DNA from: Candidatus Omnitrophota bacterium
GTDB taxonomy: Bacteria; Omnitrophota; Gorgyraeia; Zapsychrales; Zapsychraceae
Direction: 5' to 3'
Length of the DNA stretch: 38,123 bases
Assembly (NCBI GenBank): GCA_015233405.1
Contig: JADFXT010000009.1
Span: forward strand, 75,432-113,554
The notes below the pieces were generated by a model. It saw only the letters and a list, made by a program, of their open reading frames with translations, made no database searches and was not told the DNA's origin. Below are positions 1 to 38,123 of the stretch, piece by piece (the stretch's first letter is position 1; the number at the start of each line of letters is the position of its first letter). A program made the position numbers and the translations under genes.

Positions 1-214
1 CTGTTATTATCTCTTAATCCTTTTGCTTTACCATCTCCGCTTCTCCTAAGTATGTCGCTTGCACTTACTCCAGCAACCTCGGAATTCCTCCCCCCCGTTA
101 GGCGATCACAGCGAAGCCGGCTGCTTGCGCTTCCATGATGGAGAGCCCTACCCCTTCGATGCGCGAAGATCGTAAGAGCCCCCATCCGAACTCCAGTCAG
201 ACGTGTGCTCTTCC
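1..214. other. Contig-end artefact: adapter sequence joining an inverted GT4-like segment
   Basis: Positions 167-199 match the Illumina TruSeq read-through adapter at 28 of 33 bases as I recall the adapter. Positions 197-214 match the reverse complement of its distal part at all 18 bases. Left of this, about 88-166 is an inverted, diverged copy of about 219-308: both encode the GT4 stretch around GLSIMEAQA, one on each strand. The inverted copy carries a stop codon and a frame change, and is not an intact gene. The arrangement (segment, adapter, reversed adapter, segment) is what a chimeric read or fold-back at a contig end gives. Nothing here should be treated as genomic without read support. 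Confidence 0.85.
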
Positions 215-513
215 TACCTTCGCGCAATGAAGGCCTAGGGCTTTCCATCATGGAAGCGCAAGCATCCGGCTTAGCGGTCATCGCATCACGTGTGGGAGGA
301 ATTCCAAGCTTGATTGAGGATCGGAAAACAGGAATCTTAGTCGAGCCGGAAAACGTCAATGAACTGGCTAAAGAGATCATCGGCTTGTTGACTTATTCAG
401 AAAAAATCAAAGAGCTTGGCCTAAATGCCAGAGAGTTCGCCTTAAAGAATTATTCATCCGAGCAAATGGTTGAAAAAACCGTCACTGTTTATAAAAGTCT
501 TGTCAGCGCTTAA
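205..513 (+). CDS. Glycosyltransferase family 4, C-terminal fragment (5' end lost)
   Basis: This is the last ~100 residues of a GT-B fold, GT4-type sugar transferase of the kind that builds cell-surface glycans. The stretch LPSRNEGLGLSIMEAQASG, followed by VGGIPSLI and TGILVEP, is the donor-nucleotide binding region of the family; the Glu residues of EGLGLSIMEA are the expected E-x7-E pair. A full protein would be about 350-400 residues, so some 250 are missing on the left. The GTG at 205 lies inside adapter-like sequence and is not a real start; genuine coding sequence probably begins near 215. The stop at 511-513 is 4 bases before the next gene, so it is probably the first visible member of the LPS glycosyltransferase run. 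Donor and acceptor cannot be told. Confidence 0.85.
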   Translation: MLFLPSRNEGLGLSIMEAQASGLAVIASRVGGIPSLIEDRKTGILVEPENVNELAKEIIGLLTYSEKIKELGLNAREFALKNYSSEQMVEKTVTVYKSLVSA

Positions 514-517
514 GATT

Positions 518-1537
518 ATGAAAAAAATATTAGTGGTGAACGTTAACTGGGTTGGGGATGTGGCTTTTTCTGCGCCCATTTTTAAGGCCCTTAAAGAGTT
601 TTATCCTCAGTGTCAGATCACCTGTATGGCGCCATCCCGGGTTCGTGGTGTTTTAGAATGCCTTTCTGATGTCGACGAGATCATTGATTATGATGAGCGC
701 GTGACACACCGCGGGGTTTTACAAAAACTCGGGGTTATTTTAAAGCTCCGACGAGAGAAATTTGACGCGGCATTTTTGTTGCACGGCTCATTAACCAGGG
801 CTCTGATGGTTTTCTTAGCAGGAATTCCCAAGCGGATCGGGTATGATACCAAGAAGCGTGGATTTCTTTTGACGCATAAGATTTCGCCGCCGACGGGAAA
901 AATGCTCCACCGTTCGGATTATTACTTAGGCGTCTTAGAATCTTATGGTATTCCCGTCAAAGACCGCAGTCCTCGCTTAACGGTTGGTGAAGAATCTTTA
1001 AAAGAGGTAAAACAGATCCTTTTTCAGAATGGGATTTTGGATGTCCATCCGAGAATCCTTGTTCACGTCGGGGCTAACTGGACTTTAAAACGCTGGCCGA
1101 AAGAAAATTTCACGCGATTGCTGGAGAGCTTGCTTAAGGATGCGGATGCCGAGATTGTGATCCCGGGAACAAAAGAAGACCTTGGGTTGATTGAGGAGAT
1201 TTGTTCGCCTTTGAGAATCAAACCGCACATTTTAGCCGGAAAGACAAATCTTAAACAATTGATCGCGCTGATGAGCATAAGCGATTTATTGATCTCTTCG
1301 GATTCCGGCCCGCTACATTTAGCCAATGCCGTCGGGATAAAAACAATCGGTCTTTTTGGCCCTACCCGTCCGGAAGTGACCGGGCCTAAAGGGCAAGGCC
1401 GCGCCACAATTTTACAATATGAAGTCGGGTGCAACTCAAAAGCCTGTTATCATCTGGCCTGCATGGACAATATTTGTATGCAGGCCATTACGGTTAAGGA
1501 TGTCCTTGATGCCGCTTCAAAAATCCAAAATACATAA
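518..1537 (+). CDS. GT9 heptosyltransferase, WaaF-like
   Basis: Predicted ADP-heptose:LPS heptosyltransferase (GT9), 339 residues, which would add L-glycero-D-manno-heptose to the inner core on the cytoplasmic side of the inner membrane. The N-terminus ILVVNVNWVGDVAFSAP resembles heptosyltransferase II (WVGD). The C-terminal half has the ADP-heptose binding signature SSDSGPLHLANAVG followed by GLFGPTRP. The ATG at 518 is preferred to the TTG at 470, because the latter lies inside the upstream gene and adds a non-family extension. It is the first of three GT9 paralogues in a row; the next starts within its 3' end. A Cys-rich tail (about residues 302-314) is common in this subgroup. Which heptose position it modifies cannot be read from sequence. 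Confidence 0.9.
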   Translation: MKKILVVNVNWVGDVAFSAPIFKALKEFYPQCQITCMAPSRVRGVLECLSDVDEIIDYDERVTHRGVLQKLGVILKLRREKFDAAFLLHGSLTRALMVFLAGIPKRIGYDTKKRGFLLTHKISPPTGKMLHRSDYYLGVLESYGIPVKDRSPRLTVGEESLKEVKQILFQNGILDVHPRILVHVGANWTLKRWPKENFTRLLESLLKDADAEIVIPGTKEDLGLIEEICSPLRIKPHILAGKTNLKQLIALMSISDLLISSDSGPLHLANAVGIKTIGLFGPTRPEVTGPKGQGRATILQYEVGCNSKACYHLACMDNICMQAITVKDVLDAASKIQNT

Positions 1538-2489
1538 TATTCTCGTTATTTCTCTGACGAATATCGGCGATGTTATTTTGACCTTTCCAGTCGTGGATAT
1601 CTTAAAGAATGATTTTCCCGACGCGAAACTTTCCATTTTGATAGGCCCTAAGGCACAGTCGCTTCTCGAGGCAAATCCGTCTTTTGAGAAGGTTTATATT
1701 TACAATAAACATCAGTCTTTTTTGGAAAATATCCGTTGGCTAGGGGAATTAAGGCGACAAAATTTTGACCTGATCGTTGATTTAAGGAACACAGCGATCC
1801 CTTTTTTTGTCCCGACGCAATATCGCACGCCGTTAAGGAAAACCAATTCCCGCGGGCTTCATATGAGAGAAAAACATCTGGCCCGTTTACGGAGCATTTA
1901 TCCGAACGCGCAGATTTCCCCCAAACGCTATTCGTTGTTTATCAGCGAAGAGACTAAGGCTGCCGTGCGAAAGATGATTGATAAGGACATCGGTTCAAAG
2001 CCGTTTGTTGTTATCGCGCCCGGCGCTATGGATAATTCCAAAAGATGGACAGAAAAGAATTTTGCTCTTGTGGCGGATGAGTTGGTCAAAACAAAAGGCG
2101 TTGGAATTGTTTTTGTCGGCGGGGCTGAAGACCGTCACGTGGCCCAATCTATCGGGCATTTGATGGAAAGTGAATTTGTCAATTTATGCGGACGCACGAC
2201 TTTGCTGGACTTGGCCGAATTGATGAATCATTGCCAAATGGTGATCGCTAACGACAGCGCGCCAATGCATTTGGCCAGCTATTTGGATAAACCTGTCCTG
2301 GCCATTTTCGGTCCGACAGACCCTGCTCAATACGGGCCGTGGAGCTCGCAAAGTTTATACGTCGAGAAAAAGAAGGATTGTCAGGTTTGTCATAGTCCTA
2401 AGCTCAAGACCAAGCATGAGTGCATTAATAATGTTTCGGCGGAAAATGTTTTAGAAGCTCTGAAGTCTTTTGAATTTTCTAGAAAATGA
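1509..2489 (+). CDS. GT9 heptosyltransferase family, second paralogue
   Basis: Second GT9 glycosyltransferase, about 326 residues. It begins with NILVISLTNIGDVILTFP, the family's N-terminal nucleotide-sugar enzyme signature, and carries ANDSAPMHLASYLDKP with AIFGPTDP near residue 260-290 as the ADP-heptose binding segment. The ATG at 1509 is chosen because TAAGGA lies about eight bases upstream; the ATG at 1500 is possible. It overlaps the previous gene by 29 bases and its stop overlaps the next start (ATGA), so the three are probably co-translated. The expected role is a further core heptose transfer. Sequence differs enough from its neighbours that it is a distinct enzyme rather than a recent duplicate. 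Confidence 0.88.
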   Translation: MPLQKSKIHNILVISLTNIGDVILTFPVVDILKNDFPDAKLSILIGPKAQSLLEANPSFEKVYIYNKHQSFLENIRWLGELRRQNFDLIVDLRNTAIPFFVPTQYRTPLRKTNSRGLHMREKHLARLRSIYPNAQISPKRYSLFISEETKAAVRKMIDKDIGSKPFVVIAPGAMDNSKRWTEKNFALVADELVKTKGVGIVFVGGAEDRHVAQSIGHLMESEFVNLCGRTTLLDLAELMNHCQMVIANDSAPMHLASYLDKPVLAIFGPTDPAQYGPWSSQSLYVEKKKDCQVCHSPKLKTKHECINNVSAENVLEALKSFEFSRK

Positions 2490-3541
2490 CACTACAAAAA
2501 TACAACAATATTCTTGTTGTCCGCACGGACCGGATGGGGGACGTTGTCTTAACAACTCCCGCCATTGAAGCGTTAAAGGTTGCGTATCCTCATGCGAGGA
2601 TCACTTTGATGGTTTCGCCATCGACAAAGGATTTGGTTTCTGAAAATCCTTTTTTGGATGAGCTCATTATTGATGACCGCAAAAAGAAATACAAAGGGTT
2701 AAAAGGATTTATTAAACTCATCCATTTTCTTCGACAGAAGAAATTCGATCTAGCCATTATTTATCATACGAAAAGACGGTTTAATTTGGCCTGTTTTCTA
2801 GCCGGCATTCCCAATCGTGTCGGGTATAAAAATGATAAGCTGGGGATTCTTTTGACCAACCCGATCAAAGACACCCGACATGAAGGTAAAAAGCATGAGT
2901 CCCAATATTGTTTGGACGTCTTAGAAATATTAGGAATTACGACTAGAGAGGGAAAACTGCATGTTTCTACGACCAAAGAGTCGGACCTCTGGATGGAAGA
3001 ATATTTACGCCAAAATCAGATTGCGGACAAGGATTTCTTGATCGGAGTTCACCCTGGCGCCTCTGATCCTTCTCGGCATTGGCCGGCACACCGTTTCAAC
3101 GAGTTGATTGATATTTTGATCGAGAAATATCAATGTAAGGTTATTATTCTAGGAGGGCCTGATGTCGTTAGTGTGTCGAGCACGATAAAATCGTCTTTAC
3201 GTAACTCTGCTTTTGTTTATGATGTCACTGGAAAGACGTCTTTGCACCAATTTGGAAGTGTTTTAAAGAGATGCAACTTGTTTATTTCCAATGATTCAGG
3301 TCCGGTCCATGTGGCAGCGGCCGTTGGAACTCCTGTTGTGGCCATTTTTACCCGTAATCAGCCCGGAATCAATCCTGAGCGCTGGAGACCGTTAAGCCGA
3401 AACTCTAAAGTGGTCAGCGTTTCTCCGGAACAAAGCAATCTTTCTTTTAAAAAATCAGGCAAAGCACCCGCACAATATTTGGACCTTATTTCAACCGAAA
3501 CCGTTTTAGAAGCAGTTGACGCCATATATAAACTATGCTAG
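2486..3541 (+). CDS. GT9 heptosyltransferase family, third paralogue
   Basis: Third GT9 enzyme, 351 residues, starting with an ATGA overlap on the previous stop. The N-terminus reads NILVVRTDRMGDVVLTTP; the C-terminal donor site is SNDSGPVHVAAAVGTPVVAIF, followed by NPERWRPL, which is typical of the RfaF-like group without a long Cys tail. A central HPGA motif (residues ~190) is also usual for GT9. It closes the glycosyltransferase run, and a sigma70-like promoter for the next operon overlaps its stop codon. The family assignment is firm; the actual sugar (heptose or another ADP/NDP-sugar) is inferred from neighbouring heptose-kinase and KDO genes. Confidence 0.88.
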   Translation: MTLQKYNNILVVRTDRMGDVVLTTPAIEALKVAYPHARITLMVSPSTKDLVSENPFLDELIIDDRKKKYKGLKGFIKLIHFLRQKKFDLAIIYHTKRRFNLACFLAGIPNRVGYKNDKLGILLTNPIKDTRHEGKKHESQYCLDVLEILGITTREGKLHVSTTKESDLWMEEYLRQNQIADKDFLIGVHPGASDPSRHWPAHRFNELIDILIEKYQCKVIILGGPDVVSVSSTIKSSLRNSAFVYDVTGKTSLHQFGSVLKRCNLFISNDSGPVHVAAAVGTPVVAIFTRNQPGINPERWRPLSRNSKVVSVSPEQSNLSFKKSGKAPAQYLDLISTETVLEAVDAIYKLC

Positions 3542-3544
3542 AAT
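3516..3544 (+). promoter_or_regulatory. Sigma70-type promoter for the heptose/KDO operon
   Basis: TTGACG (3516-3521) and TAGAAT (3539-3544) each match consensus at 5 of 6 bases and are separated by exactly 17 bases. The -10 box includes the TAG stop of the preceding glycosyltransferase. Transcription would begin near 3551, giving a ~60-base A+T-rich leader before the heptose kinase gene. It is the best promoter-like pair I noticed, and it sits where one is expected: between the GT9 run and the precursor genes. No expression evidence is available. Confidence 0.6.
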
Positions 3545-3611
3545 CAACACTTCTTTAAAGGCATATCTCTTTATAAATTATTAATATTTATTATTTTAGA
3601 GACGAGAAAAT

Positions 3612-4646
3612 ATGTATTCGTTAGCTTCCTACAGCAAAATTATCGAAAAGTTTAAGAAAAAGAACATCTTGGTTATCGGCGATGTGATTTTAGACCAATA
3701 TATCCAAGGCTCTGTGTCGCGGATCTCTCCGGAAGCGCCTGTTCCGGTTGTTGTGGAGCAAAATAGATTCTATACGCCCGGAGGCGCTGCCAATGTTGCG
3801 CAGAATTTAAAGGCATTAGGCGCCGAAGTGGTTTTGGTCAGCCGTATCGGGGATGATTTGGAGGGGCGGATTCTTAAAGAAGAATTAAAGAAAAAAGGTG
3901 TTGTCATAGAATCTCTGTTTGTTGATAAAAACCTTCCGACCATCACTAAGGTCCGTGTTCTCGCGCAGCATCAGCAGATCGTTCGTATTGACCGGGAAAA
4001 GACCGATGAACTCGTTGATAAAAAGCTTTTTGAGAAGATTTGTCAGTTTATCAAGAAACATATCTTAGAATTTGATGGAATTATCATTTCCGACTACGGC
4101 AAGGGGCTCATTACCCCTGAGCTGGTTAATTTTGTCTGTTCATTGGCCATTCAAAATAAAAAGATCATTACCGTTGACCCGAAAGTGGAACATTTTAATT
4201 ATTATCGGCAGGTGACCTCTATTACGCCTAACTTAAAAGAGGCGGAGAATGCGATTCGAAATATCAAAATTACGGCACATGCTCCGCAGGAACTCGGCAT
4301 TCGTACGGAAAAATTAAAGACCGATGATGATGTGGACTTGGCGGGAAAAGAGCTTTTGAAATATTTAGATTTGGAATCGCTTTTGATCACTTTAGGCGAG
4401 CGCGGGATGCGGCTATTTGAGCGAGGGCAAACCCCTGTCCATATCAGCACTAAAGCGAAGGAAGTTTATGATGTGACCGGTGCGGGCGATGCTGTCATTT
4501 CCGCGTTTACGTTGAGCTTAACAGCCGGCGCGAATAAACAGCAGGCAGCGGAGATTTCCAATTTTGCGGCCGGCGTTGTCGTCGGGAAGTTGGGAGCGGC
4601 TACGGTGACGGCGAAGGAGCTTGTGACCGCGATAAAGGAATATTGA
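3612..4646 (+). CDS. rfaE1: D-glycero-beta-D-manno-heptose-7-phosphate kinase (HldE/RfaE domain I type)
   Basis: PfkB/ribokinase-family sugar kinase, 344 residues, converting heptose-7-phosphate to the 1,7-bisphosphate for ADP-heptose synthesis. The N-terminus ILVIGDVILDQYIQGSVSRISPEAPVP is nearly diagnostic for the RfaE kinase domain. Other marks are the glycine-rich PGGAANVAQN and the anion-hole/catalytic motif DVTGAGDA at residues 287-294 (GAGD 290-293). Length fits a stand-alone domain I; the adenylyltransferase domain II of fused HldE proteins is absent, so a separate rfaE2/hldC is expected elsewhere. It is the first gene after the promoter at 3516-3544. A 32-residue stretch around 215-245 looks like an insertion relative to common homologues. 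The bound phosphatase gmhB is not in the window. Confidence 0.93.
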   Translation: MYSLASYSKIIEKFKKKNILVIGDVILDQYIQGSVSRISPEAPVPVVVEQNRFYTPGGAANVAQNLKALGAEVVLVSRIGDDLEGRILKEELKKKGVVIESLFVDKNLPTITKVRVLAQHQQIVRIDREKTDELVDKKLFEKICQFIKKHILEFDGIIISDYGKGLITPELVNFVCSLAIQNKKIITVDPKVEHFNYYRQVTSITPNLKEAENAIRNIKITAHAPQELGIRTEKLKTDDDVDLAGKELLKYLDLESLLITLGERGMRLFERGQTPVHISTKAKEVYDVTGAGDAVISAFTLSLTAGANKQQAAEISNFAAGVVVGKLGAATVTAKELVTAIKEY

Positions 4647-4648
4647 TT

Positions 4649-5383
4649 ATGAAAGTCATCGGCGTTATTCCAGCCCGCTGGGGTTCGACACGATTTGAGG
4701 GAAAGGTTTTGGCCTTGATCGCCGGCAAGCCGATGATCGAACATGTTTGGTTGCGCGTCAAGAAAAGCAAAATTTTAAACGATATTATTATCGCTTGCGA
4801 TGACGAGAAAGTTTTAAAAACGGCTGTCCAGTTCGGCGCGAAAGCTGTCCTGACGTCCCCGAACCATCCTAGCGGCACCGATAGAATCGCGGAAGTTGTT
4901 AAAGATTTGGATGTGGATATCGTCGTTAATATCCAAGGGGATGAGCCGCTGATTCAGCATGCCGTTATTGATAATTTGGCCAACGCGCTGATGAGCGATC
5001 AATCTGCGGTCATGTCGACGGTCATCAAACGGCTAGAGAAGCAAGAGGAGCTGGATAATCCGAATGTGGTGAAGGCTGTTATTGACGAAGAAAGTAACGC
5101 TTTATATTTCTCCCGTGCTGCTATTCCCTATAACCGCGACAAAAAAGATTTTAAAGCGCTGACCTATTATAAACATCTCGGGATTTACGCTTATCGCAAG
5201 AATTTTCTATTGAAGTTAAAAGATCTGCCGCCGTCGCTGTTAGAGAAAACGGAAAAGTTGGAGCAATTAAGGGTCTTGGAAGCCGGATATAAGATCAAGG
5301 CGATTTTAACCGATCTTGAAACCATCGGTGTAGATACAAAAGAAGATTTGAAATTGGTTGAAGCAATTCTTCAAAAGGGATAA
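4649..5383 (+). CDS. kdsB: 3-deoxy-manno-octulosonate cytidylyltransferase
   Basis: CMP-KDO synthetase, 244 residues, coupling CTP and KDO to give the activated sugar for lipid A glycosylation. The N-terminal nucleotide-binding motif IGVIPARWGSTRFEGK, the VNIQGDEPLI metal/substrate motif and the late KLEQLRVLEAGYKI segment are all family hallmarks. Note a Glu in RFEGK where many enzymes have RFPGK. The ATG at 4649 is used: AAAGGA lies about nine bases before it, while the TTG at 4643 overlaps the previous stop. Expected length is ~245-260 residues, so it is complete. Followed after two bases by kdsA, so the two steps around KDO are translated together. Confidence 0.95.
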   Translation: MKVIGVIPARWGSTRFEGKVLALIAGKPMIEHVWLRVKKSKILNDIIIACDDEKVLKTAVQFGAKAVLTSPNHPSGTDRIAEVVKDLDVDIVVNIQGDEPLIQHAVIDNLANALMSDQSAVMSTVIKRLEKQEELDNPNVVKAVIDEESNALYFSRAAIPYNRDKKDFKALTYYKHLGIYAYRKNFLLKLKDLPPSLLEKTEKLEQLRVLEAGYKIKAILTDLETIGVDTKEDLKLVEAILQKG

Positions 5384-5385
5384 TT

Positions 5386-6207
5386 ATGGAAAAAGTCATT
5401 AAGGTGGGAGATATTAAAATCGGCGGCAAGAATCCATTTGTTCTTATTGCCGGTCCGTGCGTCATAGAAGATAAAGCGTTGGTCTTAAAGACCGCGTCGG
5501 CGATAAAGAAGGTCACGCAAAGGCTTAACGTGCCGTTTATTTTTAAGGTCAGCTATGATAAAGCCAACCGTACATCCGTTAATTCCTATCGCGGCCCAGG
5601 GCTGGTTAAGGGCTTAGAGATCATCCGGGAAGTGAAAGAAAAGTTGGGCGTTCCGGTTTTAAGTGATATTCATAATATTTTTGAGGCGGATATTGCGGCC
5701 AAAGTCCTCGATGTTATTCAGATCCCGGCGTTTTTATGCCGACAGACGGATTTGCTCGTTGCCGCCGGAGAAACCAAAAAAGTTGTCAATATTAAAAAAG
5801 GTCAGTTCTTAGCGCCCCACGATATTGCACAAGCGGTCAAGAAAGTTGAGTCGACGGGTAATACTAAAATTCTTTTGACGGAGCGGGGAGTGAGTTTTGG
5901 TTACAATAATTTGGTCACGGATTTTCGGTCCATTGCCATTATGCAGGAAACCGGATATCCGGTTGTTTTTGATGCCACTCATAGCGTCCAGCAGCCTGGG
6001 GGCTTAGGGACCGCATCAGGAGGATGTAGCCAATATATTCCGTTGTTGTCCCGTTGTGCCATCGCGGCAGGAAGTAATGGCATCTTTATTGAGACGCATC
6101 CGGACCCTAAAAACGCTCTTTCCGATGGGCCGAATATGCTGGCGCTTAACAATTTGGAGAAGTTCTTAGAACAACTGAAGGCGATTGAAGAGGCAATAAA
6201 GAAATAG
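5386..6207 (+). CDS. kdsA: 3-deoxy-8-phosphooctulonate synthase (KDO-8-P synthase)
   Basis: Condenses phosphoenolpyruvate with arabinose-5-phosphate to KDO-8-phosphate; 273 residues, TIM-barrel DAHP-synthase superfamily. Motifs seen in order: LIAGPCVIED, FKVSYDKANRTS, GPGLVKGLEI, VLSDIHN, IQIPAFLCRQTDLL, LTERGVSFGYNNLVTDFRS and DATHSVQQPGG. The Cys in GPC replaces the Asn found in the metal-independent E. coli-type enzyme, so by family knowledge this should be the metal-dependent class, like that of Aquifex. Starts two bases after kdsB stops. A 40-base gap precedes the next gene kdsD. Confidence 0.95.
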   Translation: MEKVIKVGDIKIGGKNPFVLIAGPCVIEDKALVLKTASAIKKVTQRLNVPFIFKVSYDKANRTSVNSYRGPGLVKGLEIIREVKEKLGVPVLSDIHNIFEADIAAKVLDVIQIPAFLCRQTDLLVAAGETKKVVNIKKGQFLAPHDIAQAVKKVESTGNTKILLTERGVSFGYNNLVTDFRSIAIMQETGYPVVFDATHSVQQPGGLGTASGGCSQYIPLLSRCAIAAGSNGIFIETHPDPKNALSDGPNMLALNNLEKFLEQLKAIEEAIKK

Positions 6208-6247
6208 AAGCATAAAATGCGCCAGGCCTCTTGTAAAAAAGGAAACC

Positions 6248-7207
6248 ATGTCACTTAAAAAAGCCAAAGAAGTTATTCATATCGAAGCGCAGGCCATCAA
6301 TGCCTTAGCCAAGCGAATTAATAAGGATTTTATTAAAGCCGTTGAGACGATCGTCAAATGCAAGGGCCGCGTGATCGTAGCCGGCATGGGCAAGACCGGG
6401 ATCATCGGCCGAAAGATCGCGGCGACACTTTCCTCGACGGGAACGCCGAGCATTTTTATGCACAGCGCGGAGGCACTTCATGGAGATTTAGGCCAGGTTA
6501 CACGCGATGATGTGCTCATCCTTATTTCAACCAGCGGGGAAACTGAAGAGACGAAATCGTTATTGCCGCTCATCAAAAAAATCGGCGTTAAAAGTATCGC
6601 GTTAACCGGCAATTTGAAATCCTCTTTGGCCAAACATTGTGATGTGGTGTTGGATGTCTCTGTGGAGAAGGAAGGCTGTCCTTTAGGATTAGCTCCGATG
6701 GCCTCGACGACAACGACGCTTGTTATGGGCGATGCTTTAGCAGCCTGTTTGATCGTCCGAAGAAAATTTCGGACCGAAGATTTTGCATTTTATCATCCCG
6801 GCGGCGCTTTAGGCAAAAGGCTTCTTTTAAAGGTCGAGGATTTGATGCGGAAGGGCGCTCATTATGCCAAAGTCAGAGAGCAGGCGAAGGTCAAGGATGT
6901 CTTATTGACCATCACCAAAAGCCGGTGCGGTTCTGCCTGCGTCATTGATAACGACGGAAAATTAAAAGGTATTTTTACCGACGGAGATTTGCGTCGCCAT
7001 TTAGAAACCGATCCTCAGCTTTTAGGACGCACGGTCTCTGAGGTCATGACGAAAAATCCTACGACTATTCAGAAAGACAAGTTAGCCGCGGAAACGATCC
7101 GGATCTTGGAAGGGCGGAAGATCGATGAGCTTCCTGTTGTTGATTCTAAGGGAAGACTGGTCGGGCTTTTGGATATTCAAGACCTGTTAAGGACGGGGTT
7201 AGTATGA
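6248..7207 (+). CDS. kdsD: Arabinose-5-phosphate isomerase (SIS + two CBS domains)
   Basis: Converts ribulose-5-phosphate to arabinose-5-phosphate, the first step of KDO synthesis; 319 residues, close to the usual ~325. The SIS domain (about 30-170) shows VAGMGKTGIIGRKIA, MHSAEALHGDLG and ISTSGETEE; the family signature CPLGLAPMASTT lies at about residues 140-151. Two CBS domains follow: roughly 205-260 (RCGSACVIDNDGKLKGIFTDGDLRR) and 270-319 (IDELPVVDSKGRLVGLLDIQDLL). AAAAAAGGA lies just before the ATG. The stop overlaps the kdsC start as ATGA. The next enzyme but one (kdsA) uses its product. Confidence 0.95.
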   Translation: MSLKKAKEVIHIEAQAINALAKRINKDFIKAVETIVKCKGRVIVAGMGKTGIIGRKIAATLSSTGTPSIFMHSAEALHGDLGQVTRDDVLILISTSGETEETKSLLPLIKKIGVKSIALTGNLKSSLAKHCDVVLDVSVEKEGCPLGLAPMASTTTTLVMGDALAACLIVRRKFRTEDFAFYHPGGALGKRLLLKVEDLMRKGAHYAKVREQAKVKDVLLTITKSRCGSACVIDNDGKLKGIFTDGDLRRHLETDPQLLGRTVSEVMTKNPTTIQKDKLAAETIRILEGRKIDELPVVDSKGRLVGLLDIQDLLRTGLV

Positions 7208-7731
7208 CAGCGCAATTAAAAAAGAAGATTAATAAAATAAAAGTCTTGGCCATGGATGTCGACGGTGTATTGACCAGCGGTAAGATCAATCTCGATGAAG
7301 AGGGTAAGGAAATCAAAAGTTTTAATGTCTATGACGGGTTTGGTTTGGCTCTGTGCCACAAGGCCGGTTTAAAGACTGCGGTCATCTCTGCCCGTTCTTC
7401 CGGTGCTGTGACGGCCCGCGCCCTGGATTTAAAGATCGATAGGATTTTCCAAGACGCGTACCCTAAGATCAGCGCTTATGAACAGATCCTCAAAGATTTT
7501 GATGCCCAAGATGCGGATGTTTGTTTTATCGGCGATGATCTTCCGGATATTTGTGTTCTAAAAAGAGTTGGTTTGGCCGTGGCTGTTTCCAATGCCGTGC
7601 CGGAAGTCCAGAGAGAAGCGGATTATGTCACCAAAAAACGAGGCGGCGATGGCGCGTTGAGGGAAGTCATCGAGCTTATTTTAAAAACCCAGGGGAAATG
7701 GGAAGGGTTGATAAAACCATTATGCATATAA
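7204..7731 (+). CDS. kdsC: KDO-8-phosphate phosphatase (HAD superfamily)
   Basis: Dephosphorylates KDO-8-phosphate to KDO; 175 residues, typical for the small capless HAD phosphatases of this family. The catalytic motif I is MDVDGVLTSG with nucleophile D18 and acid/base D20. Motif II is VISARSS, and the GDDLPDICVLKRVG stretch supplies the metal-binding aspartates of motif III/IV, followed by AVSNAVPEV. The start overlaps the kdsD stop by four bases and the last 10 bases overlap the next gene. With kdsD, kdsA and kdsB adjacent, the whole KDO branch is in one run. Confidence 0.94.
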   Translation: MTAQLKKKINKIKVLAMDVDGVLTSGKINLDEEGKEIKSFNVYDGFGLALCHKAGLKTAVISARSSGAVTARALDLKIDRIFQDAYPKISAYEQILKDFDAQDADVCFIGDDLPDICVLKRVGLAVAVSNAVPEVQREADYVTKKRGGDGALREVIELILKTQGKWEGLIKPLCI

Positions 7732-8600
7732 AACGGTTGTTATTATTTGCGGTATTGTTTTTTGTCGTCCAAGGGGTATCGTTCGCCCAGAATGAGACAG
7801 TTACTCCAGAGCCAGGAGCCAATCCCGAGGGTGGGGACAAGAAGTTTCAGGGATTTAATTTGCAAGGATACAATCAACAGGGCCAGAAGTCCTGGGATGT
7901 GAAGGGCGATACGGCCAATATCGTCGGGACACAAGTGCAATTAAACAAGGTCGATGCGAATGCCTATGGCGAACAAAATATGAATGTGACTGCTGAGACC
8001 GGCGTGCTTGACCAGGCGAGCGGCAATATGCGCCTGGAAAAAGACGTTGTTATTACCAGTGACCGGGGTTCTCAGCTGATGACAAATTCTTTAGATTGGG
8101 ACAAGAACAAAGATGAAGTCACGACCCAAGACAACGTTACGATCACCGATGAACAGATGACGGCGACCGGAACAGGGTTAAAGGCCAAGCCTGGTTTAAA
8201 AACCGCGCAGATCAATAAAGACGTGACCGTGATGGTTGCGGCAAAAACAGATTCTCCCGACGGGAAATCCACGGTAACCGTGACCAGCGATGGGCCCATG
8301 ATCATCAATCAGGCAACTTCTATGGCTGAATTTAATGTGAATGTCGTCGCTATTCAGGAAGATAGAACGCTCAAGGCCGATCGCATGGAAATTTATTTTG
8401 ACCAAAAAATGAAACAGATCAAAGAGATCCTTTGTATCGGGAATGTTATGATCGAGCAAGGGGGAAACAAGACCTATGCCGACAAGGCCACCTATAGCGC
8501 CCAAGACCAAAAGCTCACACTTTCCGGACGGCCGAAACTTATTTTAGAAACTGAGGGACAGAATGCCATTACATCTTTTGGAAACAAAAAATCTCGTTAA
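7722..8600 (+). CDS. LptC/LptA-like periplasmic LPS-export protein
   Basis: Secreted protein of 292 residues. Residues 1-18 form a signal peptide (KRLLLFAVLFFVVQGVSFA). The N-terminal part resembles LptC (a GQKSWDVKGDTANI stretch near residue 45, then strand-rich sequence). The rest looks like the OstA/LptA beta-jellyroll, with repeated NVTAETG, VTITDEQMTATG and LKADRMEIYF...NKTYADKATYSAQDQKLTLSG segments. LptA and LptC are normally ~185-190 residues each, so a length of 292 suggests one protein covering both bridge roles. The ATG at 7722 gives a signal peptide; longer ORF starts lie inside kdsC in a non-homologous frame. Its last 38 bases overlap lptB, as expected for an Lpt operon. Which domain is which is inference; LPS transport is well supported by context. 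Confidence 0.82.
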   Translation: MHIKRLLLFAVLFFVVQGVSFAQNETVTPEPGANPEGGDKKFQGFNLQGYNQQGQKSWDVKGDTANIVGTQVQLNKVDANAYGEQNMNVTAETGVLDQASGNMRLEKDVVITSDRGSQLMTNSLDWDKNKDEVTTQDNVTITDEQMTATGTGLKAKPGLKTAQINKDVTVMVAAKTDSPDGKSTVTVTSDGPMIINQATSMAEFNVNVVAIQEDRTLKADRMEIYFDQKMKQIKEILCIGNVMIEQGGNKTYADKATYSAQDQKLTLSGRPKLILETEGQNAITSFGNKKSR

Positions 8601-9291
8601 GACATACGGCGGACGGCGGGTCGTGGATAAGCTCAGCATTTCCGTCGGGCGGTCCGAGATCGTCGGATTATTAGGGCCTAATGGGGCGGGAAAGACCACG
8701 ACGTTTTATATGGCCGTGGGGATCATCAAGCCTAATGAAGGCGAGATCTTTTTTGACCACGAAGATATCACCAAAATGCCTATTCACGAACGCTCAAGGC
8801 TTGGCATGGGATATTTAGCACAGGAATCGTCCATTTTTCGTAAATTGACCGTCGAGGAAAACATTTTGGCGGTTTTGGAAACTCTTGGTTTAAGCCCCCG
8901 GGAGCGGAGCAAAAGGCTTCAGGCGTTATTAGAGGAGCTCAATATCGCGCATTTGGCCAAAAGCAAGGCCTATACGCTTTCCGGCGGAGAACGTCGTAGA
9001 TTGGAGATCACAAGGGCCTTGGTCACCAACCCGTCATTTTTATTATTAGACGAGCCTTTTTCGGGCATCGACCCTATTGTGGTCGCGGAAGCCCAAGAGA
9101 TTATCAAGGAACTGAGAAACAAAGGGTTGGGGATTTTATTGACGGACCATAATGTCCGCGAAACATTGTCGATTACGGATCGAGCATATCTTATCGCCGA
9201 AGGCAGGGTGCTTATTTCCGGCACAGCACAGGATTTGATCAACGACCCCAACGCGAGAAAGATTTATCTCGGCGAAAAATTTTCGATGTGA
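8563..9291 (+). CDS. lptB: LPS export ABC transporter ATP-binding protein
   Basis: Cytoplasmic ATPase powering LPS extraction by LptFG and transfer along the LptC-LptA bridge; 242 residues, the usual size. Walker A is GPNGAGKT at 38-45. The Q-loop segment reads MGYLAQESSIFRKLTVEENI, the very characteristic LptB form. The signature LSGGERRRLEI, Walker B FLLLDEPFSGIDP and H-loop LLTDHNVRETL follow. The overlap of 38 bases with the LptC/A-like gene suggests translational coupling. The lptFG permease genes are not in the window, and rpoN, which often follows lptB, is absent; a repeat-rich spacer follows instead. Confidence 0.96.
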   Translation: MPLHLLETKNLVKTYGGRRVVDKLSISVGRSEIVGLLGPNGAGKTTTFYMAVGIIKPNEGEIFFDHEDITKMPIHERSRLGMGYLAQESSIFRKLTVEENILAVLETLGLSPRERSKRLQALLEELNIAHLAKSKAYTLSGGERRRLEITRALVTNPSFLLLDEPFSGIDPIVVAEAQEIIKELRNKGLGILLTDHNVRETLSITDRAYLIAEGRVLISGTAQDLINDPNARKIYLGEKFSM

Positions 9292-9366
9292 AGTCCCGAC
9301 GGTTTTGTTTTCACCGGATTTCTATTTTCTCTGCTTTCGGTATTTGTGGAACAACGGAAGTTGGGA

Positions 9367-9595
9367 CGGAATCCCGCCGCAAGCGGGATGAATCTCTTGA
9401 AAATTCAAAGTGTTTAGATGAAATCCCCGCCGCTAGCGGGATGAAGCCGTTAAAGATGCAAATGCCGAACGGAATCCCGCCGCAAGCGGGATGAATCTCT
9501 TGAAAATTCAAAGTATTTAGATGAAATCCCCGCGGCAACCTGCCTGCCGGCAGGCAGGGCGGGATGAAGCTGTTAAAGATTCAAATGTCGGTCCA
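9367..9595 (+). repeat. Two tandem ~103-base units rich in CCCGC/GCGGG hairpins
   Basis: Unit 1 (9367-9469) and unit 2 (from 9470, offset 103) share CGGAATCCCGCCGCAAGCGG, the ATGAATCTCTTGAAAATTCA stretch, and TTTAGATGAAATCCCCGC, with few differences. Each unit contains two short hairpins with CCCGC/GCGGG stems and 5-base loops. In unit 2 the second hairpin loop is replaced by a longer sequence holding a perfect 20-base palindrome (9539-9558). The spacer 9292-9651 has no supported gene; the short ORFs seen in it are translations of the repeat. It separates the lpt genes from trigger factor and may end transcription of the LPS operon, though no T-tract follows the stems. Confidence 0.8.
9539..9558. 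repeat. Perfect 20-base palindrome nested in a repeat hairpin loop
   Basis: CCTGCCTGCCGGCAGGCAGG is its own reverse complement. It occupies the loop of a CCCGC...GCGGG hairpin in the second tandem unit, where the first unit has only a short CGCTA loop. An imperfect relative (CCTGCACTGCCGACAGGCAGG split as two 10-11 base arms) occurs at 36993-37013, again inside a hairpin loop of a different repeat element. This suggests an insertable palindromic module. Confidence 0.85.
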
Positions 9596-9651
9596 AATAC
9601 ATTTTGTTTGTTCAACTTAAGTGACAACTTCAAAAGGAGAGGATTTTTTAA

Positions 9652-10545
9652 ATGAAACTCGAAACGAAAAAGATAGACGCAGTCAAACGAGAATTAAAAT
9701 TTCAAATTTCTAAAGACAGGGTCAGCGCGAGGCTCGAGGAAGTTTATAAAGATTTAGGGAAAGTGGCGAAGGTCAAAGGGTTTCGTCCGGGAAAAGTCCC
9801 GCGCAATGTTTTAGAGACGCATTATGCTTCCATTGCCCGTGAAGAAGTTCTAAAAAGCCTGATCCCCGAGGTTTATCAAGAAGGCCTCGAACAAGAGAAG
9901 CTTGCTCCCATAGACTTGCCTGAAATTTGCGATGTGGATTTTAAAGACGGCGGAGTGAATTTTACGGCGAAGCTAGAAATCAAACCGGAAATCAAGCTTA
10001 AAGAATATAAGGGGCTTTCCATTAAAAGAAAAAGTGCAGAAGTTAGTGACGATGATCTAAACAAAACATTGGATTATTTTAAGAAAGTCCAAGGCCAAGA
10101 AGAAGATAAGCCGATCGACGATGCATTCGCTCGAGGGCTTGGGTATCCTAGTTTAGAGGAATTTAAGAAGGTCCTTAAAAGACAAATGGAAATGGAAAAG
10201 GACCGGCAGAACCGTTTTGACGTCGAAAATCAAGTGGTTGAGGCTCTTTTAAGCAAAACAAAAGTGATGGTCCCGCAGACATTATTAGAGAGACAGCTTG
10301 AACGCCGGATGGAAGAATGGAAAAAACATGTTAAGGAACATAAAATGCCCGACGAGGAAATCAAGAAAAAAGAGCCTGAAGTCAGAGATGAATTAAAGAA
10401 GGCGGTCGAAAGGGATATTCAAGTTTATTTTATTCTTGATAAAATCGCTGAGGAAGAAAAGATCGAGATCAAAGAAGGCGAAAACATCCCGTCAAAGGTG
10501 ATGGAATTCTTATTAAAAGAAGCCAAGTGGGAGGAGGGAAAGTAA
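9652..10545 (+). CDS. tig: Trigger factor lacking the PPIase domain
   Basis: Ribosome-associated chaperone, 297 residues, against roughly 430 for standard trigger factor. The N-terminal ribosome-docking domain (1-~115) has the signature [16 protein letters not shown] around residues 40-55. [18 protein letters not shown] (~127-145) corresponds to the linker that normally leads into the FKBP-type PPIase domain. Here about 100 residues are missing, and the chain continues straight into the helical C-terminal substrate-binding arms ([14 protein letters not shown] onward, with a conserved-looking [17 protein letters not shown]). The remaining segments are in frame, so this is a domain loss rather than damage. 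GGAGAGGA lies before the ATG. Stop is one base before clpP. The clpX gene that often completes this cluster is absent. Confidence 0.9.
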
Positions 10546-10546
10546 T

Positions 10547-11158
10547 ATGGAGATCAAAAACCAAATCTTAGTCCCGATGGTCATTGAAAAATCAACCCAT
10601 GGAGAGCGCGCCTATGATATTTATTCCAGACTTTTAAAAGACCGGATTATTTTTATCGGGACCGCTATCGACGACAACGTCGCGAACCTCATTATCGCGC
10701 AGCTTTTGTTTTTGCAAAGTGAAGATGCGAATAAAGACATCAATGTCTATATCAACTCGCCGGGCGGGTCGGTCACTGCGGGGCTTGCTATCTATGACAC
10801 GATTCAGTTCGTCAAGCCGGATGTTTGTACTTATTGTCTTGGGCAGGCCGCCAGCATGGGGTCATTATTGCTCGCCGCCGGAACGAAAGGCAAAAGATTT
10901 GCGTTGCCGTATTCACGCATTATGATTCATCAGCCGTGGGGTGGCACGCAAGGGACCGCGAGCGATATTTCCATTCAAGCCAAAGAAATTCTTCGGATGA
11001 AAGAAGAGCTGACGGGATTATTAGCGAAACATAGCGGAAAAAGCTATGAAAAAGTCCTCGCCGACAGCGACCGAGATTATTTTATGAGTGCTCAGGAGGC
11101 TAAAGAATACGGCCTGATCGATGATGTTATTACCAATGTTCAGAAAACAAAAATTTAG
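10547..11158 (+). CDS. clpP: ATP-dependent Clp protease proteolytic subunit
   Basis: Tetradecameric serine protease, 203 residues, degrading proteins unfolded by ClpX or ClpA/C. The N-terminus [29 protein letters not shown] is the standard processed-start region. The nucleophile is S103 in GQAASMGS, the base is H128 in MIHQPWGG, and the Asp lies in [21 protein letters not shown] strong GAGGAGGG sequence just upstream lies within the end of tig and sets the ATG at 10547. Expected partner clpX is not adjacent. Confidence 0.97.
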
Positions 11159-11191
11159 CGAGTGTTAGGTTTAGAAAGGAGAAACGACGCA

Positions 11192-12334
11192 ATGAAAAGA
11201 AATTTACTTTTAACGCCGGGACCAACGCAAATTCCTCCCTATCTGTGTGCAGAACTGGGCAAACCCATTATTCATCATAGAACTCCTCAATTTCAACAGG
11301 CCTTAAAAGAGGTTGTGGAAGGTTTAAAATTTGTTCTGCAGACGAAGAACGATGTTTTTCTTTTAGCGTCGTCGGGAACTGGCGCGATGGAAGCCAGTGT
11401 GGCGAATCTGGCGTCTTGTGGCGATAAAGTTATTTGTGTCGAAGGCGGAAAATTCGGCGAGCGCTGGACAGAGCTTTGCAAGGCCTATGGCATCAATGCC
11501 CAAGTGGTCAAAGTCCCGTGGGGTAAAGATGTGGACCCGATGAAAATTAAAGAACTTTTGGATGCCGATAAAGACATCAAGGCTGTATTTGTAACACACT
11601 GCGAAACCTCGACGGGTGTCACGACCAATATTAAAGCTGTTGGCGATGTGGTCAAAAATACGCCGGCTGTTTTGGTTGTGGATGCGATCAGTGGTTTTGG
11701 CGTCACGGACCTTAAGACCGATGAGTGGAACGTCGACGTGGTCGCTTCCGCGTCGCATAAAGGCCTAATGCTTTCTCCGGGAGTTTCGTTTGTTTGCGTG
11801 AGCCCTAAGGCTTTTAAGCTGATGGAAGTCTCCAAGAGCCCAAGATATTATTTTGACTTACGTAAAGCGAAGAAGACCATGGAGAAGATCGATACGCCGT
11901 TTACCCCGGCGATCGGGATTGTCTTAGCGCTTCAGGAAAGCCTTAAGCGTTTTAAAGTGGAAGGGCTTGAGAATATTTTTGGTTATTATGCCAAGTTGGC
12001 TAAAGGCACGCGCGCGGCAGCCAAGGCTTTGGGTTTAACGCTATTTCCCGACGAGTCTTGTATGTCAACGGCTTTGACGACCATCAATGTCCCTGAGGGT
12101 ATCGACGGGGAAAAGGTCATGAAGATCATGCGTGATACGTATGGCATTTCCGTTGCCGGTGGGCAAGGGGAAGAATTAAAGGGAAAAGTGATCCGCATCG
12201 CCCATATGGGTTGTGTGGATGAATATGATATCCTTTCCGGCATTTCCTGCTTGGAAAAAGTCTTAAAAGAATTAGGCTATAAATTTACTTTGGGCGCTGG
12301 TGTCGCGGCCGCTCAAAAAGTTTTTAATGAATAA
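11192..12334 (+). CDS. Class V aminotransferase (serine-pyruvate/alanine-glyoxylate type); probable phosphoserine aminotransferase role
   Basis: PLP-dependent fold-type I aminotransferase, 380 residues. Marks are LLTPGPTQIPP at the N-terminus, GTGAMEASVAN near 60-70, THCETSTGV, VVDAISGFG and the Schiff-base lysine K190 in SASHKGLMLSPG. An AAAGGAG site ten bases upstream selects the ATG at 11192 over 11162. The family includes alanine-glyoxylate and serine-pyruvate aminotransferases. Next to serA, and with no classical serC seen, it most likely transaminates 3-phosphohydroxypyruvate in serine synthesis, as proposed for similar pairs in thermophiles and archaea. That role is inference; glyoxylate metabolism is the alternative. 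Confidence 0.88.
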   Translation: MKRNLLLTPGPTQIPPYLCAELGKPIIHHRTPQFQQALKEVVEGLKFVLQTKNDVFLLASSGTGAMEASVANLASCGDKVICVEGGKFGERWTELCKAYGINAQVVKVPWGKDVDPMKIKELLDADKDIKAVFVTHCETSTGVTTNIKAVGDVVKNTPAVLVVDAISGFGVTDLKTDEWNVDVVASASHKGLMLSPGVSFVCVSPKAFKLMEVSKSPRYYFDLRKAKKTMEKIDTPFTPAIGIVLALQESLKRFKVEGLENIFGYYAKLAKGTRAAAKALGLTLFPDESCMSTALTTINVPEGIDGEKVMKIMRDTYGISVAGGQGEELKGKVIRIAHMGCVDEYDILSGISCLEKVLKELGYKFTLGAGVAAAQKVFNE

Positions 12335-12341
12335 TTAAAAG

Positions 12342-12456
12342 AAATACGAAATACGAAAAACGAAATCCGAAACAAGAACCAAAAATTCAAGATTTAGAAT
12401 TTAAAATTTTCTGATTTCGAATTTGTTTCGGATTTCGATATTCGAATTTCGGATTT
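12342..12456. repeat. Long-arm inverted repeat element (CCGAAACAA family), copy 1
   Basis: Two 34-base arms, 12342-12375 and 12423-12456, are reverse complements at about 30 of 34 positions. Both end inward with CGAAATCCGAAACAA / TTGTTTCGGATTTCG. The 47-base centre is A+T-rich. A second copy sits at 35475-35586 before rplS. There is no gene in this 221-base spacer between the aminotransferase and serA. It could be a non-autonomous element or a transcribed hairpin; no transposase is nearby. Confidence 0.8.
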
Positions 12457-12555
12457 TAGTTTTAAATTAATCGTCGGATTTGGGCATTCTGGCTCAAAAC
12501 GGCACCTGGCACCGGGTCTTTCAGGACGTGGGCCAGTAGGTAAAGGAGAAGTAGC

Positions 12556-14145
12556 ATGAAAAAGAGAATTCTTATCAGCGACAAAATGGCAGACGAAGGC
12601 GTTTCGATTTTGACGGCCGAACCGGAATTCGATGTGGATTATAAGCCGGGATTAAAGCCGGAGGAATTGAAGGCCATCATCAAGGATTATGAGGCGATCG
12701 TTATCCGAAGCGCCACGAAACTTAAAGCCGACATTATTGAAGCGGCGGACAATTTAAAATTTATCGGCCGCGCCGGCGTCGGACTGGATAACGTGGATTT
12801 AAAAGCTGCTACCAAAAAAGGGATTGTGGCCATGAATACTCCGGCGGGGAACACAACGTCGACCGCAGAGCAGACGTGGAGCCTGATCCTTTCTTTGTCG
12901 CGCAATATCCCGCAGGCATGCGCTTCTCTGAAAAGCGGGAATTGGGAACGGACCAAGTTTGAAGGCGTGGAACTTTATGGCAAGACCATCGGCATTATCG
13001 GTTTGGGCCGTATTGGATCGACGGTGGCCGGGTTCGCGAAAGCCTTCGGCATGAAAGTTATCGCCTATGACCCCTATCTTTCCAAGGAAATATTTGATCA
13101 GAGAAACATCGAAATGGCAGACGTTGAAAGGCTCGTCAAGGAATCCGATTATATCACAGTGCATATCCCAAAGACCGCCGAGACGACCAATCTGATCTCA
13201 GATAAAGAATTTGACATGATGAAGAAAACCGCGCGCGTTATTAATTGCGCCCGGGGAGGGATCATCAATGAAGCCGCGCTTATTAAAGCGCTTCAAGAAA
13301 ACAAAATCGCCGGTGCTGCTTTAGACGTTTATGAGCAGGAACCGCCGGATTTTAATTCGCCGCTTTTTAAGCTCGACAACTGCGTGGTGACGCCTCATTT
13401 GGGAGCGTCGACGTCTGAGGCCCAAATTAATGTTGCCGTCGAGATCGCCGACACCATTCGAAATGCTCTTTTAGGCAAAGGCATCGTCAATGCCTCGAAT
13501 TTTCCGTCGATGAGCGCAGAGGCTCAAAAGGTATTGGCCCCGTATGTCCGTTTGGCGTTTAAGATGGGTAAATTCGCCGGGCAGTTGATTAACGGCCGCA
13601 TCAGCGAGATCAATATTACTTATAGCGGGATCATCACGGAGTATAAGACGGCGCCGATAACATTGTCCTTGGTCAATGGACTTTTGAAGTTGATCTTAGG
13701 CGAGACGATTAATTTCGTCAATGCGCTCGACCTCGCTAAAGAACGGGCCATCAATGTTCAGGAAATCAAATCCAATAAAGAAGAAGAATTCGTCAATTGC
13801 ATCAGCGTCGAAATAAAAACAGACAAAGAACCGATGACGATCTGGGGAACTCTTTCTAGCAACAAACAGCCGCGTATTGTTAAAGTCAATGATGTGTATG
13901 TGGAGGCTGTTCCCGATGGGGACATGTTGTTTATCAATAATAACGACAAGCCTGGTGTTGTGGGGGCGGTCGGGACGATCTTGGCTGAAGAAAAAATCAA
14001 CATCGCGGGGATCACGTTCGGCCGGGCGACCAAAGGCGGACAGGCCATCAGCGTCGTTAATGTCGACAGCGAAGTGCCTGAGAGTACGATTGAAAAATTG
14101 AAAAGAACAAAAGATGTTCTTTTTGTGAAATTCTTAAAAGTTTAG
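12556..14145 (+). CDS. serA: D-3-phosphoglycerate dehydrogenase
   Basis: First committed step of serine synthesis, oxidising 3-phosphoglycerate with NAD. At 529 residues it is the long form: catalytic and NAD domains (1-~315), an intervening domain (~320-450) and a C-terminal ACT domain (~455-529, DGDMLFINNNDKPGVVGAVG) that usually senses serine. The Rossmann motif is IGIIGLGRIGSTVAG; active-site signs are NCARGGI and VTPHLGAST. AAAGGAG eight bases upstream supports the ATG at 12556. The class V aminotransferase upstream is the likely next enzyme. The last spacer before the start contains an inverted CTGGC/GCCAG pair (about 12490-12537) that might be a leader structure. Confidence 0.96.
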   Translation: MKKRILISDKMADEGVSILTAEPEFDVDYKPGLKPEELKAIIKDYEAIVIRSATKLKADIIEAADNLKFIGRAGVGLDNVDLKAATKKGIVAMNTPAGNTTSTAEQTWSLILSLSRNIPQACASLKSGNWERTKFEGVELYGKTIGIIGLGRIGSTVAGFAKAFGMKVIAYDPYLSKEIFDQRNIEMADVERLVKESDYITVHIPKTAETTNLISDKEFDMMKKTARVINCARGGIINEAALIKALQENKIAGAALDVYEQEPPDFNSPLFKLDNCVVTPHLGASTSEAQINVAVEIADTIRNALLGKGIVNASNFPSMSAEAQKVLAPYVRLAFKMGKFAGQLINGRISEINITYSGIITEYKTAPITLSLVNGLLKLILGETINFVNALDLAKERAINVQEIKSNKEEEFVNCISVEIKTDKEPMTIWGTLSSNKQPRIVKVNDVYVEAVPDGDMLFINNNDKPGVVGAVGTILAEEKINIAGITFGRATKGGQAISVVNVDSEVPESTIEKLKRTKDVLFVKFLKV

Positions 14146-14174
14146 TTTTTTGACAGAAAGGATTTTTGGGCTTT

Positions 14175-14945
14175 ATGTCCCAATCATCAGTAAAAGACCG
14201 CGGATTCTGGCCAGGGAGCATGTTTGCTCTCTGGCCACCGTTTTGTTTGGGGTTTAAAGACTGTACCAATTGTTCCGGATTGGCGAATGTTGTTATTTTT
14301 ATCATGTTTTTGTCTTTGATCGGCAAGACCCGGAAACGATTGATCTGGTGCGGTTTGCTGTTTATTTTATCGGCGGGCCTGATCAATTTTTTCCTCACCC
14401 TTGGCCTTTTTGATTTTGTTTTAAATCGGCAGAATATTTTAAGGGATGCCCGGACAATTAATTTGATCCTAAGCGTGTTTTTTATTGTTCTTGGGGTTTT
14501 AAATTTTGTGGATTGGACCCGATATAAAAAGACGAAAAATCCAGAATCCTTTATCCTGAAATCCCCGTTTTTTTTAGGAGAAAATGTTGAGAGCAGCAAA
14601 AAATCTGGAGCAGGCACAATTTCCCTTAGTATAGGATTGGGGGTGTTGTCGATTGCCTTGGGTTTTTTGAGTGCTCTCCTCGCATCTTTTTTAGGGAGTG
14701 ATTACGTTCTTTTTTTGGAGCTTGTCTCGCATGCCAATACGTTATTCACATCGCTTTGTTCTATCGGCACGTATTGTTTGATGCTTGCTTTACCGGTCAT
14801 AGGTGTTTGGCTTATGATGATTTGGGCTTTCAGTTCTTCTAAGGTCCGATTATGTTTTAGAGAATCCATTTCGTTAATTAAAATAATTTGTTCAGCAATG
14901 CTCCTGGCTGTCGGCGTGGGGCTTGGGTACGCGTTCTTGCGTTAG
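14175..14945 (+). CDS. Polytopic membrane protein, distantly CcdA/DsbD-like
   Basis: Predicted inner-membrane protein of 256 residues with about six hydrophobic segments (roughly 33-48, 54-83, 95-112, 143-175, 182-212, 230-255). The N-terminal GFKDCTNCSGLANVVIFIMFLS resembles the CcdA-type opening GFLDGxNPCA..., with a two-Cys CTNC motif in place of the NPC, and an RKRLIWCGLLFILSAGL second segment spaced as in that family. If so it might move reducing equivalents across the membrane, but the second conserved Cys pair is not obvious. ATG at 14175 is preferred over TTG at 14166, which is too close to AAAGGA. Sits alone between serA and purA. Function is not recognised with confidence. Confidence 0.75.
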   Translation: MSQSSVKDRGFWPGSMFALWPPFCLGFKDCTNCSGLANVVIFIMFLSLIGKTRKRLIWCGLLFILSAGLINFFLTLGLFDFVLNRQNILRDARTINLILSVFFIVLGVLNFVDWTRYKKTKNPESFILKSPFFLGENVESSKKSGAGTISLSIGLGVLSIALGFLSALLASFLGSDYVLFLELVSHANTLFTSLCSIGTYCLMLALPVIGVWLMMIWAFSSSKVRLCFRESISLIKIICSAMLLAVGVGLGYAFLR

Positions 14946-14965
14946 ATTTTAAGTAACCATTTTAA

Positions 14966-16249
<1,284 letters not shown>

Positions 16250-16393
16250 TCCTTGATGTTCTTATGGATAGGTTTTTGGCGCCTTAAAAATTCTTGACTT
16301 TAAATAGGTCGTGTGTTAATTTGTGTGTAATATCTTCACGGTATTTTTCCCAAAAAAGAATACTAATTATACTTATATATAAAGGAGGAAGGC

Positions 16394-17005
16394 ATGCGTA
16401 AAAATTCAGGGTTCATTTTTTCATTAACGATCTTAATAGCTGCAAGTTTTTTCTTAAGCGGCTGTACGCTTATTTTTCAAAAAGGCAGACGTGTTGACGT
16501 CGAGAAGATCTCCAAGCTTAAGAATGAATTGACGGATATGGAGAAGGCAAAGGCTGAATTGGAAAATCGTTTGCAGCAAGAAATCGCTGACAAGCAAGTG
16601 AAGGTTCAGATGCTTGAAAAAGGCCTTGTCATTACCTTTGTGGCTGAGGTGTTATTTGATTCAGGAAAAGCTGATTTACGCAAAGAATCATTGGCGACTT
16701 TAAATAAAGTGGCGGATGTTTTAAATACGACCGTTAGCGGGCTCAATGTGGGTGTCGAAGGCCATACGGATAATGTTCCGATCAAATATTCCAAATGGTT
16801 GACCAATTGGGAATTATCCACAGCGCGTGCGTTAAGCGTTCTTCACTATTTAACGGATAAAGAGGCTGTTGTTCCGCAAAGATTATCTGCGACGGGATAT
16901 GGCGAGTTTAAACCGGTGGATTCTAACGATAGCGTCGAAGGAAGACAGCATAATAGACGCGTGGAAATCGTTATTTTGCCTCCTGCAGCTAAAAAAGGTC
17001 GATAA
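16394..17005 (+). CDS. OmpA-family lipoprotein
   Basis: Outer-membrane or periplasm-facing lipoprotein of 203 residues. A signal peptide ends in the lipobox L21-S-G-C24. Residues ~35-75 form a charged coiled coil (KLKNELTDMEKAKAELENR). The OmpA_C peptidoglycan-binding domain covers ~80-195 with FDSGKADLRKES, GVEGHTDNVPI, ELSTARALSVL and GYGEFKPVDSN...GRQHNRRVEI. This resembles the MotB/Pal-type domain that binds diaminopimelate-containing peptidoglycan; the helix plus OmpA layout suggests an envelope spacer. AAAGGAGGA at 16381-16389 supports the start. The small membrane coiled-coil protein 11 bases downstream is probably co-transcribed. Confidence 0.92.
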   Translation: MRKNSGFIFSLTILIAASFFLSGCTLIFQKGRRVDVEKISKLKNELTDMEKAKAELENRLQQEIADKQVKVQMLEKGLVITFVAEVLFDSGKADLRKESLATLNKVADVLNTTVSGLNVGVEGHTDNVPIKYSKWLTNWELSTARALSVLHYLTDKEAVVPQRLSATGYGEFKPVDSNDSVEGRQHNRRVEIVILPPAAKKGR

Positions 17006-17016
17006 TTTTTTAGCCT

Positions 17017-17376
17017 ATGCGTATTGTCGTCATCGCTCTCATAGTCATTTTAGTAGTAACAAGTTTTGTCTTGGCGTTCCAGTTCAACCAAAAAGCGTTT
17101 CGTGCCAATAGAAATTTAGAGCAGGAACGATATTTGCGGTTAACGGCGGAACAAGCTATTCAGGAAGCCGCTCAACAAAAAGAAGATCTTAAGAATAATT
17201 TGAGCAAGGCTCAGGAAACGATCAAGGGATTATCGCGGGTCACAGAGCAGACACAGGCTTATAATAAAGATTTAAAAGAAAGATTGGAAAAAGCCTCTAA
17301 GGCCCAAGAAGAACTAGAAGCTAAGTTGAAAGCGTTGGAAAAGAAAGAACCTTTGAATGCAACGACCTCAAAGTAA
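17017..17376 (+). CDS. Small membrane-anchored coiled-coil protein
   Basis: Hypothetical protein of 119 residues. Residues 2-21 (RIVVIALIVILVVTSFVLAF) form one N-terminal membrane anchor or uncleaved signal; the remainder (30-112) is a nearly continuous Gln/Glu/Lys-rich coiled coil of heptads. No enzymatic domain is seen. It follows an OmpA-type lipoprotein by 11 bases and precedes a strong terminator, so the two form the end of a transcription unit. A scaffold or envelope-tether role is possible but unproven. Confidence 0.8.
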   Translation: MRIVVIALIVILVVTSFVLAFQFNQKAFRANRNLEQERYLRLTAEQAIQEAAQQKEDLKNNLSKAQETIKGLSRVTEQTQAYNKDLKERLEKASKAQEELEAKLKALEKKEPLNATTSK

Positions 17377-17429
17377 GGAACAATGATGTAAGGACCATTA
17401 TTCGATTACTCTTGGAACGGATTTTTTTG

Positions 17430-17461
17430 AATGGGGGATAAAGACATCCCCCATTTTATTT
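17430..17461 (+). terminator. Rho-independent terminator
   Basis: A perfect 10-base stem AATGGGGGAT / ATCCCCCATT (17430-17439 with 17446-17455) with loop AAAGAC is followed by TTATTT. It lies 53 bases after the coiled-coil gene and 13 bases before uppS, so it ends the upstream unit. It is the clearest intrinsic terminator I found in the window. Confidence 0.88.
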
Positions 17462-17474
17462 AACCAAAGAAATA

Positions 17475-18239
17475 ATGATGACGAAAAACAATAAGTTGAT
17501 GGAAGGGATCGATAGTAACAATCTCCCTAAACATGTTGCGATTATCATGGATGGCAACGGCCGGTGGGCGAAGCAGCGCGGCTTGTTGCGGACGCAGGGC
17601 CATTTGGAAGGTGTTAAACGCGTCGAGGAAATCATCAATGCCAGCGCGGATCTGGGGATCAAGGTTTTAACATTATTTACTTTTTCGACGGAAAATTGGG
17701 GCCGATCTAAATCTGAAGTCTCAATGCTCATGAATACGTTGGTCTCTGTTCTAAGGGATCGGTTGACCAAGCTGGTCAGGAATAATGTGAAGTTTCAAAC
17801 CATCGGGCGTTCGGAAGGCTTACCGCAATCTGTCATCGATACGATAACTTCCGTCAGGGAAAAAACAAAAAATAACACGGGGTTAATCTTAAATCTGGCG
17901 TTTAATTATGGCGGACGGATCGAAATTCTTGATGCGGTCAAATTGCTTGCTCAAAAGGTTCAAAATGGGGATTTACGCGTTGCAGATATTTCCGAAGAGG
18001 TTTTTAGCCAAGCGCTTTATACGAAGGATTTGCCTGACCCGGATTTATTGATCCGGACCTCCGGAGAGAAGAGGATCAGCAATTTTCTCTTGTGGCAACT
18101 TTCTTACGCAGAATTATATTTCACGGAAAAATTCTGGCCGGAATTCACGGCGGAAGAACTTAAGAAAGCGGTGATTGATTATCAGGGTCGCGAACGACGT
18201 TACGGAAAGATCTTAACCAAAAGGACGGACAAAGCATGA
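17475..18239 (+). CDS. uppS: Isoprenyl (undecaprenyl) diphosphate synthase, cis type
   Basis: Builds the C55 lipid carrier for peptidoglycan and LPS from farnesyl diphosphate and IPP; 254 residues. The catalytic D26 lies in IIMDGNGRWAKQRG; the later STENW motif (FSTENWGRSK) and DLLIRTSGEKRISNFLLWQLSYAELYF are diagnostic for cis-prenyltransferases. The ATG at 17475 is used; the ATG at 17478 is equally possible. The stop overlaps the cdsA start (ATGA). First gene of the conserved uppS-cdsA-dxr-rseP run after a terminator; a promoter could lie close to or inside the terminator but I cannot point to one. Confidence 0.96.
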   Translation: MMTKNNKLMEGIDSNNLPKHVAIIMDGNGRWAKQRGLLRTQGHLEGVKRVEEIINASADLGIKVLTLFTFSTENWGRSKSEVSMLMNTLVSVLRDRLTKLVRNNVKFQTIGRSEGLPQSVIDTITSVREKTKNNTGLILNLAFNYGGRIEILDAVKLLAQKVQNGDLRVADISEEVFSQALYTKDLPDPDLLIRTSGEKRISNFLLWQLSYAELYFTEKFWPEFTAEELKKAVIDYQGRERRYGKILTKRTDKA

Positions 18240-19060
18240 AAGACAGAATATTCAGCTCTGTCGTTATTGGTTTTATAACCGTGGTAGCTATTTTTAATAA
18301 TTGGACTTTCATCGCGGTCCAGCTGGCCTTAACCATCGGCGCTTTGTATGAGTTCTTTTATTTGACGAAGAAGAAAGGCATTCCGATTTACAGTTATACC
18401 GGAATTCTGGTCGGATGTTTTATCCCGATCTCTACTTTTATGCGATTTGCACCGACCAAGGGATGGGAGCTATTGTTTGTCGTTCTCGTTCTTTTAACGA
18501 TTTTCTTGATGCAATTTACCCGGGAAGATAATGACAAGGCCTTGATTGGGATTTCCACAACGCTTTTTGGTATTTTATATGTTTCCTGGTTTTTTAGTTT
18601 TTTGATTAAGATCCGGTTTTTGTTGCCGGGCATAGCAGGCGTCAAATTGCTCGGATTTATTATTTTAGTCACGAAGGCCGGAGATGTCGGGGCTTTATTG
18701 GTGGGAAGTTCAATTGGCAAGCATCCGCTTTTACCTCGCATCAGCCCAAAAAAAACAATAGAAGGATGTTTGGGGAGTTTTGGCGCGAGCATGTTGGTTG
18801 CCTTTCTAAGCCGTTCATTGCTGCCGGTCGAGGCTGGATTTACTGTTTCTCAGATCATTCTTATGGGCGCATTCTTTGGCGGCATCGGACAGTTGGGAGA
18901 CATGTCGGAATCGCTTATTAAAAGGGATTTTAACGTCAAGGATTCCGGAAAAATGCTTCCGGGATTAGGTGGCGCTTTAGACCTCATTGACAGTTTATTA
19001 TTTTCCGGGCCGGCTTTTTATTTTTATATGTGTTCGGTTCTCAAGACCGTTTCCTTATGA
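18236..19060 (+). CDS. cdsA: Phosphatidate cytidylyltransferase
   Basis: Integral membrane enzyme making CDP-diacylglycerol from phosphatidate and CTP; 274 residues, about eight hydrophobic segments. The C-terminal signature appears as SLIKRDFNVKDSGKMLPGLG followed by GALDLIDSLLF. The K-R-x4-K-D core is intact. The usual GHGG...DRxD is here GLGG...DLID, so His and Arg of the PROSITE-type pattern are replaced. KTIEGCLGSFGAS supports the assignment. Overlaps uppS and dxr by four bases each. Confidence 0.93.
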   Translation: MKDRIFSSVVIGFITVVAIFNNWTFIAVQLALTIGALYEFFYLTKKKGIPIYSYTGILVGCFIPISTFMRFAPTKGWELLFVVLVLLTIFLMQFTREDNDKALIGISTTLFGILYVSWFFSFLIKIRFLLPGIAGVKLLGFIILVTKAGDVGALLVGSSIGKHPLLPRISPKKTIEGCLGSFGASMLVAFLSRSLLPVEAGFTVSQIILMGAFFGGIGQLGDMSESLIKRDFNVKDSGKMLPGLGGALDLIDSLLFSGPAFYFYMCSVLKTVSL

Positions 19061-20214
19061 AACTGAAGAAAATTGTTATTTTAGGATCCACGGGATCCAT
19101 TGGAATTAATACGTTGCGGATCATTGAACGTTTCCCTGAGCGTTTTAAGGTTATCGGTTTAACGGCGTATCAAAATTCCAAGCTCCTTGAAAAACAGGTC
19201 AGGAAATTTTCGCCTCGTTATGCGGCTTTAGATAAGAAGCATATTCCTGATTTTCAAAAGATATTCGGAAAGTCGCTAAAAATTTTGGATGTCGAAACTG
19301 ATTTAGAATTTCTGGCATCTTTACCGGAAGCGGACATTGTTGTTATTGGTATGCGAGGAAGCGCGGCGCTCAAACCATTTTTAAGCGCGGTCCGTAGCGG
19401 CAAAACGGTGGCGCCGGCCAATAAGGAAGCCCTTGTTATTGCCGGAGATATTATTATGCAAGAGGCCCGGCGGCATCAGGCGACGATCATTCCGGTTGAC
19501 AGCGAGCAGAGCGCGATCTTTCAATGTTTAAACGGAGGCAAGCGCGACGAGTTAAAAAAAGTTTATTTGACGGCCTCGGGCGGCGTTCTTTTAAATATTC
19601 CGCAAACAAAATTTGATCAATTGTCTGTCGCAGAGATCTTAAATCATCCTCGCTGGCAAATGGGGAAGAAAATCACCGTAGATTCTGCGACGCTGATGAA
19701 TAAGGGTTTTGAAATTATTGAAGCGATGCGTTTGTTTGATCTTAAGTTAAGCGAAATCCAGGTGCTTATTCATCCGGAAGCGGCGATTCATTCCATGGTG
19801 GAATTTAAGGACGGTTCCATTATTGCCCAGTTGGGTATTACGGATATGCGGCTTCCGATTCAGTACGCGCTCACTTATCCGAACCGTATTGAAACAGGAT
19901 TAAAGGCGTTAGATTTTTTTAAGTTGAAAGCCCTGACGTTTAAGGAACCGGATTTTAAGAAATTTCCTTGTTTAGCGCTGGCTGTTGATGTTGCTAAGAA
20001 ACAAGGAACACTCGCAAGCGTTTTAAATGCAAGCGACGAACAGGCGGTGGAGGCGTTCTTAGATGGGAGAATCGGGTTTACACAAATTTATAATATCATT
20101 GAAAAAGTTGTCTCGCGTCATCGTGTAATTGCTCAGCCCAGTTTAACGCAGATTCTCGATGCGGACCGGTGGGCGAGAGAAGAGACGGAACAGCTGATCG
20201 CAAAGAAAAGATAA
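19057..20214 (+). CDS. dxr: 1-deoxy-D-xylulose-5-phosphate reductoisomerase
   Basis: Second step of the MEP isoprenoid pathway, making 2-C-methyl-D-erythritol 4-phosphate with NADPH; 385 residues. NADPH site: VILGSTGSIGINTL (G10-G16). Metal and substrate residues lie in NKEALVIAGD, VDSEQSAIFQ, LTASGG and the long ATLMNKGFEIIEAMRLF / HPEAAIHSMVEF segments. ATG at 19057 overlaps the cdsA stop; the ORF's more upstream start at 19030 would add non-family residues. Its product line feeds the substrate of UppS two genes upstream. Confidence 0.97.
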   Translation: MKLKKIVILGSTGSIGINTLRIIERFPERFKVIGLTAYQNSKLLEKQVRKFSPRYAALDKKHIPDFQKIFGKSLKILDVETDLEFLASLPEADIVVIGMRGSAALKPFLSAVRSGKTVAPANKEALVIAGDIIMQEARRHQATIIPVDSEQSAIFQCLNGGKRDELKKVYLTASGGVLLNIPQTKFDQLSVAEILNHPRWQMGKKITVDSATLMNKGFEIIEAMRLFDLKLSEIQVLIHPEAAIHSMVEFKDGSIIAQLGITDMRLPIQYALTYPNRIETGLKALDFFKLKALTFKEPDFKKFPCLALAVDVAKKQGTLASVLNASDEQAVEAFLDGRIGFTQIYNIIEKVVSRHRVIAQPSLTQILDADRWAREETEQLIAKKR

Positions 20215-20221
20215 CAATCCT

Positions 20222-21322
20222 ATGGAATTTTTATTAGCGAATTTTAAAAGTACAGGCGTTTTTATTATTGTCTTGAGCATTTTGATCCTTGTTCATGAGT
20301 GGGGCCATTTTATTGTGGCCAAACGCGTCGGCGTAAGAGTTGAGCGTTTTTCGTTAGGGTTTGGCCCCAAGCTTTGGTCGAAAATGCATCAAGGGACGGA
20401 ATATCTTCTCTGCCTGATTCCTTTAGGCGGGTATGTCAAGATGGCCGGGGATGAACGTTTGGAATGCAAAGGGACTCCCGACGAGTTTTTCTCCAAAGCT
20501 CCGGGACAACGCGCTCAGATCGTTTTAACCGGACCGGTCGTTAATGTGATCCTGGCGTATATTTGTTTTGTTTTTGTTTTTATTTTAGGATATCCGGACC
20601 TATCGGCAAAAGTCGGAGGGCTTGTGGACGGTTATCCTGCCCAAAAAGCAGGATTGCAGGTCGATGATAAAATCCTTACGATCAACAATGTCAAGATTGG
20701 CAATTGGACAGAATTACAGAAGGCGGTTAAGGATTCCTCCTCACAGAAGATTGCCGTCACGCTTTTAAGAGGTAAACAGGAATTGGCGGTCACGCTCGAT
20801 TCCAGAGTTGAGGAACGAAAAAATATTTTTGGCCAGCACCAGAAGGTGCAGCTCATCGGAATTCGTCCTAAGGATGACGTTGTTCTTTTAAAATATAGCG
20901 TCGGAGAATCGTTCGTGAAGGCGTACCAGAAACTGGCAGAGATCGTTGTCACCACGTATAAATCGTTTTATTTCATGATAACGGGTTCCTTGTCCGTTAA
21001 AGATTCTGTCACGGGACCGATTGGTATTTTTTATATTATCAAGTCCGCCGCGGAAATGGGGCTTACCCACGTTTTGTTTATTTTAGGCGTCATTAGTACG
21101 AGCTTGGCTATTTTTAATCTTTTGCCGGTCATTCCCTTAGACGGCGGGCATTTATTTTTTTTGGGAATTGAGAAAATTCGAGGCAAGGCATTATCGGAAA
21201 AAACAGAAGAATGGATCGGACGTATCGGATTTAGTTTGATTATTTGTTTGGCTATTTTTGTATTTTATAGCGATTTTGCGCGATTTGGGTGGATCGAAAA
21301 ACTTAAACATCTGATTCGTTAA
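20222..21322 (+). CDS. rseP: Site-2 intramembrane metalloprotease (RseP/RasP type)
   Basis: Zinc intramembrane protease, M50 family, 366 residues, that usually cleaves anti-sigma factors or leftover signal peptides. The first membrane segment holds HEWGH at 25-29; the third metal ligand is D307 in FNLLPVIPLDGG. One PDZ domain spans about residues 115-195 (GLVDGYPAQKAGLQVDDKIL). LGFGPKLW and IPLGGYVKM are typical of the family. E. coli RseP has two PDZ domains and ~450 residues; this shorter single-PDZ form fits Gram-positive and many other bacteria. It begins seven bases after dxr. Its sigma-factor target cannot be named. Confidence 0.95.
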   Translation: MEFLLANFKSTGVFIIVLSILILVHEWGHFIVAKRVGVRVERFSLGFGPKLWSKMHQGTEYLLCLIPLGGYVKMAGDERLECKGTPDEFFSKAPGQRAQIVLTGPVVNVILAYICFVFVFILGYPDLSAKVGGLVDGYPAQKAGLQVDDKILTINNVKIGNWTELQKAVKDSSSQKIAVTLLRGKQELAVTLDSRVEERKNIFGQHQKVQLIGIRPKDDVVLLKYSVGESFVKAYQKLAEIVVTTYKSFYFMITGSLSVKDSVTGPIGIFYIIKSAAEMGLTHVLFILGVISTSLAIFNLLPVIPLDGGHLFFLGIEKIRGKALSEKTEEWIGRIGFSLIICLAIFVFYSDFARFGWIEKLKHLIR

Positions 21323-21352
21323 GGATCAAGTTTTTAGGGCGGGAGGAATCGT

Positions 21353-22618
21353 ATGGAAGAAAATCTTAAAGAGAAAGTCAGTCGGTATTTAATCCGCGAG
21401 ACGGACTTTTTGAAGATCAAGGATGTGATAACGGAAGATCAATTGCTGATTTTTGTCCAGAATGCTGTTGAAGATCTTTGCCACCGCGAACATATTCAAT
21501 TGCCCATTGATCAGCGTAATATTCTTGTGCGTACATTGGTGAGCGCCGTTGTCAGTTTAGGCCCGTTAAGGCCGCTTATGGAAGATGAAGAGGTCGCGGA
21601 GATTATGGTCAACGGATTTGATAAGATCTATGTCCAGCGTCGAGGCCATATTGAGTTAACAGACATTAAATTTAATGATAATAGACAGCTATTGCACACG
21701 ATTCAAAAGATCCTTTCCGGCGCGGGAACGAATAAAAGAGTGGATGAATCGAGCCCGTATGTGGATTTTTCTTTAGCAGATGGCTCGCGCGTCAATGTGA
21801 TCATTCCGCCGTGTTCGAACATGGGGCCTGTGATGACCATTCGAAAATTCAAGAGAGATATCACCGTCGTCGATGATCTTTTAAAATTAGGAATGTTTGA
21901 CAAAAATATTTCGACCCTTTTGATCGCGGCCATGGAGGCCAAATTAAACGTTGTGTTTTGCGGGTCAACCGGCGCTGGAAAGACAACGGTCTTAAACGTT
22001 TTTTCAAAACATATTCCGGAACACGAGCGCATTATCACCATCGAAGATACGCCGGAGTTAAGGCTTAATCAGGAACACGTTGTGACTTTGGCGACAAAGC
22101 CGGCGAACATCGAAGGCAAAGGGGAAATCACGATGAGGGACTTGTTCGTGAACTCGTTACGTATGCGGCCGGATCGTATTATCGTTGGAGAAGTCCGTGG
22201 GGAAGAAATTTTGGATTTGATCCAGTCGATCTCTAGCGGCCACAGCGGGTCTTTAGCGATTGTTCACGCGGAAACCCCGGAAGATTGCTATAACCGTATG
22301 GTGACCATGATGCTCATGACGGGAATCCGTTTAAGCACGGAAGAAATTCAGAAACAAGTTGCCCGGGCTATTGATCTGATCGTTCACGTGGAGCTTTTTA
22401 TGGATGGCCGTCGACGGGTCACAGCCGTGTCGGATATCTGTTATGATGAGGAAAAAAAGAAAATTCTTTGGAACAATATCTTTACGTATAAGCAAACCGG
22501 TATGAAAGATAACGGCGAATTGATCGGCGAGTGGGTGATGAACAAGCAAAAGCCGTCATTTTATTTTAAGATTGAAAAAAGGCGCGTGAAATTGCCGGAA
22601 GGATTTTTTAACGTTTAA
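21353..22618 (+). CDS. Lone CpaF/TadA-type secretion ATPase
   Basis: Hexameric secretion/pilus motor ATPase of the VirB11-CpaF family, 421 residues. The N-terminal domain (1-~190) has LGPLRPLMEDEEVAEIMVNG and the RVDESSPYVDFSLADGSRVN stretch. Walker A is GSTGAGKTT at 204-212; the Asp box holds IITIEDTPEL; Walker B is RPDRIIVGEVRGEE; the His box is SGHSGSLAIVHAETPEDC. In known tad/flp clusters CpaF stands with TadB, TadC, a secretin and CpaE; none is here. It sits between rseP and proS, 30 and 26 bases from them, and appears to be transcribed with housekeeping genes. It might power a type IV pilus-like system encoded elsewhere. Confidence 0.9.
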   Translation: MEENLKEKVSRYLIRETDFLKIKDVITEDQLLIFVQNAVEDLCHREHIQLPIDQRNILVRTLVSAVVSLGPLRPLMEDEEVAEIMVNGFDKIYVQRRGHIELTDIKFNDNRQLLHTIQKILSGAGTNKRVDESSPYVDFSLADGSRVNVIIPPCSNMGPVMTIRKFKRDITVVDDLLKLGMFDKNISTLLIAAMEAKLNVVFCGSTGAGKTTVLNVFSKHIPEHERIITIEDTPELRLNQEHVVTLATKPANIEGKGEITMRDLFVNSLRMRPDRIIVGEVRGEEILDLIQSISSGHSGSLAIVHAETPEDCYNRMVTMMLMTGIRLSTEEIQKQVARAIDLIVHVELFMDGRRRVTAVSDICYDEEKKKILWNNIFTYKQTGMKDNGELIGEWVMNKQKPSFYFKIEKRRVKLPEGFFNV

Positions 22619-22644
22619 CGAAAAATAAAGGAGCAGGTGTAATC

Positions 22645-23901
22645 GTGTATTGGTCAAAATATTTTATTCCGACGTCGAAAGAAATCCCCATAGGAACGGA
22701 AGCCGTGAGCCATCAGCTTTCCTTAAGAGCGGGTTTGGTGCATATGTTGACGTCCGGGGTCTATTCCTATTTGCCGCTGGGGTTAAGGGTCTTAAAGCGC
22801 ATTGAGGATATTATCCGGGAAGAAATGAATGCCGCCGGCGCGACTGAGCTTCTTTTGCCGAGTTTGCATCCGTTGGAGCTTTGGAAACAAACCGGACGGG
22901 ACCAGACGCTTAAAGAAGTCATGATCCAGTTTAAAGATAATCGTGGGCGAGATATGTGTTTAGGCCCGACGCATGAAGAGGTCATTACGGATCTGGTGAA
23001 GGGTTTTATCCAGTCTTATCGGCAATTGCCGGTGACGTTGTATCAGATCCAGACCAAATTTCGCGATGAGATGAGGACACGCTTCGGCATTGTGCGTGCG
23101 TGTGAATTTATCATGAAAGATGCGTACAGCTTTGACCGGGATGAAGAGGGCTTGAAGAAAAATTACGCACGGATGTATCAAGCGTATCAAAATATTTTTA
23201 AGCGCATGGCGTTGGACGTTATTATCATTGAGGCGGATTCCGGGGCCATGGGCGGGAAGATTTCGCATGAATTTATGGTCACAGCCCCTATCGGTGAAGA
23301 TGCCGTTGTGGTGTGTCCATCTTGCGGATTTTCCGGCGGTGTTTCAGGCGCTCAGGATGAAGGTGGTTCATGCCCGAGTTGTAAAAATGAGAAGCTTAAA
23401 AAACAGGTGGCCATTGAATTGGGCCATATTTTTCAGCTGGGGACAAAATACAGCCTCGCCCAGCAAGCGCAATATCTGGATGAGAATGGCAAATTAAATC
23501 CGATGATCATGGGTTGTTATGGGATCGGCGTCAGCCGCGTGATCGCTGCTATAATTGAAAAGCATAATGATGCCAAAGGCATTATCTGGCCTAAGGAAGT
23601 TGCGCCTTTTGACGTCGAGATTGTGCCTTTAGGCGGCGACGATTCTGGCGCGATGAATGCATTAGCACAGCGTTATTATCAGGAGCTTCAAGCTCAGGGG
23701 CTTGAGGTCCTTGTGGATGACCGTGAGGAAAGCGTGGGGAGAAAACTTAATGATGCGGATTTGATAGGGATCCCGTTGCGTATTGTTATCGGAAAACGGA
23801 ATTTTGCCGAACATAAAGTTGAAATCAAGAAACGTAACGCTTCGGAATCACTCTTGGTGGATATTGACGGCGTTATGGCGAAAATCGCTGAAATAAAATA
23901 G
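22645..23901 (+). CDS. proS: Prolyl-tRNA synthetase lacking the INS editing domain
   Basis: Class II aminoacyl-tRNA synthetase, 418 residues; the standard bacterial ProRS is ~570. Motif 2 (TKFRDEMRTRFGIVRACEFIMKDAYSF as a long stretch), ADSGAMGGKISHEFMV, motif 3 (MGCYGIGVSRVIAAIIE) and the anticodon-binding domain (~320-418) are all present. The ~180-residue INS domain that hydrolyses Ala-tRNAPro is absent; in its place lies a 23-residue Cys4 knuckle C224-x2-C227-x15-C243-x2-C246. GTG start at 22645 follows AAAGGAG by 11 bases. Not a damaged gene: flanks are in frame and complete. Related INS-less forms are known in alphaproteobacteria. Mischarging with alanine might be corrected by a separate YbaK/ProXp protein. 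Confidence 0.95.
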   Translation: MYWSKYFIPTSKEIPIGTEAVSHQLSLRAGLVHMLTSGVYSYLPLGLRVLKRIEDIIREEMNAAGATELLLPSLHPLELWKQTGRDQTLKEVMIQFKDNRGRDMCLGPTHEEVITDLVKGFIQSYRQLPVTLYQIQTKFRDEMRTRFGIVRACEFIMKDAYSFDRDEEGLKKNYARMYQAYQNIFKRMALDVIIIEADSGAMGGKISHEFMVTAPIGEDAVVVCPSCGFSGGVSGAQDEGGSCPSCKNEKLKKQVAIELGHIFQLGTKYSLAQQAQYLDENGKLNPMIMGCYGIGVSRVIAAIIEKHNDAKGIIWPKEVAPFDVEIVPLGGDDSGAMNALAQRYYQELQAQGLEVLVDDREESVGRKLNDADLIGIPLRIVIGKRNFAEHKVEIKKRNASESLLVDIDGVMAKIAEIK

Positions 23902-23903
23902 TC

Positions 23904-24359
23904 ATGGACGACCAGTTGAAACAAAACATTGTTGGGATCCTTGAGCCTCTTTTGGCCCAGTGCACGGCGGAATTGATTGAATTAAATGTCATAGAGCGCG
24001 GGAAGGACGTTGTGATTCAGATTTTGGCGGATAAGATCAGTGGCAGGATCACCGTGGATGAATGCTCGTGGCTCAATAAAGAGCTTGCAAGGGTGCTTGA
24101 AGAAAACCCGATCGCCGGCGAGGATTTTTCCGTCGAAGTTTCATCACCCGGATTAGACCGGCCGTTAAAGACCGAGAAGGATTTTTTAAGAGTTGTTGGC
24201 CGAGAGGTTGTTTTTTATTTGGCGGATTTCATCGAAGGAAAGAAAGAACACAGCGGAATCATTAACAAGGTTTCTGCAGACGAAGTTGAAGTGAGCACTA
24301 AAAATGGCGCCATCGCCATTCCTTTAAATAAGATCAACAAAGCCGTACAAGTTATCTAG
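23904..24359 (+). CDS. rimP: Ribosome maturation factor RimP
   Basis: Assists 30S subunit assembly; 151 residues, the usual length. The N-terminal alpha/beta domain ends in SVEVSSPGLDRPLKTEKDF, which is the family signature, and the C-terminal SH3-like domain spans ~88-151 (FYLADFIEGKKEHSGII...IPLNKINKAVQVI). The ATG lies 2 bases after the proS stop. It precedes nusA by 20 bases, the normal rimP-nusA-infB order. Confidence 0.95.
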   Translation: MDDQLKQNIVGILEPLLAQCTAELIELNVIERGKDVVIQILADKISGRITVDECSWLNKELARVLEENPIAGEDFSVEVSSPGLDRPLKTEKDFLRVVGREVVFYLADFIEGKKEHSGIINKVSADEVEVSTKNGAIAIPLNKINKAVQVI

Positions 24360-24379
24360 AAAGTTAAGAGGATCTACTT

Positions 24380-25606
24380 ATGGAAACAAATGAATTAATA
24401 GGAATTCTTGAACAATTGGAACGTGATAAAGGGATCAATAAAGATGTTCTGATCAAAGCAGTTGAGGCGGCGGTTGCCTCAGCGGCAAAAAAATTATGGA
24501 CCGTCGGGAAAGAAGAAGACATTCGTGTGGTCCTGGACCCAAAGACTGGAAAGCTTACAGCGTTTGCAGGCACGGAAGAGATCCGTTCAAGTGAATTCGG
24601 CAGGATCGCCGCCCAGACCGCAAAGCAGGTTGTCATCCAGAAAATTCGCGAAGCTGAAAAAGATGTTATTTTTACAGAATTTCAGGAAAGAATGGGACAG
24701 ATCATTAGCGGCAGCGTCTATCGTTTTGATAAGGGAAGCATTATCGTTGATTTAGGCAAGGCCGAGGCGTGTATCCCCAAAAAGGAACAATCCCCAAAAG
24801 AAGAATTTAAACAGGGAGACAGAATTCGGGCTTATGTGCTTGATGTCGGACGAGAAAACCGAGGTTCGCAGGTGATCTTATCGCGGGCCCATCCGAATTT
24901 CATCAAACGTCTTTTTGAAATGGAGGTCCCGGAAATTTACGAAGGGATCGTGGAGATCAAGGCCATTTCCCGCGACGTCGGGCAAAGGACCAAGATCGCT
25001 GTTTATTCCAAGGACGAGAAAGTGGATTGCGTCGGCGCTTGCGTCGGAATGAGAGGGACGCGCGTTAAAAATATTGTTTCCGAAATTCAAGGCGAGAAAA
25101 TCGATATCATCCGTTATTCGTCGGACATTAAAGAATATATTCAAGCCGCGTTATCTCCGGCTGAAATTTCGCAAATCCAGATCGGGTATGAAGAAAAGAA
25201 GGCGAACATCATCGTCGCTGATGACCAGTTGTCTTTGGCGATAGGGAAAAATGGACAGAACGTGCGTTTAGCCAGCCAGTTGGTTGGATGGGATTTGGAT
25301 TTATATTCGTTTGATCAATGGAAAAAAATGCAGGATGAGATAGAGGCCGAAGAAAAAGAAGATTCTTTAGAAAAGCCTCTCGATCTCGGCGAGAAAGTGG
25401 AAAAAGCTTCAGGGGTCTTTGCGGAGGTCTCTTCCATTAGCCTTAAAGTCGCTGAGGAATTAAATAAGGAGGGGTTTGATTCTCTGGAAAAATTGTCGAA
25501 AGCCAGTTTGGAGGATTTGACCAAAATCAAAGGGTTAGGTAAAATCAAAGCACAAAAGATCATCGATGAAGTTCAAGGGTTGCTTAATAAAAACACAGGC
25601 GCTTAA
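24380..25606 (+). CDS. nusA: Transcription termination/antitermination factor NusA
   Basis: RNA polymerase-binding elongation factor, 408 residues. N-terminal domain 1-~125; S1 domain ~130-200 (GSVYRFDKGSIIVDLG...IPKKEQ); KH1/KH2 ~200-335 with VGACVGMRGTRVKNIV and LAIGKNGQNVRLASQLVGWDLD. After a charged linker the C-terminus (~355-408) has helix-hairpin-helix segments (LTKIKGLGKIKAQKI). The ylxR and ylxQ genes that often sit between nusA and infB are absent, and infB begins 15 bases later. Confidence 0.97.
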   Translation: METNELIGILEQLERDKGINKDVLIKAVEAAVASAAKKLWTVGKEEDIRVVLDPKTGKLTAFAGTEEIRSSEFGRIAAQTAKQVVIQKIREAEKDVIFTEFQERMGQIISGSVYRFDKGSIIVDLGKAEACIPKKEQSPKEEFKQGDRIRAYVLDVGRENRGSQVILSRAHPNFIKRLFEMEVPEIYEGIVEIKAISRDVGQRTKIAVYSKDEKVDCVGACVGMRGTRVKNIVSEIQGEKIDIIRYSSDIKEYIQAALSPAEISQIQIGYEEKKANIIVADDQLSLAIGKNGQNVRLASQLVGWDLDLYSFDQWKKMQDEIEAEEKEDSLEKPLDLGEKVEKASGVFAEVSSISLKVAEELNKEGFDSLEKLSKASLEDLTKIKGLGKIKAQKIIDEVQGLLNKNTGA

Positions 25607-25621
25607 AAGGAAAGAACATTT

Positions 25622-28123
25622 ATGAAAGTTTCAGATTTAGCAAAAGAATACAATACGACGAGCAAAGCGATTCTCGATACGTTAAAATCTCTTAAGCTTA
25701 AGGCGAAAGATGCGGATCAGGAACTGAATATCGTGGTTGTTTCTGTTTTGCGTAGTAACTTTAAAGGACGGGAAGACCTTCCGAAGCCTCCATCGTTGTT
25801 TGCGGAAAAGAAAATGATTGAAGATTCGAAACCGCCGGTTATAGAGGTTGAGGAATCCGTGCCTGCCGAGGAGCCTAAGCCGACGACGTCAGAAGAGAAA
25901 ACCCCTAAAGAAAAAAAAGGGAGAGCTAAGAAAGCCCCGTCTTCTAAAGAAAAGAAAGAATCGTCTGACGAGGAGAAAGAAAATCCTCCGGTTAAAGAAG
26001 AGGCTGCGCCGAGAGACATGATTATTCGTAAAGAAGAAGTTGCCCGGAGAGAAGAGATTATTCGCAAAGAGAAAATTGCTCGGGAAGAAGAGGCTATTCG
26101 AAAAGAAGAGGTTATTCGAAAAGAAGAAGCCGCCAAAAAGGTAGAAGCCGCAGACGCCGAAAAATTAAAGATCAAGAAGGCAAAAATAAAGATTTCTAAA
26201 GAACCGTTGATTACTCTTAAGCCTTTACAACGGAAGAAAAAACCGGGATCCAGAGAAAGAGATGCGGGGGAAGAGTTACATCCTGCTACTGTTTCAGGCT
26301 TGGAAACCGTTTCAGAAGGGCTTATGCCAGGGGCGTTAGAATCCGCGCAGGCTCCATCCGCACCGATGCAGGAAATCGAAATCAATCTTCCGATTACCGT
26401 CAAGGATTTAAGTCAGAAAATCCAGCAAAAACCAAGCGCTGTTTTGACGGAGTTAATGAAGATGGGCCTTTTGGCACATATCAACCAAAGCTTGGATGAA
26501 ACGATTGTGACAAAATTAACGCATGTCTTTGGTTTTAATTTCGCGAAGATCAAGACGCAAGAAGAGCAATTGATCGAAGTTCATAAAAATGAACAAGAAG
26601 ACCCGAAACTTTTAAAACCCCGGTCACCGGTGATCACTTTTATGGGTCACGTCGACCACGGAAAGACCTCTTTGATCGACCGAATTCGTCGCTCCAAGGT
26701 CGTGGATACGGAGCACGGCGGCATCACCCAGCATATGCATTCTTATTCTGTTGAACATGGCAAAGGACGGATAACATTTTTAGATACGCCGGGCCATGAA
26801 GCGTTTACCGCGATGCGTGCCCGTGGTGCGCATATTACGGACATTGTTGTTTTGGTTGTTGCTGCGGACGAAGGCGTGATGCCTCAGACCGAAGAGGCGA
26901 TTGACCACGCCCGGGCCGCGGGAGTGCCGATCGTCGTTGCTTTAAATAAGATCGATAAACGTAATGCCGACATTGACCGTGTGAAAAAACAACTTTCGGA
27001 ACGGGATCTTATGGCCGAAGACTGGGGCGGGAAAACCATCGTGGCCCCTGTCTCTGCGACCACAGGAGAAGGAATTGATAATCTCTTAGAGATGCTTCTT
27101 TTAGAGTCGGAAGTCCTGGAATTAAAGGCGAATCCGGACAAGAAGGCTTCCGGAATCGTCGTCGAGGCGCATCTAAGCCAGGGCAAAGGCGTTGTGGCGA
27201 CTTTGATCGTCCAGAGCGGTACGCTCAAAGAAGGCGATTTCGTTGTGACCGGTCCATTTTATGGAAAACTTAAAGCCATGCTGAATGATTATGGAAAGCC
27301 GATCAAAGAAGCTGGTCCGTCGATGCCGGTTGAGGTCATCGGTATTTCCCATGTGCCGGAAGCCGGTGAAATATTTTATGTCGTCGATGGGGAGAAGCAA
27401 GCCCGGGATATTTGTTTAAAACGCCAAGATCAGCTTAAGAATGAGAAAATACGCTCGATGACCCGTGTGACTCTCGAGGACCTTCAGGCGCAGATTATGG
27501 AAGGGGCCGTCAAGGAACTTAATGTCGTCCTTAAAGCCGACGTGCAAGGTTCCGCAGAGGCCTTAAGAGATTCTTTGGCGAAAATCCCAAGTGATAAGGT
27601 CAAGATCAACTTTATCCATTCTGGCGTCGGAGAAGTCAATACCTCGGACGTGGTCTTAGCAAAAGCATCCAGGGCGATCATTATCGCTTTTCATGTCGGC
27701 GTTGATGTCCGCGCCCAGGAAGAATTAAAGAAAGACCCCGTCGATATCCGAGAATACCGTATTATTTATGACGCGGTGGATGATATGCGAAAGGCCTTGG
27801 AAGGATTACTGGAAGCGAAGACAAAAAAGATCTTCTTGGCCCGCGTGGAAGTCCGCCAGGTCTTTAAGCTTTCCAAGCATGGAATTATCGCCGGATGTTA
27901 TGTCCTTAAAGGAAAAGTTACCCGCAAGGCCAAGGTGGATGTTGTCCGAAACGGCGAGATCGTCCATTCCGGAAGCTTGTCTTCCTTAAAGAGGTTCAAG
28001 GATGATGTTCGTGAAGTCACGGAAAACATGGAATGCGGGATAAGTGTCAGCGGTTTTGACCAATATGCCGTTGGAGATACTATCGAGGTCTATGACATTG
28101 AAAGGGTCGCACAGAAGTTATGA
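25622..28123 (+). CDS. infB: Translation initiation factor IF-2
   Basis: GTPase bringing fMet-tRNA to the 30S subunit; 833 residues. IF2_N domain at 1-50 ([17 protein letters not shown]), a long charged linker 55-230, a second IF2_N-like domain near 255-305 ([20 protein letters not shown]), then the G domain: G1 GHVDHGKT at 342-349, G3 DTPGH at 388-392, G4 NKID. Domains II-IV follow (~505-833). The linker carries repeated I-R-K-E-E units about 137-180 (26030-26130), making it a Lys/Glu helix. AAAGGAAAG before the ATG. Its stop overlaps the trpS start (ATGA). Confidence 0.97.
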
Positions 28124-29097
28124 GAAAAAAAGTCTTTAGCGGAATGCGCCCGACGGGCAAATTACATTTAGGGCATCTGGTGGGGGCTTTATATAAATGG
28201 GTGGAGCTTCAAGAAACACATGATTGTATTTTTGGGATCGTTGATTGGCATGCCTTGATGGGAGAGTACGAGCAAAGTAAAGGCATTACTGACAATATTC
28301 ATGAAATGGCCATCGATTGGATGGCGTCAGGCATTGACCCCGAGAAGTCCATTATTTTTGTCCAGTCCGAAGTCCCAGAACATTTGGAGCTCGACATCAT
28401 TTTTTCCTGCATTACGCCGTTGGGATGGCTCGAACGAAATCCGACCTACAAAGAGCAGTTACGCGAAATCCAAACCAGGGATTTACAAACGTATGGATTC
28501 TTGGGTTACCCGGTTTTACAGGCTGCGGATATCCTTATTTATAAAGCCAATGCAGTTCCCGTCGGAGAAGATCAGATCCCTCATGTGGAATTGACCCGCG
28601 AAATTTCCCGCCGGTTTAATCATCTTTATAAGACAGAATTTTTTGAGGATTGCGGCGTGATTTTAACACGGACACCTCGATTGCTCGGCGTCGACGGGCG
28701 TAAGATGAGCAAAAGTTATAACAATGCCATTAATCTGTCGGATTCCTCAAGCGAAATTTTATCCAAGGTCAAGGGGATGTTCACCGACCCTAAGCGTATC
28801 AAGCGCACAGACGTAGGGCATCCGAACGAATGCAACGTTTACAGTTATTACGAAGTCTTTGCTCCGGACCAAGCCCCGACGGTTTGTCAGGAATGCACCA
28901 TGGCTCAGCGCGGCTGTACAGATTGTAAAAAGAATTTGGCAGACGTTTTAATCAAATATTTGGCTCCGTTACAGGAAAAACGTTTGAAGTTAGAGAATAA
29001 TAAGGATTTGGTAAAAGATATTCTAAACGACGGCGCAAAAAAAGCGAGAGCCATCGCCCGGGAAACCATTCAACAAGTCAAAGCGCTCATTTTCTAA
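28120..29097 (+). CDS. trpS: Tryptophanyl-tRNA synthetase with a Cys-rich C-terminal site
   Basis: Class I synthetase charging tRNATrp, 325 residues. HIGH-type motif is H16-L-G-H19 in PTGKLHLGHL; KMSKS is at 195-199. In the C-terminal half there is C238-x20-C259-x6-C266-x2-C269, plus C256. This closely resembles the C-x22-C-x6-C-x2-C site that binds a [4Fe-4S] cluster in Thermotoga maritima TrpRS, and it is absent from B. subtilis/E. coli enzymes. The start overlaps infB (ATGA) and its stop overlaps scpA by one base. Confidence 0.95.
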   Translation: MRKKVFSGMRPTGKLHLGHLVGALYKWVELQETHDCIFGIVDWHALMGEYEQSKGITDNIHEMAIDWMASGIDPEKSIIFVQSEVPEHLELDIIFSCITPLGWLERNPTYKEQLREIQTRDLQTYGFLGYPVLQAADILIYKANAVPVGEDQIPHVELTREISRRFNHLYKTEFFEDCGVILTRTPRLLGVDGRKMSKSYNNAINLSDSSSEILSKVKGMFTDPKRIKRTDVGHPNECNVYSYYEVFAPDQAPTVCQECTMAQRGCTDCKKNLADVLIKYLAPLQEKRLKLENNKDLVKDILNDGAKKARAIARETIQQVKALIF

Positions 29098-29873
29098 TGA
29101 ACTATAAACTGAAACTCGACATTTTTGAAGGGCCGCTGGACCTTTTGCTGTATCTTATCAAGAAAGACGATATTGATATCAGCAACATTCCCATCTCCAG
29201 GATTACCGAACAGTATATGCAGTATATTGAAATGATGAAGATCCTTAACCTGGATATGGTGGGGGATTTTCTTGTGATGGCGGCGACCTTGATGCAAATC
29301 AAATCCCGCATGCTGCTTCCGCCGGATCCTGTAGCCGACGGCGAAGTCCCGATTGACCCGCGTGACGAATTGGCCCGCAGGCTTGCTGAATATCAACGGT
29401 TTAAAGAGATCGCCGATGAGCTAAAGGAAAAAGAGGCCGATCGCCGGAATTTATTTTCCCGAGAGATCGGGGAAGATGCTTCTCGTCAGATCAGGGAAGA
29501 TGCCAAGGAAATTTATTTTGAAGCCAGTCTTTTCGACCTGATCAATGCGCTTTCGGATGCGCTTAAGCGCACTCCCGAAGAGGTCCTGCATGAGATCATC
29601 CAGGAAGAATTTACCGTCGAGCAGAAGATCCATGAGGTCTTACATCTTCTTTTAGAGAAGGACGCCGTTACCTTAACAGAGATTTTTAGTAGATCCCGAA
29701 GCAAGATCGAGGTGATCGTCACATTCTTGGCGGTTTTAGAACTTATCCGTTTAAAGGAAATCAAAGCGGTGCAAAAAGAATTGTTCGCAGAAATAGAAGT
29801 CCTGCGCAATAAAGATAATTTGGCCCCGATTCCTTTCGAGCCAGACCAGAATCAAGAACACAACGAGCTATAA
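29097..29873 (+). CDS. scpA: Segregation and condensation protein A (kleisin)
   Basis: Kleisin subunit linking SMC heads in chromosome condensation; 258 residues. N-terminal LDIFEGPLDLLLYLIKKDDIDISNIPISRITEQY is the diagnostic region; LVMAATLMQIKSRMLLP follows. The C-terminal winged helix (~185-250) shows VVTFLAVLELIRLKEI. The partner gene scpB, normally next, is not here: ruvB follows after 4 bases. Read in the same run as trpS and ruvB. Confidence 0.95.
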   Translation: MNYKLKLDIFEGPLDLLLYLIKKDDIDISNIPISRITEQYMQYIEMMKILNLDMVGDFLVMAATLMQIKSRMLLPPDPVADGEVPIDPRDELARRLAEYQRFKEIADELKEKEADRRNLFSREIGEDASRQIREDAKEIYFEASLFDLINALSDALKRTPEEVLHEIIQEEFTVEQKIHEVLHLLLEKDAVTLTEIFSRSRSKIEVIVTFLAVLELIRLKEIKAVQKELFAEIEVLRNKDNLAPIPFEPDQNQEHNEL

Positions 29874-29877
29874 TCCT

Positions 29878-30909
29878 ATGGACGAGAAAAGAAATATTAT
29901 CTTTAGCCGGGAAACCGAAGAGGACCAGGTCTATAGCCTGTCTTTGCGGCCGGCGAGTCTGACTGATTTTATCGGCCAGAAGGAATTGGTCGACAATCTG
30001 AAGGTTTCTATCCAGGCCGCCAAACAGCGCTCTGAACCTATTGAGCACGTCCTTTTGTCCGGCCCGCCGGGATTAGGGAAGACGTCGTTGGCGAATATTG
30101 TCGCCTATGAAATGGGCGCGCACATTACGGTGACCTCAGGCCCGGCCATTGACCGTGCGGGTGACTTAATCGGCATCTTGACCAATTTGGAAAAAGGGGA
30201 TGTTCTTTTTATTGATGAGATCCACCGGTTATCAAAGGTCGTCGAGGAATTCCTTTATCCGGCCATGGAAAATTTTAAGATCGATTTTATCGTCGACAAA
30301 GGGCCGTACGCCAAGACCATTAATTTTAATTTAAAGCCCTTTACGCTCATTGGCGCGACGACGCGAAGCGGATTGTTGACGTCTCCGCTGCGAGAACGGT
30401 TCGGCATTTTTCACCATTTGGATTTTTATAAGATTGAAGAGCTCAGCCATATTGTGACAAAATCCGCCCAGAAGCTCAATGTCCCGATTGATGATGCGGG
30501 GGCTTTGGAGATCGCCCGTCGGGCCCGCGGGACGCCGCGGATCGCCAATCGATTATTACGGCGCGTCAGGGATTTTGCGCAGGTCAAGACCTCCAAAGGC
30601 GTGATTGAGACGTCTGTCGTCCAGGAGGCGATGAAGACCTTAGGGATCGATGCCCAGGGCCTGGATGAGACGGACCGAAAGATGATGCGAGTTATTTTTG
30701 AGCATTATAAAGGCGGTCCCGTCGGCATTGAGACCTTGGCCGCGACCTTAAATGAAGAGATCGATACGATCGAAGACGTGATTGAACCATATCTTTTAAA
30801 GATGGGATTCTTAAAGAGAACTCCTCGCGGAAGGGAATTGACAGAGCAGTCTTTAAAGGCGCTTTCGATAAATTCCTCCTTGCCCAAAACCAAGTCTGAA
30901 CTATTCTAA
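29878..30909 (+). CDS. ruvB: Holliday junction branch-migration helicase subunit
   Basis: AAA+ ring helicase driving RuvA-bound Holliday junctions; 343 residues. Near the N-terminus LRPASLTDFIGQ; Walker A GPPGLGKT at 62-69; Walker B VLFIDEIHRL; sensor-1 LIGATTRSGLLTSPLRERFG; arginine/sensor-2 GTPRIANRLLRRVRD; C-terminal winged helix (~250-335) with GLDETDRKMM and GGPVGIETLA. All parts are complete. ruvA and ruvC are not adjacent. Confidence 0.97.
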   Translation: MDEKRNIIFSRETEEDQVYSLSLRPASLTDFIGQKELVDNLKVSIQAAKQRSEPIEHVLLSGPPGLGKTSLANIVAYEMGAHITVTSGPAIDRAGDLIGILTNLEKGDVLFIDEIHRLSKVVEEFLYPAMENFKIDFIVDKGPYAKTINFNLKPFTLIGATTRSGLLTSPLRERFGIFHHLDFYKIEELSHIVTKSAQKLNVPIDDAGALEIARRARGTPRIANRLLRRVRDFAQVKTSKGVIETSVVQEAMKTLGIDAQGLDETDRKMMRVIFEHYKGGPVGIETLAATLNEEIDTIEDVIEPYLLKMGFLKRTPRGRELTEQSLKALSINSSLPKTKSELF

Positions 30910-30925
30910 CCTAAAGGTGACAACC

Positions 30926-31138
30926 ATGGATCTAGCCAAAACATTAATCGTGGTCGGAGTTATCTGTCTTGTCGCCGGAGGGATTCTGTCTTTGACCGGG
31001 AAGCTTCCCTGGCTGGGGAAATTACCCGGAGATTTCTTTATCAAGAAAGAAAATTTTTCTTTTTATTTTCCATTAACCACGTGTATTCTTATCAGCCTCA
31101 TTTTCAGTTTTATTTTATGGATATTAAAACAAAAATAA
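30926..31138 (+). CDS. DUF2905 small membrane protein
   Basis: A 70-residue protein with two hydrophobic helices (about 4-24 and 45-66) around a polar LPWLGKLPGDFFIKKENFSFYFP loop. The GKLPGD...NFSFYFP pattern is typical of the short DUF2905 family, often found next to ruvB or queA genes in diverse bacteria. No function is known. ATG at 30926 stands eight bases after AAAGG; the GTG at 30917 is part of that site. Its 3' end overlaps the SpoIID-like gene by 22 bases. Confidence 0.88.
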   Translation: MDLAKTLIVVGVICLVAGGILSLTGKLPWLGKLPGDFFIKKENFSFYFPLTTCILISLIFSFILWILKQK

Positions 31139-32304
31139 TAGGTTTTCTTGTCTTATCCGTCGGGCTTTTCTATTTAAGCTTAGGAGCGCCGGCCTTTGCC
31201 GTCGACCTTTATAAGGAGCCGACGGTGCGCGTTGCTGTTTTAAATAACGCCCAGAGTTTTGAGCTTTCCGTCTCTGGAAGTTACCGGATCTTGAACCCTC
31301 AAAATGAGGAAATCTTTAAGCGGGCCAGGACCCTTAAAAATGCGGTTATTTCTTTAGGCAAACAAGGGATCAAGATCGATGATGTGGAATATCCGCTGAA
31401 TCATCTGCGTATTGAGGCCCCGAAAGGCGTTTCCATCCGCGTGGATGATAAAACGCGCAAATATCGCGGTGACGTTGATATTTTTAAGGAGCCCGATGGG
31501 CATTTTCTGGTCGTCAATTTAATCGAGCTCGAGCGTTATATCAAGGGTGTTTTGTATCATGAGATCACCGACCGCTGGCCCATGGAGGCCATGAAAGCTC
31601 AGGCGGTGGCGGTGAGAAGTTATACGCTTTATCAGATGAGCAAAAATAAACTTCAGCAATATGATGTGACCAGCGACATTTATTCTCAAATGTATGGCGG
31701 TAAGGACGCGGAACGCTATCGGACCAGCATTGCGGTGAACCGCACGCGAGGAGAAGTCATTGTTTATAATAACAAGATTTTACCGGCCTATTATCATGCC
31801 AACAGCGGCGGGTATACGGAGGACGTCAGCGAATTGTGGGAACATAATTTGCCGCCGTTAAAAGGGGTCGTCTCGAAATATTCTTTGGGCATGCCCAGTT
31901 CCCAGTGGAAGAAAAATTTTCGTTTAAGGGATATTCAAGAGAAGCTCAACACAAAAGGTTATAAAACAGGGGTCATAAAAGACATCTGCATCCTCGAGCG
32001 AAATAGAAGCGGGCGTATCCGCTCTCTTGAGATCACGTCGCGCGACGGCAGAAAGAAGAAAATCGCAGGAAAAGATTTTAGGGAAACTTTAGGTCCCAAT
32101 GATCTTAAGAGCAATAATTATGAGATCATGATGAAGGGATATTATGTGGATTTTATCGGCAAGGGTTGGGGGCACGGGGTCGGGATGTGCCAGTGGGGCG
32201 CGTATAATATGGCCAAGCAGAATTTTTCTTATAACGACATCCTGCTGTTTTATTATCCCGGTGCGACGATCGTCGATTACCGTCACCAAGAAGGGTTGAT
32301 GTAG
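31117..32304 (+). CDS. Secreted SpoIID/LytB-domain protein
   Basis: Extracytoplasmic protein of 395 residues. A signal peptide covers 1-~27 (IIGFLVLSVGLFYLSLGAPAFA). After a lead-in strand region, the SpoIID domain spans ~130-385: RGDVDIFKEPDGHFLVVN, IELERYIKGVLYHEI, EAMKAQAVAVRSYTL, DVTSDIYSQMYGG, PAYYHANSGGYTEDVSELW and KGWGHGVGMCQWGAYNMA. In sporulating bacteria SpoIID is a lytic transglycosylase for denuded glycans; homologues in non-sporulating species may act in wall remodelling or division. The catalytic Glu would be that in LYHEI. No sporulation genes are seen here. ATG at 31117 is within the end of the DUF2905 gene. Confidence 0.93.
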   Translation: MDIKTKIIGFLVLSVGLFYLSLGAPAFAVDLYKEPTVRVAVLNNAQSFELSVSGSYRILNPQNEEIFKRARTLKNAVISLGKQGIKIDDVEYPLNHLRIEAPKGVSIRVDDKTRKYRGDVDIFKEPDGHFLVVNLIELERYIKGVLYHEITDRWPMEAMKAQAVAVRSYTLYQMSKNKLQQYDVTSDIYSQMYGGKDAERYRTSIAVNRTRGEVIVYNNKILPAYYHANSGGYTEDVSELWEHNLPPLKGVVSKYSLGMPSSQWKKNFRLRDIQEKLNTKGYKTGVIKDICILERNRSGRIRSLEITSRDGRKKKIAGKDFRETLGPNDLKSNNYEIMMKGYYVDFIGKGWGHGVGMCQWGAYNMAKQNFSYNDILLFYYPGATIVDYRHQEGLM

Positions 32305-32306
32305 CC

Positions 32307-33326
32307 TTGGATGCCTTTGACCTTAAAACCTACGGATACCATCTTCCGGAGGAATTGATCGCGCAAGAGCCGGTTTTCCCTCGGGATAAAGCGCGGCTCA
32401 TGGTGATTGACCGGGTAAAGCAGACGATCTCGCACGACACCTTCAATCAACTTGATAAATATCTTCCGCCCAAGTCTGTTTTGGTCCTTAATGACAGCAA
32501 GGTTGTCCCCGCCAGGCTTTTGGGCCGTCGGGAGGATACCGGCGGCGAGGTTGAAATATTTCTTTTAAAACGATTATCCGACGGGTATACGTATCAAACA
32601 CTGCTGCGGCCGCTTAAGCGTTTAAAGCAGGGCGAGAAGATCAGTTTCGGTAAGGGAGAGCTGGTCGCCGAGATCGTTGATAAAGAAAATCGTCTGGTGC
32701 GTTTAAATAAGAAGAATATTTCCAGCTCTTTAGAAAAATTTGGGCATATGCCGCTTCCGCCGTATATCAAACGCTCCGATGGCGCGATGGACCGGAAATA
32801 TTATCAGACCGTTTACGCGAAGAAAGACGGCTCTGTGGCGTCTCCGACGGCAGGTCTTCATTTTACGACCAGATTGTTAGAGAAGATTTCGCGCGCTGGG
32901 CACGATATTCATAAGGTGACGCTTCACATTAATTATGCAACATTTAAGCCCGTCGAAGAGTCCGACATTCGTAATCATCCTATTCATTCGGAAGATTACG
33001 AAGTGGCGAAGGGCACCGTAAAGGCGATTCAAAAAGCCAAGGCCGAAGGCAAGAAGATCGTATCCGTCGGGACAACGGCCACGCGCGTGCTTGAAACGGT
33101 CGGGACCACCGGCAGCCTCAAAGGACGGACGAACATTTTTATTTATCCTGGGTACCAGTTTAAAATGATGGATGTCTTGATCACGAATTTTCACCTTCCT
33201 TTTAGTACACTTTTAATGCTGGTGTATGCATTTGGCACAAGGGACTTGATGTCGAGGGCGTATCAAGAGGCCGTTAAAGAAAAATATCGATTTTTTAGTT
33301 ATGGCGACGGGATGATGATTTTGTAA
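32307..33326 (+). CDS. queA: tRNA preQ1(34) S-adenosylmethionine ribosyltransferase-isomerase
   Basis: Transfers the ribosyl moiety of S-adenosylmethionine to preQ1 in tRNA, giving epoxyqueuosine; 339 residues. YHLPEELIAQEPVFPRDKARLM at the N-terminus, LNDSKVVPARL, PLPPYIKR, YQTVYAKKDGSVASPTAGLHFT (as adjacent parts) and NFHLPFSTLLMLV are family signatures. The start is TTG at 32307, since no in-frame ATG lies earlier in the family's N-terminus. Two bases separate it from the SpoIID gene. Followed by a repeat spacer, then tgt, the enzyme acting just before it in the pathway. Confidence 0.96.
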   Translation: MDAFDLKTYGYHLPEELIAQEPVFPRDKARLMVIDRVKQTISHDTFNQLDKYLPPKSVLVLNDSKVVPARLLGRREDTGGEVEIFLLKRLSDGYTYQTLLRPLKRLKQGEKISFGKGELVAEIVDKENRLVRLNKKNISSSLEKFGHMPLPPYIKRSDGAMDRKYYQTVYAKKDGSVASPTAGLHFTTRLLEKISRAGHDIHKVTLHINYATFKPVEESDIRNHPIHSEDYEVAKGTVKAIQKAKAEGKKIVSVGTTATRVLETVGTTGSLKGRTNIFIYPGYQFKMMDVLITNFHLPFSTLLMLVYAFGTRDLMSRAYQEAVKEKYRFFSYGDGMMIL

Positions 33327-33340
33327 ATTGTAGTTTTGGT

Positions 33341-33444
33341 TGTCATCCCCGCGCAAGCGGGGATCCAGGAATGCTTTTAATGTTTTTGATCATTATTGAA
33401 AAATTAACTACGTATACTGGATTCCCGCTTTCGCGGGAATGACA
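33341..33444. repeat. Two-hairpin element (TGTCAT...ATGACA), copy 1
   Basis: Outer ends are TGTCAT and ATGACA. Left hairpin: ATCCCCGC (33345-33352), loop GCAA, GCGGGGAT (33357-33364). Right hairpin: ATTCCCGC (33421-33428), loop TTTC, GCGGGAAT (33433-33440). A 56-base A+T-rich centre joins them. In the queA-tgt spacer; no gene. Confidence 0.88.
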
Positions 33445-33508
33445 TCGGAAGGAAACGGGAATGACAAAAAATAAGATGGCAAAGTTTTTGGGTTGGAAGA
33501 AATTTTGA

Positions 33509-34642
<1,134 letters not shown>

Positions 34643-34674
34643 AAGTAATTTTTATTGTTGTTTCAATTTTTAGG

Positions 34675-34752
34675 TGTCATCCCCGCGAAGGCGGGGATCC
34701 AGGATCCAAAGCCGAACCGTATTACTGGATTCCCGCTTCCGCGGGAATGACA
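34675..34752. repeat. Two-hairpin element, copy 2
   Basis: Left hairpin ATCCCCGC/GCGGGGAT (34679-34698, loop GAAG) and right hairpin ATTCCCGC/GCGGGAAT (34729-34748, loop TTCC) between TGTCAT and ATGACA ends. Only ~30 bases separate the hairpins, and that centre does not resemble copy 1. Lies between tgt and trmD. Confidence 0.88.
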
Positions 34753-34796
34753 AGAATGGGACGGAATGACAACGGAAACAACTGAGGAGATTAGTA

Positions 34797-35474
34797 TTGC
34801 GCATTGATATCATTACCATTTTTCCTGAAGTTTTAAAGCCAATTCTTAATGAGTCTATTTTAAAACGGGCTCAGGAAAAGAAAAAACTCGACGTGCGTGT
34901 CCATGACCTTCGGGATTATACGGCCGATAAACATAATAAAGTGGACGACCGTCCTTTTGGCGGCGGGCCGGGCATGGTCATGACGCCGCAGCCGATCTTT
35001 GATGCCGTTAAAAAGATCAAAGGCCGACGCAAAGCCTTCGTTATCTTGACGTGCCCTACGGGAAAGCCTTTGACTCAAAAATTCGCGAAAAATTTGTCAA
35101 AACAGAAAAACTTGATTATACTATGTGGGCATTACGAAGGGATCGATGAGCGCGTGCGGGAATGCTTAGTCGATGAAAGCATTTCTATCGGTGATTATGT
35201 GTTGACCGGAGGGGAATTGCCGGCGCTGGTTTTAGTCGATTGCGTCACGCGGCTGATCCCCGGCGTGCTGGGGAAGGAGGAATCGTTAAAAGATGAGTCA
35301 TTTGAGAACAACCTCTTGGAATATCCTCAGTACACACGTCCTGCAAATTTTCGTGGCGTAAAAATACCAAATGTGTTACTATCTGGAAATCATCGAGCCA
35401 TAGAAATGTGGCGAAAAGAGCAATCGTTGGCGCGGACGAGACAAAATCGTCCGGATTTATTAAAACAAAAATAG
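34797..35474 (+). CDS. trmD: tRNA (guanine-N1-)-methyltransferase
   Basis: SPOUT trefoil-knot enzyme methylating G37 of tRNAs; 225 residues. N-terminal IITIFPEVL, the RPFGGGPGMVM motif, the knot with LCGHYEGIDERV, SIGDYVLTGGELPALV and C-terminal PQYTRP...LLSGNHRAI (split) are intact. The start is TTG at 34797, eight bases after GAGGAG. In many genomes trmD lies in rpsP-rimM-trmD-rplS; here only rplS follows, with rimM and rpsP missing. Confidence 0.96.
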   Translation: MRIDIITIFPEVLKPILNESILKRAQEKKKLDVRVHDLRDYTADKHNKVDDRPFGGGPGMVMTPQPIFDAVKKIKGRRKAFVILTCPTGKPLTQKFAKNLSKQKNLIILCGHYEGIDERVRECLVDESISIGDYVLTGGELPALVLVDCVTRLIPGVLGKEESLKDESFENNLLEYPQYTRPANFRGVKIPNVLLSGNHRAIEMWRKEQSLARTRQNRPDLLKQK

Positions 35475-35586
35475 AAAGTCCGAATATCGAAATTCGAAGC
35501 AAGTCCGAAAAGAGCAATGTCCTAAAATTTTGGAATTTTGGTCCTTGGGAATTTGTTTCGGGTTTCGAACTTAGGATTTCGGATTT
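35475..35586. repeat. CCGAAACAA-type long-arm inverted element, copy 2
   Basis: Left arm 35475-35502 and right arm 35553-35586 are related to the arms at 12342-12375 and 12423-12456: TTGTTTCGG then TTTCG on the right, TCCGAATATCG and CGAAGCAA on the left. The pairing is less perfect here. Lies in the spacer before rplS, close to its RBS. Confidence 0.7.
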
Positions 35587-35615
35587 TAAAACGGTCTCAT
35601 AAGGAGGTTATATTC

Positions 35616-36008
35616 ATGGCAACAAAAATCAATACCGGTGAATTTATTAAAAAACTTGATCAAAAAAGACTTCGTTCCGATCTCCCTGAATTTAACGTCG
35701 GGGATACGGTGAAGATGAAGGTCCGCGTTCAGGAAGCAGAAAAAATGCGCTTGCATCCTTATGAGGGCATTGTGATCCGTAAGACCTCAGGAAAAGGATT
35801 AAAAGCGGCTTTTACCGTCCGCAAGATCTCCTTTGGCGAAGGCGTGGAAAGAACTTTTCCGCTGCATTCTCCTGTGATCGAAAGCTTGAAAGTCGTAGCC
35901 GAGGGGACGGTCAATAGATCTCGCCTTTATTATCTACGTAATCGTCAGGGAAAAAGCGCCCGCATCGAGCAAGAACAAACCTTGACGCAGGCTCCTACAC
36001 ATCAATAA
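35616..36008 (+). CDS. rplS: 50S ribosomal protein L19
   Basis: Ribosomal protein at the 30S-50S interface; 130 residues (bacterial L19 ~115-130). LPEFNVGDTVKMKVRVQEAEKMRLH and YEGIVIRKTSGKG, SFGEGVERTFPLHSP and RSRLYYLRNRQGKSARI are the family signature. AAGGAGG eight bases upstream fixes the ATG at 35616; longer ORF starts fall inside the repeat. The last ~15 residues (QTLTQAPTHQ) look like a short family-specific tail. Confidence 0.97.
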   Translation: MATKINTGEFIKKLDQKRLRSDLPEFNVGDTVKMKVRVQEAEKMRLHPYEGIVIRKTSGKGLKAAFTVRKISFGEGVERTFPLHSPVIESLKVVAEGTVNRSRLYYLRNRQGKSARIEQEQTLTQAPTHQ

Positions 36009-36020
36009 TCAGCTTTAGGC

Positions 36021-36042
36021 ACCAAAGACCTTTGGTTGTTTT
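36021..36042 (+). terminator. Weak terminator-like hairpin after rplS
   Basis: ACCAAA (36021-36026), loop GACC, TTTGGT (36031-36036) followed by TGTTTT. The stem has only two G-C pairs, so termination would be partial at most. It lies 12 bases after the rplS stop. Confidence 0.3.
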
Positions 36043-36073
36043 GTCGTCAACACAAGAAAGGTTGCAGGGCTTT

Positions 36074-36706
36074 ATGCTTACCTTTGAAAGTCAAATCAGG
36101 CAGGAAGGATTTGACTTTGTTATCGGAATAGATGAAGCGGGCCGCGGCCCTTTGGCCGGACCCGTCGTTGCTTCTGCGGTGCTTCTTAAACAAACAGATT
36201 TCCATTCTCCCATTCGGGATTCCAAAAAACTTTCTTCCAAACAACGTGAAACGGCCTTTGAAGAGATCGGCCAGAAGGCCTATGTCGGGGTTGGTATCGT
36301 CAGCGAATCCGTGATCGACGAGGCGAACATTTTGCGTGCGGCGTTTATGGCCATGGAGGGCGCGGTTTTGGACCTTGTCCGCCAGCTTCCCGGGGACGTC
36401 AGTTCACAAAATGATTTTTCTAAAAAAGTATGCTTGCTGGTTGATGGAAATCAATTTATTTCGGCCTTGCCCTATGCCTATCGCACCATTGTCAAAGGCG
36501 ATGAAAAGGTTTTTTCGATCTCAGCAGCGTCCATTATCGCTAAGGTCACCCGCGACCGGATGCTGGATATTTACGACCGTATTTTCCCCGAATATGGATT
36601 TCAAAAACACAAAGGTTATCCTACGCTGGCACACCGCAGCGCCATTAAAACTCACGGCATGTCTCCCATCCATCGAAAGACGTTTAGCAAAAAATTCTGC
36701 GGATAG
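36074..36706 (+). CDS. rnhB: Ribonuclease HII
   Basis: Removes RNA primers and misincorporated ribonucleotides from DNA; 210 residues. Catalytic D20-E21 in VIGIDEAGRGPLAGPV, the third Asp in LLVDGNQF, and the fourth in SIIAKVTRDRMLDIYD. GYPTLAHRSAIKTHGMSPIHR near the C-terminus is a family mark. ATG at 36074 is chosen; a TTG at 36032 would begin in the hairpin after rplS. It is the last gene of the housekeeping run. Confidence 0.95.
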   Translation: MLTFESQIRQEGFDFVIGIDEAGRGPLAGPVVASAVLLKQTDFHSPIRDSKKLSSKQRETAFEEIGQKAYVGVGIVSESVIDEANILRAAFMAMEGAVLDLVRQLPGDVSSQNDFSKKVCLLVDGNQFISALPYAYRTIVKGDEKVFSISAASIIAKVTRDRMLDIYDRIFPEYGFQKHKGYPTLAHRSAIKTHGMSPIHRKTFSKKFCG

Positions 36707-36742
36707 ATTTTTTCGTCACAAATATTTCTGTTTCGGTTAGGA

Positions 36743-36804
36743 ATGTCATCTTGCCTGCCAATGGCGATCCCGTCTTCCCAGCATTATCTTTGATTCCCCG
36801 CATT
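36743..36804. repeat. Decayed partial two-hairpin element
   Basis: TGTCATCTTGCCTGCCAATGGCGATCC and GATTCCCCGCAT resemble the left and right parts of the nearby elements, but the stems no longer pair well. It directly abuts copy 3. Confidence 0.45.
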
Positions 36805-36923
36805 GTCATTCCGGCCTTCCTAAAAAAAATATTCAAGAAGAGAGCCGGAATCCAGAAAATGCTTTTAAGGCCCTGGATTCCCAATCATCGCTAGATAAAA
36901 AATCGAGGAAGTTGGGAATGACA
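36805..36923. repeat. Two-hairpin element, copy 3 (covarying stems)
   Basis: Ends TGTCAT...ATGACA as in other copies, but the stems are ATTCCGGC/GCCGGAAT and ATTCCCAA/TTGGGAAT, so both sides changed together. The loops are long (about 26 bases each). Confidence 0.8.
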
Positions 36924-36934
36924 GGAAAGAATAT

Positions 36935-37034
36935 TGTCATCCCCGCAATGTTTAGGCGGGGATCCACAAGGTTTGAAGGCATGGATTCCCGACCTGCACT
37001 GCCGACAGGCAGGCAAAAGATTTCGGGAATGACA
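36935..37034. repeat. Two-hairpin element, copy 4, with palindrome inserted in a loop
   Basis: Left hairpin ATCCCCGC...GCGGGGAT; right hairpin ATTCCCGA...TCGGGAAT. The right loop holds an imperfect palindrome at 36993-37013 (CCTGCACTGC / GACAGGCAGG) akin to the one at 9539-9558. With copy 3 and the decayed copy it fills most of 36743-37034 in the spacer after rnhB. Confidence 0.82.
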
Positions 37035-37336
37035 GCAAAGGGTAAGGATTGTGAAAACGATAATATAAAAAATTTTTTTACCCCTTGCCGGTGCTGATTT
37101 GGTGCATTTTTCCGTCGACATTCCGCAGTTTGTGTTTTTCTAAAATCCGCCTCATGATCCTCCGTAACTTGTTTTTTATAAATTATATGGCATACTTTCA
37201 CTACAAAGAAATGGCTTAGGCCAATTCTCTGATCCAGCCAAAAAAATATAGATTTTAAAAAAGCTAAAGAGCTCGTGCATCTTTGTCTATTTTCTTCACT
37301 AAAGGCTCAATAACATTTAAAGGAGATTGAGAATCT
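37035..37336. other. Gene-free A+T-rich spacer before the last gene
   Basis: About 300 bases without a supported gene. It includes a minus-strand 25-codon ORF (37078-37155) with GGAGG close to its ATG, which I cannot support as a gene, and A+T-rich stretches near 37171-37190 that could hold a promoter. No clear -35/-10 pair was found. Confidence 0.5.
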
Positions 37337-38123
37337 ATGAAAAACGGTTCACCTAAAACCCAAAAAAGTTTGTGTATCAGAATTGTTTCTGCGGTCATTC
37401 TTTTTACATTTACGTTCACGTCCATCATTCCGCCGAGCTACGCGCAGAGTGTAATTCTGCCGACTCCGGGCGCGATGGTGACACCGTCCATGGCGTATGT
37501 GCCAGCGCTTTTAAAAGGCATGACGCTGCACAAGGACAATCCATTTCAGTTTGATTTTATTATCGATAACGGCCAAAGCGGTCTTCAAGGTGATGAATTA
37601 AAGAAAGAATCGCAGCGTTTGGTCAAATATTTCCTTGCATCCATGACCGTTCCGCAGAATGACCTTTGGGTCAACCTTTCTCCGGTAGAAAAAAATCGTA
37701 TCGTTCCCGACGCATTAGGCAAAACTGAATTAGGCCAGGATTTATTGGCTCAGGATTACATTTTAAAGCAACTGACTGCAACGTTAATGTATCCGGAAGG
37801 GGAGTTAGGTAAAAAGTTTTGGGATCGCATATATAAGGAAGCAAAAGAAAAGTACGGCGTAACTGATATTCCGACAGATACTTTTAACAAAGTTTGGATT
37901 TTGCCTGAATCCGCGACGATCTATGAAAATGGAGCGACGGTGTATGTTGTGGATGCGAAATTGAAGGTGATGTTGGATGAGGATTATCTGGCAGCCAATC
38001 AATCTACTTCCAGTCAAGCTGCTTCTAGTCATCCCGCTTTTTCTTCTTTGTCATCCCGGGCGCAGACCCGGGATCCAGGGTCTAAAAACGGGTTACTGGA
38101 TTCCCGCCTTCGCGGGAATGACA
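37337..38123 (+). CDS. Secreted protein, N-terminal part, open at the window end
   Basis: First 262 residues of a protein that continues past the right end. AAAGGAG precedes the ATG at 37337. A signal peptide covers ~13-36, ending SYA before QS. Residues ~45-225 form a conserved-looking domain (FDFIIDNGQ, KYFLASMTVP, LWVNLSPVEKNRIVP, LGQDLLAQDYILKQLTATLMYPE, GKKFWDRIYKEA, FNKVWILPESATIYE, LKVMLDEDYLA). I recall this block at the N-terminus of very large Omnitrophota proteins; this is memory, not a search. From residue ~227 a Ser/Ala/Gln linker passes into the dispersed repeat, read in frame as SSRAQTRDPG... LDSRLRGND. Function unknown. Confidence 0.85.
   Translation, partial: MKNGSPKTQKSLCIRIVSAVILFTFTFTSIIPPSYAQSVILPTPGAMVTPSMAYVPALLKGMTLHKDNPFQFDFIIDNGQSGLQGDELKKESQRLVKYFLASMTVPQNDLWVNLSPVEKNRIVPDALGKTELGQDLLAQDYILKQLTATLMYPEGELGKKFWDRIYKEAKEKYGVTDIPTDTFNKVWILPESATIYENGATVYVVDAKLKVMLDEDYLAANQSTSSQAASSHPAFSSLSSRAQTRDPGSKNGLLDSRLRGND
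38049..38123. repeat. Two-hairpin element, copy 5, read in frame within the last gene
   Basis: Left stem ATCCCGGG/CCCGGGAT (38053-38074, loop CGCAGA), right stem ATTCCCGC/GCGGGAAT (38100-38119, loop CTTC), ends TGTCAT and ATGACA. The window stops on the final A of ATGACA. It is translated without a stop as ...DSRLRGND. Confidence 0.88.

Follow-up and report, generated by a model that had tools for sequence, protein, structure and literature searches.

Palindromic repeats in frame within the hinge of a conserved, probably exported protein family of Omnitrophota

The window analyzed here (38,123 nucleotides; positions 75432 to 113554 of contig C47, in a Candidatus Omnitrophota assembly of 47 contigs and 2.38 Mb) ends inside an open reading frame whose final bases belong to a dispersed palindromic repeat, and contig C47 stops where the window stops. 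This locus raises the question of whether the frame is a gene broken off in a repeat or the beginning of a long protein that has taken up the repeat as coding sequence. We consider it probable that the window gene is the 5′ part of a large exported modular Omnitrophota protein and that its repeat, the mobile-type palindrome F1a, is a linker in a disordered hinge that has been a recurrent acceptor of such elements.

The window gene and its continuation

The frame is a real ORF, located at 37337 to 38123 on the forward strand; it starts with an ATG after GGAGA and is open at the contig end. Its N terminus, MKNGSPKTQKSLCIRIVSAVILFTFTFTSIIPPSYAQ, resembles a Sec signal peptide when read by eye, and the putative peptide spans residues 1 to 37 (37337 to 37447, forward strand, ending PPSYAQ); leaders resembling signal peptides stand on all paralogs, with hydrophobic leaders alike in essentially all. 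Residues 38 to 217 (37448 to 37987, forward), with LKVMLDEDY at their end, make up a domain that we call head A, delimited from a paralog alignment (A1) and the AlphaFold2 model of a homolog, L075. The hinge between head A and a second conserved portion, head B, is largely repeat built and runs from 37988 to 38123 (forward), then for a few residues into contig C7. A sequence-only reading of the window had proposed that a dispersed element is translated in frame right after the N-terminal domain, and this is what we find: F1a, at 38049 to 38123 (forward; DNA TGTCATCCCGGG...CTTCGCGGGAATGACA), is read as SSRAQTRDPGSKNGLLDSRLRGND directly behind the conserved head A. Direct reading also identified an inner dRS3-like palindrome, ATTCCC-N8-GGGAAT (38100 to 38119, unstranded), and, immediately upstream of the full repeat, a possible relic half-element, GTCATCCCG (38028 to 38036, forward).

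Dispersed copies of the F1 family also occur between genes of the window, at 33321 to 33444 (repeat families D3 and D15) and at 34655 to 34752 (D3 and D15, inverted pair I4), both unstranded. F1 repeats occupy several gaps of the upstream run at 29878 to 36706, which we take, by recognition of its genes, to be a conserved housekeeping run (ruvB, spoIID-like, queA, tgt, trmD, rplS, and rnhB). Four copies of a tandem CCCGCCGC(A/T)AGCGGGATGAA-type repeat lie at 9366 to 9585. At the opposite end of the window, positions 1 to 380 form a 184-nt inverted repeat (73% complementary, 7-nt spacer) whose center, at ~170 to 217, contains ...GAACTCCAGTCAGACGTGTGCTCTTCC..., the Illumina TruSeq read-2 adapter; this structure is a fold-back library or assembly artifact within contig C47.

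Comparison of contig ends yielded two candidate continuations. The last 127 bases of the window (37997 to 38123, forward) are letter for letter those that end contig C7, and contig C5 ends in a sequence that matches 126 of these 127 bases; an overlap of 127 bases would be expected where a k=127 assembly graph branches. Joined to C7, the frame remains open for ~1,850 residues past the window and totals 2,114 amino acids, the C7 part supplying head B, modules, and a tail. Joined to C5, it is open as well (1,152 amino acids). A stop just behind the repeat, which the earlier reading had named as the sign of a truncated gene, occurs in neither C7 nor C5. The C47-C7 join, based on assembly-graph reasoning, not reads, is likely but unproven, because the true neighbor could be an unbinned contig. 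Closed paralogs have their parts in the same order as the joined frame. The predicted "giant secreted protein" is thus large, at 2,114 amino acids, but not giant (>5,000 amino acids), although relatives with the same head do reach 5,280 to 6,160 amino acids.

A conserved head with varied bodies

A protein search located 36 head-bearing places in the assembly, 34 of them whole or nearly whole and two truncated by contig ends (one on C46, one on C43). With badly cut frames excluded, the paralogs range from 472 to 4,003 amino acids, and together they amount to 71,754 amino acids, or 215 kb, ~9% of the assembly. Across the 34 paralogs of alignment A1, head A has a mean column identity of 55% and 31 invariant columns. 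A profile of the 34 heads matched at least 500 loci in public genomes; among the 80 matches listed, all titles named Omnitrophota, Omnitrophica, or named Omnitrophota candidates, except for one "Planctomycetales" metagenome-assembled genome (MAG) that is probably misnamed. In a sample of the phylum, 61 genomes came from the same order, and the profile matched 59 of them, mostly at E < 1e-80; it also matched 76 of 323 genomes outside the order, most at E near 1e-35 and with one to three copies. Within the order, a genome carries dozens of copies of this protein. The earlier suggestion that the N-terminal domain resembles the conserved head of very long Omnitrophota proteins was thereby borne out. 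Searches of the head against Pfam, NCBIfam, and PHROGs returned nothing credible, its profile had a single match among PDB sequences (9urz_D, E 0.66), and our literature search found no description of it. The family defined by this head is strongly conserved and so far undescribed.

AlphaFold2 modeled head A plus head B of L075 (71 alignment rows) with a pLDDT of 82.8 and a pTM of 0.82. The leader aside, pLDDT fell below 50 solely at residues 205 to 220, which are flanked by helices at 195 to 206 and 223 to 244 and are encoded by repeat-like sequence (VGASLVGARAKAGTSPAPT). The hinge is, by this model, a predicted disordered loop inside one folded head domain. Foldseek comparison of the modeled head with PDB and BFVD gave no match at E ≤ 0.001, and query TM-scores were below 0.2 among the best 50.

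The plan of the family comprises a signal peptide, head A (...KVMLEEDY), a hinge of 16 to 71 residues, head B (IIKEIILPAIEKEVNxGKNFAxLRQ ... KKYFSGG), enzyme-like bodies, and a GGID tail. The tail, GGIDLN...PVIINI.P...LLG, is 55 to 86 residues long and closes nearly every closed frame; its structural model is poor (pLDDT 65, pTM 0.25). The window gene has the signal peptide, both head parts, and the tail, with head B and the tail coming from C7. Its joined body has Pfam matches to UDPGP and NDK, the NDK part retaining NRIHGSD, which resembles the active-site motif. Other bodies match HAD, ROK, adenylate kinase (three genes), methyltransferases, PGM, glycosyltransferase 2, NAGPA, deaminase, GDPD, PRTase-CE repeats, and TPRs, and one type combines NAD synthase with CN_hydrolase and a cytidylyltransferase-like domain; several bodies have no Pfam match. 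Close heads carry completely different payloads.

A short motif, D-x-A-M-[MSVAT]-[TSA], recurs throughout these proteins: 126 occurrences were counted in the paralogs, against 0.6 expected from shuffles, and none in 74,007 amino acids of other ORFs. One copy typically lies 6 to 23 residues ahead of the GGID tail, and others follow head B or separate modules; in the joined C47-C7 frame, motifs of this type lie at residues 407, 473, 1301, 1597, 1722, 1930, and 2025. The motif is rarer in relatives (25 in 58,314 amino acids); in other species its place seems to be taken by variants, such as DxA[MQ]LS, and in some lineages SSP-like sequences are seen instead. Its third codon positions vary, and the constraint therefore acts on the protein. 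DxAM may be a module-boundary motif or a candidate processing motif. Internal translation starts at its Met were considered and rejected, Shine-Dalgarno-like sequences being present at 5 of 162 sites versus 5% of control Met codons, and the third codon positions being variable. Two adjoining paralogs on C45 (G000:C45:50498-62509, 4,003 amino acids, and C45:39539-50146, 3,535 amino acids) contain tandem modules of ~290 amino acids, each opening with VQRPVVDN behind DxAM; the shorter has five PRTase-CE matches.

Repeats in the hinge and their turnover

At least five repeat types occupy the hinge across the paralogs. F1a (LSSRAQTRDPGSKNGLLDSR[LF]RGND) is present in the window gene, C5_34754, C44_52593, and the C5 end; F1b is present in six hinges, F2 (VGAGFPRPDDKGRGNRAPT) in nine, F5 (IDQPSAEK...) in four, and F3 (IARNEVTKQS...ARNDT) in one, and about ten paralogs have hinges without a recognized repeat. 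A predicted peptide crossing one such repeat would read DPGSKNGLLDSR. In 478 kb sampled, 181 F1 half-sites were found: 117 intergenic, 34 in paralogs, and 30 in other predicted ORFs. Chance is excluded, because 30 of the 34 half-sites in paralogs lie in or near the hinge, essentially all in one frame; a second frame of the F1 element is also open. F2, laid out as GTAGGGGCGGGGTTTCCCCGCC...GGGCGCGGGAACCGCGCCCCTAC, has nine copies in the whole 2.38-Mb assembly, 9/9 of them in paralog hinges and in identical frame. Inverted repeats of at least 9 bp were detected in 12 of 32 hinges of this genome versus 7 of 192 control windows. Repeat-like peptides were also seen in other head loops, those of C26_3426, C46_6, C11_275807, and C1_21988 (SVGADLVSARRNDD, SVGANGRSPLQ, and VPTPGGSGL...), so the hinge is perhaps not the sole tolerated site.

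The same position is occupied in other species. In three other Omnitrophota MAGs (L128, L115, and L113), hinge DNA matches 29, 82, and 71 places, respectively, in the same genome, and these repeats are genome specific and different from those of the source genome. Inverted repeats of at least 9 bp occur in 9 of 74 hinges of relatives versus 5 of 444 controls, a count in which L113 and L176 are one hinge sequence counted twice. The earlier suggestion that the repeat can add coding linkers therefore holds for the window gene, for most paralogs, and for the same place in other species.

Repeat copies are 88 to 100% identical, versus 61 to 76% for the flanks of more distant pairs, and paralogs with 94 to 96% identical heads carry unrelated hinge repeats. 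On a head tree of 33 rows, the hinge state requires at least 17 changes, near the mean of 19.5 for shuffled states; the clade of the window gene (support 100/99) has three members, with F1a, F3, and F2 hinges. At G000:C43:90550-108638, two tandem paralogs overlap at base 97983, the stop of one being the start of the next; their head A sequences are 98% identical, and their hinge repeats differ. C43_98160 and C45_124672 have a double F4+F2 hinge in common nearly base for base, with the flanking 300 nt 66% identical, which suggests gene conversion for some of the spread. Because F2 has no copies outside hinges, exchange between paralogs is better supported for it than transposition is. We found no orthologous locus in two strains at which one site was empty. 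The three Y1_Tnp (RAYT-type) genes of the genome, L182 and L183 on contig C28 and L184 on C34, lie among small lipoprotein-like genes; they were considered as element carriers and rejected, none being flanked by F1, F2, or F3 copies.

In the mechanism that we propose, F1a would be translated as a hydrophilic linker within the disordered hinge of the head, and the hinge would act as a recurrent acceptor of mobile-type palindromic elements. Stop-free insertions of in-frame length would extend a disordered loop that connects two helices and would for that reason be tolerated. Owing to this tolerance, F1, F2, F3, and F5 would have been acquired, lost, or exchanged on many occasions, and gene conversion probably also helped F2 to spread between paralogs. 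We infer the mode of insertion, the mode of spread, and the near-neutrality of the linkers.

Alternative explanations and relation to known elements

One alternative is that the assembler halted in a repeat and thereby left a truncated or chimeric window gene, the real one ending shortly afterwards. The contig does end exactly in a multicopy repeat, several contig ends fall in the head family, and an adapter fold-back is present at window positions 1 to 380; however, the C7 overlap is exactly 127 bases, the ~1,850 in-frame residues that follow the window comprise head B, modules, and a tail, C5, the only other candidate, is open too, and closed paralogs show the same order of parts, all of which makes this explanation improbable. 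The hinge peptides could instead be ancestral conserved segments whose likeness to intergenic palindromes reflects decay or coincidence, with no mobile DNA involved. A conserved peptide motif would behave as F2 does, hinge restricted and always in one frame, but most F1 half-sites are intergenic (117 of 181), nucleotide palindromes are 88 to 100% identical between genes whose flanks are mostly 61 to 76% identical, heads 94 to 96% identical bear unrelated repeats, and the equivalent position in other species holds different repeats, specific to their genomes. This view is largely refuted, and we hold it to be very improbable indeed.

The repeats might also be recombination joints that put heads onto new bodies, the palindromes existing for module shuffling. 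Wholly different payloads on close heads and the sharing of F4+F2 with some flank by the distant paralogs C43_98160 and C45_124672 speak for such a role; against it, head A and head B identities agree in all close pairs (overall Spearman 0.54), so the hinge is not the site of head exchange, and the shuffling takes place downstream of head B. A joint between head A and head B is accordingly unsupported, and we regard the broader proposal as unlikely. Selection for a role in mRNA or DNA (a ribosome-pausing hairpin or an RNase, gyrase, or IHF site), rather than tolerance of a linker, would fit palindromes at one place early in long messages, and RNA roles of REPs are known from other systems (PMC3733652); the differing sequences of the repeat families and the roughly ten paralog hinges without a recognized repeat argue against it, and we give it little credence. 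A further reading, which we find doubtful, is that the hinge evolved as a place for elements to land or be exchanged: a lineage of Omnitrophota would export dozens of modular polyproteins, their modules set apart by a lineage-specific DxAM processing motif, and would vary linker length and composition through palindromic mobile DNA at this one hinge. Our preferred reading remains that of a tolerant hinge that has repeatedly accepted mobile-type palindromes.

Several known systems resemble parts of this arrangement. The Neisseria dRS3 repeat has the consensus ATTCCC-N8-GGGAAT. F1 holds ATTCCCGCCTTCGCGGGAAT and has this core at 38100 to 38119, but it is longer and composite, bounded by TGTCAT...ATGACA, and serves as a coding linker. 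Polymorphic toxin and effector systems combine a constant export-side N terminus with variable enzymatic bodies in many paralogs. The head family resembles them in these three respects, without a claim of membership, and differs in having a constant C-terminal tail as well and bodies mostly of metabolic type. Giant ORFs of Omnitrophota exceed 20 kb, have few annotated domains, and are described as poorly conserved, for most of them and in Velamenicoccia (Seymour 2023, PMC10066038), with a protein of 39,678 amino acids in Velamenicoccus (PMC10066038). The phylum, very long proteins predicted to be extracellular, and the scarcity of annotated domains are shared; here, however, a strongly conserved head and tail define a multicopy family, mostly of 0.7 to 4 kaa and with enzyme-like modules, and the longest open frame with this head in the phylum sample (6,160 amino acids), like the joined window gene (2,114), falls short of 20 kb.

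REPs are known within genes (PMC3733652), and Rickettsia palindromic elements (RPEs) are in-frame palindromes in protein genes (PMC10969869, PMC3733652). The hinge repeats are likewise in-frame palindromic repeats within protein-coding genes, come in several families, and lengthen apparently functional proteins; RPEs, however, occur in many unrelated genes, whereas here several families seem to favor one hinge of one paralog family, again and again, in an unrelated phylum; in the sampled DNA, the F1 half-sites within paralogs concentrate there (30 of 34), and 30 more lie in other predicted ORFs. F2, built as GTAG plus palindrome ... palindrome plus CTAC, resembles two inverted GTAG-REPs (PMC3733652), but it is neither dispersed nor mostly intergenic (9/9 copies in hinges, no intergenic copy), and none of the three Y1_Tnp genes here is flanked by the element as a linked RAYT would be. 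In-frame palindromes as such are already known; what is new is that a family of paralogs has drawn on them repeatedly at one and the same hinge.

The protein would carry enzyme-like modules out of the cell, perhaps with processing, in interaction with other cells. Until now, in-frame palindromes were an oddity known from Rickettsia and a small number of REP-rich genomes, for the most part as isolated insertions. One structural position with many insertions, from several repeat families and in many paralogs and species, amounts to a natural experiment on when mobile DNA becomes protein, and it lies in an undescribed family that occupies ~9% of this genome and is found again in almost all sampled genomes of an uncultured order whose members are suspected of predation or symbiosis.
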